Program-made: the position numbers and the translations under genes
From: Candidatus Dormiibacterota bacterium
GTDB lineage: Bacteria; Chloroflexota; Dormibacteria; Aeolococcales; Aeolococcaceae
Length of the DNA stretch: 64,000 nucleotides
Reading direction: 5' to 3'
Assembly (NCBI GenBank): GCA_003162415.1
Contig: PMOL01000005.1
Coordinates: 256,064-320,063, forward strand
Notes under the pieces: generated by a model
The model's database searches: none
Told to the model about the DNA's origin: nothing
The model's input: the letters and a program-made list of their open reading frames with translations, nothing else
Part shown: positions 1 to 64,000 of the stretch, in pieces
Position numbering within the stretch: position 1 is the stretch's first letter
Layout: each line of letters opens with the position of its first letter

Positions 1-447
1 GGCGACGAGCCCTTCGTCGAGCAACCGCGCGAGCGCTCGCACCGAGGTCGGCCATGGTGTTCGCAGGTCAGGGGCGTGGATCAAATAGAGGTCGATGGGA
101 AGGCCATCCAGGGCTGCGAGGCTGGACTCGCAATCGGCAAGGATCGCCTTGGCGCGACCGTCCGGGATCCACGCACTTGCGACCCGGGTCATGCCGCCTT
201 TGGTGACGATCTTCGCGCGCCGGTCGGCGCCGCATGTGCGCAATGCGCTGGACAGGAGCCGTTCGTTCCGTCCATACGACGCATCGTCGCCGTATGCATG
301 CGCGGTATCGAAGACGGTGATCCCAGCCGCAGCGGCGGCGGCGATGGTCTCGGACGCCAGGGCGTCGTCGCCTTCTGACACCGGCAGGCGCATGCAACCG
401 AGGCCGATACGGAGTCCCAGGGTCTCGAGCCAGCGCTGACGGTTCAG
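1..447 (-). CDS. Aldo/keto reductase, N-terminal part (cut by window edge)
   Basis: The minus strand reads through as the first 149 codons of an aldo/keto reductase, an NADPH-dependent carbonyl reductase with a TIM-barrel fold. Visible family motifs are the first strand RIGLGCMRLPV, the catalytic Asp/Tyr region FDTAHAYG and the catalytic Lys in VTKGG. The chain continues as LIHAPD before leaving the window at base 1. No ATG, GTG or TTG precedes the first strand: an in-frame TGA lies at 453-451 and the only NTG start is CTG at 447. Starting at the internal ATG (393) would delete the first strand of the barrel. A TACCCT hexamer seven bases before the CTG fits a leaderless CTG start. The ORF track shows only shadows here. 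Substrate unknown. Confidence 0.75.
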   Translation of the reverse strand, partial: MNRQRWLETLGLRIGLGCMRLPVSEGDDALASETIAAAAAAGITVFDTAHAYGDDASYGRNERLLSSALRTCGADRRAKIVTKGGMTRVASAWIPDGRAKAILADCESSLAALDGLPIDLYLIHAPDLRTPWPTSVRALARLLDEGLVA

Positions 448-454
448 GCTTCAG

Positions 455-460
455 AGGGTA
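455..460 (-). promoter_or_regulatory. Candidate -10 hexamer (TACCCT) for the aldo/keto reductase
   Basis: On the minus strand TACCCT is followed by seven bases and then the CTG proposed as start codon. Transcription would begin at or next to the start codon. It fits the TANNNT pattern seen before several other genes here. Confidence 0.4.
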
Positions 461-572
461 CGGCACAGAGCGGTGCTGAGACGCGACGCTTTTGGTCCCA
501 GCAGTACCCTCTCGCCGCTGTTAGGGTGCAACGCACTCGTGCAGCCGCAGGAGAGGCCAGAAGGGAGAAGCC

Positions 573-2786
573 GTGACGCATTGTCATCAGGTCCGGTCAC
601 TGACAGCGCTTCTGGGCTCCGTGGCGATCGCGGCCATGGCGGGCTCGCTTCCGGCTGCGGCGCATCAGGCCTCGAGAGCGTTCCCAGCGGGCGTCCAGCC
701 CGATCATCTCGTCACCCTCGTCACCGGTCAGCGCGTGCTCGAAACGGTGAGCGCCAACGGCGCCACGGTCATCAGCGCCGCTCCGTCCGTGGCGTCGCCG
801 CTGCTGTCTTTCGAAGTCAATTCGGCGTGGTATGCCGTTCCAGCTGTGGCGGTGCACAGTGTCGGCGCACAACTCGATCCGGCGCTGTTCGACCTCTCCG
901 CATTGAGCAAGGCCGAGGCTGCGACTCCTGGTCAGGTTCCCGTGCAGGTGCAGTGGCAGGGCGCATCCGCGCCGGCGATGCCCTGGTTGCTTCATCCGAC
1001 GACGATCACCGCGGGTGTGACCGACGGCGTGGTGACAACCGCATCCGGTCCAGCGCTGCAGGGTGCGCTTGCTGCCGGGACGCTCCCGACCATCAGCCGG
1101 ATCAGCCTGCTGGGTGCCGTAACCGCGCCTTCCATGCCGTACGCGGGCTTCACGCTGCACACGCTGACGGTCAACGGCATCGATTTCAAAGGTGCGCCGG
1201 ATACCGGTGACATCGCGATTCTCATCAACGCGGACGATGCGCTTCGGAATGCCGGAGTGGGCTTTGCGCAGTGGTATCGCGGGGTATTCAAGGTGAGCGT
1301 TCCGGACGGCCACTACTCGCTGCTGGGCGACTTCGTGCACTTTTCCAAAACCGGCGTCGTGGCAGGTGGAGGCCCGACGTCCGGCGGTCAAGAGCATATG
1401 GCGATCATGAACTTCACCGTGCACGGAAACACGACGGTGACCGTCGACGCGCGCTCCGCCACCGCCCGCGTCGCAGTCCTTACGCCCCTTCCCACCGATG
1501 TCGGGTCCGCCACCGCCACGTGGCAGCGCGACAGCCGGGTGAACGGTGGTACAGCCTTCGCAACCGGGTGGTCAATCGGTGGCGGCGCACCTCCCTTCAG
1601 CGTCTACGTCAGTCCGGGGCCTGCGCCGGCGGTGGGCACGCAGGGATGGGTGACATCCTTCCACCTCGATTCGCCCTCCACAAGTTCCACACCGTACTCG
1701 TATGACGTGACCTACGGTGGTGAGGGTGCCATCTCGAGCGTGCAGCGCCATCACGTCCGAGCATCGCAGCTGGCAAAGGTCGCAACGCGCTATTTCAGCG
1801 ACATCGCGGGTAACCAGGAGATGGAGATACGTCCATCTTTCTTCCCGTGGCAGTTCTTCTCCACTGGAATCCCGGACATTTTCAGCGCCCCACTCAATCG
1901 AACCGAGTACGTTCTCGCAGCGCCCGACCTCCTTTGGACGCAATCGGTGGTCGCCGATGCGAACACGTTCGCGGGGATGACTCAGGATTCGCCTCGCGTC
2001 TTCGCCCCGGGAGAGACCACCAGTGCGGACTGGAACGGCGGGCCCATCGGCCCCGGGGTCCCAGTCGACACCGGGGCCGCCGCCAGCGTCCCGTTCATCC
2101 AGGGCTGCCCGGCCTGTGTCGAAGCAGGGATGCTCGAGCTGTCCGTGTTTCCGTTCGGGGACAATCCGCCGGGTCATTACGGTTTCCCCAACTTCCCGAC
2201 GCCGGGTCTGACGGAAACTGACGCATACACGATCTGGCAGGACGGCGTCGCGATCAGCACGGGACAGGATCCGCTCGGCGTCGCAGTTCCGATCGCGTCC
2301 GGCCCCGCCCACTACCAGCTGCAGTACAGCGTCGCCATGACCGCACCCTGGCGAACCCTGTCCACGGCTGAGACGACGACGTGGAGCTTTTCCACCCCCG
2401 CGTCCACGAGCACGCAACCCCCCGCGGGATGGGTGTGCTTCAGTGGCACAAGTTTGGGTTGCAGCGTCGTGGCACTGATGCTCCCGAACTATCAGCTTCC
2501 CGAGGACGAGACCGGTCACGTTGCGTCAGGACCGGTGATGTTCCAGCTGGGGGTATCGCACATCCTCGGCGTCTCCATCGCCGCGACGTCGGCACAGGTC
2601 TCGGTCTCGTTCGACGGCGGCACGACCTGGGTTCCCGCCCACGTGAGTGCGAGCGGCGCCAACAGATTCGCGGTCAGCTACACGGATCCGACGACCGCCG
2701 GCACGGCTGCGATCCGTATCCATGTCACCGATGCCAAGGGCGGCGTTCTCGACCAGACGATCTTCAACGCGTACGCATTTCCATGA
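573..2786 (+). CDS. Secreted protein with subtilase-type accessory modules but no catalytic domain
   Basis: A 737-residue protein starting at GTG 573, preceded by the ribosome-binding sequence gggag. Residues 1-31 are a signal peptide (hydrophobic core LTALLGSVAIAAMAGSL, AAAH cleavage region), so it is exported. Around residues 44-55 HLVTLVTGQRVL resembles the opening of actinobacterial S8 subtilases. From about residue 195, LTVNGIDFKGAPDTGDIAIL and PDGHYSLLGDF resemble the module that follows the catalytic domain in those proteases. No subtilase Asp/His/Ser motif is present: GTSMAAP and HGTH-type motifs are absent. The C-terminal part is beta-rich and ends with a domain containing VSVSFDGGTTW. 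The next gene is a secreted S53 peptidase 31 bases downstream, so a shared role is likely. Function not assigned; the family comparison is from memory of motifs. Confidence 0.7.
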   Translation: MTHCHQVRSLTALLGSVAIAAMAGSLPAAAHQASRAFPAGVQPDHLVTLVTGQRVLETVSANGATVISAAPSVASPLLSFEVNSAWYAVPAVAVHSVGAQLDPALFDLSALSKAEAATPGQVPVQVQWQGASAPAMPWLLHPTTITAGVTDGVVTTASGPALQGALAAGTLPTISRISLLGAVTAPSMPYAGFTLHTLTVNGIDFKGAPDTGDIAILINADDALRNAGVGFAQWYRGVFKVSVPDGHYSLLGDFVHFSKTGVVAGGGPTSGGQEHMAIMNFTVHGNTTVTVDARSATARVAVLTPLPTDVGSATATWQRDSRVNGGTAFATGWSIGGGAPPFSVYVSPGPAPAVGTQGWVTSFHLDSPSTSSTPYSYDVTYGGEGAISSVQRHHVRASQLAKVATRYFSDIAGNQEMEIRPSFFPWQFFSTGIPDIFSAPLNRTEYVLAAPDLLWTQSVVADANTFAGMTQDSPRVFAPGETTSADWNGGPIGPGVPVDTGAAASVPFIQGCPACVEAGMLELSVFPFGDNPPGHYGFPNFPTPGLTETDAYTIWQDGVAISTGQDPLGVAVPIASGPAHYQLQYSVAMTAPWRTLSTAETTTWSFSTPASTSTQPPAGWVCFSGTSLGCSVVALMLPNYQLPEDETGHVASGPVMFQLGVSHILGVSIAATSAQVSVSFDGGTTWVPAHVSASGANRFAVSYTDPTTAGTAAIRIHVTDAKGGVLDQTIFNAYAFP

Positions 2787-2817
2787 AGACGTTCGTCCAG
2801 ATGAAAGGAACACCACA

Positions 2818-3996
2818 GTGAAGAGTCAGTGGATCGCGATCGGGTCGCTGCTGGTGGCTTCGGTCGCGGGGGGTACGATCAGTCAGGCGGCTGATCCCGG
2901 TGCGAGCTCTACTCAGGTGTGCGCAACTCCCGCGCCCGGCACGGCGCATTGTCTCGCCGATGTCGTGACCGGTCTTCCGATTGCGCGTTCTACGGGCACG
3001 ATCATCGGATACAGCGCGTCCCAACTCGAATCGGCCTACAAGCTGCCAATCACCCGGGGGGCGGGACAGACCATTGCGCTCGTCGATGCTTACGACGATC
3101 CCACCGCCGAGTCGGACCTCGCGACCTACCGCAGCGCGAACGGGCTCGCGCCATGCACCACATCGAATGGCTGCTTCCGCAAGCTCAATGAGAGTGGCGC
3201 AGCCGGGCCGTATCCGATTGCCGATCCCGGGTGGGGCATCGAGATCTCGCTGGACCTTGACATGGTCTCAGCCGGCTGCCCTCGCTGTGACATCGTGCTC
3301 GTCGAGGGGTCGTCTCCCTCCGTACTGGATCTCGGAATCTCCGAAGACACTGCGGCAGGCCTCGGCGTGGCGGCAATCTCCAACAGCTACGGCTTGCCGG
3401 AGTTCAACGGGATGCAGCAGTACGAGAAGTACTACCGCCATCCAGGGACGGCGATCCTCGTCTCCACCGGTGACTTCGGGTTCGGCCCGGCGAACTTCCC
3501 GGCGGTCATGTCGAGCGTCATCGCTGTTGGTGGCACGTCACTCTTCCCCGCGAGCACCGCGCGAGGGTATTCGGAGATTGCGTGGAGCGGGGCGTCGAGC
3601 GGTTGCTCTGCCTACATCACCAAGCCCTCGTGGCAGCACGATACCCGCTGCTCGATGCGCATGGTCGCCGACGTTTCGGCCGACGCCGACCCCAACCCTG
3701 GCCTCGCCGTGTACGACACGAGCTTTCCGCCCGGATTCGATGGACTCAACCCCGGGTGGATCGCCGTCGGCGGGACGAGCGCGTCCTCGCCGTTTGTCGC
3801 TGGTGTCGTTGGCCTTGCGGGCAACGGGAAGACGATGGCCTCGTCATTTCCGTATCACCACGTCAGTGATTTCTTCGACGTTGTCGGTGGCTCCAACGGA
3901 TTCTGCGGCGGCATTCACGACTACCTCTGCAACGCCGTCAAGGGCTATGACGGACCGACCGGCATCGGAAGCCCGAACGGGGCGGGAGGTCTCTAG
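2818..3996 (+). CDS. Secreted S53 (sedolisin-family) serine-carboxyl peptidase
   Basis: The start is GTG 2818, with aaagga about ten bases upstream; the longer ORF in the track runs back into the previous gene. The 392-residue protein has a signal peptide (WIAIGSLLVASVAGGTISQAA). It then has GAGQTIALVDAYDDP, the Glu/Asp pair in GIEISLDLD (E-x3-D spacing as in sedolisins), the oxyanion Asp in STGDFG, and the nucleophile Ser in GGTSASSP. The C-terminal YDGPTGIGSPNG matches the calcium-site region of the family. Only about 35 residues separate the signal peptide from the catalytic fold, so the long propeptide of classical sedolisins is missing. Probably a secreted endopeptidase, co-transcribed with the preceding gene. 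Its TAG stop shares CTAG with the convergent ABC permease. Confidence 0.88.
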   Translation: MKSQWIAIGSLLVASVAGGTISQAADPGASSTQVCATPAPGTAHCLADVVTGLPIARSTGTIIGYSASQLESAYKLPITRGAGQTIALVDAYDDPTAESDLATYRSANGLAPCTTSNGCFRKLNESGAAGPYPIADPGWGIEISLDLDMVSAGCPRCDIVLVEGSSPSVLDLGISEDTAAGLGVAAISNSYGLPEFNGMQQYEKYYRHPGTAILVSTGDFGFGPANFPAVMSSVIAVGGTSLFPASTARGYSEIAWSGASSGCSAYITKPSWQHDTRCSMRMVADVSADADPNPGLAVYDTSFPPGFDGLNPGWIAVGGTSASSPFVAGVVGLAGNGKTMASSFPYHHVSDFFDVVGGSNGFCGGIHDYLCNAVKGYDGPTGIGSPNGAGGL

Positions 3997-4820
3997 CCGA
4001 CCCGCCGGTAGCTCCGCACAGCCAACGGGACGAAGACGATCAGCACGCCCGCGAGCCACACGATGCTCTCCCAGAGCGCCGGGTTCAACGGAAACGCCGG
4101 GCCGCCCAGTGCCATCGAGCGCATCGCGTCGATGACGAGGGTTACCGGCTGATTCTTGGCGAACACCTGCAGCCAGCTGGGCATCGTGGCGATCGGCACG
4201 AACGCCGAGCTGACAAAGGTCAGCGGGAAGATCCAGATCAGACCGAAGGCCTGCACCGATTCCTCGTCCTTGATCGCGAGTCCCACGAATGCCGATACGG
4301 AGCACACGGCAATCCCGAACGCTTCTGCGAGGAGGATCATGCCGATCGCGCCGACGACTCCATTCTGAAAGCGGAAGCCGACGGCGTAGCCGACGCCGAT
4401 GATCACCAGGATCACGATCAGCATCCGGATGGAGTCGGCGATGAGTCTGCCGGCAAGCACCGCGGAGCGAGCCATCGGCATGGCACGGAAGCGGTCGATG
4501 ACTCCCTTGGTCGCTTCCTGAGCGAGAGCGATCGCGGTCGCGAAGGTTGCGAATGCAGCAGTCTGGGCGATGATGCCGGGCATCAGGTAGCTGACGTACC
4601 CGCCCGATCCCGGTGCCTGGATGGCGCCGCCGAACACGTACCGGAAGAGCAGCACAAAGATCACCGGCTGCACGACGGTGAAGACGATGTAGGCCGGGAC
4701 GCGCAGCCACACCAGAAGATTTCGACGCGTCATCACCAGCGAGTCGCTGATCGCCCAGCGGGCCATCTGCGCTGCACCGGGCCGGACCCTGGTGTTCACC
4801 GGTTCTGCGATGGCGGTCAT
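3993..4820 (-). CDS. ABC-2 type exporter permease (DrrB-like)
   Basis: A 275-residue membrane protein with about six hydrophobic segments in the usual ABC-2 permease arrangement: VFTVVQPVIFVLLFRYVFG near the N-terminus, VSYLMPGIIAQTAAFATFATAIALA, MLIVILVIIGVGYAVGF, IGMILLAEAFGIAVC, and a last segment IVWLAGVLIVFVPLAV. The motif MRSMALGGP near the end is common in daunorubicin-type DrrB permeases. ATG overlaps the TGA of the ATPase gene by four bases (4817-4820), indicating translational coupling. With that ATPase it would form a drug or lipid exporter under the TetR gene upstream. Substrate cannot be read from the sequence. Confidence 0.88.
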   Translation of the reverse strand: MTAIAEPVNTRVRPGAAQMARWAISDSLVMTRRNLLVWLRVPAYIVFTVVQPVIFVLLFRYVFGGAIQAPGSGGYVSYLMPGIIAQTAAFATFATAIALAQEATKGVIDRFRAMPMARSAVLAGRLIADSIRMLIVILVIIGVGYAVGFRFQNGVVGAIGMILLAEAFGIAVCSVSAFVGLAIKDEESVQAFGLIWIFPLTFVSSAFVPIATMPSWLQVFAKNQPVTLVIDAMRSMALGGPAFPLNPALWESIVWLAGVLIVFVPLAVRSYRRVG

Positions 4821-5833
4821 GACGGCACTCCTGCGGTTGGGGTCTTGTGCGCTTTGCTCCCGATCTCCGGCGGCGCTTCGGTTGCATGACCGGTGACCGC
4901 CAGGAACACGTCGTCGAGCGAAGGCCGGTGCAGGGCAAGGTTCTCGGTCACGACGCCTGAGGCATCCAGGCGCCGCACGGCTTCGACGAGAGCCGTCGAT
5001 CCGCGATTCCCGACGGCCACCTTGACGCGCCTCGTCTCCGTCTCGACAGTCGGGGTGGAGTCCGACAGTCCGGCGACGGCTGTGACCGCGTCATCGAGCC
5101 GGCTGCGGTCAGGCACTGTGAATTCCAGGAGATCGCCTCCGACCTGATCTTTGAGCTGATTCGGCGTCCCCGAGGCGATGACCCGGCCGTGATCGACGAC
5201 CACGATCGTGTTCGCAAGCTCATCGGCCTCGTCGAGGTACTGCGTCGTCAGCAACAGGGTCGTGCCGCGGCCGACCAGCTCCCGGATGATGTCCCACATT
5301 CCGAGCCGCCCATAGGGGTCGAGGCCGGTGGTCGGCTCGTCGAGAAAGAGCACGGACGGCTCGGCGACGAGGCTTGCCGCGAGGTCGAGCCGCCGCTGCA
5401 TGCCGCCCGAGTACGTTTTTGCGGGGCGGTCGGCGGCGTCCGCAATATCGAATCGCTCGAGCAGCTCGGCGGCCCGTCCCCGGACGCTCGATCGCGGCAT
5501 GTGGTTGAGGCGCCCCATGATCTCGAGGTTCTCACGCCCGGTGAGCTCGAGCTGAATGGCCGTCGACTGGCCGGCAAGGCCTATCCGGCGGCGGACGGCA
5601 GCGGCGTCCCGGACCACGTCGTAGCCCTCGATGATGACCCGGCCCGAATCCGGGCGCAGCAGCGTGGTCAGGACGCGAACCGCGGTGGTCTTACCGGCGC
5701 CGTTGGGTCCGAGCATGCCGAGCACGCTTCCGCGAGGAACCGCGAAATCGATCCCGCGCAGCGCATGCACCTCGCCGAAGGACTTGTGCAGCGCGGCGAC
5801 CTCGATGGCGAAATCGGTGTTGGTGAGAGTCAT
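4817..5833 (-). CDS. ABC exporter ATP-binding protein (DrrA-like)
   Basis: The nucleotide-binding subunit of the exporter, 338 residues from ATG 5833. The track start at 5854 is a TTG seven codons earlier and is less likely. It has Walker A GPNGAGKT, the ABC signature YSGGMQRRLD, Walker B VLFLDEPTTGLDP and the switch His in LLTTQYLDEAD. About 90 residues follow the ATPase core, typical of DrrA-type proteins (LDDVFLAVTGH near the end). It follows the TetR gene by about 60 bases on the same strand and overlaps the permease gene, so tetR-ATPase-permease is probably one operon. Confidence 0.9.
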   Translation of the reverse strand: MTLTNTDFAIEVAALHKSFGEVHALRGIDFAVPRGSVLGMLGPNGAGKTTAVRVLTTLLRPDSGRVIIEGYDVVRDAAAVRRRIGLAGQSTAIQLELTGRENLEIMGRLNHMPRSSVRGRAAELLERFDIADAADRPAKTYSGGMQRRLDLAASLVAEPSVLFLDEPTTGLDPYGRLGMWDIIRELVGRGTTLLLTTQYLDEADELANTIVVVDHGRVIASGTPNQLKDQVGGDLLEFTVPDRSRLDDAVTAVAGLSDSTPTVETETRRVKVAVGNRGSTALVEAVRRLDASGVVTENLALHRPSLDDVFLAVTGHATEAPPEIGSKAHKTPTAGVPS

Positions 5834-5893
5834 GGACGCACGAGGATAGGGCAAGCGGGCCGAACGACCACCTGCGGCTTACGGCGTAGGGAG

Positions 5894-6490
5894 TTAGTCC
5901 AGCTTCGCGACCCGTTTGACGAGGGCAATGACATCGGGAGCGACGTCGACGGGGTCCGCCCCCGCGCCCGCAAATGCGTCGATGAAGGCGAACCCGGTGA
6001 GCACGTGGATTGCATGGACAACGTCGGCGTGATCGGCGCCGGGGTGGCCGCCCTCAGCAACGCGACCGAGCAGCACCCTGAGGCCCTCGAGCCGGCGCGT
6101 GTCTCGTTCTGAGCTCCCAAGCGCGCTTCGACCGAGCACCACCATCGCGTGGAGGCGTCTGAGGAGCAGGCGATGTGTGGAGTAGAAACCGCAGAAGATC
6201 TCCACGAACCGCTCCAGCGCGGCAATCGGGTCGGCCTGACTGAAGGCATCGGGCAGCTGGGTCAGGCCGCCCGACTCGGCGAGGTCATCGAAGATCGCTT
6301 CGACGAGCGCCTCGCGACCGCCAAAACGGTCGTAGACGGTGACGCGAGCAACACCGGCTTTGCGCGCCACAGCCTCGAGGGTGAAGGCGTCACTGCCGAC
6401 CAGCACGCGTTCGGCGGCGACGATGATCCTGATGCGGGTTGCGTCCATGTCGGAGCGACGCTGCTTCAGCTCGTAGGGCCGGGGGCTCAT
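5894..6490 (-). CDS. TetR-family transcriptional regulator of the ABC exporter
   Basis: A 198-residue TetR repressor. The N-terminal helix-turn-helix reads FTLEAVARKAGVARVTVYDRFGGREALVEAIF, followed by a helical ligand-binding domain. Starts at ATG 6490 or ATG 6451 (MDATRIR) are both possible; the first is followed by a basic tail typical of the family. The gene leads the exporter operon and is divergent from a small membrane protein gene. An inverted repeat TTACA-N10-TGTAA lies between the two genes over both candidate -10 hexamers. Auto-repression plus control of both directions is therefore likely. The inducer is unknown. Confidence 0.88.
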   Translation of the reverse strand: MSPRPYELKQRRSDMDATRIRIIVAAERVLVGSDAFTLEAVARKAGVARVTVYDRFGGREALVEAIFDDLAESGGLTQLPDAFSQADPIAALERFVEIFCGFYSTHRLLLRRLHAMVVLGRSALGSSERDTRRLEGLRVLLGRVAEGGHPGADHADVVHAIHVLTGFAFIDAFAGAGADPVDVAPDVIALVKRVAKLD

Positions 6491-6501
6491 GGTTGCATTT
6501 C

Positions 6502-6524
6502 AGCTTACACTCTGTATGCTGTAA
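6502..6524. promoter_or_regulatory. Probable TetR operator overlapping divergent promoters
   Basis: TTACA (6505-6509) and TGTAA (6520-6524) form a perfect inverted repeat with a ten-base spacer; inside it TACActcTGTA is a second, shorter palindrome. The candidate minus-strand -10 TAAGCT (6507-6502) and the plus-strand -10 TATGCT (6515-6520) lie in or against the repeat. Bound TetR would block both the exporter operon and the 6569 gene. Confidence 0.6.
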
Positions 6525-6568
6525 AGCGTGACGCCGTACTCGAACCCGATCCACGGTGAGGAACGCTG

Positions 6569-7108
6569 ATGACCCTGTATGCCTTCGCCCTGTTCGTCCA
6601 CATCCTCGGCTCGTTGCTCCTGACCACGGCGTTCACCGCCGAGGGAATCGGCCTCTTCCAGCTCCGCCGCGCCATCACCGATTCGGCCGTCCGGCAGTGG
6701 GAAGGCATCCTGGGCCTCGCGCGGGTCTTCGGCCCCGCGTCAGTGGTCACGATCCTGGCCTCGGGGCTGTACATGATGATCTCGTCCTGGGGATGGGTTC
6801 CGTGGCTCGCGGTCGGGCTGCTTGCGTGGGTGCTGATCGCGGTGCTTGGGGCCGTCAACGGTATCCGCCTCAGCCTGACGATCCGGCAGCTGCCGACCGG
6901 CGCCGCGCCGGGGACGAGCCTTCAGAGCCGGGGTTTCGTCATCTCCTGGCTGACCCGGCTCTCGATCGCTGTTGGAATCGTGTTTCTCATGACCAACAAG
7001 CCGGATCTGCTCGCGGCACTGCTCTGCATCGTGGTCACCGCGGCCATCGGCGTCGCGGCCGCCGTGGCCCTGACCCGCGGTGGTCGCACGCGTTCGCCGG
7101 CCGTGTGA
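6569..7108 (+). CDS. Integral membrane protein, DUF2269-like
   Basis: A 179-residue hydrophobic protein with about five transmembrane segments (residues 5-27, 55-73, 75-98, 122-141, 147-167). The opening LYAFALFVHILGSLLL and later GLYMMISSWGWVPWLAVGLL resemble DUF2269-type membrane proteins of unknown function. A gtgagga ribosome-binding site lies just before ATG 6569. It is divergent from the tetR gene and shares its operator region, so it is probably induced together with the exporter. No enzymatic motif is seen. Confidence 0.7.
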   Translation: MTLYAFALFVHILGSLLLTTAFTAEGIGLFQLRRAITDSAVRQWEGILGLARVFGPASVVTILASGLYMMISSWGWVPWLAVGLLAWVLIAVLGAVNGIRLSLTIRQLPTGAAPGTSLQSRGFVISWLTRLSIAVGIVFLMTNKPDLLAALLCIVVTAAIGVAAAVALTRGGRTRSPAV

Positions 7109-7120
7109 CATTCTCAATGG

Positions 7121-7492
7121 GTGGCGTATCACGTCTCCGCTGACGAGTTCGAGCGCATCGCCGCCGAGGCGCTGGAGAGCATCCCGCCGGCGCTTCGCGC
7201 TCAGATGGATGCCGACAACCTGCTGATAACGATCCAGCAGGACGCGACCGAGGACGACCGCGGCGGAGGGATCGACCAGCGTGTGCTTGGTTATTTCCAG
7301 GGCAGCACCGAATCGACGTTCAGCGCGACTGGGTATCCCAAGAGGATCGTGCTGCTCCAGCATCACATCGAACGGTGGTCCAGGACGCGTGAGGAACTGG
7401 TCGACCAGGTGCACGACACCGTGCTGCACGAGGTTGCCCACTACTTCGGCATGAATCACAACGATATCGAGCAGACTCGACTGCACCACTGA
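7121..7492 (+). CDS. Small zinc metallopeptidase (Zincin_1/DUF1025-like)
   Basis: A 123-residue cytosolic protein from GTG 7121. The motif LHEVAHYFGMNH gives HExxH plus the downstream G and H of a short zincin active site, with D/E residues after it. Length and motif position near the C-terminus match the MTES_1575-like metallopeptidase family common in Actinomycetota. No signal peptide. It sits 12 bases after the DUF2269-like gene and 9 bases before the next, so it may be co-transcribed with both. The natural substrate of this family is not established. Confidence 0.8.
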   Translation: MAYHVSADEFERIAAEALESIPPALRAQMDADNLLITIQQDATEDDRGGGIDQRVLGYFQGSTESTFSATGYPKRIVLLQHHIERWSRTREELVDQVHDTVLHEVAHYFGMNHNDIEQTRLHH

Positions 7493-7501
7493 GGAGCGGC
7501 G

Positions 7502-7918
7502 ATGACCGGTGAACCAGATCCCAATCAGTACGACGATCGATCCGGCGCGATCACCAAACAGAGTCCGCTGTCGGTAGACGGCACGGTGGCGCGTCTCCTG
7601 GCACTCGTGACCTCGAAAGGGATGAGGGTCTTCGCGGTGATCGACCACAGCGGAGCCGCCGCCGGCGTCGGGCTGACCCTGCGGGATACCAAGGTCGTCG
7701 TCTTCGGCTCACCACTGGCGGGAACGCCGGTGATGCAAGCCTCTCCGCTCGCCGCTCTCGATCTGCCCCTCAAGGTCCTAGTCTGGGCGGACGGGAGCCA
7801 GACCAAGGTCAGCTACACCGCTCCGAGCGCCCTTATGGCCCGCTATGGGCTGACCCCGGAGTTGGCCGCGCGCCTCTCAGGTATCGACGCCCTGACCGAC
7901 GGCATCGTGGCGGCTTAG
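7502..7918 (+). CDS. DUF302-domain protein
   Basis: A 138-residue soluble protein. The pattern SVDGTVARLLALVTSKGMRVFAVIDHSGAAAGVGLTLRDTKVVVFGSP, followed by LDLPLKVLVWAD, matches DUF302, a small alpha/beta fold of unknown function. The C-terminus adds a tail YGLTPELAARLSGIDALTDGI that is frequent in bacterial members. Start ATG 7502 follows gaggagcg. Probably the last gene of a small plus-strand unit starting at 6569. Confidence 0.78.
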   Translation: MTGEPDPNQYDDRSGAITKQSPLSVDGTVARLLALVTSKGMRVFAVIDHSGAAAGVGLTLRDTKVVVFGSPLAGTPVMQASPLAALDLPLKVLVWADGSQTKVSYTAPSALMARYGLTPELAARLSGIDALTDGIVAA

Positions 7919-8006
7919 GAGGAACCGCGCGGAGGTTGCGGCGCCGTTCCGGGATTGCTCGCAGGCACCGACCCGCCGGAACATCGTCGCCCACGCTCGT
8001 AGCCTG

Positions 8007-10382
8007 ATGCTGTCGACGGCAGCCGATGCTGGCTCCGCGATCGTCACGAGGCAGGAAGTGAGACGAGGCAATGAGACAGTGCGCCCGTCATCACGGGACC
8101 GGCACTTCTGGCTGACCAGCGCAGCCGCCGTCCTGTTGACGCTCGGCGTGGTCGCCGCCATCGTCGGTCTGCATGAATGGTCGAGTCAGAGTGAGCGGGC
8201 CGCGCAGTCGATCGGCTCCCTTCGCACCGCAATCGCCGTCGAACAGGAGGGGATCCTCGACTCCCCTCGTTTGACCGCGACGCGTCAGGCTCAGGCGAAT
8301 CAGGCCCTTGTGCTTGTTCAAGCCACTGAGACGTCGACCGCGACCCGGGGAGTGATCGCCGGGATGACCGCCATCTACCAGCTGGCAGTCTCCGACGAGG
8401 TATATGCCCTGCGTCGAGGCGACGTGCTCTCGGCGGACACCCTGAATGTCGCACTCGGCGATCCGGCCTTCACGGCGCTCGACGGCAAGCTCGCAACCGT
8501 CAGCGGGGCGGAGACATCGAGTGCGGCACGCGGTGTGACAATCGCTTTCGTCGCCTCGATCGGCATTGTCACCGGCTCGGGTGTCGTGACCGTGCTCTTT
8601 GGGGTGTTCGCGCGCCGCAGGCGCGCCGCGATTGCTGCACAAATAGCGTTGTCAGCGGCCCTGGTATCCGAGGCGCGCGTCACCTTGACACGCGAGGAGA
8701 CATTCAGATCGCTGTTCGATGAGAATCCGCAGGCGATGATGGTGACCAGGCTGCCGGCACTCATCACCGAGGACGGCAACCTCACCTTCCTTGCGGTCAA
8801 TAATGCCGCGATCGCGATGTATGGACACAGCCGTGCTGAGTTTCTCGCGCTCACGCTCGCGGAGATACGCCCCGCTGAGGATCGAGCGCTGCTGCGTAGC
8901 AACCTGCATGCCATGCGGGGAGGACGCACCCACTTCGACGGCATTCGCCACGCAACCAAGAATGGCGGCGTGCTCGACGTCGAGATTGACACACGCGAAA
9001 CCATCTTCCAGGGCGAGTCGGCGATGGTCATTTGCTCGACCGATGTCACCGACCGTGCCCGCCTGCAGCGCGAGCTCGAGCACCAGGCATTTCACGATGC
9101 GCTCACCGGCCTGCCGAATCGTTCGCTTTTCGGAGATCGTCTTGAACATGCTCATCAGCGTCTCGCTCGCGGGACCGGCTGTTACGCGGTCCTGATGCTC
9201 GACCTCGACAACTTCAAGACGGTCAACGACGGCCTGGGTCACGCCGCCGGCGATGCACTCCTTCTCGAGGTGTCGCGCCGGTTGTCGACAGGAATCCGGG
9301 CCGGCGACACGGCTGCGCGTCTCGGTGGTGACGAATTTGCGATCCTCCTGGAGGATCTCGCCGATCCCGCTGCGGCTTCGCGCGCGGCAGAGGGCCTCCG
9401 CGAAATCCTCCGCACCCCCTTCGCCGTCGCCGGACGATTCCTGACCGTCAGCGCAACCATCGGCGTGGCCACGTCATCGGGTGGTGGAGCAGCCACCGAT
9501 GTCGTCCGCAACGCGGATGCGGCTCTGTATGCCGGCAAGGCTGACGGCAAGGATCGTCACGCGGTCTATTCCGAGGACATGCATGTCACGGCCATCGAGC
9601 GGCTGACCCTGGAGCAGGATCTGCGGTCGGGTATCGGTCGCGGTGAGCTCGTGCTCATGTATCAACCGAAGGTGGATGCCCGAACCGGGCAAATGGCCGG
9701 CGTCGAGGCGCTCGTCCGGTGGAATCATCCCCTCCGTGGCGTGATCGCTCCCGATCAGTTCATCCCCATCGCGGAGCAGAGCGGGCTCATCAACGACCTC
9801 GACACCTGGGTGCTGTCGGCGGCGTGTCGACAGGCTCAAGCCTGGGCCACGTCCGCGGTCGGCGCCGTGCCGGTGGCGGTGAATGTCTCGGGACGGAACC
9901 TGGTGAGCTGCGGGCTCATCGATCGCGTTCTCGCCGCGCTCAAACAGACGGGTCTGGACCCGAGGCTTCTCGAGCTCGAAGTCACCGAAAGCGCCGCCGT
10001 TCCCCAGCAGGGCGAGGCGCGTGACCTGCTTCAGGGCATCCGCGACCTGGGTGTGCGCATCGCGATCGACGACTTCGGCACCGGGTATTCGGTGCTGAGC
10101 CGCCTCCAGGGTTTCCCCGTGGACACGCTCAAGATCGACCTGTCATTCGTTCGCTCGATCGTGTCGGAGCATGTCGGCGCACCGATCGTCGACGCGATGA
10201 TCGCGATGGGGCTCAGCCTCGGCCTGAAGATCGTGGCCGAGGGGGTTGAAACCGAGGTTCAGCGCGCGTACCTGGTGAAGCGCCATTGCACCGAGCTTCA
10301 AGGCTATCTGATCAGCCGTCCGATCACCGGGGACGAAGTGGTGGCACGGTTCCGGCCGCCGGCGCTCGTCAGGGTCGCATAG
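8007..10382 (+). CDS. Membrane-bound PAS-GGDEF-EAL c-di-GMP enzyme
   Basis: A 791-residue sensor enzyme. Two membrane segments (about 32-52 and 180-205) bracket an extracytoplasmic helical region. A PAS domain follows (about 230-345, NPQAMMVTRL..YGHSRAEFLALTLAEI), then GGDEF (about 350-515) and EAL (about 520-780). The diguanylate cyclase site LGGDEF is intact, with the inhibitory RxxD five residues upstream (RAGD). The phosphodiesterase residues are also all present: EALVRW, NVSG, LEVTES, DDFGTGYS, LKIDLSF, AEGVET. Both activities are therefore possible, with one usually dominating in vivo. Start ATG 8007 is assumed; GTG 8058 is an alternative. Its stop lies four bases from that of a convergent diguanylate cyclase. 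Confidence 0.92.
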   Translation: MLSTAADAGSAIVTRQEVRRGNETVRPSSRDRHFWLTSAAAVLLTLGVVAAIVGLHEWSSQSERAAQSIGSLRTAIAVEQEGILDSPRLTATRQAQANQALVLVQATETSTATRGVIAGMTAIYQLAVSDEVYALRRGDVLSADTLNVALGDPAFTALDGKLATVSGAETSSAARGVTIAFVASIGIVTGSGVVTVLFGVFARRRRAAIAAQIALSAALVSEARVTLTREETFRSLFDENPQAMMVTRLPALITEDGNLTFLAVNNAAIAMYGHSRAEFLALTLAEIRPAEDRALLRSNLHAMRGGRTHFDGIRHATKNGGVLDVEIDTRETIFQGESAMVICSTDVTDRARLQRELEHQAFHDALTGLPNRSLFGDRLEHAHQRLARGTGCYAVLMLDLDNFKTVNDGLGHAAGDALLLEVSRRLSTGIRAGDTAARLGGDEFAILLEDLADPAAASRAAEGLREILRTPFAVAGRFLTVSATIGVATSSGGGAATDVVRNADAALYAGKADGKDRHAVYSEDMHVTAIERLTLEQDLRSGIGRGELVLMYQPKVDARTGQMAGVEALVRWNHPLRGVIAPDQFIPIAEQSGLINDLDTWVLSAACRQAQAWATSAVGAVPVAVNVSGRNLVSCGLIDRVLAALKQTGLDPRLLELEVTESAAVPQQGEARDLLQGIRDLGVRIAIDDFGTGYSVLSRLQGFPVDTLKIDLSFVRSIVSEHVGAPIVDAMIAMGLSLGLKIVAEGVETEVQRAYLVKRHCTELQGYLISRPITGDEVVARFRPPALVRVA

Positions 10383-10386
10383 TGGC

Positions 10387-11736
10387 TCAGGCCCCCGAAG
10401 CCTCCAGCGACCGGCGGAAACGGCGCTTCTTCGCAGCGTACATTGCTGCGTCCGCCCGTCCTGTGACCGTGGCGAGGGACTCGCCCTCACGCGCGGTGGC
10501 GGCGCCGAAGGAGAGCTGCAGCGCCGACACCTCGGTCGCCTGGATACGGCGGAGGGCGGCGCGGACGCGGGAGAGGTAGCGCCCAGCGCCGTGCTCGTCA
10601 GTTTCGGGCATGAGTATCAGAAACTCGTCACCCCCGACCCTGGCGATGCGATCCGATCCTCGAGCGTGCCTGCGAAGGAGGTTGGCGGCGGCTCGGATCA
10701 AACGGTCGCCGGCTTCGTGCCCGTAGCGGTCGTTCACGGACTTGAGATTGTCGAGGTCCGCGCTCACGATCGTGACCGACCGCGCGTATCGACCGCGCCG
10801 GGCTTCTTCCGCGACGACATGCTCGTCCCACGCTGCGCGGTTCTCCAGCCCGGTGAGAGGATCGATGCGCGCCTGACGCGCGTAACGGTCGCGGTCCGCA
10901 GAGAGCTCTTCGCGCGAGATCGCCTGCACGAGGAGCGATTCGGCCACCTCCGCGAGCGCGTAACCGATGCGCTGGCACAGGTTGGTGAAGCCGCGGGCGC
11001 GCGTGGCCGCGTGAGCGACCACGAGTACCCCAAAAGGCTTTGGATGGCCGATCGGAACGGCGAAGCGCGCGACCAGTCCCTGATCGCGCCCGAGGGCATC
11101 GCCGGCCGCTGCTTCCAGCTCCAGTTCCACGAACGCTCCCTGCTCCGCGCGTTCGAACAAGGTGATGAGCGTGCTTCTGATCGCCGCGGAATCGAGCTGC
11201 TGTGACCAGTTCCGGGTCACCACCTCGGCAACCAGGCTGCCGTTGGAGTGCAGCAGCACCGCACCCACCTCGCACGCGAGCGGCTCAGCAGCCTTGCCGG
11301 CGATGTGGCGCGCAGTCTCGACCACGAGCTCGGGTCGAAACTCGATGAGGTCGCGGATGGCATGCACCACCTCGAGCTCATCGGCGAGGAGCTTCGCCGG
11401 GGACACCTTCTGGACCTCTGCGACGAGGTGTGCCGCAGCGGGGACCAGGGTGGCATCGGGGTCGGGCGAGGGCTCGTCACCGCCGAAAACGACGAGGTGC
11501 TCACCGCCCACCGGAACCAGGACGGCGTGCTTCGCCCAGTACGGGCCGATGACTCGGACAGGCTCGCCTGCGCCGTCAACTCTCGCCGGGCGGCTGGAGC
11601 CGTGGACCCGTGTCGCGAGCGGCTCCTCCTCGAGCGCCAGATCAACGATGCCGGTCCATACGGCACCGCGTCCGCTCCCACCGACGAGACTGAGCCCGGC
11701 CGGCGAGATGTGAAAGATCAGCGTGTCTTCAGACAT
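10387..11736 (-). CDS. Diguanylate cyclase with N-terminal sensor region (GGDEF)
   Basis: A 449-residue soluble protein from ATG 11736 (the track start at 11766 adds ten residues). Residues 1-110 form an unassigned sensory region, about 120-270 look GAF-like (ELEVVHAIRDLIEFRPELVVETARHIAG..), and about 285-440 are GGDEF. The active site VGGDEF and the RxxD inhibitory site five residues before it (RGSD) are both intact, so it should make c-di-GMP and be product-inhibited. No transmembrane segment. It is convergent with the PAS-GGDEF-EAL gene. The signal sensed is unknown. Confidence 0.88.
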   Translation of the reverse strand: MSEDTLIFHISPAGLSLVGGSGRGAVWTGIVDLALEEEPLATRVHGSSRPARVDGAGEPVRVIGPYWAKHAVLVPVGGEHLVVFGGDEPSPDPDATLVPAAAHLVAEVQKVSPAKLLADELEVVHAIRDLIEFRPELVVETARHIAGKAAEPLACEVGAVLLHSNGSLVAEVVTRNWSQQLDSAAIRSTLITLFERAEQGAFVELELEAAAGDALGRDQGLVARFAVPIGHPKPFGVLVVAHAATRARGFTNLCQRIGYALAEVAESLLVQAISREELSADRDRYARQARIDPLTGLENRAAWDEHVVAEEARRGRYARSVTIVSADLDNLKSVNDRYGHEAGDRLIRAAANLLRRHARGSDRIARVGGDEFLILMPETDEHGAGRYLSRVRAALRRIQATEVSALQLSFGAATAREGESLATVTGRADAAMYAAKKRRFRRSLEASGA

Positions 11737-11821
11737 GCGCGGAGATTCATCCCTTCTTGCGTGCATGGTTCCTTCGGCTCCCCTGTGCGAGACGCGCTCG
11801 CGGGCCCGAGTCTCACATATT

Positions 11822-11870
11822 GGGACTGGCTACGTCGGGACCAAAGGCGACTGCTTCTGATGCCAAAGGC
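11822..11870 (+). promoter_or_regulatory. Tandem CCAAAGGC repeats upstream of the alcohol dehydrogenase
   Basis: CCAAAGGC occurs at 11841-11848 and again at 11863-11870. The 22-base offset is two helical turns, so both copies face the same side of DNA. GGGAC lies at 11822-11826 and 11837-11841, the second fused to the first repeat as GGGACCAAAGGC. This loosely resembles DosR/DevR-type boxes (GGGAC...GTCCC). A direct-repeat activator site is plausible; the protein is not identified. Confidence 0.4.
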
Positions 11871-11937
11871 CCCTGGTGTGCCGGTCGGCAGCACGACTAC
11901 GGTCATCAGTACACACCAACTCGCCCCGGAGGAACTG

Positions 11938-13002
11938 ATGAAAGCCGCAGTCGTTCGTGATTTCCGTCAACCACTCGTCATCGAGCATCGTCCGGTTCCG
12001 ACACCGAGCCACGGCGAGATCGTCGTCCGCATCGAGGCCTCGGGGCTCTGCCACACGGACATTCACGCAGCGCATGGCGACTGGCCCATAAAGCCGACCC
12101 TCCCGTTTGTTCCGGGCCACGAGGGCGTCGGCATCGTGACGCGCGTCGGAGCCGGGGTGACCCGCGTCAAGGAAGGTGATCGTGTCGCGCTTCCATGGCT
12201 CGGTTACGCGTGCGGCACCTGCGAGTTCTGCGTGTCCGGATGGGAGACGCTCTGTGCGCAGCAGGTCAACACCGGATACGGGATGGACGGCGCGTACAGC
12301 GAGTACGCCAAGGCGTTTGCAGCCTACGTCGGCATCGTTCCCGCGGGCCTCGATCCGTTCGACGCGGCCCCCCTGGCGTGCGCCGGCGTCACCACGTACA
12401 AAGCGGTGAAGGCCTCGGGCGCGCGGTCGTCAGACCTCGTCGCAGTGTTCGGCGTCGGGGGCCTGGGACACCTGGCAGTGCAGTACGCGAAGATCGCGGG
12501 TGCCACTGTCGTCGCTGTCGACCTCACCGAGGACAAGCTCGCCATGGCGAAGCAACTCGGCGCGGATTACACAGTGAACGCGGCACGGGAGGATCCGGTT
12601 CAGGCGATCCAGAAACTCGGAGGCGCTGACGCCGCGATCGCGCTGGCGGTGTCGCCGCGTGCATTCGAGCAGGCATTCGCATCGCTGCGGCGCAAGGGCA
12701 CGCTGGTCTTCGTCGCGCTACCGGCCGACAACTCGGTCCGCATCCCGATCTTCGAGACGGTGCTCAACGGCATCACCGTCGTCGGTTCGATCGTCGGCAC
12801 GCGCAAGGATCTCGATGAGGTGTACGAGCTGCACGCGCGCGGACGCACCCATGTGATCCGCGAGACGCGCTCGCTCGAGACTGTGAATCAATCCATTCAG
12901 GACGTCCTCGACGGCACCGTCACGGGACGGATCGTCTTCGACCTCAGGGACGCCGCTGCCGCGGAACCGCTCGAGCGTCAGCTCACTGCGGCTGGAGCGT
13001 AG
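11938..13002 (+). CDS. adhP: Zinc-dependent alcohol dehydrogenase (AdhP type)
   Basis: A medium-chain dehydrogenase of 354 residues oxidising primary alcohols or reducing aldehydes with NAD(H). Catalytic zinc ligands are Cys38 (GLCHTD) and His61-Glu62 (PGHEGVG). The structural zinc lobe has four cysteines in CGTCEFCVSGWETLC. The nucleotide-binding loop is GVGGLG. The true start is ATG 11938, with ggagga nine bases upstream; the track ORF from 11248 runs antisense through the diguanylate cyclase gene and is an artefact. Paired repeats upstream suggest specific regulation, perhaps with the phosphoketolase as fermentative metabolism (inference). The 3' end overlaps the convergent ftsH by 20 bases. 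Confidence 0.93.
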   Translation: MKAAVVRDFRQPLVIEHRPVPTPSHGEIVVRIEASGLCHTDIHAAHGDWPIKPTLPFVPGHEGVGIVTRVGAGVTRVKEGDRVALPWLGYACGTCEFCVSGWETLCAQQVNTGYGMDGAYSEYAKAFAAYVGIVPAGLDPFDAAPLACAGVTTYKAVKASGARSSDLVAVFGVGGLGHLAVQYAKIAGATVVAVDLTEDKLAMAKQLGADYTVNAAREDPVQAIQKLGGADAAIALAVSPRAFEQAFASLRRKGTLVFVALPADNSVRIPIFETVLNGITVVGSIVGTRKDLDEVYELHARGRTHVIRETRSLETVNQSIQDVLDGTVTGRIVFDLRDAAAAEPLERQLTAAGA

Positions 13003-14923
13003 CCGGGGCCTTGATTCCGGTGACTGCCAGGATCTCCGCCTCGCCGAGCGTGTCGTGCTCGAGCAACGCGTGGACAAGCGCATCGAGCTTGTCGCGATTG
13101 CTCGTGAGCAGCGCAACAGCCTGGCGGAGACACTCCTGGCAGATGCGCCGCACCTCCTCGTCGATGAGGGCAGCGGTCTCCTCGCTGTAGGGTCGCGACA
13201 GTGCCAGCGGCTGGCCCGGGCCGTCCTCATCCGCGAGGCTGAGCACGCCGACCTTCGGGCTCATGCCCCATTTCACGACCATCTGACGTGCGACCGCAGT
13301 CACCTGGCGCAGATCGCTCTCGGCTCCCGTGGTGACGACGCCGTAGACGAGCTCCTCGGCCGCGCGGCCGCCGAGCGCTCCTGTTATACGTCCTCGGAGG
13401 TAGTCCTCCCCATAGCTGAAGCGATCGTCGACAGGGCTCTGCACGGTGACGCCGAGCGACTGCCCGCGGGGGATGATCGACACGCGGCGGACCGGGTCGG
13501 CTCCGGGCTGGAGCAGCCCGAGCAATGCGTGGCCGGATTCGTGATACGCGATCTTCTCGCGGTCGAGCGCAGTCAACGAGAGCTTGCGCTCCGATCCCAG
13601 CTCAACCTTCTCAAGCGCGTCGGTGAAGTCAATTTGCGAGACGGTGGTCGCGTCCCGGCGGGCTGCGGCAAGTGCAGCCTCGTTGGCGAGGTTGCGCAGG
13701 TCCGCCCCAACCATCCCGGCGGTGAGCGAGGCGGTCAGCTCTAGGTTGACGTCCGGCCCGAGCGGAATGTGTCTCGTGTGGATGCGGAGTATCTCGAGGC
13801 GGCCCCGCCGATCCGGGAACGGCACGGTGACCCTGCGGTCGAAACGTCCAGGGCGCAGCAGCGCCGCGTCGAGCACGTCGGCGCGGTTGGTGGCGGCGAG
13901 GACGATCACCCCGGTATGCGGATCGAAACCATCCATCTCGGTCAGGATCTGGTTGAGGGTCTGCTCCTGCTCCTCGTTGCCACCAAGGCGAGCGCCGGTC
14001 GAACGCGAACGTCCGATCGCGTCGAGCTCGTCGATGAAGACGATCGCCGGTTGCGCAGCCCGCGCCTTCTGGAACAGGTCGCGCACGCGGGCGGCGCCGA
14101 CTCCAACGATCGCTTCGATGAACTCCGATGCGGAGATCGAGAAGAACGGCACCCCTGCCTCACCGGCGACCGCCCGGGCCAGCAGTGTCTTGCCGGTTCC
14201 CGGCGCTCCGATCAGCAGGACGCCCTTCGGGATCGTGCCGCCGAGGCGCTGATATTTCTCCGGTTTCTTCAGAAAGTCAACGATCTCGACGAGTTCCGCC
14301 TTGACCTCGTCGATCCCCGCGACGTCGGCGAATGTGGTGTCGGGTCGCTCGGCGTTGTAGAGGCGTGCGCCGCTCTGCCCGAACCGTCCGAGAATGCCGC
14401 CGGCGCCGCCCCCGCCGAGCGCTGCGGCACTCCGGCGCATCAGGTAGATGAAGCCGAAAACGATCAGCAGCGTCGGCCCGAAAAAGAGGAGCAGCGTCTC
14501 CCAGAATGGCGTGGGAGGGTTGGGCGGCTCCGCGAGGATGCTGACCTTGTCCTTGAGCAGCGTTGCCACGAGATTGTCGCTGGCGAATGACGGACGCTGC
14601 GTCAGGAAATTCTTCGCGCTGGGTTGCCCTGAGCCTGCGCTGACAGCGGTTTTGGTGGTTCCTGTGATCGAGTCACCGGTCGCGGTGATATTGACCACGT
14701 TGCCGCCATTGACCTCGTCGAGGAAGAGGTTGTACGGAATGGTCACCGAGGCCGGCTGGCTGGCGGACTGGATGATGCTGCTGACAATGATGTTGATCAG
14801 GAGCAGGCCGACGATGAACACCCAGAAGCGTCGCCAGCGCATCGGGTTGTACCCGAGTGTGTTTGAGCCCTGAGGAGCTCCGGTCGTCGGCCCCCGACCC
14901 GGGCCGGGAGTTGCGGTCGCCAT
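12983..14923 (-). CDS. ftsH: ATP-dependent membrane zinc metalloprotease FtsH
   Basis: A 646-residue FtsH that degrades misfolded membrane and short-lived cytosolic proteins. A Pro/Gly-rich cytosolic tail of about 30 residues precedes TM1 ([19 protein letters not shown]). A short external domain and TM2 ([19 protein letters not shown]) follow. The AAA module has Walker A GAPGTGKT, Walker [11 protein letters not shown] and the second region of homology with [11 protein letters not shown]. The protease site is HESGH (Ser where HEAGH is usual). The start ATG 14923 is preceded by TAAGCT with six bases between, fitting a leaderless mRNA. It overlaps the convergent adhP end. Confidence 0.96.
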
Positions 14924-14929
14924 CGGTGA

Positions 14930-14935
14930 AGCTTA
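14930..14935 (-). promoter_or_regulatory. Candidate -10 hexamer (TAAGCT) of ftsH
   Basis: On the minus strand TAAGCT is followed by six bases and the ftsH ATG. The spacing puts the transcription start at the start codon. No Shine-Dalgarno sequence is seen. Confidence 0.5.
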
Positions 14936-14984
14936 GTGGCCGCGCCTGGCCACGCCGGGCCGCGCGCCGATCAACAGACCGCTG

Positions 14985-15368
14985 CTAGCCCCGGCCTTCG
15001 GGGACGACGTGGACGGCAGCGTCCTCGGCGCCTTCGTCGTCGTCGTCCTCAACGGAGTCGGACGGGTCCGGCTCACCGGGCGCCAGCGTGATGTCGTCAT
15101 CGCCCGCCTCAGGCGCTTGCAGCGCACCTGCCTCCGGCTCCTGCCAGAGGGCGGCTCGATCGGGCTCCTCTTCGCTCAGGCGCTCATCGAGCGTTTCACG
15201 ACGGTATTCATCAACGTCGTGCAGACGTCCCGCCAGGGATTCGTCGCGCTGGGCTGGGTCGTCCTCGTCGCCGGTCACCTCTGCGGGATCCGGTTCTGCG
15301 CTCCCCAGGGGTGCGTCTGAGTCGGCGGGGACGTCGTTCCAGGGCAGGTCTTCGGGATGCTCGGTCAT
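14985..15368 (-). CDS. Highly acidic small protein, DUF5709-like
   Basis: A 127-residue protein very rich in Asp, Glu, Ala and Pro, with no hydrophobic segment and probably largely disordered. The central stretch RRETLDERLSEEEPD resembles the recurring element of actinobacterial DUF5709 proteins. Codon positions are used as in its neighbours, and the acidic composition is unlike the Arg-rich composition of shadow ORFs, which supports a real gene. It lies about 60 bases upstream of ftsH on the same strand but has its own intergenic space. Function unknown. Confidence 0.6.
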   Translation of the reverse strand: MTEHPEDLPWNDVPADSDAPLGSAEPDPAEVTGDEDDPAQRDESLAGRLHDVDEYRRETLDERLSEEEPDRAALWQEPEAGALQAPEAGDDDITLAPGEPDPSDSVEDDDDEGAEDAAVHVVPEGRG

Positions 15369-15438
15369 ACCCTCATGATGGATGAAGGGTCCTGGTGGCC
15401 GCGACCCTTCATCCGCGATATGCCAGAGGAGGCAACCG

Positions 15439-15945
15439 ATGACCAGCGCCGAGTTGCTTGCGGATGCTTTCGGCAGGATCCGCGAGGTCGTTCATCACGT
15501 GCTCGACGGCCTCAGCCGCGAGCAACTTGCGTTTCGCGTGGACAGCGAGGCCAACTCGATCGGATGGCTGATCTGGCATCTCACGCGCATCCAGGATGAC
15601 CACGTCGCGGGCGCCGCCGGGACCGAGCAGGTCTGGACGTCGGCCGGTTGGGTGGATCGATTCAAGCTGCCGCTCGAACCTTCGGATCACGGGTACGGGC
15701 ACACGTCGGACCAGGTTGAGTCCGTGGTGGTCGACGCCGAGCCACTTCGTCAGTACTACGACGCAGTTCATGCGGCGACCCTGGCGTATGTCGCCGGCCT
15801 CACCGACGCCGACCTCGACCGGGTCGTGGACGACCGCTGGGATCCGCCGGTAACCCTTGGCGTCCGGCTGGTGAGCGTGATCCACGACGACGTCACCCAC
15901 ACCGGGCAGGCCGCATTCGTTCGCGGAATCCTCGAGCGCAGGTAG
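15439..15945 (+). CDS. DinB-superfamily protein (DUF664-like)
   Basis: A 168-residue four-helix-bundle protein. I start it at ATG 15439 because gaggagg lies seven bases upstream; the track start at 15382 has no such site. Motifs are NSIGWLIWHLTRIQDDHVAG and the C-terminal VSVIHDDVTHTGQAAFVRGIL. The conserved histidines are the metal ligands of DinB/YfiT-type metal-dependent transferases, which often use low-molecular-weight thiols. Substrate unknown. It is convergent with the acyl-CoA synthetase gene, with a long inverted repeat between them. Confidence 0.82.
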   Translation: MTSAELLADAFGRIREVVHHVLDGLSREQLAFRVDSEANSIGWLIWHLTRIQDDHVAGAAGTEQVWTSAGWVDRFKLPLEPSDHGYGHTSDQVESVVVDAEPLRQYYDAVHAATLAYVAGLTDADLDRVVDDRWDPPVTLGVRLVSVIHDDVTHTGQAAFVRGILERR

Positions 15946-15946
15946 G

Positions 15947-16014
15947 GGTCGGACGGGACCCCGGCTCCAGCTTCAACCCGGACTATTCAGCCTCCGCCGG
16001 AGTCCCGTCCGACC
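15947..16014. repeat. 13-bp perfect inverted repeat between convergent genes
   Basis: GGTCGGACGGGAC (15947-15959) and GTCCCGTCCGACC (16002-16014) are exact reverse complements with a 42-base loop. They fill the whole gap between the stops of the DinB-like gene and the acyl-CoA synthetase gene. No T-run follows on either side. It may act as a bidirectional transcription barrier or RNA 3' end protector. Confidence 0.6.
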
Positions 16015-16016
16015 GC

Positions 16017-17870
16017 TCAACCGGCGATCGGGCGTCCGCTCGGCTGGTCTCCGTCGGTCGGTTGTTCGTACAGGCTTTCGATCTCCGCGGCGAAACGTTC
16101 GGCAACGACCTTGCGTCGCACCTTGAAGGTTGGGGTCAGCTCGACACCGACTGCGAATTCTCCCGGCAGCACCCGCCACCGCCTCACCTTCTCGACGTTG
16201 GCGAGGTGGCTGTTCACTGATTCCACGCGTCGCTGTATCTCGTCGAGCAGCGTGCGGTGGCTCATCAACTCGTCGAGTTTGGTCGGGAGGCGGTGACGGT
16301 GAGCGAAGTCCTGAAGTCCAGACGCGTCGAGCGCGAGCAGCGCGGCGATGTACGGTCGCCGGTCCCCGATCACAACAGGATTCGCGATCAACTCGCTGCG
16401 CAGCGCGTCCTCGATGTTCGAAGGGGACACGTTCTTCCCGCCTGCGGTGATGATCAGGTCCTTCTTGCGATCGGTGATTCGAAGATACCCGTCGCTGTCG
16501 AGCTCGCCGATGTCGCCGGTGTGCAACCAGCCGTCGATCAGCGCCTCCGCAGTTGCAGCCGCGTCCTTGTAATAGCCGGCAAAGACCACGTCGCCCCGCA
16601 TCAGGATCTCGCCGTCATCCGCGATGCGCACCTCGATACCCGGAACCACCTGTCCGACCGTGCCGAGTCGCGCCTGACCACGCCGGTTGACGGCGGTCAC
16701 GGTCATGTTCTCGCTCATCCCGTAGCCCTCGAGCACCTCGAGCCCGAGAGCATGGAAGAAGCGCAGCACCTGCACGGATATCGGGGCGGCCCCGGTGATG
16801 AGCGTGTGCGCCTGGTCGAGACCGGTCTCGGCGCGGATGCGGCTGAGCACCAGACGGTCTGCCACGCGATGGCGTACCCGCTGCGCGGCCGTCGGCGACT
16901 GGCGTCGCTGACGTTGATCGACACTCTGTTCTCCCACGGCGATCGCCCACCGCGCCAGCCGCCGCCGTGACGCGGGCATAGCATCGATCGCGGCGTTGAT
17001 GGTTGACGCCATCTTCTCCCACACCCGCGGCACGCCGACGAAGCAGGTCGGGCGAAGGTCGCGCACCTCGTTCGGCATCTCGACGATGGAAGCGGCGAAC
17101 CAGAGCGCGTTGCCAGCGCAGTACAGGCGGATCTCGCTGTTGAGGCGTTCGAGGATGTGCGCCAATGGCAGGTAGCTCAGAACACGGTCGTCCGCCGAGA
17201 GGTTGACGATCGGTCCCAGAGCGTTGATGGCCGCGATCAGGTTTCCATGTGTTGCCATCACCGCTTTTGGCGGTCCCGTTGCCCCACTCGTGTAGACCAG
17301 GGTGGCGATGTCGCTCGGTTGCACCGCATCGGTTCGCCGATCCAGGTCATCGGCTACCTGCGTCAGCGCATCCGCGCCTCGCTGCAGCGCCCGCGCCCAC
17401 GGCACCACGAACGTCTCCTCGCCGTCAGGTGCGGCGCCTTCCATGAGAACGACGCATTTCAGGGCCGGCAGTCGGTCGCGCAGCTCGAGCACCATGGAGA
17501 GCAGCTCATGGTTCTCGACGACGGCAATCGGCGCGTCGGAGTGCGAGAGGACGTAGGCGGCCTCGGCTCCGCTCAAGGTCTGATAGAGCGGCGCGGTGCA
17601 CGCACGCGCCAGCATCGTCGCGGTGCTGGCGACCAGGAATTCCGGTCTGTTGAATGACCAGATCGCGACGTGCTCCTGCTCTTTCAGCCCGGCGCTGATG
17701 AAGAACGCGGCCAGCGACCGAGCCTGCTCGGCGTAGGCACTCCATGCGATCGACGTCCAATGATCGCTGTCGCGATGGAACATCGCCGGGCTGTTCGCAC
17801 GTGAGTTCGCCTGGCGACGGAACAGTTCGACCAGCGTGCGCTCCGGAACCGGCGTTGCATTCGTCATCAT
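16017..17870 (-). CDS. Long-chain acyl-CoA synthetase (AMP-forming)
   Basis: A 617-residue member of the ANL superfamily that activates a fatty acid to acyl-CoA via acyl-AMP. Visible motifs are the P-loop LVYTSGATGPPKAVMATHGN, SYLPLAHILER, GAAPISVQVLRFFHALGLEVLEGYGMSE (A5 region), GWLHTGDIGELDSDGYLRITDRKKDLIITAGGKNVSPSNIE (A7-A8) and a C-terminal domain ending FKVRRKVVAERF. The order and length match FadD15-type synthetases. No signal peptide. It stands alone, upstream of a convergent DinB-like gene and about 40 bases after the DAHP synthase gene on the same strand, so read-through from that gene is possible. Confidence 0.92.
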   Translation of the reverse strand: MMTNATPVPERTLVELFRRQANSRANSPAMFHRDSDHWTSIAWSAYAEQARSLAAFFISAGLKEQEHVAIWSFNRPEFLVASTATMLARACTAPLYQTLSGAEAAYVLSHSDAPIAVVENHELLSMVLELRDRLPALKCVVLMEGAAPDGEETFVVPWARALQRGADALTQVADDLDRRTDAVQPSDIATLVYTSGATGPPKAVMATHGNLIAAINALGPIVNLSADDRVLSYLPLAHILERLNSEIRLYCAGNALWFAASIVEMPNEVRDLRPTCFVGVPRVWEKMASTINAAIDAMPASRRRLARWAIAVGEQSVDQRQRRQSPTAAQRVRHRVADRLVLSRIRAETGLDQAHTLITGAAPISVQVLRFFHALGLEVLEGYGMSENMTVTAVNRRGQARLGTVGQVVPGIEVRIADDGEILMRGDVVFAGYYKDAAATAEALIDGWLHTGDIGELDSDGYLRITDRKKDLIITAGGKNVSPSNIEDALRSELIANPVVIGDRRPYIAALLALDASGLQDFAHRHRLPTKLDELMSHRTLLDEIQRRVESVNSHLANVEKVRRWRVLPGEFAVGVELTPTFKVRRKVVAERFAAEIESLYEQPTDGDQPSGRPIAG

Positions 17871-17914
17871 CGATTTCTCGCCTCAATCCGGCGATCGTCC
17901 CCGAGTATGCGGGG

Positions 17915-19009
17915 TCAGGCCACGGCGGCATCGGAGCAGACCGAGACCGCGTCGAGACACTCATCGATGATGGCGTGGACGAGGCGGTCGACACGCTGCT
18001 CACCGAGCCGCGGCGCATGACGGGAGAGTCGCTCGACGATCGCGTTCTCCCGGACGCGATCCCGCTCCGGCAGCAGAGCGGCAGACTTGTGCTGCTGCAC
18101 CGCCTCCACCATCGCCACGCGGTATTCGAGCATGCGGAAGACCGCATCGTCGATCGTGTCGATCATCGCCCGGCATCCGGCAACCGACCCTGCGACAGCT
18201 GGGCGCGTCATCGCGCACAGCGACAGTGATGTCTGCACGATTCGGGTCAGCACCTGTGGCGTGATCGCCTGTGCGGCGTCGCATAACGACGCGGCCGGGT
18301 CGGGATGACACTCGATGAGGAGTGCGTCAGCGCCGGCCGCAAGTGCCGCGACGGCGAGTGACGGGACCCAACGCGCATTGCCGGCGGCATGGCTCGGGTC
18401 GACTGCGATCGGCAGATCAGTCATATCTCGCAGGACGGCGATCGCGCCGACATCGAGTGTGTTCCGGGTTGCGGTTTCGAAGGTTCGGATGCCGCGCTCG
18501 CAGAGGACGATCTGGCGGTTGCCCTCGGCGGCGATGTAGTCGGCGGCCGCGAGCCATTCGTCGTAGGTTGCCGACATCCCACGCTTAAGGATCACTGTCA
18601 TGCCGCTCTGTCCGGCTGCGCGCAGCAACGGTGTGTTGTGCATCGAGCGCGCTCCGATGAGCAGCGCATCGACATGGGGGCGCAGCAACTCGATGTCCTC
18701 GGCGGCGAGCGGTTCGGCGATCACGGGCAAGCCGGTCACGCGTTTCGCCTCGTCGAGCAGAGGCAGCCCAGCAGTTGTTCCGAGGCCCTGGAACGATCCA
18801 GGGCGTGTCCGCGGTTTGAGGACGCACCCTCGCAGTACCGATGCGCCGGCCCGATGGGCGGCGACCGCATGTTCGACGTAGCCCGCCTCGACCGCGCACG
18901 GCCCCGCGATGACCGGCACGGTATCGCCGCCGACCTCGACGGCGCCGATGCTGACGCGGTGCGTGTCCTGGCGTCGGGTCGCGCTGATGAGCAGCGGCTC
19001 GATGGTCAC
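17915..19009 (-). CDS. aroF: Bifunctional DAHP synthase (type I-beta) / chorismate mutase
   Basis: Residues 1-265 are a type I-beta 3-deoxy-D-arabino-heptulosonate-7-phosphate synthase, first step of the shikimate pathway. Motifs are AGPCAVEAG, LKPRTRPGSFQGLG, LIGARSMHN, VILKRGMSATYDEWL, CERGIRTFE, VDPSHAAGN and LLIECHPDP. Residues about 280-355 form an AroQ-type chorismate mutase (RAMIDTIDDAVFRMLEYRVAMV, then QQHK and ERDRVREN). The mutase at the C-terminus is the Porphyromonas-type order, opposite to Bacillus, and usually gives prephenate feedback control. Odd: KPRTR where KPRTS is usual. GTG start with ggagg seven bases upstream. The leader contains a terminator-like hairpin. Confidence 0.9.
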   Translation of the reverse strand: MTIEPLLISATRRQDTHRVSIGAVEVGGDTVPVIAGPCAVEAGYVEHAVAAHRAGASVLRGCVLKPRTRPGSFQGLGTTAGLPLLDEAKRVTGLPVIAEPLAAEDIELLRPHVDALLIGARSMHNTPLLRAAGQSGMTVILKRGMSATYDEWLAAADYIAAEGNRQIVLCERGIRTFETATRNTLDVGAIAVLRDMTDLPIAVDPSHAAGNARWVPSLAVAALAAGADALLIECHPDPAASLCDAAQAITPQVLTRIVQTSLSLCAMTRPAVAGSVAGCRAMIDTIDDAVFRMLEYRVAMVEAVQQHKSAALLPERDRVRENAIVERLSRHAPRLGEQRVDRLVHAIIDECLDAVSVCSDAAVA

Positions 19010-19091
19010 TGTGTGGCACCTCCGTGTGGTGATGGGCCATCACACGGGATCCCGGGGCTGACCCATCTCTGATGAACCAGCCCTGGTAACG

Positions 19092-19158
19092 ACTGCGCGT
19101 TGGTCTAGAAAACCCCCGGCAGCCTTACGGCTGGCGGGCCAAAGTATCGACGCGCAGT
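19092..19158 (-). promoter_or_regulatory. Structured leader with terminator-like hairpin before the DAHP synthase gene
   Basis: On the minus strand CCCGCCAGCC-GTAA-GGCTGCCGGG forms a 10-bp stem with one mismatch (19138-19115), followed by GGTTTTC, as in an intrinsic terminator. It is enclosed by a 9-bp perfect inverted repeat ACTGCGCGT/ACGCGCAGT (19092-19100 with 19150-19158). The hairpin ends about 105 bases before the aroF start. No T-box or known riboswitch consensus was recognised, and the short leader ORF holds no aromatic codon run. A transcription attenuator is the best reading. Confidence 0.45.
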
Positions 19159-19230
19159 TGCGGCCATTGACGCAAACCCTAGCACACGCGCGGCGTCCTC
19201 GATCGGCAACTTGATCTGAAAGGCCCGAGC

Positions 19231-23753
<4,523 letters not shown>

Positions 23754-23754
<1 letters not shown>

Positions 23755-25187
23755 TGGGCCCGCGAACAGGTTTCCTGGAGCACACGCGCCACACGGCCCA
23801 CAAGCGGCCGGTGGCGGAGCGCATCGCCGACTACCGCGAGGTCTATGTGCCGCTCCCGGTCCAGGTGTTGCGCGAGCAGGGATCGCGATGCATGGACTGC
23901 GGGGTCGCGTTCTGTCACCACGGATGTCCGCTCGGCAATCTCATCCCCGAATGGAACGACCTCGTCTCTCGCGATGACTGGAGAGCCGCGGTAGAGCGCC
24001 TCCACGCCACCAACAACTTCCCCGAGTTCACCGGCCGCCTCTGCCCGGCTCCATGCGAACCGGCGTGCGTGCTGGCGATCAACGACGATCCGGTGGCGAT
24101 CAAGCAGATCGAGCAGTCGATCATCGATCGCGCGTTTGACGAGGGCTGGATCCGTCCGGAGCCGCCGGCGCACCGCACCGGACGGCGCGTCGCCGTCGTC
24201 GGCTCTGGACCGGCGGGGCTCGCCGCGGCGCAGCAGCTCAACCGCGCCGGCCACCGTGTGACCGTCTTCGAGCGTTCGGATCGCATCGGTGGCCTGCTCC
24301 GGTACGGGATCCCCGATTTCAAGATGGAGAAATGGGTCATCGACCGGCGCATCGATCTCCTCGAGGCGGAGGGGATCACCTTCGAGACCGGCTATGACAT
24401 CGGTGTCGACGTCAGCGCAGAGCAATTGCGTGAGCGATTCGACGCAGTCGTGCTGGCGGTCGGCGCCGACCGGCCGCGCGACATGGACGTACCCGGGCGC
24501 CGGCTGCGCGGGATCCATTTCGCGATGGACTACCTGGTGCAGCAGAACCGCCGGGTTGCCGGGGAGCGCGTCAACGCTCACCCTGAGATCACTGCGCGCG
24601 GGCGGAGGGTCCTCATCGTGGGAGGCGGCGATACCGGTGCGGACTGCCTCGGCAACGTGATCCGTGAGCAGTGCAGCGAAGTGCAGCAGCTCTACATCTA
24701 CGCGCAGCCGCCCGACACCCGCGCAGAGGGGAACCCCTGGCCGCAGTGGCCGTTGATCCTCCGCACCTATCCCGCCCACGACGAGGGCGGCTCGCGGGAG
24801 TTCGGCCTCATGGTGACGCGTTTCGAGGGCGAGCACGGAGACCTGCGCAGCGTTCGTGCGGTTCGCGTCGAGGCCCGTCGCGAGGATGGGATCCGCACGT
24901 TCGTCCCCACCTTCGACGCGGAGGTGCAGCTCGATGCCGACCTCGTGCTCATTGCAATCGGCTACGAGGGCGCCACGCGATCCGCGCTGCTCGATGGGCT
25001 GTCGGTGACATTCGACGCCCGCGGGAATATCGGCGTCGACGAGGGGTTCACGTGCGCCACGCCGGGTGTCTTCGCGGCCGGGGACGCGGTTCGCGGTGCG
25101 TCGCTGATCGTCTGGGCGATCGCGGATGGGCGCGCTGCCGCACGCACCTGTGACGCGTACCTGACCGGGAGCGTTCGGCTCCCCTGA
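23754..25187 (+). CDS. gltD: Glutamate synthase small subunit (NADPH, FAD, 2x4Fe-4S)
   Basis: The 477-residue electron-input subunit. An N-terminal ferredoxin-like part has CMDCGVAFCHHGCPLGN and LCPAPCEPACVL, the cysteines for two 4Fe-4S clusters. A FAD-binding GSGPAGLAAAQQL follows, then GGLLRYGIPDFKMEKWVIDRR, the NADPH-binding GGGDTGADCLG and a final FAD motif GVFAAGDAVRG. Length and order match bacterial GltD. ATG 23754 overlaps the gltB stop (TGATG), so both subunits are translationally coupled. The electrons from NADPH pass to GltB. Confidence 0.96.
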
Positions 25188-25215
25188 ACGTGGTGCGCGC
25201 CATGGATGTCTCGTA

Positions 25216-25548
25216 ATGACACCGGCGCGGGCGCGACAGCTCGCACTGGCGCTGCCGGAGGTCGTCGAGCAGGATCACCACGGGTTTCCGTCATTTCGCG
25301 TCGCCGGCAAGATTTTCGCCACGCAACCCGACGGGCAGCATCTCAACGTCATGCTCGATGAGCCTGCGATACGAGCAGCGTTGAGCATCGACCCCGACGG
25401 CTGCGAGGAGTTGTGGTGGGGCCGGCGGCTCCGCGGCGTGCGAGTGGACCTGGCCCGCGTCAGGCCCGCCCTGCTCTCGGATCTGCTCGCCGACGCGTGG
25501 CGGCGCAAGTGCCCACCGAAGCTGCTGGCGAGAGAACCCTCGGGTTAG
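25216..25548 (+). CDS. MmcQ/YjbR-family protein
   Basis: A 110-residue protein of the YjbR (CyaY-like fold) family. Typical pieces are ARQLALALPEVVEQDHHGFPSFRVAGKIFATQ at the N-terminus and a C-terminal LLADAWRRKCPPKLL. These proteins bind DNA or nucleotides weakly, and their role is not settled. The gene follows gltD by 28 bases and may be read from the same transcript. No specific link to nitrogen metabolism is visible. Confidence 0.8.
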   Translation: MTPARARQLALALPEVVEQDHHGFPSFRVAGKIFATQPDGQHLNVMLDEPAIRAALSIDPDGCEELWWGRRLRGVRVDLARVRPALLSDLLADAWRRKCPPKLLAREPSG

Positions 25549-25605
25549 GGCCGGTGGGGTCGCATCACCAGGAGTGCTAGGCGTGCCACGCCGTGTCCAA
25601 GTGTG

Positions 25606-25663
25606 ATAGTCTCACTATACAAATCAGCTACAAGATCGCTAGCGGTATCCGCGCGGAGATACC
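25606..25663 (+). promoter_or_regulatory. Operator-like palindrome and leader hairpin upstream of the DUF6458-like gene
   Basis: ATAGT-CTC-ACTAT (25606-25618) is a perfect palindrome in a locally AT-rich promoter region. GGTATC/GATACC (25644-25649 with 25658-25663) can form a leader hairpin about 15 bases before the strong aaaggagg ribosome-binding site. The palindrome could be an operator. Confidence 0.35.
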
Positions 25664-25687
25664 AGCGAAGAGAAAGGAGGCACAACA

Positions 25688-25915
25688 ATGGGTCTAGGAG
25701 TGGGCATCTTTCTGATAGCCGTGGGAGCCGTGCTGGCTTTCGCGATCCATGTGACCACCAATGGGGTCGACCTTCACACCATCGGGTACATCCTGATGGG
25801 GGTCGGTGCCCTGGGGATCGTTCTTTCGTTGATCTTCTGGTCGTCCTGGGGCGGTCCTGGCTCCATCAGGCGCAACGGAACCACCACGACCACGGTCGAC
25901 GACCGTCCGCTCTAA
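25688..25915 (+). CDS. Small membrane protein, DUF6458-like
   Basis: A 75-residue protein with two transmembrane helices (VGIFLIAVGAVLAFAIHV and IGYILMGVGALGIVLSLIFW) and a polar Arg/Thr-rich tail. The pattern GLGVGIFLIAVGAVLAFA..DLHTIGYILMGVG matches a short actinobacterial family annotated DUF6458. Very strong ribosome-binding site aaaggagg eight bases before ATG 25688. It is followed by another tiny membrane gene and a terminator, so the two probably form one highly translated unit. Function unknown; envelope stress is a guess. Confidence 0.8.
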   Translation: MGLGVGIFLIAVGAVLAFAIHVTTNGVDLHTIGYILMGVGALGIVLSLIFWSSWGGPGSIRRNGTTTTTVDDRPL

Positions 25916-25981
25916 GAGCGGACGCGTACGCCGATCGACCAAGCAGAGCACCATGAAGTTCGCGGCACAAGGAGGCGAGGC

Positions 25982-26137
25982 ATGATCGTACTGGGCATCA
26001 TCCTGCTCATCATCGGGTTGGTGGCAGCGATCCCAATCCTGGTGACCATCGGGGTCATTCTCATCGTCATCGGGGTCGTGCTCGAGCTGCTCGGAATAGC
26101 CGGGCATGCGGTGGGCGGCCGCCGCCACTACTACTGA
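25982..26137 (+). CDS. 51-residue membrane protein, DUF6131-like (absent from the ORF track)
   Basis: ATG 25982 has aaggaggcgagg directly upstream and reads MIVLGIILLIIGLVAAIPIL, a second hydrophobic stretch VTIGVILIVIGVVLELLG, then AGHAVGGRRHYY and TGA. The two helices and the C-terminal GGRRHYY match the very short actinobacterial DUF6131 family. The ORF track omits it because of its length. It lies 66 bases after the DUF6458-like gene and 33 bases before a clear intrinsic terminator, so it closes that unit. Function unknown. Confidence 0.8.
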   Translation: MIVLGIILLIIGLVAAIPILVTIGVILIVIGVVLELLGIAGHAVGGRRHYY

Positions 26138-26170
26138 GGCGTCGGGTCACCGACGAGACCAATTCCGAAA

Positions 26171-26202
26171 AAGACACGTCCCGTTCGCGGGACGTGTCTT
26201 TT
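26171..26202 (+). terminator. Intrinsic terminator after the two small membrane genes
   Basis: AAGACACGTCCCG, a TTCG tetraloop and CGGGACGTGTCTT form a perfect 13-bp stem ending in a TTTT run. With the flanking A run it could work in both directions. It is the cleanest terminator in the window. Confidence 0.9.
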
Positions 26203-26249
26203 CTTCGCAGGCGCAGTCAGCGGGACCGCCGTACACTGACCGGCACTCC

Positions 26250-26798
26250 ATGCCTGAAGAACCGGCCGCGACCCACGGCAACCACCCGCAGGATGCGAGG
26301 GGATCGGGCGGAATCAGCGGCGTCCTCTCGTGGCCCGAAATTCGTCGTGGCACACCGCTTCGCGTCCTGATCGACCTGGTTCAATACGGCGTCGCGATCG
26401 TGTTGCTCGTCCTCGCGGCGGTCGTGCTGGTGCGGAGCTTCATCGATTTCTTCACGTCATCATCGGGCTACACACAGGCGCTGATCAGCGCTGTCGATGG
26501 CGTCCTGGTCGTGATCATCCTCGTCGACATCATGCGTACCGTGCTGACACACCTGGCAGGGTGGGGCTTTCCTTTTCGACCATTTCTCGTCATCGGCATC
26601 ATCGCCGCGGTCCGGGACATCCTCGCGGTCTCGACGCGTCTGACCTTCTCGGCCGGTGCACAGCCGACAGGCACCCCAACGATCACTCAGTCGTTGTTCG
26701 AGCTGGGAACCAACGCCGGCGTGATCCTGGTGCTGGCGGTCGCGCTGTTTCTCACCCGAGGGCAGAACGTCGACGCCGAGGCCGACCCCAGGCAGTAA
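26250..26798 (+). CDS. PsiE-like phosphate-starvation-inducible membrane protein
   Basis: A 182-residue protein from ATG 26250; the track start at 26106 runs through the preceding terminator. After a polar N-terminus come four transmembrane segments: LVQYGVAIVLLVLAAVVLVRSFIDFF, ALISAVDGVLVVIILVDIMRTV, FLVIGIIAAVRDILAVSTRL and NAGVILVLAVALFLTR. The placement of VDIMRTV and AAVRDILAVS matches the PsiE family, whose role is not known. A TACACT hexamer lies 12 bases before the ATG as possible -10. No Pho box was recognised. Confidence 0.78.
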   Translation: MPEEPAATHGNHPQDARGSGGISGVLSWPEIRRGTPLRVLIDLVQYGVAIVLLVLAAVVLVRSFIDFFTSSSGYTQALISAVDGVLVVIILVDIMRTVLTHLAGWGFPFRPFLVIGIIAAVRDILAVSTRLTFSAGAQPTGTPTITQSLFELGTNAGVILVLAVALFLTRGQNVDAEADPRQ

Positions 26799-26870
26799 CC
26801 CTCGGTTGACCGGAGTGGTCTCCTCGATGGACTCATCCATCGTCGAGTACTCCCGGTCCGTTAGCGAGGG
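26799..26870. terminator. Long bidirectional hairpin between convergent genes
   Basis: Three successive stems pair across 72 bases: CCCTCG with CGAGGG, ACCGGAGT with ACTCCCGGT (one bulge), and CTCG-ATGGA with TCCATCG-CGAG around a ctca loop. The structure begins right after the PsiE-like stop and covers the stop of the minus-strand gene. No T-run, so perhaps a barrier or an RNA end stabiliser rather than a classical terminator. Confidence 0.6.
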
Positions 26871-27490
26871 TTGGGCCGGTCCAGATTCCAGTGACGTCCC
26901 ACGACCGCGAGCCACAAGCCTTTCGGCGTCATTGTCAGGGCGAACCGGCTGATCATTCGCTGGCCACCCTCGTGGTCGCCGTACATGAGGTCGATGGTCA
27001 CCGGTTGCCCCGCGGTCGCCGCGTCACGTGCCACCGAGAAGATCGACTCGCTCGGATCGCGGAACGCGCCCTGCCAGAAGCCGGCGTCGCCGGCAGGCAC
27101 ATAGATATCTCGTGTGAGCCGTCGAAACTCGCGGCTGTCGCGCGGCTCGCCCGTGGTAACTCGTTCGGGGTAGAAGTACCAGCCGTGGAGCACAGCGATC
27201 CCCGAGCCGGCGTTGCGCAGACCGATCACCAGGTAGATCGCCTCGGGACTGACCTCGAATGCAGCATGACCGCCTTCGATGGTCACCCAGTGCTGGTCGG
27301 CAAAGGACACCTTCTGGGGTGGATCCTGGAGTCGCGAAGGCATGAGCACGGGACGCAATCCGGCCAGGAGCGAGCGCTCGGCTGCCCGGGCCGCGCGGTT
27401 GGCGGAACGAACCGACGAGAACGTGGCGACCGCGAGGACGAGGGTTCCGCCCGCGGTCGCGAGCGCCGAGATGGTTACCCAGTCGACCAT
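26861..27490 (-). CDS. Membrane-anchored protein of unknown function
   Basis: A 209-residue protein from ATG 27490; the longer track ORF overlaps the HxlR gene. An N-terminal helix WVTISALATAGGTLVLAVATFSSV anchors it, and a cytosolic-facing RSANRAARAAERSLLAGLRPVL segment follows. The remaining 150 residues look like a beta-rich domain (IYLVIGLRNAGSGIAVLHGWYFYPE, VTIDLMYGDHEGGQRMISRFALT). This arrangement is frequent in actinobacterial hypothetical proteins. TAAGCT stands eight bases before the ATG, inside the end of the HxlR gene, suggesting its own leaderless promoter. I do not recognise a function. Confidence 0.65.
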   Translation of the reverse strand: MVDWVTISALATAGGTLVLAVATFSSVRSANRAARAAERSLLAGLRPVLMPSRLQDPPQKVSFADQHWVTIEGGHAAFEVSPEAIYLVIGLRNAGSGIAVLHGWYFYPERVTTGEPRDSREFRRLTRDIYVPAGDAGFWQGAFRDPSESIFSVARDAATAGQPVTIDLMYGDHEGGQRMISRFALTMTPKGLWLAVVGRHWNLDRPNPR

Positions 27491-27498
27491 GAGGCGGG

Positions 27499-27504
27499 AG
27501 CTTA
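27499..27504 (-). promoter_or_regulatory. Candidate -10 hexamer (TAAGCT) of the 27490 gene
   Basis: Minus-strand TAAGCT followed by eight bases and ATG 27490. The hexamer is the same as that before ftsH. Confidence 0.35.
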
Positions 27505-28020
27505 CCGATCCCGCCTGTGCATGGTCATTTGTGGACGCGTGGTCAGGCCGGGTGCGAGACGAGGGCGCCAGGCTTGTGCCCCGGGGCCCGTGGACGCGAC
27601 CACGTCGCGAGCTCCGAGACGCTCGCCGCACGAGCCGCACACCATCATCGCCTCGGTGACCGCTCCACACGATTTGTGCGTCACCAGCAGCGGTGGCCCG
27701 CTCGGCGCGGCATAGCGATCGCCCCACTGACGCATCGCGGTGAGCACGGGCCAGAGGTCGCGCCCCTTGTCGGTGAGACGGTAGTCGTGCCGCGGCGGAT
27801 GCGCGGAGTACTGCACGCGCACCAGCACCCCCGCGCCCACGAGCGTGTTCAGCCGCTCGTGAAGGATGTTGCGGGAGATGCCGAGCCGGCGCTGGAAGTC
27901 GTCGAAGCGGGTCACGCCGAGAAACGCGTCCCGGACGACGAGCATGCTCCACCATTCCCCGACGACCTCGAGGCACTGCGCAACCGAGCAGTCCATCCCG
28001 GCAAAGCTCTTGCGATCCAT
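27502..28020 (-). CDS. HxlR-family transcriptional regulator
   Basis: A 172-residue winged-helix regulator, started at ATG 28020 (MDRKSFAGMDCSVAQCLEVVGEWWSMLVVRDAF). The HxlR core follows: RFDDFQRRLGISRNILHERLNTLVGAGVLVRVQYSAHPPRHDYRLTDKGRDLWPVL. The N-terminal Cys (MDCSVAQC) is where thiol-reactive HxlR sensors such as HypR carry their redox Cys. A C-terminal CGSCGER pair could bind zinc. It is divergent from an MFS exporter 53 bases away, with an inverted repeat between them, so it likely controls that exporter. Upstream Met codons at 28056 and 28032 are less likely. Confidence 0.9.
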   Translation of the reverse strand: MDRKSFAGMDCSVAQCLEVVGEWWSMLVVRDAFLGVTRFDDFQRRLGISRNILHERLNTLVGAGVLVRVQYSAHPPRHDYRLTDKGRDLWPVLTAMRQWGDRYAAPSGPPLLVTHKSCGAVTEAMMVCGSCGERLGARDVVASTGPGAQAWRPRLAPGLTTRPQMTMHRRDR

Positions 28021-28027
28021 TCTTCCT

Positions 28028-28066
28028 AGCATAGTGAGTTGCATAATAGAACGCAACCTCTACAGT
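28028..28066. promoter_or_regulatory. Divergent leaderless promoters with HxlR operator candidate
   Basis: Minus-strand TATGCT (28033-28028) lies seven bases before the hxlR-like ATG. Plus-strand TACAGT (28061-28066) lies six bases before the MFS ATG. Between them GTTGC-N10-GCAAC (28038-28042 with 28053-28057) is a perfect inverted repeat, well placed for an operator covering both -35 regions. Confidence 0.55.
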
Positions 28067-28072
28067 CACCGC

Positions 28073-29539
28073 ATGACCGAGGTGAGCGCTCCCGCGCCGA
28101 GCACTCCCGCCGCGACCCCGGTGAGCCGGCGGCGGGTCATCTTCGTGGTCACCGCGCTCGCTGCCTTCATGGCATCGCTGGATCTGTCGATCGTCAACGT
28201 GGCGTTTCCCGCGCTCGAACGCTCGTTTCCGAGCGACCCTCGCGCGACGCTCGCGTGGGTGATCACGAGTTACGGCATCGTCTTCGGGTCGCTGCTGGTG
28301 ATCGCGGGCCGCACGGCGGACCGCCTGGGCAGCCGGCGGGTGTTCTTAGCCGGCCTCACCGTCTTCACCGCCGGCTCGGCTCTCTGCGGCCTGGCGCCTT
28401 CGGTGGCGCTGCTCGTGGCTGGCCGGGTGATCCAGGGGTGTGGCGCGGCCGCGCTCCTGCCGGCGTCGCTGAGCCTGCTGCTCGCCGCATTTCCCAGTGA
28501 CCGCCGCTCACAGGTGGTCGCGCTGTGGGGTGGGGTCGGTGCGCTGGCGGTGGCCACCGGGCCGTCGTTCGGCGCGGCGCTGATCACCGTCGGAGGCTGG
28601 CGCTGGGCGTTCTTCGTGAATGTGCCGATCGGGGCGGTCGCGTGGATCGCGGGCCGTCGCGTCCTCGTGCAGTCACGTCCGGCCACGCCCGGAGCGGCGC
28701 CGGACTACCTCGGTGCGATGTTGATCGCGTTGACTCTCTCGGCGCTCGTCCTCGGCATCACCGAAGGGCCGACCTGGGGCTGGTCGACGGCGCCCGTGAT
28801 CGCGTGCTTCGCCGGGGCCGTGGTCGTCGGCACACTTTTTCTCCTCCGGTCTGCACGGCATCCCGAACCGGTCCTCGATCTGACGCTCTTCAGGGCGCGC
28901 TCGTTCAGCGTGGCCAATGCCGCGACCTTTCTCTACGCGATGGGATTCTTCGCGATGCTGCTGGGCAACATCCTGTTCCTCACCAGCGTGTGGCACTACC
29001 CGATTCTCGAGGCGGGTCTCGCAGTGACGCCGGGTCCGCTCGTGGTCGCGCTGGTGTCGGGCCCCGCCGGCCGCATGGCGGCACGGGTGGGATTTCGCAG
29101 GGTGCTGCTTGCCGGTTTCACCGTGTTCCTGGCCGGGCTGGTATGGCTCGCGACTCGCGTCGGACTCCAACACGACTACCTGACGACGTGGTTGCCGGGG
29201 ACGCTGATCATCGGGCTCGGCATCGGGCTCACCTTCCCCGTGCTCAGTGCCGCGGCGGTCTCGAGCCTGCATCCCAACCGGTTCGCCGTCGGCAGCGCGG
29301 TCAACCAGACTGCGCGGCAGATTGGCGGCGCGTTCGGCATCGCCTTGCTCGTGGTCATCCTGGGAACGCCGCACAGCCCAGCAGAAGCACTGGCGCATTT
29401 CCACAACCTGTGGTGGTATGCGGCCGCCGCCACTGCGCTCTCGGGGAGTGCGTGCACGCTGATCAGCCACAGGCCGCGAGTTGTGGTCGAAGCGGCGCCC
29501 GTCGCCGAGGCGGTCACCGAGGCCCGCGCCGCGGTCTAG
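28073..29539 (+). CDS. MFS drug exporter, DHA2 (14-TM) family
   Basis: A 488-residue permease from ATG 28073; the track ORF extends backwards into hxlR. TM1 carries FMASLDLSIVNVAFPALER (motif D1 of DHA2). The loop after TM2 is GRTADRLGSRRVFLAG (motif A), and motif C is seen as GVGALAVATGPSFGAAL with GGWRWAFFVNVPIG after it. About 14 hydrophobic segments are present. It probably exports toxic compounds by proton antiport. Regulation by the divergent HxlR protein is likely. Its TAG stop shares the palindrome CTAG with the stop of the convergent acetate kinase gene. Confidence 0.92.
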   Translation: MTEVSAPAPSTPAATPVSRRRVIFVVTALAAFMASLDLSIVNVAFPALERSFPSDPRATLAWVITSYGIVFGSLLVIAGRTADRLGSRRVFLAGLTVFTAGSALCGLAPSVALLVAGRVIQGCGAAALLPASLSLLLAAFPSDRRSQVVALWGGVGALAVATGPSFGAALITVGGWRWAFFVNVPIGAVAWIAGRRVLVQSRPATPGAAPDYLGAMLIALTLSALVLGITEGPTWGWSTAPVIACFAGAVVVGTLFLLRSARHPEPVLDLTLFRARSFSVANAATFLYAMGFFAMLLGNILFLTSVWHYPILEAGLAVTPGPLVVALVSGPAGRMAARVGFRRVLLAGFTVFLAGLVWLATRVGLQHDYLTTWLPGTLIIGLGIGLTFPVLSAAAVSSLHPNRFAVGSAVNQTARQIGGAFGIALLVVILGTPHSPAEALAHFHNLWWYAAAATALSGSACTLISHRPRVVVEAAPVAEAVTEARAAV

Positions 29540-30609
29540 GCGGCCAGCACCCGTCGCGCCTCACGCGCCATCTCAGCGTCCTCGCGCGCCGTGACCACGA
29601 TCACGGCGGATCCCCGATCCGCGGGCGCGATGACCGCGTCCCCGTCGGCAGGCAGCAGCGACCCCGGAAGTCCGAGAAGGCTGAGCCGAGCGCAGACGCG
29701 CTCGCGAACCAACGCCGAGTGCTCGCCGATCCCCCCGGTGAAGACCAGTGCGTCGAGGCGGTCGAGTGACGTGGCAAGGCCGCCGATCACGCGGCTCAGC
29801 ACGTGGACGTATACATCGAGTGCGAGGACGCAGGACTGGTTGCCGAGCGCCGCCTCGCGCTCGACGTCGCGGATGTCCGACATCTCGCAGAGCCCGAAGA
29901 GCCCGCTGCCGTGCTCGAGCAACCGCGTCATCGCGCCGACGGTGAGCCCGTGGTAATCCTGGAGCCAGAGCAGTGCGCCCGGGTCAATGGTGCCGCTTCG
30001 TGACGCCATCACCGCGCCCTCGAGTGGCGTGAATCCCATGCTCGTGTCGACACTTCGTCCATCGCGCACCGCGCAGGCCGAGACGCCAGAGCCGATATGT
30101 GCAATCACGACGTGGAGCTCATCGACCGGCCGTTGCACCAACTCCGCGCTGCGCCGGCTCGACCATGCATACGACAGGCCGTGGAAACCGTAGCGGCGCA
30201 CTCCCCACGAGCGCCAGTGCGCCGGCACCGCGTAGGTGGTGGCGAACTCGGGGATGTCTGCGTGAAATGCCGTATCGACACAAACGACCTGGGGCCGGTC
30301 GATGCTCGCACGCGCAGCATCGAGCAATGCCAGCGCGGGGGGCACATGCAGCGGTGCGAGCGCGACGGCCGCGTCGAGCTGGCGACGCACCTGGTCGTTG
30401 ACGAGTGCCGCGTGCCGTATTGCCGCACCACCGTGGACGAGCCGGTGGGCGACTGCGTCGACACGTCCCACCCGGGCGGCGAAGTCGCGCAACGCGCTGA
30501 TGGGATCCGCACCGCCGTCAGTCTCCTGCGCGTCCTCGACATTGTCGTTGTCGTCGACCACGCTGAGCTTCAGGCTGCTCGAGCCCGCATTGACCGCGAG
30601 GATTCGCAT
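29536..30609 (-). CDS. ackA: Acetate kinase
   Basis: A 357-residue acetate kinase, shorter than the usual ~400, converting acetyl phosphate plus ADP to acetate plus ATP. Motifs: NAGSSSLKLSV at the N-terminus, HRLVHGG (catalytic Arg), DTAFH, RRYGFHGLSY, DTSMGFTPLEG and GGIGEHSALVRE. Odd: the phosphate-loop His motif reads HIGSG, with Ser replacing the Asn of the standard HLGNG. It is 38 bases downstream of the phosphoketolase gene on the same strand, so its acetyl phosphate most likely comes from that enzyme rather than from phosphotransacetylase, which is not in the window. Confidence 0.93.
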   Translation of the reverse strand: MRILAVNAGSSSLKLSVVDDNDNVEDAQETDGGADPISALRDFAARVGRVDAVAHRLVHGGAAIRHAALVNDQVRRQLDAAVALAPLHVPPALALLDAARASIDRPQVVCVDTAFHADIPEFATTYAVPAHWRSWGVRRYGFHGLSYAWSSRRSAELVQRPVDELHVVIAHIGSGVSACAVRDGRSVDTSMGFTPLEGAVMASRSGTIDPGALLWLQDYHGLTVGAMTRLLEHGSGLFGLCEMSDIRDVEREAALGNQSCVLALDVYVHVLSRVIGGLATSLDRLDALVFTGGIGEHSALVRERVCARLSLLGLPGSLLPADGDAVIAPADRGSAVIVVTAREDAEMAREARRVLAA

Positions 30610-30647
30610 CGATCAGCCCGGTGCGGTGGGCAGCGACCAGGGCTCGC

Positions 30648-33008
30648 TCATCCCGGCCACCGCCACTCGCGGATCTCGGGCATGTCCTCGAAGTGCTCGC
30701 GGACGTAGGCATGATGCCGCCGGAGCTGTGCCTCGCAGAACCGGTGCAGCTCCTCGGCGCCGGCGGGCGTGCGCCGCGCGCGACGGAGGGCCTCCATCAC
30801 CAGGTGGTAGCGGCTCATCTCGTTCAGCACCACCATGTCGAAGGGTGTCGTGGTCGTGCCGTGCTCGTTGTATCCGCGAACATGGAATCGACCGGCGTTC
30901 GGACGTCCGTGCACGACCTGGTGAAACGCTCTCGCATATCCGTGAAACGCCATGACCACGTCGGTCTCATCGGTGAACAGCTCCGTGAAGGCCTCGGGAC
31001 CGAGCGCGTGCGGGTGGAATGGCGCGGGGCTCACCGCCAGCAGGTCGACGACGTTGACCATGCGGAAGCGCAGGTCGGGAACGTGCTCGCGGAGGAGCGC
31101 GGCGGCGGCGAGTGTCTCCAGCGTGGGGATGTCACCGGCGCAGCCGAGCACGACGTCGGGGTCGCCGTCGTCAGCGCTCGACGCCCACGACCACACCGAC
31201 GCACCGCGCGCGCAGTGCTCGATGGCCGCGTCCATCGAGAGGTACTGGAGCTCCGGTTGCTTGTCGATGACAATCAGATTCACATAGCTTCGACTCGTGA
31301 AACAGTGATTCGCCACCGAGAGGAGGCAGTTCGCGTCCGGTGGCAGATAGACGCGGACCACGTCGCCGCTCATGGCCATGACCGTATCGATGAGCCCCGG
31401 TCCCTGGTGGCTGAAACCGTTGTGATCGTTGCGCCAGCAGGTCGAGGTCAGCAGGATGTTCAGCGCGGCGACGGGCTCACGCCACAGGAGTCCACGAGCC
31501 GCCTCGAGCCACTTGGCGTGCTGCACAGTCATCGACGCCGAGACCATCGCGAAAGCCTCGTAGGTCGCGAAGAGGCCGTGCCGCCCGGTGAGCAGGTATC
31601 CCTCGAGCCACCCTTCACAGAGATGCTCCGACAGCACCTCCATCACCCGTCCCGAAGGGCTCACGTGGTCGTCGATGGGAATGGTTGCCTCCTCGAAGCA
31701 TCGGTCCTCGATCTCGAAGACCGCTCCGAGCCGGTTGCTGTTGGTCTCGTCGGGGCAGAAGAGCCGAAAGTTGTCGGCGTTGTCGCGGTAGATGTCGCGG
31801 ATCCACTCACCGAGCCGCCGCGTCGACTCCGCGACTGTGACCCCCGGGTCGACAGCCATCGCGTACTCGGTGAACTCCGGAAGCCGCAGCGGCCTGAGCA
31901 ACTTCCCCCCGTTGGCGTACTCGGTCGCGCCCATGCGCTTGTCGCCGTGGGGCATGAGTGCGGTCACGGCTGCGACGGGTGTGCCCGCGCCGTCGAAGAG
32001 CTCCTCGGGTCGATAGCTGCGCATCCACTCCTCGAGCTGCGCAAGATGGTCCGGGTTGGTCCGCACGTTGTCGAGCGGCACCTGGTGAGCGCGGAAGGTC
32101 CCTTCCACGGGCAGCCCGTCGACGAACTTGGGACCCGTCCACCCCTTGGGTGTGCGCAGCACGATCGCCGGCCATACGGCACGTCCAACGCCGGCTGCGC
32201 CGCGGGCGGCAGCCTGGATCTCTCGGATCCGCTCGTAGCAGCTATCGAGGGTTTGCGCAAACTCCTCGTGCACGCCACGCGGGTCATCGCCGGCGACGAT
32301 ATGGACGTCGTAGCCATGAGCGCTCAGCAATGCGCGAACGTCCTGCTCGCGAGCGCGTCCGAGCACGGTGGGCCCGCTGATCTTGTAGCCGTTGAGCTGA
32401 AGGATCGGTAGCACCGCACCGTCGCGGCGCGGATTGAGAAAGCTCACGCCCTTCCACGACCCCTCCAACGGGCCGGTCTCCGCCTCTCCGTCGCCGACGA
32501 CGCACGCCGCGATCAAGTCGGGGTTGTCAAAAACTGCGCCGAATGCGTGTACCAGCGCATAACCGAGCTCGCCGCCTTCGTGGATGGAGCCCGGGGTGGG
32601 GACGCTCACGTGGCTGGGGATGCCACCCGGGGTCGAGAACTGCCGGACCAGTCGAAGCAGACCGGGCTCGTCGAGCGAGACCGCCGGATAGATCTCGGAA
32701 TATGTCCCTTCCAGGTACACGTTGGCGACGATCGCGGGGCCGCCATGGCCGGGACCGGCGACGTACAACACGTCGCAGTCGCGCTGCTGGATCAGACGAT
32801 TGAGCTGGACGTAGATGAGGCTGAGCGCCGGCGACGTCCCCCAGTGCCCCAGCAGTCGCGGCTTGATGTGTTCCGCCCGCAACGGCTCCCGAAGCAGCGG
32901 ATTCTGCTGGAGATAGATCTGCGCGACCGTCAGGTAGTTCGCCGCCCGCCAGGAGGTGACGAGCGCGTCCAGGTCGACGGTCTCGATCGACGGTGTCAGG
33001 GTGCTCAT
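30648..33008 (-). CDS. xfp: Xylulose-5-phosphate/fructose-6-phosphate phosphoketolase
   Basis: A thiamine-diphosphate enzyme of 786 residues that splits xylulose 5-phosphate (often also fructose 6-phosphate) to acetyl phosphate plus an aldose phosphate. Motifs: LLGHWGTSPALSLIYVQLN, YVAGPGHGGPAIVANVYLEGTY, GSIHEGGELGYAL, the diphosphate loop VVGDGEAETGPLEGSWKG, and in the second half NDHNGFSHQGPG and GYARAFHQVVHGRPN. Starts GTG 33011 or ATG 33008; TACGAT seven bases before the ATG favours ATG and a leaderless message. With ackA it forms an ATP-yielding bypass of lower glycolysis. Confidence 0.96.
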   Translation of the reverse strand: MSTLTPSIETVDLDALVTSWRAANYLTVAQIYLQQNPLLREPLRAEHIKPRLLGHWGTSPALSLIYVQLNRLIQQRDCDVLYVAGPGHGGPAIVANVYLEGTYSEIYPAVSLDEPGLLRLVRQFSTPGGIPSHVSVPTPGSIHEGGELGYALVHAFGAVFDNPDLIAACVVGDGEAETGPLEGSWKGVSFLNPRRDGAVLPILQLNGYKISGPTVLGRAREQDVRALLSAHGYDVHIVAGDDPRGVHEEFAQTLDSCYERIREIQAAARGAAGVGRAVWPAIVLRTPKGWTGPKFVDGLPVEGTFRAHQVPLDNVRTNPDHLAQLEEWMRSYRPEELFDGAGTPVAAVTALMPHGDKRMGATEYANGGKLLRPLRLPEFTEYAMAVDPGVTVAESTRRLGEWIRDIYRDNADNFRLFCPDETNSNRLGAVFEIEDRCFEEATIPIDDHVSPSGRVMEVLSEHLCEGWLEGYLLTGRHGLFATYEAFAMVSASMTVQHAKWLEAARGLLWREPVAALNILLTSTCWRNDHNGFSHQGPGLIDTVMAMSGDVVRVYLPPDANCLLSVANHCFTSRSYVNLIVIDKQPELQYLSMDAAIEHCARGASVWSWASSADDGDPDVVLGCAGDIPTLETLAAAALLREHVPDLRFRMVNVVDLLAVSPAPFHPHALGPEAFTELFTDETDVVMAFHGYARAFHQVVHGRPNAGRFHVRGYNEHGTTTTPFDMVVLNEMSRYHLVMEALRRARRTPAGAEELHRFCEAQLRRHHAYVREHFEDMPEIREWRWPG

Positions 33009-33015
33009 CACCTAG

Positions 33016-33021
33016 ATCGTA
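33016..33021 (-). promoter_or_regulatory. Candidate -10 hexamer (TACGAT) of xfp
   Basis: Minus-strand TACGAT, seven bases before ATG 33008. No ribosome-binding site is seen between them. Confidence 0.4.
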
Positions 33022-33059
33022 GCCGCGGCCGCCGTCTGACCCGGTTGAGAGCTCGTCGG

Positions 33060-33620
33060 TCAGTCGGTGTCGCGAAACGTCAGGGAGTACCCGCGACCCG
33101 GCTTGTTGACGAGATCGCAGGGGATGGCAAGGCGGACCAGGATCTTCCTGAGGCGCAGCACGTAGTTCCGGACCTCCTCCGGGAAGAGCGCCGAGTCGGA
33201 CCACGCCAGGCTGGTGATCTGCGACGCCGTGTAGTACCGATGGGGGTGATCCAGCAGGAACTGGAGGAGCTCGAACTCTCGAGTGGTCAGGACGGCCTCG
33301 TGGCCCTTGTGGCGGATGACGCGTCCGTCGGGATCCAGCCACAGGCCCTGCAGCTGCCACACGCGCTGATACCAGAGGTCGAGGCGGGCGTAGTAGCCGT
33401 CCATCTGCGCTTCGATGAAGCCGATGTCCTCGTCGGCTGCCGCCTGCGCCACGGGATGCAACTTGGGCAGTTCGCGTTTCACTCGATCGAGCAAGCCCAG
33501 CTTGAAACGGATCAGGTCGTCGTAGATGCTCATCCAGTGGCGCGCGTCTTCCCAGTGTTCGGTCTGGATGTCCTCACCCTCGAGCGGGCGGGCCTGCGGT
33601 GCGGCGCGGCCGGTATCCAC
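33060..33620 (-). CDS. Helical-domain plus OmpR-type winged-helix regulator
   Basis: A 186-residue protein from GTG 33620. Residues about 20-85 are an all-helical domain (HWEDARHWMSIYDDLIRFKLGLLDRV, then YYARLDLWYQRVWQL). Residues about 93-186 are an OmpR/PhoB-type winged helix without a receiver domain (AVLTTREFELLQFLLDHPHRYYTASQI, EEVRNYVLRLRKIL, VNKPGRGYSL). The helical part aligns with almost the whole of the divergent gene at 33682, so the pair shares a domain. TATAGT seven bases before the GTG suggests a leaderless start. It lies 50 bases from xfp, which it might regulate (inference). Confidence 0.8.
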   Translation of the reverse strand: MDTGRAAPQARPLEGEDIQTEHWEDARHWMSIYDDLIRFKLGLLDRVKRELPKLHPVAQAAADEDIGFIEAQMDGYYARLDLWYQRVWQLQGLWLDPDGRVIRHKGHEAVLTTREFELLQFLLDHPHRYYTASQITSLAWSDSALFPEEVRNYVLRLRKILVRLAIPCDLVNKPGRGYSLTFRDTD

Positions 33621-33627
33621 GGCCGTG

Positions 33628-33633
33628 ACTATA
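33628..33633 (-). promoter_or_regulatory. Candidate -10 hexamer (TATAGT) of the winged-helix gene
   Basis: Minus-strand TATAGT, seven bases before GTG 33620, close to the -10 consensus TATAAT. Confidence 0.45.
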
Positions 33634-33681
33634 CGAAAGCTGTTGCTGATCTTCTTACGCGTCGTGGTGTATCAGAACATC

Positions 33682-34038
33682 ATGAACCAGAACGCGGCGC
33701 GTGAGCGCCCCGACATCATCGCTGCCATCAGAGGCGGGGACGACTCCCTGGGCATGGAAGGGGAGGCCGATCTCGCCACCGCAACGCTGGAACAGGCGTT
33801 GTTCTGGAAAAACATCTACACAGAGATACTCGCCATGGAGGAATCGGTTCTCGAGCGCATCCAGCAGCTGATGGCCGATCAGTCGCCCCAGGCGCGACAG
33901 GAGGTTGCTCTCACCAACGTGCCGGTCGTGGTCGCCCAGGCAGAACGGTTTCGATCGCGCCTGGGCTTCTGGGAGTCCGCGTGCCGGCGCATTGGTGCAA
34001 GGGGCGTTGGTTCGGGGATTGCGCCGGTACTGCCCTGA
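33682..34038 (+). CDS. Stand-alone copy of the helical domain of the divergent regulator
   Basis: A 118-residue protein from ATG 33682; the track ORF begins earlier, inside the divergent gene. The body LEQALFWKNIYTEILAMEESVLERIQQL ... AQAERFRSRLGFWESACRRI aligns with the helical domain of the 33060-33620 regulator. Shared positions are E-x-A-x2-W-x2-IY, L-x-R-[VI], P-x-A, AQ and RL-x2-W, about one residue in five. It lacks the DNA-binding part and has no membrane segment. The two genes are divergent, with only 61 bases between starts. It may bind the regulator and act as partner or antagonist. No known family recognised. Confidence 0.7.
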   Translation: MNQNAARERPDIIAAIRGGDDSLGMEGEADLATATLEQALFWKNIYTEILAMEESVLERIQQLMADQSPQARQEVALTNVPVVVAQAERFRSRLGFWESACRRIGARGVGSGIAPVLP

Positions 34039-34161
34039 GCGCGGTATCGCGGAACGCCTTCTGTTACTGGAATTGTTGCGCTCTCGGGCGGAGACTGGGC
34101 TCACGTGGGACCGCAGGCTGAACGGATTTCAGTGTCGAGCGTCCACAAAGGAGCTGGGCAC

Positions 34162-34602
34162 ATGACCGATATGCGAACTCAGGATCAGTCCGTCACGAAC
34201 TACGGACCGAACCGGACGGGCGTCAATACCACCACCGAAACGGTCGCCGATCCGTCCACGGGCACGAGCATGCGCTGGAGCTCGACCAGCGTGTGGTCGG
34301 GGAGATCTCCGGGCGTCGAGTTCGTCTGGCTCATCGCAGGAATCGTGGTCGCCTTTCTCGCGCTCGACTTCATCTTCCATGCAGCCGGAGCGAACGACGT
34401 CGGATTCGCCGCGTTCGTCTTCTCCGTCGGCAAGGCCCTGGCCTCGCCGTTCGCCGGCATCTTCAAGACGGCGACCGCCGCGCGCGGGAACCTGATCGTA
34501 TGGGCCGACGTCCTGGCGATGGTGATCTACGTGCTTGCGGCAGCCGTGATCGTGAAGGTTGTCACTCTGATCTCGGCGCGCAGCGCGACGACAGCGAACT
34601 AG
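34162..34602 (+). CDS. Small membrane protein, YggT-like (tentative)
   Basis: A 146-residue protein with aaaggagc nine bases before ATG 34162; the track start at 34105 is upstream of that site. A polar Thr/Asn-rich N-terminus of about 50 residues precedes two membrane helices, EFVWLIAGIVVAFLALDFIF and WADVLAMVIYVLAAAVIVKVVTL. Between them lies KALASPFAGIFKTATAARGN. The SPFAGIF element followed by a long helix recalls YggT-type proteins, but the match is weak. It is followed 30 bases later by another small membrane gene. Confidence 0.65.
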   Translation: MTDMRTQDQSVTNYGPNRTGVNTTTETVADPSTGTSMRWSSTSVWSGRSPGVEFVWLIAGIVVAFLALDFIFHAAGANDVGFAAFVFSVGKALASPFAGIFKTATAARGNLIVWADVLAMVIYVLAAAVIVKVVTLISARSATTAN

Positions 34603-34632
34603 ACGGCGAAAGCAGCGGAGGGCGGACAGCTA

Positions 34633-34941
34633 ATGCTTGCACTGGTCTCGGTGACATTCGACCTCGGTTCGATCCTCGTGTGGGCACTCATCGGGTTGAT
34701 CGCGGGCTTCCTGGCCAGCAAGGTGATGACCGGGCACGGCAAGGGCATCGTTGCCGACCTCGTGATCGGTGTCATCGGAGCTATTGGCGGCGGTTTCCTG
34801 GCCCGCTCAATCGGCGTGACCACCGCGGCCACGAGCCACTCGATCATCGTCGAGATCGTCATCGCGTTTGCGGGAGCCGTGATCCTGCTCGCCATCCTGC
34901 GACTCGCCGGCTTTGGGAAGCGCCGAAGCCTCTTCAGGTAA
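34633..34941 (+). CDS. GlsB/YeaQ/YmgE-family (transglycosylase-associated) membrane protein
   Basis: A 102-residue protein with three membrane helices. ILVWALIGLIAGFLASKVMTGHGKGIVADLVIGVIGAIGGGFLARSIG is a clear GlsB/YeaQ pattern, with the family's Gly-rich helices and the polar KGIVADL loop. A third helix IIVEIVIAFAGAVILLAILRLAG follows, then a basic tail. These proteins are commonly stress-induced. The neighbouring 34162 gene and the pair at 25.7-26.1 kb are of the same kind. Confidence 0.88.
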   Translation: MLALVSVTFDLGSILVWALIGLIAGFLASKVMTGHGKGIVADLVIGVIGAIGGGFLARSIGVTTAATSHSIIVEIVIAFAGAVILLAILRLAGFGKRRSLFR

Positions 34942-35052
34942 GGTCGGGTCGCTCCTGAGCGGCCCCGGAGCACGACACCGGCGCTGCTGACCGCGCGCTC
35001 GCGGCACCCGCTGTCGTGGAGGCCGGTGTGTCACATAGTGTCTGCACCAGCG

Positions 35053-36150
35053 ATGCGCGACCAACGCGACAACGAGCGCGGCGAGAAGGGCGGACGGCGT
35101 CTGAACTCGCGAGCCGTGATCGGCCTCCTCTCGATCATCGCCGTCGCCGGGGCGGTCGGCATCGTCGTGTCCTTCGGGCAACGCCCGTCGGCGCCGGCGA
35201 CGCACCCGTCACCCGCGCCGGTCGTGCGTCAGCCGATCACACCGAGCCCGGTCCCCATCGAGCCGCAGTCGGGTCTCGGCTTCAGCGTCGCCGACGACCT
35301 TGCGACCCACACCATCGTGCTCTTCGGCGGCGTCGGCAACTACCCGAACACCTGGCTCTGGGATGGCTCGAGATGGACGCTGGCGCAACCGCAGGCGAGT
35401 CCCGCGGGACGCTTCGGTGCCGCTGAAGCCTACGACCCGCAGACCAAGGCGGTGATGCTGTTCGGCGGCCGCCTCGAACCCGGCACGCCAGTCCACGACA
35501 CCTGGGCGTGGAACGGGACCACCTGGGGGGCGCTCGACAGCGGGGCGGGCGGTCCGCCGCCCGGCGAGGGATCGGACATGGCCTGGGACCCCGCGACGAA
35601 GCAGATCGTCCTGCTGACCCGATCGGGGGTGATCTCGAGTCCCGCAGCGACGTGGATCTGGGCCGGAAACCATTGGATCAAGCCCGCGGACGGGTCGCTC
35701 CCGGCCGGCGCCGCTTACAGCCCGATGGGGTTCGACCCGCTGACCAGTTCGCTGCTGGCGGTCGGGTGCTGCGTGGGACCACCGCCCGCCACCGGTGCGG
35801 TCAACACAACCTGGCGGTGGAACGGCGCCACCTGGACACTGCTGCCGACCTCGAGCCACGCACCCAGCAACGGGTCCACCATGGCGCTGGATCCGGCGAT
35901 CGGACGGCTCGTCCTCTGCGCGTGCGACGCGGCGGCCAAGGCCGATCTGACCGCATGGAGTGGCAGTGAATGGGATGCGCTTGCGGGCAGCCGGTTGCCG
36001 GTAGGGGGAGGCGTCGAGATCACCGACTACGACCGCAGCCGGTTGCTCCTCTTTGGAAGCGGGACGTCGCAGCCACTGACCGGGCAGGCGCCGGTCGAGC
36101 TCTGGCAATTGACCGGGTCGAGTTGGAGCCGGGTTGGCCCGGCGGCGTAG
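35053..36150 (+). CDS. Membrane-anchored kelch-repeat (galactose-oxidase-like) protein
   Basis: A 365-residue protein from ATG 35053 (the track uses GTG 35026). An N-terminal signal anchor VIGLLSIIAVAGAVGIVVSF is followed by a Pro-rich linker and an extracellular beta-propeller. Kelch-type repeats are seen as LFGGVGNYPNTWLWDGSRWTL, LFGGRLEPGTPVHDTWAWNGTTW, TWIWAGNHW, TTWRWNGATWTLLP and LWQLTGSSWSRV, about five or six blades. No catalytic copper ligands were recognised, so a binding role is more likely. The end is close to the dienelactone hydrolase start. Confidence 0.75.
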   Translation: MRDQRDNERGEKGGRRLNSRAVIGLLSIIAVAGAVGIVVSFGQRPSAPATHPSPAPVVRQPITPSPVPIEPQSGLGFSVADDLATHTIVLFGGVGNYPNTWLWDGSRWTLAQPQASPAGRFGAAEAYDPQTKAVMLFGGRLEPGTPVHDTWAWNGTTWGALDSGAGGPPPGEGSDMAWDPATKQIVLLTRSGVISSPAATWIWAGNHWIKPADGSLPAGAAYSPMGFDPLTSSLLAVGCCVGPPPATGAVNTTWRWNGATWTLLPTSSHAPSNGSTMALDPAIGRLVLCACDAAAKADLTAWSGSEWDALAGSRLPVGGGVEITDYDRSRLLLFGSGTSQPLTGQAPVELWQLTGSSWSRVGPAA

Positions 36151-36152
36151 CT

Positions 36153-36887
36153 TTGGCGATTGCGTACGCTGGATGCATCATCGCCGCGACACCAGCCAAC
36201 ACTCGAGACGTCACCTTCCCATCGCGGGGCTCGACGTTTCACGGCTACCTGGCAATGCCGGAGGGTGCCGGACCCCACCCGGGCGTGGTCGTCATCCATG
36301 AAGCCTTTGGCCTCAACGCCCACATTCGCGATATCACGCGCCGTTTTGCGGGCGAAGGGTATGCCGCGCTCGCCGTCGACCTTTTCACCGACCACAGCCG
36401 CCCCGTCTGCATGGCCGGTCTGATGGGGTTGATGCTCACCGGTCGGGAGCCGTCGTCGATTGCCGACCTCTCCGCGACGATGGATCATCTCGTCGCGGAG
36501 CCCGGCGTCGACCCGGATCGGGTCGGTGCCATCGGGTTCTGCATGGGAGGTGGCTACGCGATCGCGTGGGGTCGACGCGACAAGCGACTCCGCGCCATCG
36601 CTCCCTTCTACGGCACCAATCCGCGGCCGCTCGAGGCGGTGCGCCGCATTTGTCCGGTCGTCGGCAGCTACCCGGGCAAGGACTTCACCGCGCGCTCCGG
36701 TCGAAAGCTTGACCGCCGGCTTGCGCAGCTGGGTGTGGCCCGCGACATCAAGGTGTACGCCGGGACACGCCACTCGTTCTTCAACGACACCGGCAGGTCA
36801 TACGACGCCGGAGCAGCCGCGGACGCCTGGAGGCGCACCCTCGAGTTCTTTGCGGAGCACGTGCAGTCGCCGCGCCCAACCCGTTGA
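36153..36887 (+). CDS. Dienelactone hydrolase family protein
   Basis: An alpha/beta hydrolase of about 240 residues. DLH features are PGVVVIHEAFGLNAHIRDITRRFAGEGYAALAVDLF, the nucleophile Cys in GFCMGGGYA, the Asp in YPGKD, and the His in AGTRHSFFND, the Cys-Asp-His triad of the family. The start is unclear because there is no ATG or GTG. TTG 36153 is the conventional choice, but TACGCT (36165-36170) lies six bases before ATC 36177. A leaderless ATC start would give the usual short N-terminus (IIAATPANTRDVTF). The 3' end overlaps the next gene by four bases. Confidence 0.85.
   Translation: MAIAYAGCIIAATPANTRDVTFPSRGSTFHGYLAMPEGAGPHPGVVVIHEAFGLNAHIRDITRRFAGEGYAALAVDLFTDHSRPVCMAGLMGLMLTGREPSSIADLSATMDHLVAEPGVDPDRVGAIGFCMGGGYAIAWGRRDKRLRAIAPFYGTNPRPLEAVRRICPVVGSYPGKDFTARSGRKLDRRLAQLGVARDIKVYAGTRHSFFNDTGRSYDAGAAADAWRRTLEFFAEHVQSPRPTR
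36165..36170 (+). promoter_or_regulatory. Candidate -10 hexamer (TACGCT) inside the annotated start of the dienelactone hydrolase
   Basis: TACGCT is followed by six bases and then ATC 36177, in frame. If used, translation would start at this ATC or the next. It competes with the TTG 36153 start. Confidence 0.3.
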
Positions 36888-37477
36888 CCGAACCGATCGA
36901 CGTCCGCGAGCGTGCGGAGCTCTGCGACCTTCTGCTCGAGCTGGGTCCGGATGCGCCCACGCTGTGCGAGGGGTGGACCACGTCGGATCTCGCCGCGCAC
37001 CTCGTTCTGCGCGAGCATTTCCATCGCTGGTCCGACGCCCAGCGCGCACCCGAGAAGGCTAAAGGGCTCCCCGCCATGGTCGCCCGCCTCCGCGCCGGAG
37101 CGCCGCTCATCCCGTGGCGCGTCCCGCGTGTTCGCGATTTCTTCAACGGGCTGGAGTACTTCATCCACCACGAGGACGTTCGCCGCGCCAACGGTCGCGA
37201 ACCCCGCCCTCCGATCGCCGACCTCGAGGCGTTGTCGTGGCGGATGATCGGCCTCAGCGCGCGACGGCTGGCGCGAAGGATCCGCCCCTACGGGCTGGAG
37301 CTCGTGCGTCCGGACGGTCAGCGGCGAAGGTACGGCTCCGGCGACATGGTAACGATCAGCGGTCCGGCATCCGAGATGGTGCTCTACTTCAGTGGCAGGC
37401 GCACGGCAGCGCGCGTGACCCTCGAGGGCGCCCCCGCTGCGGTCGACACCGTCGAGCGAACCAAACTAGCCGTCTGA
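36884..37477 (+). CDS. TIGR03085-type maleylpyruvate-isomerase-fold protein
   Basis: A 197-residue protein from TTG 36884, overlapping the preceding stop as TTGA. ERAELCDLLLELGPDAPTLCEGWTTSDLAAHLVLREHF and DFFNGLEYFIHHEDVRRANG carry the conserved histidines of the mycothiol-dependent isomerase/DinB metal site. The C-terminal half (ISGPASEMVLYFSGRRTAARVTLEG) is the SCP2-like extension of TIGR03085 proteins. Function is not known for this family. The overlap suggests co-translation with the hydrolase. Confidence 0.85.
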   Translation: MTEPIDVRERAELCDLLLELGPDAPTLCEGWTTSDLAAHLVLREHFHRWSDAQRAPEKAKGLPAMVARLRAGAPLIPWRVPRVRDFFNGLEYFIHHEDVRRANGREPRPPIADLEALSWRMIGLSARRLARRIRPYGLELVRPDGQRRRYGSGDMVTISGPASEMVLYFSGRRTAARVTLEGAPAAVDTVERTKLAV

Positions 37478-37504
37478 GCACCCGCCGGCACGTCGAGTGC
37501 ACGC

Positions 37505-37915
37505 ATGGGAGGATCCGTGACTGACTCGGTGACCCGGATGCTCGCCGGCGATGCCGCTTCACGTGCGCTCGGCATCGAGGTGCGTGACGTGAGCGAGGGA
37601 GCCGCCACCGCAACCATGACGATCCGACCGGACATGGTGAACGGGTACGGCATCACCCACGGGGCCTTCGTGTTCGCGGTTGCGGACACCGCATTCGCGT
37701 GCGCCTGCAACAGCCACGGCCCGCTGACCGTCGCTGCCGCCGTCGACATCACGTTCGTGGCGCCGTCACGCGCCGGCGATGTCCTCGAAGCTCGCGCGGT
37801 GGAACGCACCCGCTTCGGTCGCTCGGGAATCTACGACGTCACGGTGCGACGCGGCGATGACGTCATCGCGGAATTTCGCGGCACCAGCCGCACCATCGGG
37901 CAGGATCCAGCGTGA
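37505..37915 (+). CDS. paaI: Phenylacetate-pathway hotdog thioesterase PaaI
   Basis: A 136-residue hotdog-fold acyl-CoA thioesterase. DMVNGYGITHGAFVFAVADTAFACACNS is the PaaI active-site region, with the catalytic Asp in the ADTAFA helix. The end DVIAEFRGTSRTIG is also typical. It removes dead-end CoA esters such as hydroxyphenylacetyl-CoA during phenylacetate breakdown. The gene overlaps paaK by four bases (GTGA) and opens the paa run on this strand. Start ATG 37505; MTDSVTRML six codons in is an alternative at a GTG. Confidence 0.92.
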   Translation: MGGSVTDSVTRMLAGDAASRALGIEVRDVSEGAATATMTIRPDMVNGYGITHGAFVFAVADTAFACACNSHGPLTVAAAVDITFVAPSRAGDVLEARAVERTRFGRSGIYDVTVRRGDDVIAEFRGTSRTIGQDPA

Positions 37916-39222
37916 CCACTCTTGGCGCAGCGCCGCCGCTCGAGCAACTCGACTCGGGAGAGCGCCTGAGCCGCGAAGAGCTGCTCGACCTCCAACTCGA
38001 GCGCCTTCGCTGGTCGCTGCACCATGCCTACACGAATGTGGCGCATTACCGGCGAGCCTTCGAGGTCGCGGGCGTGACGCCCGGCGAGTGCCGGACGCTT
38101 GCCGACCTCGCGCGATTTCCCTTCACCACCAAGCTCGATCTTCGCGACAACTACCCGTTCGGCATGTTCGCCGTGCCACGGCCGGACGTGCGTCGCATCC
38201 ACGCCTCCAGCGGCACCACCGGCAGACCAACGGTTGTTGGCTACACGCAGGGTGACCTCGACACGTGGGCCGATCTCATGGCGCGTTCGATCCGCGCGGC
38301 GGGCGGGCGCCCGGGCGATATCGTGCACGTCGCCTATGGCTACGGGCTCTTCACCGGCGGCCTCGGTGCGCACTACGGAGCGGAGCGGCTCGGGTGCACG
38401 GTGATCCCGGTCTCGGGTGGGATGACACCACGCCAGGTGCAGTTGATCTGCGACTTCGAGCCCTCGATCATCATGGTGACGCCTTCGTACATGCTCGCCC
38501 TCATCGACGAGTTCGAACGTCAGGGCGTCGACCCGAGGACGAGCTCGCTGCGCATAGGCATCTTCGGCGCGGAGCCGTGGACCGAGGCGATGCGCGCCGA
38601 GATCGAAGCGCGCATGGACATGCATGCGGTGGACATCTACGGACTGTCGGAGGTCATGGGTCCCGGCGTGTCGCAGGAGTGCGTGGAGACCAAGGACGGC
38701 CTCCACATCTGGGAGGACCACTTCTATCCTGAGATCATTGACCCCGTCAGCGGCGAGGTGCTTCCCAATGGGGAGATTGGCGAGCTGGTCTTCACGTCAT
38801 TGACCAAGCAGGCGCTGCCGGTCATTCGCTATCGAACCCGCGACCTCACCCGGCTGCTGCCCGGCACGGCCAGGCCGGCATTCCGGCGCATGGAGAAGGT
38901 GACCGGGCGCAGCGACGACATGATCATCCTGCGCGGTGTCAACGTCTTTCCGACGCAGCTCGAGGAGCTGGTGGTGCGCACCGCCGGTCTGTCGCCCCAC
39001 TTCCAGCTGATCCTCGGACGCGAGGGGCGGCTCGACACCTTGAGCGTGCGGGTCGAGGCACGGTCCGACTGCCCGCCGGAGCGCCGCGACCCTGCCGCCG
39101 AGGCGCTCGCCCGCGAGATCAAGGACCGGGTCGGCGTCACGGTTGCCGTCGAGGTTGTCGACCCCGAGACCCTCGAGCGCTCGGTCGGCAAACTCCAGCG
39201 GGTGATCGACCGCCGGTCGTAG
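37912..39222 (+). CDS. paaK: Phenylacetate-CoA ligase
   Basis: A 436-residue AMP-forming ligase making phenylacetyl-CoA from phenylacetate, ATP and CoA. Motifs: FPFTTKLDLRDNYPFGMFAVP, the P-loop RIHASSGTTGRPTVVGYT, DIYGLSEVMGPGVSQEC, and RTRDLTRLLPGTARPAFRRMEKVTGRSDDMIILRGVNVFPTQLEE, which is nearly diagnostic for PaaK. GTG start overlaps the paaI stop. It is the entry step for the epoxidase PaaABCDE encoded 9 kb away on the other strand. Confidence 0.96.
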   Translation: MTTLGAAPPLEQLDSGERLSREELLDLQLERLRWSLHHAYTNVAHYRRAFEVAGVTPGECRTLADLARFPFTTKLDLRDNYPFGMFAVPRPDVRRIHASSGTTGRPTVVGYTQGDLDTWADLMARSIRAAGGRPGDIVHVAYGYGLFTGGLGAHYGAERLGCTVIPVSGGMTPRQVQLICDFEPSIIMVTPSYMLALIDEFERQGVDPRTSSLRIGIFGAEPWTEAMRAEIEARMDMHAVDIYGLSEVMGPGVSQECVETKDGLHIWEDHFYPEIIDPVSGEVLPNGEIGELVFTSLTKQALPVIRYRTRDLTRLLPGTARPAFRRMEKVTGRSDDMIILRGVNVFPTQLEELVVRTAGLSPHFQLILGREGRLDTLSVRVEARSDCPPERRDPAAEALAREIKDRVGVTVAVEVVDPETLERSVGKLQRVIDRRS

Positions 39223-39267
39223 ACTCCGCCAGCCCCCGAGTCCAGGGGTTCACGGGAGGCACATCGG

Positions 39268-39735
39268 GTGGATCGGTTTCTTCTGTATCGGACCTACGAT
39301 GAGCTGGAGGTCGGGCAGACCCAGCGCACCCGGGGGCGGACCATCACCGAGACAGACATCGTCAGCTGGTGCGCGCTCACCGGAGACTGGTTCTACCCGC
39401 ACATCGACAAGGTCGCGGCGGAGCGCTCCATGTTCGGTCAGCGCGTCGCGCCCGGGATCATGGTGTTCGCGCTCGGGACCGGGCTCGGCGTCCCCAGCGA
39501 CGCGACCACCATCCTCGCCAACTACGGCACCGATCGTCTGCGCTACACGGCACCGACATGGATCAACGACACCATCTACCTCGACATCGAGGTGATCGAG
39601 AAGTCCGATCGGGACGCCACCTCCGGGCTGGTCTCGTATCGCTGGGATGTGCTCAATCAGAACGGCGTCACCGTGTGCGCAAGCCAGCTGAAGATCCTGA
39701 CCGCCAAGGAGCGGGCGCCGTATGCCGGAATCTGA
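39268..39735 (+). CDS. MaoC-type hydratase, probable stand-alone oxepin-CoA ring-opening enzyme
   Basis: A 155-residue hotdog hydratase from GTG 39268, with gggagg upstream. RTRGRTITETDIVSWCALTGDWFYPHIDKVAAERSMFGQRVAPGIMVFAL contains the MaoC Asp and His (GDWFYPHID). In PaaZ the MaoC domain opens the oxepin-CoA ring and a fused aldehyde dehydrogenase oxidises the product. Here the domain is free and no aldehyde dehydrogenase lies in the window. Position between paaK and paaG supports that role, but it is inference. Its end overlaps the paaG start by 14 bases. Confidence 0.8.
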   Translation: MDRFLLYRTYDELEVGQTQRTRGRTITETDIVSWCALTGDWFYPHIDKVAAERSMFGQRVAPGIMVFALGTGLGVPSDATTILANYGTDRLRYTAPTWINDTIYLDIEVIEKSDRDATSGLVSYRWDVLNQNGVTVCASQLKILTAKERAPYAGI

Positions 39736-40516
39736 CGACTTCCAAACGGTTCGCCTGACCATCGAGGCGGGCGTCGCCGAACTCGTGCTCAACCGGCCCG
39801 ACAAGATGAATGCGATGAGCAAGGCGATGGTGCGGGAGCTCACCGCGAGCCTCGACGCTGCGGAGTCGGGCGGCGCCAGGGCGCTCCTGGTTCGTGGCGA
39901 GGGCCGTGCCTTCTGCAGCGGGCGTGACCTCTCCGAGGCCGACCCGCTGCACGAGGATGGCGAGGCGATCCTTCGCGACCTCGTCAACCCGCTGATGACC
40001 CGCATGGCCGCCCTCGCGATGCCGGCCATCGCTGCGGTGCATGGCGCCTGTCTCGGCACCGGGCTCGGCCTCGCCCTCGCCTGCGACGTGTTGTACGCGG
40101 CAGACGATGCCCGGATCGGCTCGCCCTTCGCGCGCATCGGCGCCGTCCTGGACAGCGGTGCGCATGCGGCCCTGGTTTCGCGCATCGGGCCGCACCGCAC
40201 CCTCGAGCTCGTCTACACGGGCCGGCTGCTGTCCGGGCGGGAAGCAGCCGAATGGGGACTGGTGAATCGCAGCGTTGCCGGAACCGACCTCGTTCGCCGG
40301 ACCCGCGAGATGGCCCGGGCGATCGCGCACGGACCCACCGCGGCATTCCTGGAGTCCAAGCGCATCGTGGGGCTGATCGCGGACACCTCCCCGTCGCGGG
40401 CAGACCTGCTCGCCGCCGAAGCCGCGGCCCAGGGTCGTGCGTCGCGCACCCACGATTACCAGGACGGCATCACGGCGTTCCAGGAGAAACGGAAGCCAAC
40501 CTTCACGGGGCGGTAG
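39722..40516 (+). CDS. paaG: Ring-1,2-epoxyphenylacetyl-CoA isomerase PaaG
   Basis: A 264-residue crotonase-fold enzyme. NRPDKMNAMSKAMVREL, the oxyanion loop GRAFCSGRDLSEADP and HGACLGTGLGLALACD are standard. ARIGAVLDSGAHAALVSRIG carries an Asp where enoyl-CoA hydratases have the second Glu, the pattern of PaaG isomerases that convert the 1,2-epoxide to oxepin-CoA. The start overlaps the MaoC gene. This places ligase, isomerase and ring opening in one transcript. Confidence 0.88.
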   Translation: MPESDDFQTVRLTIEAGVAELVLNRPDKMNAMSKAMVRELTASLDAAESGGARALLVRGEGRAFCSGRDLSEADPLHEDGEAILRDLVNPLMTRMAALAMPAIAAVHGACLGTGLGLALACDVLYAADDARIGSPFARIGAVLDSGAHAALVSRIGPHRTLELVYTGRLLSGREAAEWGLVNRSVAGTDLVRRTREMARAIAHGPTAAFLESKRIVGLIADTSPSRADLLAAEAAAQGRASRTHDYQDGITAFQEKRKPTFTGR

Positions 40517-40525
40517 CCGGCGGAC

Positions 40526-41338
40526 ATGACGGACCTCGCGAGCGCGTTTCCGAGCCTCATCTTCGAGCGACCCGAAGACGGGATCCTGGTGATCACCATG
40601 CAGGCCGAGGGTCGCCTCAACGCGGCCGACGCCGCCATGCACCGCGACCTCGCGGAGGTGTGGCGCGCCGTGGATTCCGATGCCGAGACCCGAGCGGTCA
40701 TCATCCGCGGGGCGGACGGCACCTTCTCCTCGGGTGGGGACTTCGATCTCATCGAGGAGATGGCCGCGGATTTCGCGGTCCGCGCCCGGGTACTCCGTGA
40801 GGCACGGGACCTGGTCTACAACGTCATCAACTGCAGCAAGCCGGTCGTCTCCGCGATGGACGGCGTGGCGGTGGGTGCCGGGCTCGTGGTGGGCCTCCTC
40901 GCGGACATCTCGATCGCCGGGCGGTCCGCCCGGTTGATCGACGGCCACACCCGGATCGGCGTTGCCGCCGGCGACCACGCCGCGATCATCTGGCCGCTGC
41001 TCTGCGGCATCGCCAAGGCCAAATACCACCTGCTCCTCTGCGAGCCGGTCAGCGGCGAGGAGGCCGAGCGCATCGGCCTCGTGTCGCTGAGCGTCCCGGA
41101 TGACCAGGTCCATGCCAGGGCGCTCGAAGTCGCGCGCCAGCTCGCGGCCGGCTCGCCGACCGCCATCAGCTGGACCAAGTACGCGCTCAACAACTGGCTG
41201 CGGGCCGCCGGGCCCATCTTCGACAGCTCACTCGCGCTCGAATTCCTCGGTTTCACCGGTCCTGACGTCGCCGAGGGGGTTGCCGCGAGACGGGCGAAGC
41301 GCGCGCCGAACTTCGGCGGCCAGGGTCCGCAGCGGTAG
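40526..41338 (+). CDS. Enoyl-CoA hydratase/isomerase family protein
   Basis: A second crotonase-fold protein, 270 residues. [19 protein letters not shown] is the oxyanion-loop region and [21 protein letters not shown] the second signature. The usual catalytic position reads [19 protein letters not shown], with Gly/Asp instead of a clear Glu, so hydratase activity is uncertain. It lies nine bases after paaG and 11 before E1alpha, in the same run. PaaF-like 2,3-dehydroadipyl-CoA hydratase or a branched-chain acyl-CoA role are both possible. Confidence 0.8.
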
Positions 41339-41341
41339 GAT
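41336..41341 (+). promoter_or_regulatory. Candidate -10 hexamer (TAGGAT) before E1alpha
   Basis: TAGGAT, which includes the stop codon of the preceding gene, ends eight bases before GTG 41350. It could give a separate leaderless transcript for the dehydrogenase genes. Confidence 0.3.
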
Positions 41342-41349
41342 CGATCAAC

Positions 41350-42468
41350 GTGAGTGTGGAGGTGTCGTCCGCCGCCAGCGGACCGTCCTCATTTCCAGGG
41401 CTGTCGAAGGCGGCCTGGCAGGACGTCGCCGCCGAGGGTGCGCTGGGCACCGCCAACCCACACGCCGTCGATCTGGGCGCCGACCAGCTCCGCTCCCTCT
41501 ACCGCCTGATGGCGCTGAGCCGCCGCGTGGACCGCCAGGCGATCAACCTCACCCGCCAGGGAGCGCTCGGCGTCTTCGCTTCGAGCCACGGCCAGGAGGC
41601 GGCGCAGGTGGGCTCGGTCTTCGCGCTCGAGCCCGATGACTGGCTCTTCCCGACCTACCGCGAGACGGTGGGCACCTTCGCCCGCGGGGTCGATGTCGTC
41701 GAGCTCCTTGCGCTCTTCTCGGGAAGCTGGCATTGCGGCTTCGACCCGTACAAGTACCGGGTCGCTCCGCTGACCACGCCGCTCGCCACCCAGGCTCTCC
41801 ATGCGGTCGGCCTCGCGATGGCCGCGAAGATCAAGCACGATCCGATCGTCGCGCTGACCTTCTTCGGCGACGGCGCGGCGAGTGAAGGTGATGCGCACGA
41901 GGCCCTCAACATGGCCGGGGTGTACGACGCACCGGTGGTGTTCGTCGTGCAGAACAACGGCTACGCGATCAGCGTTCCCTATCGCCTCCAGACCAGGGCG
42001 TCGTCGATCGCGCTGCGCGCCGCGGGGGTCGGGATCCCCGGCATCCGCGTCGACGGCAACGACGTCATCTCCGTCTACGGTGCGGTGAGGACGGCGGTGG
42101 ACCGGGCGCGCCGCGGGGACGGCCCGACGCTCGTCGAAGCCGTCACCTACCGCCTCGAGGCGCACACCACGGCCGACGACACCAGCCGTTATCGCAGCGA
42201 CGGCGAGGCCTCCGAATGGCGGGCACGCGATCCCGTCGAGCGGTTCCTGGGGATGCTTCGTGAGGGTGGTGTGGTCGACGACGCGTTCCTGGCCGAGGTT
42301 GAGGCCGAAGGCGAGGCGACCGCTGCGCGCATGCGTGATTTTCTCTTCGACGCTCCGGCGGGCGACCCGCGCGAGATGTTCGACCACGTGTATGCCTCGC
42401 GCACGCCGCAGTTGGAGACGGAGCGCGCGCTTCTCGACCAGGAATTGCGGGCGGCCGAGGAGCGCTGA
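41350..42468 (+). CDS. 2-oxoacid dehydrogenase E1 alpha subunit (branched-chain type likely)
   Basis: A 372-residue thiamine-diphosphate E1 alpha subunit from GTG 41350. [36 protein letters not shown] is the cofactor-binding signature, and [20 protein letters not shown] precedes it. [18 protein letters not shown] is the phosphorylation-loop region. The stop overlaps the E1 beta ATG (TGATG). With ilvE downstream, oxidation of branched-chain 2-oxoacids to acyl-CoA is the best guess; pyruvate cannot be excluded. Confidence 0.9.
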
Positions 42469-43442
42469 TGGAGCTGACCATGGCGGGGGCGCTCAATGCG
42501 GCGCTGCGCGACTCGATGCGCGACGACGACAGCGTGGTCGTCTACGGCGAGGATGTCGGCCGGCTCGGAGGAGTGTTCCGCATCACCGACGGACTGCAGG
42601 CGGAGATGGGCGCGGACCGTTGTTTCGACACCCCGGTCGCTGAGGCGGGCATCGCCGGCACCGCGATCGGCATGGCGCTCTATGGGCTGCGTCCGGTCGT
42701 CGAGATGCAGTTCGACGGCTTCTCCTACCCGGCGCTCAACCAGGTGATCAGCCACGTAGCGAAATACCGCAATCGGACCCGCGGCCGGGTCGGCCTGCCA
42801 ATGGTGATCCGCATCCCGTACGGCGGCGGAATCGGCGCAGTCGAACATCACTCGGAGAGCCCTGAGGCGTACTACGCGCACACGGCGGGGCTCACCGTCG
42901 TGTCGCCCGGGACGCCCGCCGACGCATATGCGCTCCTCCGTGCCTCGATCGCGTTCGACGACCCGGTGATCTTCCTGGAACCGAAGCGACGCTACTGGCT
43001 CAAGGAGGATCTCGAGCTGCCGGTGACCGCTCCACCGATCGGGGAGGCGATCGTGCGCCGTAAGGGAACCACCGCGACGGTCATCGCCTACGGACCGATG
43101 GTCACCACCGCGCTGGAGGCCTCCACACGCGCCGCCGAGGAGAGCGGCTGGGACCTCGAGGTCGTCGACGTCCGCACGCTCTCCCCGGTCGACATGGACA
43201 CGCTGGTAGCGAGTGCAAGCAAGACGGGACGGGCGCTCGTGGTGCACGAGGCGGCGCGCTTTGTCGGCTACGGCGCGGAGATCGCCGCCGAGTTGAGCGA
43301 GCGCGCCTTCGGTTACCTGGCGGCCCCGGTGCTCCGCGTCACGGGCTTCGACGTCCCCTATCCGTCGGCAAAGATCGAGCGTCACTTCCTCCCCGACGCG
43401 GACCGCATCCTCGACGCCGTGGCGCGACTGCTCGAGTACTGA
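42468..43442 (+). CDS. 2-oxoacid dehydrogenase E1 beta subunit
   Basis: The 324-residue partner of the preceding subunit. ELTMAGALNAALRDSMRDDDSVVVYGEDVGRLGGVFRITDGL at the N-terminus, DTPVAEAGIAGTAIGMALYGLRPVVEMQF and GGGIGAVEHHSESPEAYYAHTAGLTVVSPGTPADAYALL are all characteristic of E1 beta. The C-terminal VHEAARFVGYGAEIAAEL and GFDVPYP complete it. It forms an alpha2beta2 E1. Only one base overlaps with E1 alpha, and E2 follows after three bases. Confidence 0.94.
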   Translation: MELTMAGALNAALRDSMRDDDSVVVYGEDVGRLGGVFRITDGLQAEMGADRCFDTPVAEAGIAGTAIGMALYGLRPVVEMQFDGFSYPALNQVISHVAKYRNRTRGRVGLPMVIRIPYGGGIGAVEHHSESPEAYYAHTAGLTVVSPGTPADAYALLRASIAFDDPVIFLEPKRRYWLKEDLELPVTAPPIGEAIVRRKGTTATVIAYGPMVTTALEASTRAAEESGWDLEVVDVRTLSPVDMDTLVASASKTGRALVVHEAARFVGYGAEIAAELSERAFGYLAAPVLRVTGFDVPYPSAKIERHFLPDADRILDAVARLLEY

Positions 43443-43445
43443 TCG

Positions 43446-44681
43446 ATGCTCACGGTTCGCGACTTCCTCATGCCCGACCTTGGCGAAGGGTTGACCGAGG
43501 GAGAGATCAATCGCTGGCTGGTGGCCGAAGGTGACGTCGTCGTCGTCGACCAGCCGGTCGCGGAGATCACGACCGAGAAGGCCGTCGTCGAGGTGCCAAC
43601 TCCCTTCGCGGGGCGCGTGGCCACCCTGCACGGCGCCGAGGGCGAGACCATCACGGTCGGCAAGCCGCTGATCAGCATCGAGGTCGCCGCGGCCGCGAAT
43701 GCCGAAGGAGCATCGGGCAACGTCCTCGTCGGCTACGGCACCAGCGAGGTGGCACCGCGATCACGGCGGAGTGCGCCACCGGAGCGACCCGGTGGTCCCG
43801 CCAGCGTCGTGACCGCCGCGATGCCCCCGGCTTCTCCGCTGGTCAGGCGACGGGCGATCGAGCTCGGCATCGACCTGAGCACGATCACAGGCAGCGGACC
43901 GGGCGGCATGGTGAGCCAAGCGGACCTCGAGCGGGCGGCGAGGCAAGACGGCGCCGCGCCGGCAATCGAAGGCTCAGCGACAGTTTCGGTGGGCGACCGC
44001 GTGGCCCTCACCGGCGTCGACCGGATTGCCGCGGAACGGCTCGCCAGGTCACATCGCGAAGCGCCGACCGCAACCGCATTCGTTCGCGCCGACGCAACCC
44101 GGCTCATGGAATTGCGCGCGGAACTCGCGCCCGGCGCGACGGATGCCTCGGTCACACCCTTCGCCTACATCCTGCGGCTCAGCGTGATCGCGCTCCGAAA
44201 ATTTCCGAGGCTCAATGCGCATTTCGACACTCGGGCGAACGAGGTGGTGCACTTCAGGCCGATCCATCTCGGGGTCGCCGTGCAAACCGATCGCGGCCTC
44301 GTCGTTGTGGTGATTCGCGACGCCCAGAGCAAGTCGTTGCCAGGGATCGCCGATGACCTCCAGCGGCTTGCGACCGCAGCTCGCGACGGATCCATCGACG
44401 CGACCGATCTCCGCGGAAGCACCTTCACGGTCTCCAACTTTGGTGCCTTCGGTGTCGACGGGGGCACGGCGATCATCAATCCCCCCGAGGCAGCGATCCT
44501 CGGCGTCGGACGGATCGCGACGCGCCCCTGGGTCGTGGACGATTACGTGGTGCCGCGCTCGGTGGTTGAGCTCTCACTCGTCTTCGATCACCGCGTTGCT
44601 GATGGAGGCGTCGCCGGCGGCTTCATCAAGCATCTCGCGGACCTTGTCGAAGCACCCGACCAGGCAACTGCGGATGACTGA
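43446..44681 (+). CDS. 2-oxoacid dehydrogenase E2, dihydrolipoamide acyltransferase
   Basis: A 411-residue E2 core. One N-terminal lipoyl domain has the lipoyl Lys at residue 45 (EITTEKAVVEVPTP). A Pro/Arg-rich linker follows, then the E1/E3-binding domain SPLVRRRAIELGIDLSTITGSGPGGMVSQADLERA. The catalytic domain ends with SLVFDHRVADGGVAGGFI, where the His and Asp of HRVADGG are the active-site residues. No E3 (lipoamide dehydrogenase) gene is in the window, so a shared E3 is needed. The end overlaps ilvE by eight bases. Confidence 0.94.
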   Translation: MLTVRDFLMPDLGEGLTEGEINRWLVAEGDVVVVDQPVAEITTEKAVVEVPTPFAGRVATLHGAEGETITVGKPLISIEVAAAANAEGASGNVLVGYGTSEVAPRSRRSAPPERPGGPASVVTAAMPPASPLVRRRAIELGIDLSTITGSGPGGMVSQADLERAARQDGAAPAIEGSATVSVGDRVALTGVDRIAAERLARSHREAPTATAFVRADATRLMELRAELAPGATDASVTPFAYILRLSVIALRKFPRLNAHFDTRANEVVHFRPIHLGVAVQTDRGLVVVVIRDAQSKSLPGIADDLQRLATAARDGSIDATDLRGSTFTVSNFGAFGVDGGTAIINPPEAAILGVGRIATRPWVVDDYVVPRSVVELSLVFDHRVADGGVAGGFIKHLADLVEAPDQATADD

Positions 44682-45645
44682 GATCCCAACCAAGTCACCG
44701 GTCGCAAAGTCCGAGCTTCGCCGTGCACAGTCGGACACGTGGGTGTACTTCGAGGGCGAGCTGTGCAGGTACGGCGATGCACATCTCGGCCTGCTCACCC
44801 ACGCGCTCCATTACGGGACCGGCTGCTTCGAGGGCATCCGGGCGTACTGGAGTGAGCGCCAGCATCGGATCAACGTCTTCCGGATGCCCGATCACTTCGC
44901 GCGCATGTCCGGCAACGCTCGCATGCTCCACATGGAGCTGCCGCACGGCGTTGACGAGCTGTGCGACATCACCGTCGAGGTGATGCGCCGCAACGACTTT
45001 CGCACCGATGTCTACATCCGCCCGCTCGTCTTCAAGGCGACCGAGGAGATCGGTATTCGCTTCCACAACCTGCGAGACGGCTTCATGATCGTCCCGGTGC
45101 CGTTCGGAGCGTACGTCGACACCACGGGGGGCATTCGCTGCCAGGTGTCGAGCTGGCGGCGGATCGACGACAACGTCGCGCCGGCGCGCTCGAAGGCGAC
45201 CGGCATCTACATCAACAGCGCACTCGCCAAGACCGAGGCATTCCTCAACGGTTTCGACGAGGCAATCCTCATGACCCAGGACGGACACGTCTGCGAGGGC
45301 AGCGCGGAGAATCTCTTCATCCTCCGCCGCGGTCAGCTGATCACGCCGCCTGCATCGGAGAACATCGTCGAGGGCATCACCCGTTCGGTGCTCATGCAAT
45401 TTGCGACGGACGAGCTCGGTGTCGAGGTCGTCGAGCGCACCATCGATCGCAGTGAGCTCTATGTCGCCGACGAGGTGCTGCTCTGCGGTACCGGCGCGGA
45501 GGTCTCAGCGGTGATCGAGATCGACCAGCGCACCATCGGTTCCGGGTCGCCGGGTCCCCTGACCCGCAAGCTGCAGGACCTCTATTTTGCTGCCTGCAAA
45601 GGCGAGGACGACCGCTACGCGAGCTGGCTGACCCCGATCACCTGA
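44674..45645 (+). CDS. ilvE: Branched-chain amino acid aminotransferase
   Basis: A 323-residue PLP class IV aminotransferase. The track ORF starts at 44353 inside E2, but ATG 44674 (MTEIPTKSPVAKSELR) is the natural start. Features: WVYFEGELCRYGDAHLGLLTHALHYGTGCFEGIRAY, YIRPLVFKATEEIGI, the PLP Lys in YINSALAKTEAFLNGFDEAILM, and EGSAENLFILRRGQLITPPASENIVEGITR. It makes 2-oxoacids from Val, Leu and Ile, feeding the dehydrogenase encoded immediately upstream. Co-translation is indicated by the eight-base overlap. Confidence 0.94.
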   Translation: MTEIPTKSPVAKSELRRAQSDTWVYFEGELCRYGDAHLGLLTHALHYGTGCFEGIRAYWSERQHRINVFRMPDHFARMSGNARMLHMELPHGVDELCDITVEVMRRNDFRTDVYIRPLVFKATEEIGIRFHNLRDGFMIVPVPFGAYVDTTGGIRCQVSSWRRIDDNVAPARSKATGIYINSALAKTEAFLNGFDEAILMTQDGHVCEGSAENLFILRRGQLITPPASENIVEGITRSVLMQFATDELGVEVVERTIDRSELYVADEVLLCGTGAEVSAVIEIDQRTIGSGSPGPLTRKLQDLYFAACKGEDDRYASWLTPIT

Positions 45646-45669
45646 CCGAGGTCGCCGCCACCCACCCGA

Positions 45670-46788
45670 TCACTGATCGAAGTCGAGGACGACCGTCGGC
45701 GTGGTGGGATGCGACTGGCAGGCGAGCACGAAGCCGGCATCGATCTCGCGCTGTTCCAGCGCGAAGTGCTGGTCCATCTCGACGCTGCCACTGACCAGAC
45801 GCGCCCGGCAGGTGCCGCAGACACCACCCTTGCACGCGTATGGCGCGTCCGAGCGCACGCGCAATGCGGCGTCAAGAATGCGCTCGCCATCCGGGTCGAC
45901 GCTGAACGTCGAGCTGCGTCCGTCGAGGACGATGGTCACCTCCGCAGCACCTGCTGACGGTGTGGCCGGAGTCAGCTGCTCGTCGGTGCGCGGGCGCTGC
46001 GCGTCCTTGGCGTGGAAGAGCTCGGCGTGCACGTGTTCGGCATCCACGCCGCGCTCGAGCAGCACCTCTTTCGCGGATTCGATCATCTCCCGCGGCCCGC
46101 AGAGGAACCATTGGTCGACGGTGTCGGGACGAACCAGCTGGTCGAGGAACCGGTTCACCCGCTCAGCGTCGATGTGCCCGTGGAAGAGCTCGACCTCCTG
46201 CTCCTCGCGGGAGAGCACGTGGTACAGGGCGAACCGCTCGGGGAACTGGTTCTTGAGGTCCTCGAGCTCCTCGAGAAACATGATGTCCTTGACCGTCCGG
46301 TTGCCATAGATCAGCGTGACCGAGCTCTGCGGTTCGACGGCGAGGATGGTGCTGAGATTGGACAGGATGGGCGCGATCCCGCTTCCTGCGGCGATCATGG
46401 CGTACGAGATCGCATTTCCCGGATCCAGCGGCGTGTTGAAGTGGCCGATCGGGGTGACGACTTCGACGACGTCGCCGGCGCGCAACTGCTCCAGCGCGAA
46501 TGCCGAGAAGACCCCTCCCGGCAGGCGTTTCACCGCGACGCGGAGCCGGCCCGAGCCGGCGGCACTGCAGATGGAGTAGCTGCGCCGGGTGTCGTCGCCG
46601 GCCGCCTCGCACCGGAGCGAGACATGCTGCCCGTGGGTGAACGAGAACTCGCTTTCCAGCTCGGGTGGAATCTCGAACTCGATGACCACCGCGTCATCGG
46701 TGACCGGCTCCACGGCCTTCACGGCAAGAGGGTGGATGGTCGCGCGACGATGTCCCGCGGACACCTCCGCAACCGGCGTGGCGGTCAA
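45670..46788 (-). CDS. paaE: Phenylacetyl-CoA epoxidase reductase subunit PaaE
   Basis: A 372-residue ferredoxin-NADP reductase-like protein delivering electrons to the epoxidase. FAD binding is seen as DDTRRSYSICSAAG, NADPH binding as AAGSGIAPILSNL, and GPREMIESAKEVL follows. The C-terminal plant-type 2Fe-2S domain has Cys-x4-Cys-x2-Cys in CKGGVCGTCRARL and the last Cys in FVLACQS. It is the final gene of paaABCDE, which runs paaA to paaE leftwards, and is convergent with ilvE. Confidence 0.96.
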   Translation of the reverse strand: MTATPVAEVSAGHRRATIHPLAVKAVEPVTDDAVVIEFEIPPELESEFSFTHGQHVSLRCEAAGDDTRRSYSICSAAGSGRLRVAVKRLPGGVFSAFALEQLRAGDVVEVVTPIGHFNTPLDPGNAISYAMIAAGSGIAPILSNLSTILAVEPQSSVTLIYGNRTVKDIMFLEELEDLKNQFPERFALYHVLSREEQEVELFHGHIDAERVNRFLDQLVRPDTVDQWFLCGPREMIESAKEVLLERGVDAEHVHAELFHAKDAQRPRTDEQLTPATPSAGAAEVTIVLDGRSSTFSVDPDGERILDAALRVRSDAPYACKGGVCGTCRARLVSGSVEMDQHFALEQREIDAGFVLACQSHPTTPTVVLDFDQ

Positions 46789-46792
46789 ACGC

Positions 46793-47272
46793 TCAGTGCT
46801 CCTTGAAGTGCGGGAAGGTCTCGCCGCAGGCGTCGCACTGACGCACCGCCTGACACTGTGTCGACCCGAAGTGTGCGAGCTCGTGCGTCCTCGACGAGTC
46901 GCATCGCGGACACTGCACCGCGATGGTCAGCAGGGTGAGGTCGAACCCATGTTGACGTGGAGGCGCGATCCCGTACTCACGGAGCTTGACGCGGCCCGCC
47001 TCTGACATCCACTCGGTCGTCCACGCCGGGGACAGCACGATGCGTACGGTGACGTCGGTGTACCCCTGGTCGCGCACGCATCGCTCGACGTCCTCGCGGA
47101 TGGTGTCGAGCGCCGGGCATCCCGAGTACGTCGGCGTGATGTCGACGTCGACGTGACCGGAAGCGTCGACGCGGACATCGCGCAGAATGCCGAGATCTGC
47201 GATGGTCAGGGCAGGCATCTCCGGATCGGGGATCGCGCCGGCGATGTTGCGGATCTCGTCGACGGCGGTCAC
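46793..47272 (-). CDS. paaD: Phenylacetate degradation protein PaaD
   Basis: A 159-residue PaaD with a DUF59/MIP18-like domain (IPDPEMPALTIADLGILRDVRV, ITPTYSGCPALDTI) and a C-terminal zinc-type cysteine cluster (CPRCDSSRTHELAHFGSTQCQ, CDACGE). It probably matures the iron or FeS centre of the epoxidase. It overlaps paaC by four bases and is followed by paaE after four bases. Its presence marks the complete five-gene form of the system. Confidence 0.95.
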   Translation of the reverse strand: MTAVDEIRNIAGAIPDPEMPALTIADLGILRDVRVDASGHVDVDITPTYSGCPALDTIREDVERCVRDQGYTDVTVRIVLSPAWTTEWMSEAGRVKLREYGIAPPRQHGFDLTLLTIAVQCPRCDSSRTHELAHFGSTQCQAVRQCDACGETFPHFKEH

Positions 47273-48033
47273 CAGGTCACCCCGGGGAGCGAGCGATGGA
47301 GGTGTTGCATCTCAGCCAGCATGTACCCGAACGACTCGGTATGCAGTCCCTGCCGTCCTCCCGACGGCGTCCATGTGCTTTCAGGCACCACCAAGGTCGC
47401 GTCATCGAGGACGCGGCGGACATACGCCTGCCACTCCGGCCGGAGTGCTGCCGGATCGGGGCCGACCCCCAGGGCGTCGGCCTCGCGGGCAACGGCGTCG
47501 CTCTCGAACAGCTCGGCGGTGAACGGCCAGAGCGCTGCGAGCGCGCTCTCCATTCGGCGATGGCTCTCGTCGTTGCCATCGCCGAGGCGAAGCGTCCAGT
47601 CGGTTGCGTGGTCGCGGTGATATGAGGTTTCCTTCACCGCCTTGGCGGCGACGGCGGATACTTGCGCGTCCGTCGAGGTCGTGAGCGCCTGCCATTGGGC
47701 GAGCTGGAATGTCGAGCACAGCAACTGGCGGGCGATGGTGGTGGCGAAGTCGCCGTTCTCCTGCTCGACGAGCAGGCAGTTGACGAACTCGCGCTCGCCC
47801 CGCATGAACGCGTAGTCATCCTCCGACCGGCCGGTGCCGTCGAGCTCGGCGGTTCGTGCGTACAACCCGCGCGCCTGACCCAGGAGGTCGAGGGCGACGT
47901 TGGTCAAGGCAATGTCGTCCTCGAGCGTCGGAGCCCGTGACGACCACTGCGCGAGCCGGTGCGACAGCACCAGGCAATCGTCCGCAAGGCGCAGCGTGTA
48001 AACGGCCGCCGCGCCGGCGACCACGAGGGTCAC
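47269..48033 (-). CDS. paaC: Phenylacetyl-CoA epoxidase structural subunit PaaC
   Basis: A 254-residue ferritin-fold subunit related to PaaA that scaffolds the PaaA-PaaC heterodimer. Typical segments are LGQARGLYARTAELDG, DYAFMRGEREFVNCLLVEQENGDFATTIARQLL, KAVKETSYHRDHATDWTLRLGDGNDESHRRME and the C-terminal EMQHLHRSLPGVTW. The di-iron ligand set is reduced, as expected for PaaC. It overlaps paaB and paaD by four bases each, consistent with tight coupling. Confidence 0.95.
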   Translation of the reverse strand: MTLVVAGAAAVYTLRLADDCLVLSHRLAQWSSRAPTLEDDIALTNVALDLLGQARGLYARTAELDGTGRSEDDYAFMRGEREFVNCLLVEQENGDFATTIARQLLCSTFQLAQWQALTTSTDAQVSAVAAKAVKETSYHRDHATDWTLRLGDGNDESHRRMESALAALWPFTAELFESDAVAREADALGVGPDPAALRPEWQAYVRRVLDDATLVVPESTWTPSGGRQGLHTESFGYMLAEMQHLHRSLPGVTW

Positions 48034-48320
48034 AGCTGCTGCACTTCCTTGGGTATCGAGTAGAAGGTGGGATGGCGGTAGGGCTTGTCCGCCGCCGGGT
48101 CGAAGAAGGAATCCTTCTCGTCAGGTGACGACGCGGTGATCACCGCCGAGGGGACGACCCAGATGCTCACTCCCTCCATGCGCCGCGTGTACACGTCACG
48201 CGCATTGCGCAGGGCCATCTCGGCGTCGGGGGCGTGCAGGCTGCCCACGTGGTTGTGCGAGAGGCCGCGCTTGCTCCGGATGAAGACTTCCCAGAGCGGC
48301 GCTGGAGTTTCCTCGCTCAT
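48030..48320 (-). CDS. paaB: Phenylacetyl-CoA epoxidase subunit PaaB
   Basis: A 96-residue PaaB that bridges PaaAC heterodimers. [39 protein letters not shown] and [15 protein letters not shown] are near-diagnostic. ATGA overlaps join it to paaA and paaC. Small size and sequence agree with the family. Confidence 0.96.
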
Positions 48321-49330
48321 GCCGCGGCGCTGGTCGCCGGGTGCTTGGCTGCATAGGCGGCCGCCGCCGCGCGTACCCAGGCACCCTCGTCGTGAGCTGC
48401 GAGATGATGCGCGGCTCGCTGCCGGTTGCAGGGGCCGTCCCCGCTGACGACGCGGCGCAGCTCCTCGAAGTCGGGCTCTCCGAAGTCGTAGTGTCCGCGA
48501 TCCTCGTTCCAGCGCAGCTCCGGGTCGGGTGGTGTGAGTCCGAGCACGACCGCCTGCGGCGCGACCATGTCGACGAAGCGCTGGCGCAACTCATCGTTCG
48601 AGAAGCGCTTGATGCCCCATGCCATCGACTGCGCGCTGTGCGTCGACTCGGTGTCGGGAGGGCCGAGCATCTCGACCGAGGGCCACCACCAGCGGTTGAC
48701 CGCGTCCTGGGCCATCTCGTGCTGCTCGGGGGTGCCGTGCGACAACGCATAGAGCGATTCGAACCCTTGCCGCTGGTGGAAAGACTCCTCCTTGCACACG
48801 CGCACCATCGCCCGTGCGTATGGCCCGAAGGAGCAGCGGCACAGGGGGATCTGGTTGGTGATCGCGGCGCCGTCGACGAGCCATCCGATGGCCCCGACGT
48901 CAGCCCAGGTGAGCGTCGGGTAGTTGAAGATGCTCGAGTACTTCTGGCGTCCCTGGTGAAGCAGGTCGATCAGCTCGGCACGATCGACCCCGAGCGTCTC
49001 AGCCGCGCAGTACAGGTACAGGCCGTGACCAGCCTCGTCCTGCACCTTGGCCATGAGGATCGCCTTGCGCCGCAGTGAGGGAGCCCGGGTGATCCAGTTG
49101 CCCTCCGGCTGCATGCCGATGATCTCCGAGTGCGCGTGCTGCGCGATCTGGCGGATGAGTGACCTGCGGTAGCCGTCGGGCATCCAGTCGCGCGGCTCGA
49201 TGCGCTGGTCCGAGTCGATCAGGGCCTGGAATTCAGCCTCGTGAGGGTCTGAGATCACCTCCGCGGCGGCCTCGCCGGCGGAAGGATCGCCGTGTATTGC
49301 CCCATGCTCAGTCTGGCTGCTTGATCTCAT
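48317..49330 (-). CDS. paaA: Phenylacetyl-CoA 1,2-epoxidase catalytic subunit PaaA
   Basis: The 337-residue di-iron oxygenase subunit that adds oxygen across the ring of phenylacetyl-CoA. The iron ligands are in [20 protein letters not shown] and [19 protein letters not shown] (two E-x2-H motifs). I start it at ATG 49330 ([10 protein letters not shown]); the track start at 49393 would run into the divergent hpd gene. TATTGT lies six bases before this ATG. First gene of paaABCDE; its start is 20 bases from that of hpd. Confidence 0.95.
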
Positions 49331-49335
49331 GCACC

Positions 49336-49342
49336 TACAATA
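49336..49342. promoter_or_regulatory. Overlapping divergent -10 elements of hpd and paaA
   Basis: Plus-strand TACAAT (49336-49341) lies eight bases before the hpd ATG. Minus-strand TATTGT (49342-49337) lies six bases before the paaA ATG. The two hexamers share five base pairs within the palindrome-like CTACAATAG. Both transcripts would be leaderless, and the two promoters could not be occupied at once. Confidence 0.5.
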
Positions 49343-49349
49343 GAACCAC

Positions 49350-50450
49350 ATGGTCCAGGGAGCCGAGATTGCCGTACCCGTGCTCGAAGGCACCGATCAC
49401 GTCGAGTTGTGGGTCGGCAACGCGCGCCAGGCCGCGTACCACTACCGGAAGGCCTTCGGGTTCGACGTCATCGCCTACGCCGGCCCCGAAACCGGGGTGC
49501 GTGACCGGGCCAGCTACGTCCTCCAGCAGGGCAAGGTGCGCCTCGTGCTCACCGCGCCTTTGCAGCCCGAAGGCGACATCGCCGACCACATCCGCCTCCA
49601 CGGCGACGGCGTCCGGACGATCGCGCTCCGGGTCGAGGACGCCGCGGCGGCCTATGAGGCGGCGACCGCTCGTGGGGCGCGCAGCGTTGCCGAGCCAAGT
49701 CGCGCCGAGGACGAGCACGGCGTCGTGACCTCCGCGTCGATCGCCACCTTCGGCGACACCGTCCACACCTTTGTCGAGCGCAATGAGTACTCGGGGGTCT
49801 TCTGGCCGGGATATCGAGCTGACAATCGGAGTGGCGGCGGGGTCGGGCTGCGCTTCATCGACCACACCGTCGGCAACGTCGACACCGGCAAGATGGACGA
49901 CTGGATCTCGTTCTACTCCGAGGTGTTCGGATTCACCGTCTTCCAGGAGTTCGACGAGAAGGACATCGCGACCCAATACAGCGCCTTGCGCTCGAAGGTC
50001 GCTCGTGACCCGCGGACCCAGATCACCATGCCGATCAATGAGCCCCACGTCGGGCTCAAGAAGTCGCAGATCCAGGAATACCTCGACTACTACCGAGGGA
50101 GCGGCATCCAGCACATCGCCATCCACACCGATGACATCGTGGGCACGGTGCAGGAGATGCGCGACCGCGGCGTCGAGTTCCTCACCGCACCGGGGGCGTA
50201 TTACGACGCGCTCGGTGATCGCGCCGCGGGCATCGATGAGGACCTCGACCGCCTTCGTTCGCTGAACATCCTCATCGACCGCGATGACGACGGCTATCTG
50301 CTGCAGATCTTCACGCGCCCGGTTGGCGATCGGCCGACGCTCTTTTTCGAGGTCATCCAGCGCAAGGGGTGCAAGGGCTTCGGGAAGGGGAACTTCAAAG
50401 CCCTGTTCGAGTCGATCGAGCGCGAGCAGGCCGCCCGAGGCAACCTCTAA
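49350..50450 (+). CDS. hpd: 4-Hydroxyphenylpyruvate dioxygenase
   Basis: A 366-residue iron(II) dioxygenase converting 4-hydroxyphenylpyruvate to homogentisate in tyrosine breakdown. The iron ligands are His in [10 protein letters not shown], His in [13 protein letters not shown], and Glu in [27 protein letters not shown]. The two vicinal-oxygen-chelate halves and the length match HPPD. Start ATG 49350 is only 20 bases from the divergent paaA start, and no Shine-Dalgarno is seen. Homogentisate dioxygenase is not in the window. Confidence 0.96.
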
Positions 50451-50585
50451 GCGCCGAGCTGGCCGCGAGCAGGGTGCCGTACCCCGGGGCCGAGGTTCAC
50501 AGCATCAAACGCGCCGAACGAACCATAAAGTGTGCGATGATGTTCCTGCCTGCAAGTCGGCACGGCGGAAGGGGGACGGGACGGA

Positions 50586-50801
50586 ATGGACCAACAGGAA
50601 GACGCGTGGACGCGCGTCATTGGTTTGATGCGTGATCTCGAGATGCTGCTGCTGGTCATCAAGGAGGCAGCCGTGCCTGTCCTGACTGCCGGGGAGCCTG
50701 ACCAGGCATGGCGGACGCGACGCTTCCTGCGCCTCGCGGACCGGATGCTGGAGGACATGCACGGCCTCCAGTTCGCGTCGGACGATACGAACCCGAACTG
50801 A
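50586..50801 (+). CDS. Small helical protein of unknown function
   Basis: A 71-residue ORF (MDQQEDAWTRVIGLMRDLEMLLL ... RRFLRLADRMLEDMHGLQFA) with ggggga upstream of ATG 50586. The amphipathic pattern suggests two helices, and the composition is balanced rather than Arg-rich as in shadow ORFs. It lies alone between hpd and a convergent cupin gene. No family recognised. The region 50451-50585 before it holds no other gene I can support. Confidence 0.45.
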   Translation: MDQQEDAWTRVIGLMRDLEMLLLVIKEAAVPVLTAGEPDQAWRTRRFLRLADRMLEDMHGLQFASDDTNPN

Positions 50802-50813
50802 CTCAGGCGGGGA

Positions 50814-51224
50814 TCAGACCGGCGGCCACTGCTCGGGCGCCGCCGGGGTGCGTGGCTTGCCGGCCCAGTCGTCTCGCGGCGGCGAGAACGTCTCCACGAT
50901 CGTGCATCCTGCCTTGCCCGCGCGCTCGACGTTGTGGGGAACGCCGGGCGGTATGACCCACATGTCGCCGGGCTTGCGCAGGCGGGTCTCACCGCCGATT
51001 GTGAAGGTGAACTCACCGCGGATGACGACTCCGACCTGCTCGTTGGGATGGCGGTGCTCTGGCATGGCGATGCCGGGATCGAGTTCGAAGATGCCCAGCG
51101 TGATGCGCTCGCCACTCACCGGCCGGACGCGCAGACCCTCCATGAGCGCGAGGGGCGCGATGTCAGTGACGGTCGCGAACTCGTGGGCGTTGTTCTCGGA
51201 TTCCGGCATGGCGGTCGCAACCAT
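50814..51224 (-). CDS. Cupin-domain protein
   Basis: A 136-residue single-domain cupin from ATG 51224 (the track uses TTG 51230). Motif 1 is IAMPEHRHPNEQVGVVIRGEFTFTIGGE and motif 2 is PGDMWVIPPGVPHNVE, giving the three His and one Glu that bind metal. It follows another cupin gene by seven bases and the hydroxyacid dehydrogenase gene upstream, so the three probably form one transcript. Substrate unknown; it could protect or isomerise a sugar- or keto-acid. Confidence 0.85.
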   Translation of the reverse strand: MVATAMPESENNAHEFATVTDIAPLALMEGLRVRPVSGERITLGIFELDPGIAMPEHRHPNEQVGVVIRGEFTFTIGGETRLRKPGDMWVIPPGVPHNVERAGKAGCTIVETFSPPRDDWAGKPRTPAAPEQWPPV

Positions 51225-51231
51225 ACTCAAA

Positions 51232-51624
51232 TCAGTGGTCCGGGCCTTCGACGTTAATCACTGACTGTCCCTGCCCGGAGCGGGTGACGATGAGCGTCGC
51301 CACGATGTCTGTGGTATTGCTCTCGCGGTGTACGGCGTGGGGCGGGACGTACACGAAGTCGCCCGGCTGCGCATCGAACACGTCCTGGCCGTGCGCACCG
51401 GATTCCATGCGCAGCGCCCCCGTGGCCACGTAGATCACCGACTCGTGCTCGCCATGGTGATGCCAACCGGAGAATGCCCCCGGCTCGGTGTGCACCATGC
51501 CGGCCCAGACGCGATCGGTCGCGACCGCCTGACTGCGGAGCATTCCCGGGGTCGAGGGTCCGTCGGAGAGTTCGCCGGCTCGGATCCTGCGGATGCGCTC
51601 AGCGATGGGGAAATCCCGGTCCAT
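51232..51624 (-). CDS. Cupin-domain protein
   Basis: A 130-residue cupin with SGWHHHGEHESVIYVATGALRME (motif 1) and PGDFVYVPPHAVHRESN (motif 2). The metal ligands are all present. It begins nine bases after the stop of the hydroxyacid dehydrogenase gene and is followed directly by a second cupin. The two cupins are clearly different in sequence, so this is not a recent duplication. Likely a small-molecule binding or isomerase role in the unit's unknown pathway. Confidence 0.85.
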   Translation of the reverse strand: MDRDFPIAERIRRIRAGELSDGPSTPGMLRSQAVATDRVWAGMVHTEPGAFSGWHHHGEHESVIYVATGALRMESGAHGQDVFDAQPGDFVYVPPHAVHRESNTTDIVATLIVTRSGQGQSVINVEGPDH

Positions 51625-51633
51625 GAACCCTCG

Positions 51634-52605
51634 TCATTCGTGCTCCGACGGCGCGTAGCCGAGGGTCTTGTCGACCACGTTGAGGAGCGGCTCACCGAGC
51701 AGGAATCGCTCGAGATTCCGCCGGAACAGGCCGGCGATGTCACGCTGCCAGCCGGCGTGATCGCCGGACATGTGCGGCGAGATGAGCAGGTTGGGGACGT
51801 CCCAGAGCGGCGAGTCCGCCGGGAGTGGCTCCGGTCGCATCACGTCGAGGGCCGCGCCGGCGAGCCGGCCCGCGCGAAGCGCATCGCACAGCGCGTCCTG
51901 GTCAAGGGTCGATCCCCGACCCAGGTTGACGAGACGGGCCGTTGGCTTGAGCGCAGCGACAGCTGCCTCGTCGACCATTCCCTCGGTCTGCGGCGTGCTG
52001 GGGAGGAGCATGACAACGTAATCCGTGCCGGCGAACAGCGTCTTCAGCTCATCGGGCGATGCGATGTCGCCAAAGTCGGGATCGCCACCTCTCGCGGTCC
52101 GGCCGATGCCACGAACCGACATGCCGAGTGCCTTCGCGAGCTGCGCGGTCCGTCGCGCGATCGGCCCGACGCCCACCATCACAGCGGACTTGCCGGACAG
52201 TGTCTCGGTCTCTCGCTGAACCCAGCGATGCTCGGCCTGGTACCGGAACGTGGTGAGCAGGTCCTTGCTCAGAGCGAGCATCAGGGCGATCGTGTACTCG
52301 GCGAGGGCTTGATCGAAGACGTATCGCGAGTTGGTCAGCACCACGTCGCTCGACGCGAGCTCGGGGAAGAGCACCCGCTCGACCCCCGCGCTCCCGGCGT
52401 GAACCCAGCGCAACCGCCGGAAGCGACTCCAGTTCTCGCGCAGGACGCCACTGCGCGGGTTCCAGATCAGGAGCGCATCGACATCGAAGGTCTCAGGCGG
52501 CGGTTCGGATGGCGGGTCGATGAAGACGTAGGCGACGTCCGGCAGCGGTGCGAGGACGTCGCGACTGGGGGTGTCGCCCTCGACGACACCGACGAGGATA
52601 GTCAT
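51634..52605 (-). CDS. D-2-hydroxyacid dehydrogenase (NAD-dependent)
   Basis: A 323-residue dehydrogenase from ATG 52605; the track ORF starts 177 bases earlier and is not supported. The NAD-binding motif is VMVGVGPIARRTAQLAKALGM, close to GxGxxG with Pro in the third variable place. Catalytic Arg is in VNLGRGSTLD, Glu in DVMRPEPLPADSPLW and His in LLISPHMSGDHAGW. It resembles the GhrA/phosphoglycerate-dehydrogenase-like group, so glyoxylate or hydroxypyruvate are possible substrates. It leads the two-cupin unit and is divergent from the aminotransferase-GH63 unit. Confidence 0.88.
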   Translation of the reverse strand: MTILVGVVEGDTPSRDVLAPLPDVAYVFIDPPSEPPPETFDVDALLIWNPRSGVLRENWSRFRRLRWVHAGSAGVERVLFPELASSDVVLTNSRYVFDQALAEYTIALMLALSKDLLTTFRYQAEHRWVQRETETLSGKSAVMVGVGPIARRTAQLAKALGMSVRGIGRTARGGDPDFGDIASPDELKTLFAGTDYVVMLLPSTPQTEGMVDEAAVAALKPTARLVNLGRGSTLDQDALCDALRAGRLAGAALDVMRPEPLPADSPLWDVPNLLISPHMSGDHAGWQRDIAGLFRRNLERFLLGEPLLNVVDKTLGYAPSEHE

Positions 52606-52733
52606 GGCGTCGTCAGCTCCGGCAGCCCGGCGGAGCCCATCTGAATGCCGAAGTCCCGCACTCGTGGCACCGTCATACTGTGCCAGGTTGACCGACCACG
52701 ACGGGCCGGCAGGTGGTGGAGTCCAGGAGCAAT

Positions 52734-54071
52734 ATGACGGTTCAGGTCGCGCAAAGCCGGATGACCAGCGAAGAGATCGCACGGCTGTCGAAGCAGCACA
52801 CCTTCTTCTCGTGGTCCGTCCAGGGCGCCGTCGATCCCATCGCGATCGATCACGCCGAGGGTGTGTGGCTGTATACGCCGGAAGGGAAACGCATCCTCGA
52901 TTTCAACAGCCAGCTGATGTCGGTGAACATCGGCCACGGTGACCAGCGCGTCGTCAACGCGATCGTCGAGCAGGCGACCAGGTTGCAGTTCGTCCAGCCC
53001 GCCTTCGTCACCGAGATACGGGCGCGTCTCGGGGAGAAGCTGACCGGGCTACTCCCCGGCGATCTCGACAAGGTCTTCTTTACGCTGGGCGGCGCCGAGG
53101 CCGTCGAGAACGCGATCAAGATCGCTCGCCAGTACACCGGCCGCGACAAGATCCTGGCGCGGTACCGCGCGTATCACGGGGCGACCATGGGTGCCATGAC
53201 GCTGACCGGCGATCCTCGGCGCTGGGCCACCGAACCCGGGCTTGTCGGTGTCGTCCGCTATCCCGACACGCATCGCTGGGGCGAGCGCGAGCCGCGGCCG
53301 GCGGAGGAGAGCCTCCGCGGTCTCGAGGACGTGATCATGTACGAAGGACCGCACACGATCGCCGCCATATTTCTCGAGACGATCGTGGGGACGAACGGCA
53401 TCCTCATCCCGCCCGATGGCTACATCCAGGGGGTTCGCGAACTCTGCGATCGCCACGGGATCCTGATGGTCGCGGACGAGGTGATGGCGGGTTTCGGGCG
53501 CACCGGAAAGTGGTTCGCGATCGAGCACTGGAATACCGTTCCCGACCTGATGACCATGGCCAAGGGCCTGACCTCCTCGTACCTGCCCCTGGGTGCGGTC
53601 GCCATCCGCCGGCACATCGCCGACAAGTTCGATTCGATGATGTTCGCCGGTGGCCTCACCTACTCCAGCCACCCCGTGTCACTCGCTGCGTCGCTGGCCA
53701 CGCTGAACGTCTACGAGGAGGATCACCTCATCGAACGCTCCGCCGCGATGGACTCGGTGATGCGCGCGCACCATGAACGTCTGGCCGCAAAGCATCCGAG
53801 TGTCGGCACGCATCGCAACCTCGGGCTCTTCGGCATCCTCGACCTGGTCAGACGGCAGGAGCCGTACACCCCGATGACCGGCTTCAACGCGAGCAGCGAT
53901 GAGATGGCCGCCATCGGCAGATATCTTCGCGAGCACGGGGTGTACACGATGGTCTCCAACAATTCCATCCATACCAACCCGCCGCTGTGCATCAGCGAGG
54001 ACGAGCTCTCCCAGGGATTCGAGGTCATCGACGGTGCGCTGTCGATCGCCGACCGGGCCGTGCAGGGCTAG
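52734..54071 (+). CDS. Class III omega-aminotransferase (taurine/beta-alanine-pyruvate type)
   Basis: A 445-residue PLP enzyme from ATG 52734, with aggag nearby. FTLGGAEAVENAIKIARQYTGRDKIL binds the cofactor phosphate, YRAYHGATMGAMTLTGDPRRW follows, and the PLP-binding region has VADEVMAGFGRTGKWFA and the Lys in TMAKGLTSSYLPLGA. The N-terminal FFSWSVQG resembles taurine- or omega-amino-acid-pyruvate aminotransferases. It is 16 bases upstream of a glycoside hydrolase gene, an unusual pairing. Amino donor not determinable. Confidence 0.88.
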   Translation: MTVQVAQSRMTSEEIARLSKQHTFFSWSVQGAVDPIAIDHAEGVWLYTPEGKRILDFNSQLMSVNIGHGDQRVVNAIVEQATRLQFVQPAFVTEIRARLGEKLTGLLPGDLDKVFFTLGGAEAVENAIKIARQYTGRDKILARYRAYHGATMGAMTLTGDPRRWATEPGLVGVVRYPDTHRWGEREPRPAEESLRGLEDVIMYEGPHTIAAIFLETIVGTNGILIPPDGYIQGVRELCDRHGILMVADEVMAGFGRTGKWFAIEHWNTVPDLMTMAKGLTSSYLPLGAVAIRRHIADKFDSMMFAGGLTYSSHPVSLAASLATLNVYEEDHLIERSAAMDSVMRAHHERLAAKHPSVGTHRNLGLFGILDLVRRQEPYTPMTGFNASSDEMAAIGRYLREHGVYTMVSNNSIHTNPPLCISEDELSQGFEVIDGALSIADRAVQG

Positions 54072-54086
54072 ACCCGAACACCGCGT

Positions 54087-56723
54087 GTGACCACCGAGGA
54101 CGCCGAGCGCGCGCGGCTGCGCGACGACCCGGCCGGATGGCGGCGCTGGGGGCCCTACGTCAGCGAGCGTGCCTGGGGTACGGTGCGCGAGGACTACAGC
54201 GCGAATGGCGACGCCTGGAACTACGTGACGCATGACCAGGCGCGGTCGCGCGCCTTCCGCTGGAGCGAGGAGGGTCTGGGTGGGATCTGTGACGACCACC
54301 AACTGCTGTGTCTTGCGTTCGCGTTCTGGAACGGGGTGGACCCGATCCTCAAGGAGCGGATCTTCGGCCTGACTGGTCCTCAGGGGAACCACGGCGAAGA
54401 TGCCAAGGAATACTGGTGGTACGTCGACTCGACGCCGACGCACTCGTGGATGCGGTGGCGGTACCTGTATCCACAGGTGGCGTTTCCCTACGACGACCTG
54501 ATCGCCGAGAACGCACGCCGCGGCCAGCTCGATCCCGAATACGAGCTTGCCGACACCGGGGCGCTCGACAACGGCTTCTGGGACATCACCGTCGACTACG
54601 CCAAGGAGACACCTGAGGACCTGGTGCTCGAGCTGCGCGCGCGAAACGCCGGTCCTTCCCCGCAGACGCTCCACGTGCTTCCGACGCTGTGGTTTCGCAA
54701 CACCTGGGGGTGGGGCCTCACCGACACCAAGCCCGCAATGCACGTCGAGAGCAAGCGGATCGTCGCCGACCACACGGTCGTCGGCCGGATGTTCCTCATC
54801 GGCGACGGCGACTACACGCCGCTCGTCTGTGACAACGAGTCCAACGCCGAGCGGCTCTGGGGATCCAGGTCGTCGAGTGGCTTCCCGAAGGACGGCATCA
54901 ACGATCACGTCATCCAGGGCGCAGCAACCGTCAATCCAACCCAGGCGGGAACGAAGGCCGCACTCCACTACGTGCTCGCGGTTGACGCGGGCATGAGCGC
55001 GGTGATCAGGCTCCGGTTCGGTCGCCGCGAGGTCGAGGCCGCCGACGGCGCGAACGCGGTTCTTCGGCTTCGCCAGAGCGAAGCCGATTCCTTCTACGCG
55101 AGCGTGATGCCCAGCCGTTTGACGAACGACCAGCGTCTGGTCGCCCGTCAGGCACTGAGCGGCATGCTCTGGGGCAAGCAGTTCTATCACTACAACGTGA
55201 CCCGTTGGCTCGACGGCGACCCGGCACTCCCCGCACCGCCGCCGGAGCGTCTCGCCGGCCGCAATGCGGGCTGGCGGCATCTCGACACCGCCGACGTGCT
55301 CTCCATGCCCGACAAGTGGGAGTACCCCTGGTTCGCCGCGTGGGACCTCGGCTTTCAGTGCGTCGCGCTCGCGCACGTGGACCCCGAGTTCGCCAAGCAG
55401 CAACTCATCCTGCTGTGCCGCGAGTGGTACATGCATGCCAACGGTCAGCTACCCGCCTACGAGTGGTCGTTCGACGACGTCAACCCACCGGTGCACGCGT
55501 GGGCGGCGCTGCGTGTCTTCGAGATCGACGGGGCGACCGACTTCCAGTTCCTCGCTCGTGTCTTCCACAAGCTGCTCATCAACTTCACCTGGTGGGTGAA
55601 TCGCGAGGACGCCGAGGGCAACAACATCTTCGAGGGCGGGTTCCTCGGCCTCGACAACATCGGTCCGTTCAACCGGTCCGTGGTGCTCCCGGCAGGCGGC
55701 CACCTGGAGCAATCGGACGGCACCGCGTGGATGGCGATGTACTCGCTCAACCTCCTCGAGATGGCGCTGGTGCTCGCCACCTTCGACCGCACCTACGAGG
55801 ATGTCGCCACCAAGTTCTTCGAGCACTTCGCGGCGATCGCGACCGCCATGAACGAGCAGGGACTCTGGGATGACGATGCGGGCTTCTACTACGACAGCTG
55901 GCATCTCGCCGACGGCACGCGGGTGCCGATCCAGGCACGTTCGATCGTCGGGCTGATCCCACTCTGCGCGGCAACCACCCTGGGCGACGCCACCTTGCGC
56001 CGGCTTCCCGACTTCGCAGAGCGCCTGCGCATGTTCATCAAGCTCAAGCCGCGCTACGCCGCCGCCGTGTCGCTCGAGGTCGTGAATGCGGAGCGCGAGA
56101 GCCGCCTGCTCGCGATCGTCGACCCCGACCGGCTCCGCCGCATCCTCGACTACGTCCTCGACGAGTCCGAATTCCTCAGCGATCACGGCCTGCGCGCGCT
56201 GTCCCGGTTTCACGCCGACCACCCGCTCGATATCGACCTCGGTGGCGCGGTCGCGCGGCTCGACTACGAGCCCGCGGAGTCGACGTCGCGCCTGTATGGG
56301 GGCAATTCGAACTGGCGCGGGCCGGTCTGGTTTCCGGTCAACCACCTGATCATCGGGGCACTTCGGGTCTACCACCGGTTTCTCGGTGACACGTGGACCG
56401 TCGAGTATCCGCGGGGGTCCGGAAAGCAGGCGCACCTCGGCGCGATCGCAGACGACATCGCGGCGCGGCTTGCCTCGATCTTCCTGCAAGCAGCCGACGG
56501 GCGGCGTCCAGTGGTGGCGGGTATCAGGCTGTACGCACGGCCGGATCTCGCCGACGCCATCCCGTTTCACGAGTACTTTCACGCCGAGACCGGGCAGGGA
56601 CTCGGCGCGTCCCACCAGACCGGCTGGACCGGCCTCGTGGCGGACCTGCTTCTGCGCAGCACAGCCGCACGCGACCGCTATGACATCGCTGCGCTCTCGG
56701 AGCGTCCGGCTACACTCGGCTGA
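54087..56723 (+). CDS. GH63-type glucosidase (mannosyl-oligosaccharide glucosidase-like)
   Basis: A 878-residue glycoside hydrolase from GTG 54087. The N-terminal part is a beta-sandwich (WRRWGPYVSERAWGTVREDYSANGDAW, EYWWYVDSTPTHSWMRWRYLYPQ). The C-terminal (alpha/alpha)6 barrel holds the probable general acid Asp in EYPWFAAWDLGF and the probable base Glu in FHEYFHAETGQGLGASHQTGWTGL, the GH63 signature. No signal peptide, so it acts in the cytosol, perhaps on a glucosylated or mannosylated compatible solute such as glucosylglycerate (inference). It is 16 bases after the aminotransferase and four before the aldolase gene. Confidence 0.88.
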   Translation: MTTEDAERARLRDDPAGWRRWGPYVSERAWGTVREDYSANGDAWNYVTHDQARSRAFRWSEEGLGGICDDHQLLCLAFAFWNGVDPILKERIFGLTGPQGNHGEDAKEYWWYVDSTPTHSWMRWRYLYPQVAFPYDDLIAENARRGQLDPEYELADTGALDNGFWDITVDYAKETPEDLVLELRARNAGPSPQTLHVLPTLWFRNTWGWGLTDTKPAMHVESKRIVADHTVVGRMFLIGDGDYTPLVCDNESNAERLWGSRSSSGFPKDGINDHVIQGAATVNPTQAGTKAALHYVLAVDAGMSAVIRLRFGRREVEAADGANAVLRLRQSEADSFYASVMPSRLTNDQRLVARQALSGMLWGKQFYHYNVTRWLDGDPALPAPPPERLAGRNAGWRHLDTADVLSMPDKWEYPWFAAWDLGFQCVALAHVDPEFAKQQLILLCREWYMHANGQLPAYEWSFDDVNPPVHAWAALRVFEIDGATDFQFLARVFHKLLINFTWWVNREDAEGNNIFEGGFLGLDNIGPFNRSVVLPAGGHLEQSDGTAWMAMYSLNLLEMALVLATFDRTYEDVATKFFEHFAAIATAMNEQGLWDDDAGFYYDSWHLADGTRVPIQARSIVGLIPLCAATTLGDATLRRLPDFAERLRMFIKLKPRYAAAVSLEVVNAERESRLLAIVDPDRLRRILDYVLDESEFLSDHGLRALSRFHADHPLDIDLGGAVARLDYEPAESTSRLYGGNSNWRGPVWFPVNHLIIGALRVYHRFLGDTWTVEYPRGSGKQAHLGAIADDIAARLASIFLQAADGRRPVVAGIRLYARPDLADAIPFHEYFHAETGQGLGASHQTGWTGLVADLLLRSTAARDRYDIAALSERPATLG

Positions 56724-56726
56724 CCA

Positions 56727-57620
56727 ATGGAGGCGCAGCACCGGGTTCACGGCACCATCGCAGCCGCTCTGACACCGCTCACCGGTGTCGACGGCACGAT
56801 CGACAGCGACGGCATCGACGCCGTGGTGGATTTCTACGCGCGGTCAGGCCTCGATGGCATCCTCGCACTGGGGACGACCGGCGAAGGAATTCTCTTCAAC
56901 GTAGACGAGCGCCGGCTGGCGGCCGACGAGTACGTGACCTCAGCGCATCATCGACTGGCGGTGATCGTGCACTGCGGTGCGCAGACCACGCACGACACCG
57001 TCGTGCTCGCCGAGCATGCCGCGGGCCATGGGGCTGCGGGCGTCGCGGTGATCCCACCACCGTATTTCGCGCTCGACGCAGATGCGATCTGGCGTCACCT
57101 CGATGCGGCAGCCAACGCGTGCGCGCCGCTGCCGTTCTACATCTACGAGTTCGCGGCGCGGAGCGGCTACGCGGTGCCCATCGACGTGGTGGAACGATTG
57201 CGCTCCACCGCGCCAAACTTCGCGGGTCTCAAGGTCTCGGACTCGCCGTTCGAAAGCGTCCAGCCATATCTCCTGCCCGGACTCGACGTGTTCGTCGGCG
57301 CAGAGGGCTTGATCGCGCAGGGAATGGCCTCCGGGGCGGCCGGAGCAGTGTCCGGGCTCGCGGCGGCCTTCCCCGAATTGACCATCGATGCGGTCGTGTC
57401 GCGCACCGCGGAGGCGAGCGCGCGTGCGGCGCGGGTGCGCGCGCTGATCGAACCGTTTCCCTTCCAGTCCGCCTTGAAATTCATCCTGCAACGACGCGGC
57501 GTTGCGATCGAGGACGCGGTCAGACCACCGCTTCGCACCCTCGACGACGTGCAGCGAGACGCGTTGCGGACGCTGCTCGACGATCCTTCGGGAGAGATCG
57601 CCGCCCTGCTGACTCCTTAG
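56727..57620 (+). CDS. Dihydrodipicolinate synthase/N-acetylneuraminate lyase family aldolase
   Basis: A 297-residue TIM-barrel class I aldolase. It has LALGTTGEGILFNVDER (GTTGE loop for the keto acid), the Tyr in LPFYIYEFAARSGY and the Schiff-base Lys in FAGLKVSDSPFES. It lacks clear DapA-specific context, so it may cleave or form another 2-keto acid. It is the third gene of the aminotransferase-GH63-aldolase unit. Its TAG stop overlaps the stop of the convergent FAD oxidoreductase by three bases. Confidence 0.88.
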   Translation: MEAQHRVHGTIAAALTPLTGVDGTIDSDGIDAVVDFYARSGLDGILALGTTGEGILFNVDERRLAADEYVTSAHHRLAVIVHCGAQTTHDTVVLAEHAAGHGAAGVAVIPPPYFALDADAIWRHLDAAANACAPLPFYIYEFAARSGYAVPIDVVERLRSTAPNFAGLKVSDSPFESVQPYLLPGLDVFVGAEGLIAQGMASGAAGAVSGLAAAFPELTIDAVVSRTAEASARAARVRALIEPFPFQSALKFILQRRGVAIEDAVRPPLRTLDDVQRDALRTLLDDPSGEIAALLTP

Positions 57621-58813
57621 AGCACCGCAGTCTCGACTGCACCTCCCGATTCTGTGAATCGGTTCAGTCGCAGGGGATGCAGGTCGAAGGTCGTGCAGCG
57701 TCCCGCAGTCACCAGGTCGGTCACCGCCTGCCCGGCTGCGATCGAGTGCATGATGCCGTGTCCACCGAAGCCGGCGCACTGGATGAACCAGGGCATGTGA
57801 GGGGCGGCGCCCACGATGGCGTGATGGTCCGGTGTCTCCGGGTAGAGCCCGGCCCAGCACTTGCGCGGGCTGATCGGCACATCCTCGAGGAATGGAAATC
57901 GGTTGCCGATGCGCACGGCGATCGCATCGAGGAACGCCGGATCGAACGCGGTGTCCATGCTCGGTGGATCATCGGGATCCGAGAACCCGATCAGGAATCC
58001 AGCACCTTCCCTGCGAATCAGCACTCCGGTGTCGGTGTCCACGCACATCGGGATGGCCGCGGGAAACCCGGAGATGGATTCGGTGCAGGCGAGATTGCGT
58101 CTGCGTGACGTGACCGGGAGGTCGATACCGGCCTTCGCGGCCACATTCCGAGCGAATGGACCTGCCGCATTCACCACGAAGTCCGCATGCATGTCCCCGG
58201 CGGTGGTGCGCACCGTCGCGCCGTCGCCCTCGCCGGCCAGGTCGAGCACCTCGGTGTCGAAGAGGAAGCCGGCGTCAAGCCGCCGAGCTTCGTGCCACAG
58301 CGCGGTCACGACACCATGCGGATCGATGATGCCGTCTCCCGCCGAGAAGGCCGCCGCGGCGAGCCCATCGACGTTGACGAATGGCGCCAGTTCGATGACC
58401 TCTGCCGCGGACAACCATTGCACGTCGACACCGAGCGAGCGCTGGAGCTCCCATGCGCGTCGCAACGCGATCTCGCCCGCATCGGTGCCGGTCAGAAAGA
58501 GATAGCCAACACCACGAAAGCCCACCTGGCCACCGGTCTGCTCGTGCAATTCGCGGAGCTTCTCGATGGTGAACTGCGAGAAGGCGATGTTCACCGGCGT
58601 TGTGAACTGCGCTCTCACGCCGCCGTTGGCTCTGCTCGTCGAGCCCATACCTGCTGATGCATGGCGGTCGATGACCACGACGCGGTCGACGCCGCCCCGG
58701 CGCAGCTGCAGCGCGACCGCGAGCCCGACCGCGCCGGCTCCCACCACCACCACCCGGGCGCGACCGCCATGCGCTCTCGTGGACGCCGAGTCGCTCGCGG
58801 GCCGGCGGCTCAT
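57617..58813 (-). CDS. FAD-dependent amine/amino acid oxidoreductase (DAO family)
   Basis: A 398-residue DAO-family protein. FAD binding is seen as RVVVVGAGAVGLAVALQLRRGGVDRVVVIDRHA, then GSTSRANGGVRAQF and the C-terminal GLYPETPDHHAIVGAAPHMPWFIQCAGFGGHGIMHSIAAGQAV. This pattern resembles sarcosine or dimethylglycine oxidase beta-type proteins. As last gene of the glycolate oxidase operon (four bases after glcF) it could generate glycine or glyoxylate from an N-substituted glycine. The exact substrate cannot be read from sequence. Confidence 0.87.
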   Translation of the reverse strand: MSRRPASDSASTRAHGGRARVVVVGAGAVGLAVALQLRRGGVDRVVVIDRHASAGMGSTSRANGGVRAQFTTPVNIAFSQFTIEKLRELHEQTGGQVGFRGVGYLFLTGTDAGEIALRRAWELQRSLGVDVQWLSAAEVIELAPFVNVDGLAAAAFSAGDGIIDPHGVVTALWHEARRLDAGFLFDTEVLDLAGEGDGATVRTTAGDMHADFVVNAAGPFARNVAAKAGIDLPVTSRRRNLACTESISGFPAAIPMCVDTDTGVLIRREGAGFLIGFSDPDDPPSMDTAFDPAFLDAIAVRIGNRFPFLEDVPISPRKCWAGLYPETPDHHAIVGAAPHMPWFIQCAGFGGHGIMHSIAAGQAVTDLVTAGRCTTFDLHPLRLNRFTESGGAVETAVL

Positions 58814-58816
58814 CCT

Positions 58817-60217
58817 CTACGGAGTCGGTGCGCCGGATTGCAACTGCGCGAGGGGCAACCCGCGGATGGACGCGTCGATCAACTCCACCGGGTGAAAGGC
58901 CGGGAGCGGATGTCGGGAACGGCGCAGCGCCGCGCTGATCTGGAGCAGGCAGCCGCCGTTCCCCGCGGTCACGAGGTCCGCTCCGCTGGCGGCGATGTTG
59001 CCTGCCTTGCGCGTCCCCAGGTCATCGGCGGTCTGCGGGGCGACGAGGTTGTAGACACCCGCGCTGCCGCAGCACACGTCGGCCTCCCTGAGATCCACGA
59101 GCTCGAGTCCCGGGATCCGACCGAGGACGGCGCGAGGCTGCGCGCGAACTCCCTGGGCGTGGGCGAGGTGACACGCGTCGTGATATGCGACCCGCGCCGG
59201 TAGCGGGTGCAGTCGCGCGGGACGCTGTACCTCGAGGTCGGCGAGGACCTCCATCACGTCGCGAACCCTTGCCGAAAAGCTCGCGGCGCGTGCAGCCCAG
59301 AACGGATCGTCGGCGAGCAGCGCGCCGTACTCCTTCATCGCCGAACCACACCCGGCGCTGTTCACCACGATGTGGTCGATATCGAGGTTCTCCATCTGGG
59401 CGATGAGCTCGCGCATACGCTGCATCGCCGGTTGCTCCCGACCGGAATGGAGCTCCAGCGCTCCGCAGCAGCTCTGCAGCGGAGGGACCAGCACCTCGCA
59501 TCCGTGGGCAGCGAGGACCCGAGCCGTGGCTCGATTGACGTGCGAGAAAAACGCGTCCTGCACGCACCCGGTGAGCAGTGCGACGCGCAGCACCCGCCGC
59601 CCCCTGGGGCGGAGGTGGCGCGGCGTCGGCGCCGCCAGGTCGGCTCGGCGGATCGACGGCGCCATGTCGTCGAGCCGCAGCAGCGTCTGGGGCACGAAGC
59701 GTCGCACCGGCCGCACTTGCAACACCTTGCGGAGTCCGAGCGCCTGGGTGAGCGCAACCGCGGACGCGACCGTGCGCATCCGTCGCGGGTGGGGAAGGAC
59801 GGAGAAGAGTGCAGCGCGGGAGGCGCGGACGCGCCAGGTGCGAGCAAAGCGGCGTTCGATCTGCGGACGAACCTGCTCGACGAGGCGGTTGTACTGCACG
59901 CCCGAGGGACAAGCATCGACGCATGCCATGCAGCCAAGGCATGCATCCCAGTGGCGAACCACCTCCTCATCCATGCCCACCTCGCCGCGCGCCGCGAGGT
60001 CCATGAGCAGGATGCGTCCGCGAGGAGAGTCCATCTCCTCACCCCAGAGCAGGTAGGTCGGACAGGCGGGAAGGCAGAAACCGCAATGCACGCAGTCGGC
60101 GATCAGCGCCGGATCGGGCGGGTGGTGATCGTCGAATGCGACGGTCTCGGCACCCGCGCGCGCGTGGCCGGGCACTCGGGGCGGACCCGTGGTCACAGCG
60201 GCCACGTCAGATGCCAC
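58817..60217 (-). CDS. glcF: Glycolate oxidase iron-sulfur subunit
   Basis: A 466-residue protein with two 4Fe-4S ferredoxin motifs, CVHCGFCLPACPTY and CLGCMACVDACPSGV, followed by two cysteine-rich CCG domains (LQSCCGALELHSG and DVCCGSAGVYN). It passes electrons from the flavin subunits to the quinone pool at the membrane. The start overlaps glcE by 11 bases. The genomic order glcD-glcE-glcF is the same as in E. coli. Confidence 0.93.
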   Translation of the reverse strand: MASDVAAVTTGPPRVPGHARAGAETVAFDDHHPPDPALIADCVHCGFCLPACPTYLLWGEEMDSPRGRILLMDLAARGEVGMDEEVVRHWDACLGCMACVDACPSGVQYNRLVEQVRPQIERRFARTWRVRASRAALFSVLPHPRRMRTVASAVALTQALGLRKVLQVRPVRRFVPQTLLRLDDMAPSIRRADLAAPTPRHLRPRGRRVLRVALLTGCVQDAFFSHVNRATARVLAAHGCEVLVPPLQSCCGALELHSGREQPAMQRMRELIAQMENLDIDHIVVNSAGCGSAMKEYGALLADDPFWAARAASFSARVRDVMEVLADLEVQRPARLHPLPARVAYHDACHLAHAQGVRAQPRAVLGRIPGLELVDLREADVCCGSAGVYNLVAPQTADDLGTRKAGNIAASGADLVTAGNGGCLLQISAALRRSRHPLPAFHPVELIDASIRGLPLAQLQSGAPTP

Positions 60218-61427
60218 CGACCTGGCGCCCGGGGCTCAACGTCCGGGCGGGATCGAGCTGACGCTTCACCGACCGCATCAGGTCGACGGCCACGTCGTCG
60301 TCCGCGTCCCCGGACACGAACACATCGCCCCGCCGGATCGCCAGCCGCCCACCGGCGGTGCGGACGGCCGTGCGGACGGTCTCGAGCGCCTCGGGCGCGA
60401 AGCGCATCTCCCCGGTGCCGAGCAGGGGACGCCACGCGACCGCATCGCACGTAGCAGACATGGATGACAGAAACTCACCGGCCCGCGCCGGTAGCGTGGC
60501 GACAGCGGCGACCGCACCGGCGCCTGTCCACGGCGAGCCCGCGCGCGACGCAGTCAATGCGGCCCCATCGTCCGGAGTAAGGTTGCGTCCCCCGATGTCG
60601 CGGGTAACGCGCTCTGCCTGCACCGCAGCGCCCTGCTCGGAGCTGTCGAAGCGCACCACGACGACCCCCTCGGGCCAGTGGAGGTCGACCACGCTCGGCG
60701 TCACCTGGAGCCGCCCGACTCGCGCGGCAAACTCGCAGAGCTCGAGCACCGACCGCGACTCGAAGGCGACGGTACTCGACGCCGCCGGCAGCGGATGGAG
60801 GCGGAAGGCCACCTCGGTCACGATCGCGAGGGTCCCGAGCGAACCGATCAGCAGCTTGGCGACATCGAACCCCGCGACGTTCTTGACGACCTTGCCGCCG
60901 CTTCGCCCCACGGTGCCGTCGGAGAGGACGAAGCTCGCCCCGATGACGAGATCGCGAGGAGTGCCGAATCGAGTGCGCAGCGGACCGCTTGCGGCGGTTG
61001 CGAGCATGCCGCCGATGGTGGCAGCGTCTCCCTGGGGTGGGTCAAGCATGAGGCGCTGCCGGAAACCGGGAGCCGAGGCGAGGGTCTTCTGAAGGTGACT
61101 GAGCGTGGTCCCCGCCCGTACCACACAGACCAGGTCCGCCGGCTCGTGATCGACGATGCCTTCGATCCGGGAAGTCGAGAGCACGACATCGCACCGTTCC
61201 GGCGGCGAACCCCAGTCGATCTTGGTGCCGCCTCCTCGAGCGACGACTGCCAGGCCGCGCGCCGTGGCTGCGGAGAGCACCGAGGCGACCTCGTCCTCGT
61301 CCGCCGGTGACACCACCAAGCTCGGAACCACGCCGCCGACGGCATCCGAGGCATCCGCGGCCCTGACGTGAGCCGCGCCGACCAGCTCGGCGAAGAGGAC
61401 GAGCTCCGGCGCCACCGACGCCATCAC
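60207..61427 (-). CDS. glcE: Glycolate oxidase FAD-binding subunit
   Basis: A 406-residue FAD-binding protein of the PCMH type. VVSPADEDEVASVLSAATARGLAVVARGGGTKIDWG, PQGDAATIGGMLATAASGPLRTRFGTPRDLVIGASFVLSDG and KNVAGFDVAKLLIGSLGTLAIVTEVAFRLHPLP are characteristic of GlcE. The C-terminal catalytic cap present in GlcD is reduced. It overlaps both neighbours, so the three glc genes are coupled. Confidence 0.92.
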   Translation of the reverse strand: MMASVAPELVLFAELVGAAHVRAADASDAVGGVVPSLVVSPADEDEVASVLSAATARGLAVVARGGGTKIDWGSPPERCDVVLSTSRIEGIVDHEPADLVCVVRAGTTLSHLQKTLASAPGFRQRLMLDPPQGDAATIGGMLATAASGPLRTRFGTPRDLVIGASFVLSDGTVGRSGGKVVKNVAGFDVAKLLIGSLGTLAIVTEVAFRLHPLPAASSTVAFESRSVLELCEFAARVGRLQVTPSVVDLHWPEGVVVVRFDSSEQGAAVQAERVTRDIGGRNLTPDDGAALTASRAGSPWTGAGAVAAVATLPARAGEFLSSMSATCDAVAWRPLLGTGEMRFAPEALETVRTAVRTAGGRLAIRRGDVFVSGDADDDVAVDLMRSVKRQLDPARTLSPGRQVGGI

Positions 61428-62875
61428 AGCCGCTCCGCCAGGCCCGACATCTCGATCGCGTGGGGTCGGTACATCCCGGGGACCTCGCCACAGAGCCTCG
61501 GGGTGGGCAGCGCCTTGCCCGGATTGCAGAGGTCGCGCGCATCGAAGGCGTCGCGAACCCTCCCCATCACCGAGATCGAGCCGGGGCTGAACATCTTCGG
61601 CATATAGCAGGCCTTGTCCGAGCCGACCCCATGCTCACCGGTGATCGAGCCGCCGGCGGTGATGCAGGCGTCGAGGATCAATCCGGCGAGCTGGAGCGCC
61701 CGCTCCCCCGCGCCCGGCTCACTGTTGTCGTACAGAACCAGGGGGTGGAGGTTGCCGTCGCCGGCGTGGAAGACGTTGGCGACGCGCAGCCCGTAGGTTG
61801 CCGAGAGCGCGCCGATCTGCTCGAGAACGTCGCGCAGCCGTGTGCGCGGAATGACCCCGTCCTGGACGTAATAGTTCGGGCTGATCCGTCCCATCGATGC
61901 GAAGGCGGCTTTGCGTGCTTTCCAGATGAGGGCGCGTTCGGCTTCGCTCGCCGCAACGCGGGTCTCGGTCGCTCCGCTCGCAGCGCAGATGTCGAGGACA
62001 TCGCGGAGGAATGCGGCGGACTCGACGGCGGGACCGTCGAGCTCGACGATCAGGGCGGCGCCGCAGTCCGGGTAGCCGGCATGCACGATCTCCTCGCAGG
62101 CCTGGATCGCCAGGCGGTCCATCATCTCGATGGCGGCGGGGGTGATACCTGCGGCGATGATCCGCGACACCGCCTCGCCGGCGTCACCCATCGTCGCGAA
62201 CGCCGCGAGGACCGTCTCGGTGGATTCGGGGACGCGGACGATGCGGAGCACGACCTCGGTCACGATGCCGAGGGTCCCCTCGCTGCCGATCACCATGCCG
62301 AGCAGGTCGTAGCCCGCGGCGTCGCGCACCGCCCCGCCGAGCCGCGCGATCCGTCCGTCGGCGGTGACGAACGTCGCCCCGAGGACATGGTGCGTGGTGA
62401 AGCCATATTTCAGGCAGTGGGCGCCGCCGGAGTTCTCGGCGACGTTCCCACCGATCGTGCACACCTGCTGCGACGAGGGATCGGGTGCGTAGAAGTAACC
62501 AAGTGGCCGCACGGCTTTGCTGACCTCGAGGTTGGTGACACCGGGCTGCACTGTGACCTGGTGGTTGTCGAGGTCGATGTCGAGGATCGCTCGCATCCGG
62601 CTGAGGCCGATCACCACGCCGTCGGCAACCGGGAGGGCTCCACCGGAGAGACCAGTTCCGGCGCCGCGCGCGACAAACGGCACCTGTGCCTCAGCGCATG
62701 CGCGGACGATCTCGGCCACCTCCGCGGTGGTGAGCGGCAGGACGACCGCGGCCGGCGAGACGCGCCGCCCGGTGAGGCCGTCGCATGCATAGGTCTGCAG
62801 TGCCGGCGTCGCGGTGATCATCCCGTCGTCGCCGACAATGGCGCGCAGCGTTTCGAGAAAGGCGCGATCAAGCAT
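61424..62875 (-). CDS. glcD: Glycolate oxidase catalytic subunit (FAD-linked)
   Basis: A 483-residue GlcD that oxidises glycolate (and often D-lactate) to the 2-oxoacid. From ATG 62875: ALQTYACDGLTGRRVSPAAVVLPLTTAEVAEIVRACAE, VARGAGTGLSGGALP (FAD pyrophosphate loop), GGNVAENSGGAHCLKYG, GSEGTLGIVTEVVLRI, then the cap with HAGDGNLHPLV (metal/substrate His) and GSITGEHGVGSDK. The track start at 62902 lies within the preceding gene. It overlaps the aminotransferase gene by eight bases and glcE by four. Confidence 0.94.
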   Translation of the reverse strand: MLDRAFLETLRAIVGDDGMITATPALQTYACDGLTGRRVSPAAVVLPLTTAEVAEIVRACAEAQVPFVARGAGTGLSGGALPVADGVVIGLSRMRAILDIDLDNHQVTVQPGVTNLEVSKAVRPLGYFYAPDPSSQQVCTIGGNVAENSGGAHCLKYGFTTHHVLGATFVTADGRIARLGGAVRDAAGYDLLGMVIGSEGTLGIVTEVVLRIVRVPESTETVLAAFATMGDAGEAVSRIIAAGITPAAIEMMDRLAIQACEEIVHAGYPDCGAALIVELDGPAVESAAFLRDVLDICAASGATETRVAASEAERALIWKARKAAFASMGRISPNYYVQDGVIPRTRLRDVLEQIGALSATYGLRVANVFHAGDGNLHPLVLYDNSEPGAGERALQLAGLILDACITAGGSITGEHGVGSDKACYMPKMFSPGSISVMGRVRDAFDARDLCNPGKALPTPRLCGEVPGMYRPHAIEMSGLAERL

Positions 62876-63968
62876 GGGCGCCCAGCACCGCCGCCGCGGC
62901 ATCGATCGTACGTGCTGCCTCGGCTTCGGTGACCGTGCCCATGTGGCCGATGCGCACGCCCCGTCCCGCCCAGGGACCGAGACACCCCGCGATCAGCACG
63001 CCACGTTCCGACATCCCGGCACGCAGCCTGGCGTCGTCCGCGCCGTCCGGGAGCGCCAGCACGCTCAATGTCGGCGCCAGAGACGCGGGCTCGGTGAGTG
63101 GCTCGAACCCGAGCTCGCTCATGCCATCGCGAATCATCGCCGCCACCCGGCGGTGCCGCTCGTATCGCTCCGGCAGCCCCTCGGCGAAGATGGCGTCGAG
63201 CGAAGCCTCCAGGGCACGAAGCAGCGACACCGAGTGCGTCGAGAAGTATTTGCGCGGGTCGTCGACGGAGGCATCCCAGCGGCGCAGGTCGGCGTAGTAC
63301 GCACGGATGTCCCCCAGCGCCTCGCGGCGGCTGCGGGCGCGCTCCGACACCGCGAGCAGCGCCAGACCCGGGGGCACGCTGAGTGCCTTCTGAGCACCGG
63401 TGAGCAGGACGTCGACATCCCAGTCGTCCATCGCCTCCTCGATCCCGCCGGTTGCGCAGACGCCGTCGAGCACGATGACCGCGTCGTTCGCGGCGGCTCG
63501 AACCGTTGCCGCGGTCGCGGCGCAGTCCGCAAGCACACCGCTGCTCGTGTCCACATGCGTGAAGCACACCAGCGCCGGCGGGTCGCCATTCCGAAGCAGG
63601 CCACTCAGCGCGTCCTGGTCGGCACGCCGTCCCCAGTCGACCTGGAGCACGTCCGGCCGCATCCCAAGGGCGCCGGCTATCTCGGTGAAGCGGTCACCAA
63701 AGTAGCCGTGGCTCACCACCACGACACGATCGCCGGGGGCCGCGTGGTTGACGAGCGCTGCCTCCATCGCGAGGGTTCCCGCTCCGGCGAAGCAGTGGAC
63801 GCGCGCGCCGGCGGATCCGACCAGGCGGCGGATTCCCTCCTGGATGCGGATCATGGTTGCGGCGTTCTCGGGTCCGGTATGGCTCCGCACCGGCTCGGCG
63901 AGAGTCGCGAGCACGCCGGGGGCCACCGGCGTGGGTCCGGGGATCATGAGCAGCGGCGTCGTTGTCAT
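62868..63968 (-). CDS. Class V aminotransferase (alanine/serine-glyoxylate type)
   Basis: A 366-residue PLP enzyme, from ATG 63968 (MTTTPLLMIPGPTPVAPGVL) or ATG 63980. The family opening IPGPTPVAPGV, RSHTGPENAATMIRIQEGIRRLVGS, VCFTHVDTSSGVLAD, the PLP Lys in LLTGAQKALSVPPGLALLAVSE and the C-terminal GVRIGHMGTVTEAEA match alanine-glyoxylate and serine-glyoxylate aminotransferases. It sits just before glcD and overlaps it, so it probably aminates the glyoxylate made by GlcDEF to glycine. First visible gene of the operon. Confidence 0.9.
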   Translation of the reverse strand: MTTTPLLMIPGPTPVAPGVLATLAEPVRSHTGPENAATMIRIQEGIRRLVGSAGARVHCFAGAGTLAMEAALVNHAAPGDRVVVVSHGYFGDRFTEIAGALGMRPDVLQVDWGRRADQDALSGLLRNGDPPALVCFTHVDTSSGVLADCAATAATVRAAANDAVIVLDGVCATGGIEEAMDDWDVDVLLTGAQKALSVPPGLALLAVSERARSRREALGDIRAYYADLRRWDASVDDPRKYFSTHSVSLLRALEASLDAIFAEGLPERYERHRRVAAMIRDGMSELGFEPLTEPASLAPTLSVLALPDGADDARLRAGMSERGVLIAGCLGPWAGRGVRIGHMGTVTEAEAARTIDAAAAVLGAHA

Positions 63969-63980
63969 GAGCCGCCTCAT

Positions 63981-64000
63981 GCTGCCACAAGGCGGGCGCC
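63981..64000. other. Window end, no gene supported
   Basis: Twenty bases upstream of the aminotransferase start. No -10 hexamer or ribosome-binding site is evident in them, so the operon may begin with a gene outside the window. Confidence 0.3.

Follow-up and report, generated by a model that had tools for sequence, protein, structure and literature searches.

The question raised by this locus is whether two divergent genes in the 64,000-nucleotide stretch of Candidatus Dormiibacterota DNA analysed here (the window) encode a transcriptional regulator together with a stripped-down relative that acts back on it. Regulators antagonised by such a relative are known from few bacterial systems. A sequence-only reading of the locus had proposed that a winged-helix protein and a short divergent protein share a helical domain and form a two-protein switch, the short protein titrating the regulator. 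In this study we describe a complete and testable candidate circuit, namely regulator, partner, operator and targets, derived from sequence alone; its novelty resides in the hairpin domain, in the box and in the regulon, and not in the logic of the circuit. Dormibacteria are known mainly from metagenome-assembled genomes, and such a circuit offers a handle on a possible envelope or freezing-stress response in soil and permafrost.

The regulator, P0001 (186 aa, positions 33060..33620 on the reverse strand, GTG start), carries an OmpR/PhoB-type winged helix in residues 106-179 (33084..33305, reverse strand), which matches PF00486 (Trans_reg_C) above the Pfam cut-off at E 5.3e-10; the solved structures nearest to it include PhoB, AdeR and SaeR. 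Nothing known in Pfam was matched by its N-terminal half. The AlphaFold2 model (pLDDT 86.3) shows there a helical hairpin alone, built of two long helices (residues 22-52 and 55-89), and the Foldseek matches of this model were to the winged helix only. Because the receiver domain is absent (Response_reg was not found by Pfam), P0001, judged by its predicted domains, does not strictly qualify as a response regulator. The hairpin domain takes up about residues 12-89 (33354..33587, reverse strand).

The short protein, P0002 (118 aa, 33682..34038 on the forward strand, with a start codon kept across orthologues), contains the hairpin domain at about residues 25-103 (33754..33990, forward strand), has no DNA-binding domain and gave no Pfam match. 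Its model (pLDDT 86.8) is likewise a hairpin, with helices 36-64 and 69-78/80-110 and an extra helix 10-17, and found no Foldseek match at E 0.001. Residues 9-20 form a motif, RPDIIAAIRGGD (33706..33741, forward strand), that does not occur in regulators; the corresponding stretch near the N-terminus, RPDxxAAxRGG[DN], is invariant among the short proteins, whose hairpin surface is also strongly conserved. The two start codons are separated by 61 bases, and this spacing, both open reading frames and the motifs quoted earlier (EDARHWMSIY/EQALFWKNIY, LDRV/LERI and RLDLW/RLGFW in P0001/P0002) are all as the sequence-only reading gave them.

Weak matches are frequent among helical hairpins and the profiles available here are shallow, which would favour regarding the likeness as a chance similarity of two helical proteins. 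Against this, the local alignment of P0001 with P0002 scores 88, and the best of 5000 shuffles reached only 52; in whole-genome searches P0001 retrieves P0002 at E 9.6e-4, P0002 retrieves P0001 at 4.7e-4, and orthologous regulators are retrieved by P0002 at E 7.7e-9. Comparison of the regulator profile with the short profile, both of low diversity (Neff 1.9 and 2.8), gives 96.8% probability and E 2.2e-10 over 87 columns, and the LxGE and WxxxY motifs are common to the family. We conclude from these comparisons that the similarity goes beyond chance, the probability of a chance likeness being negligible. The profile alignment and the agreement of the predicted folds, both named earlier as checks, uphold the claim of a common helical domain in two copies, one with and one without a DNA-binding domain, PF00486 being present in P0001 only.

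A hairpin family was gathered by iterated searches and includes regulators, short proteins and other stand-alone copies. Its pattern is LxGE(D/N)xxTxxxEDAxHWxx(V/I)YxELLxFK...RxxxRLxFWxxR, and positions E4, W17, Y21 and W71 of the domain are invariant in 26 diverse members. Searches of Pfam, NCBIfam and PDB with the family returned no convincing match, only scattered weak ones of single members, in keeping with the earlier statement that the domain has no named family; the hairpin thus defines a family that is unnamed in the libraries searched. A TFIIS-like PDB match of the short profile (E 0.005) was set aside as isolated. The domain occurs in 35 of 400 genomes sampled from the phylum, all 35 belonging to the class Dormibacteria, in which stand-alone hairpin proteins are common with no regulator alongside. 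Some of these copies adjoin short MerR-type proteins (L004 1483-2610 and L005 1540-2299, also L128, L131 and L133); the neighbours match PF13411, are about 106 aa long, have no effector domain and in several cases overlap the hairpin gene on the same strand. It is possible that such a couple is a second kind of regulator-hairpin module.

Regarding its inheritance, the pair occurs three times in the source genome, on two contigs and always divergent. Among 35 linked pairs, a count which includes a few more distant hairpin proteins as partners or partners up to 1.4 kb off, 15 are divergent, 10 have the regulator followed by the short gene, 6 the reverse order, and 4 are convergent. The expectation of a pair conserved and divergent elsewhere therefore holds for conservation and fails for orientation, and divergent order as an essential feature was rejected on these four gene orders. 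In a tree of 72 domains, which has few columns and many unresolved forks, the short proteins form one clade (support 83/92; a single clade in 86% of bootstrap trees) and the regulators of the same lineages another, with the distant pairs of L032 and L034 sister to the rest in both. Regulator and short-protein distances correlate over 27 pairs (Mantel r 0.83, reached in 0 of 2000 permutations), partly by common descent. On this tree the pair appears as an old module with separate, mirrored clades, and a recent truncation of the regulator as origin of the short protein was rejected, the short clade being single, old and separate. The description of P0002 as a DNA-binding-free version of the regulator accordingly stands for the domain and falls for simple truncation, as P0002 belongs to an old branch with its own N-terminal motif and stand-alone copies are common. 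A fragment at G000:C6:243903-243995 (L012), 84% identical to residues 17-47 of P0002, is apparently a decayed copy of a short gene.

A short partner is missing from the vicinity of some regulators (L056, L058, L073, L076, L077 and L081), so that it would not always be needed in cis. A few hundred bases after some regulators whose short partner is absent or distant, a further winged-helix protein, more distantly related at about 33% identity, was seen at L073, L076, L078, L081 and L084 (e.g. L076 4961-5317). Regulators and one short gene 76-88% identical to the Dormibacterota ones also occur on PMLV01 contigs (L079, L083, L088) of a record titled Acidimicrobiaceae bacterium, which is likely a mislabelled or mixed bin.

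As for the genomic context, phosphoketolase (30648-33011) and acetate kinase (29536-30609), both confirmed by Pfam, adjoin the pair as had been noticed. This neighbourhood is true of the present locus and does not extend to a conserved context: only the closest species (L047, L048) have the two genes beside the pair, with phosphoketolase at a contig end in L060, and on that ground both genes were rejected as conserved partners or targets. More widely conserved as a neighbour is the next gene after the short one, which encodes a small membrane protein (34162..34602, forward strand); it is a probable co-transcribed target, followed in the probable operon by a Transgly_assoc membrane protein of GlsB/YeaQ type (PF04226; 34633..34941, forward strand).

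Alignment of the intergenic regions revealed a conserved block which is always ahead of the short gene, in every gene order. It is a 17-bp box with the consensus TTRCTGANYTTNTTRYG, reading TTRCTGANYTTNTTAYG and in one genus ending in TTGCG; the copy in the window, the candidate operator TTGCTGATCTTCTTACG (33643..33659, forward strand), ends 22 nt ahead of the P0002 start codon. The box is found upstream of 39 of 41 non-redundant short genes, near-matches being present at the other two, and its end is 22 or 23 nt from the start codon in 37 cases; a same-strand box was found upstream of none of 29 regulator genes. Beyond the box, at a distance of 10 bp, lies a -10-like element, predicted for P0002 as TATCAG (33670..33675, forward strand); 37 of 41 aligned sites retain the A at its second position. 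No evident Shine-Dalgarno sequence precedes the short gene. Because of this, and of the -10-like element 10 bp past the box, the short-gene mRNA is probably leaderless, with the box over the -35 region. In the divergent order the regulator's own promoter, too, has the box in its -35 region; the -10-like element predicted for that promoter, TATAGT (33628..33633, reverse strand), is conserved in the genus alignment.

Exact box sites are expected by chance at about 0.003 per genome. The source genome has four, one before each of its three short genes; the fourth lies beside the second pair, upstream of an ORF of 56 codons that encodes a hydrophobic stretch at the C-terminus. Boxes before ORFs of 53-57 codons were seen at G000:C20:203998-204014 (L102) and at L108, L109, L110, L119 and L122; these ORFs have an Arg-rich middle and a C-terminal hydrophobic stretch and would be easily overlooked by gene callers. 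Among 61 relatives, exact sites occur in 9 genomes and the reversed pattern in none, and in a second set box sites occur in 15 of 28 genomes. The box is present in 23 of 25 genomes having a regulator of at least 60% identity vs 1 of 54 genomes lacking one (Fisher p 1.4e-16, a value that overstates independence since the genomes are related and the co-occurrence is partly shared ancestry). As to the two regulator-bearing genomes lacking an exact box, no short gene was seen near the regulator of G018, and the coordinates in G217 match the locus L061, whose box has one mismatch. In G020 the regulator has no short gene nearby, yet a box stands before the next gene.

The box also marks other genes. 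YggT-like membrane genes placed as separate units carry their own box at nine loci (L064, L072, L075, L085, L090, L189, L194, L200 and L203); their products match PF02325 below the cut-off (E 0.0045), and the small membrane protein of the window is a distant relative of them (two-sequence comparison, E 3e-7). Also preceded by a box are genes of secreted ice-binding-like proteins (PF11999, with E values as low as 3.9e-56), of receiver-domain proteins, of an alcohol dehydrogenase and of tiny hydrophobic proteins. For an independent test, PF11999 genes were collected by protein family, and the sequence upstream of each was then scored for the box: nine of the genes, in regulator-bearing genomes, have it with one mismatch or none, a level not attained by any shuffle, and none of five scored from genomes without a close regulator has it. 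Two further exact sites before PF11999-type genes, in G374, were known prior to this test. The only PF11999 gene of the source genome has a one-mismatch box 96 nt before its start. Because many other PF11999 genes scored in regulator genomes have no box upstream, the predicted targets are a subset of these families. Gene content and sampling sites, many Candidatus Dormibacterota records coming from palsa permafrost, suggest an envelope or freezing theme for the regulon. At L202 (G290:C160) a box at 2128 on the reverse strand precedes an ORF resembling another hairpin-domain protein, DMRHWIRVYRELR, which is possibly a further partner.

These observations lead us to propose that P0001 uses its winged helix to bind the 17-bp box in the promoters of a regulon made up of the short gene with its membrane-protein neighbours, of the YggT-like membrane genes that stand apart, and of some of the secreted ice-binding-like genes. 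The hairpin, standing where OmpR/PhoB proteins have their receiver, would be a dimerisation or input part; the box promoter would make P0002, and P0002 would pair with P0001 through the common hairpin and so feed back. If the feedback is negative, mixed complexes with one DNA-binding half would hold the box less well. Such mixed-hairpin feedback would be the simplest account, because the partner, itself expressed from a box promoter, has the only other domain of the regulator in common with it; a feedback switch gains plausibility from the box ahead of the short gene, as that box is the regulator's candidate target. We put the chances of this two-gene feedback module on a new, class-restricted hairpin, with the regulator binding the box and the partner feeding back, at about even. 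As regards its parts, P0001 is quite probably the box-binding protein, and it fairly likely activates rather than represses, activation being the natural reading for a PhoB-type winged helix because the pho box usually replaces the -35 region in Escherichia coli (PMC4971064). That the two hairpins pair is somewhat probable. An inhibitory effect of P0002 falls a little short of an even chance and is still the sign we rate likeliest; titration alone would leave its invariant N-terminal motif unexplained.

That motif, the strongly conserved hairpin surface and the want of a receiver or other known input domain in P0001 would also suit a short protein that is a required co-regulator or signal-sensing subunit, aiding P0001 in binding or activation, so that the feedback would be positive; the operons shared by related stand-alone hairpins and short MerR proteins point the same way. 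However, regulators exist with no short gene nearby, that of G020 still having a box before the next gene, and a domain stripped of its DNA-binding part suits a competitor equally, hence we hold this reading to be rather unlikely. More improbable in our judgement is that the short protein is a target and nothing more, acting as an effector in its own right, e.g. at the membrane with its YggT-like neighbour, its hairpin reflecting old family membership and no mutual binding. Stand-alone hairpins do occur widely in the class with no regulator beside them, and the short proteins and regulators are separate old branches, but the linkage to the regulator survives rearrangement and the short gene is the most constant box target, present in every arrangement.

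An alternative sigma factor, for instance, or some other factor might instead read the box, with P0001 acting elsewhere: the box overlaps the -35 region and a conserved -10-like element follows, so that it could belong to a promoter of a single sigma class. Nevertheless the box co-occurs with the regulator, its 17 conserved positions exceed the need of a -35 element, and P0001 is the linked DNA-binding protein, no sigma gene having been seen beside the pair, which leaves this explanation a small probability. Returning to the feedback module, a broader reading would have a private regulatory interaction domain of Dormibacteria, fused to winged helices, encoded beside MerR-type proteins or standing as lone microproteins, drive box switches over an envelope or freezing-stress regulon including YggT/GlsB-type and ice-binding-like proteins; taken as a whole, we regard it as doubtful.

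Among known systems, SinR/SinI of Bacillus subtilis offers a precedent for this kind of circuit: SinI is a homologue of the oligomerisation domain of SinR, both proteins contribute a pair of helices, and their heterodimer fails to bind DNA (PMC3163267). Common to that system and the present pair are a DNA-binding regulator with a small homologue of its non-DNA-binding domain that lacks the DNA-binding part, a two-helix interaction domain (here from predicted models) and neighbouring genes. The differences are that SinR has a phage-repressor-like HTH at its N-terminus and P0001 a winged helix at its C-terminus, that sinI is under Spo0A control whereas the short gene has the module's own box, and that P0002 has an additional conserved N-terminal motif; heterodimerisation is proven for SinR/SinI and proposed for P0001/P0002. 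The short, regulator and family profiles gave no Pfam or PDB match indicating homology to SinI/SinR, and by analogy the proposed pair would work like the SinI/SinR type and is not a member of that family.

With response regulators of the PhoB/OmpR family P0001 shares the PF00486 DNA-binding domain and perhaps the use of a box that stands in for the -35 element, but they have a receiver domain with a phospho-acceptor Asp where P0001 has the unnamed hairpin. The box differs from the PhoB box in sequence, and no clear 11-bp direct repeat is evident in its consensus; by position in the predicted promoter, at -35 and 10 bp from the conserved -10-like A, it resembles the pho box. H-NST is reported to be a truncated relative without DNA-binding domain which counteracts full-length H-NS (PMC3897749). 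H-NS is a nucleoid protein and H-NST an acquired modulator, whereas the two genes described here are inherited together as a module of the chromosome and have a sequence-specific box.
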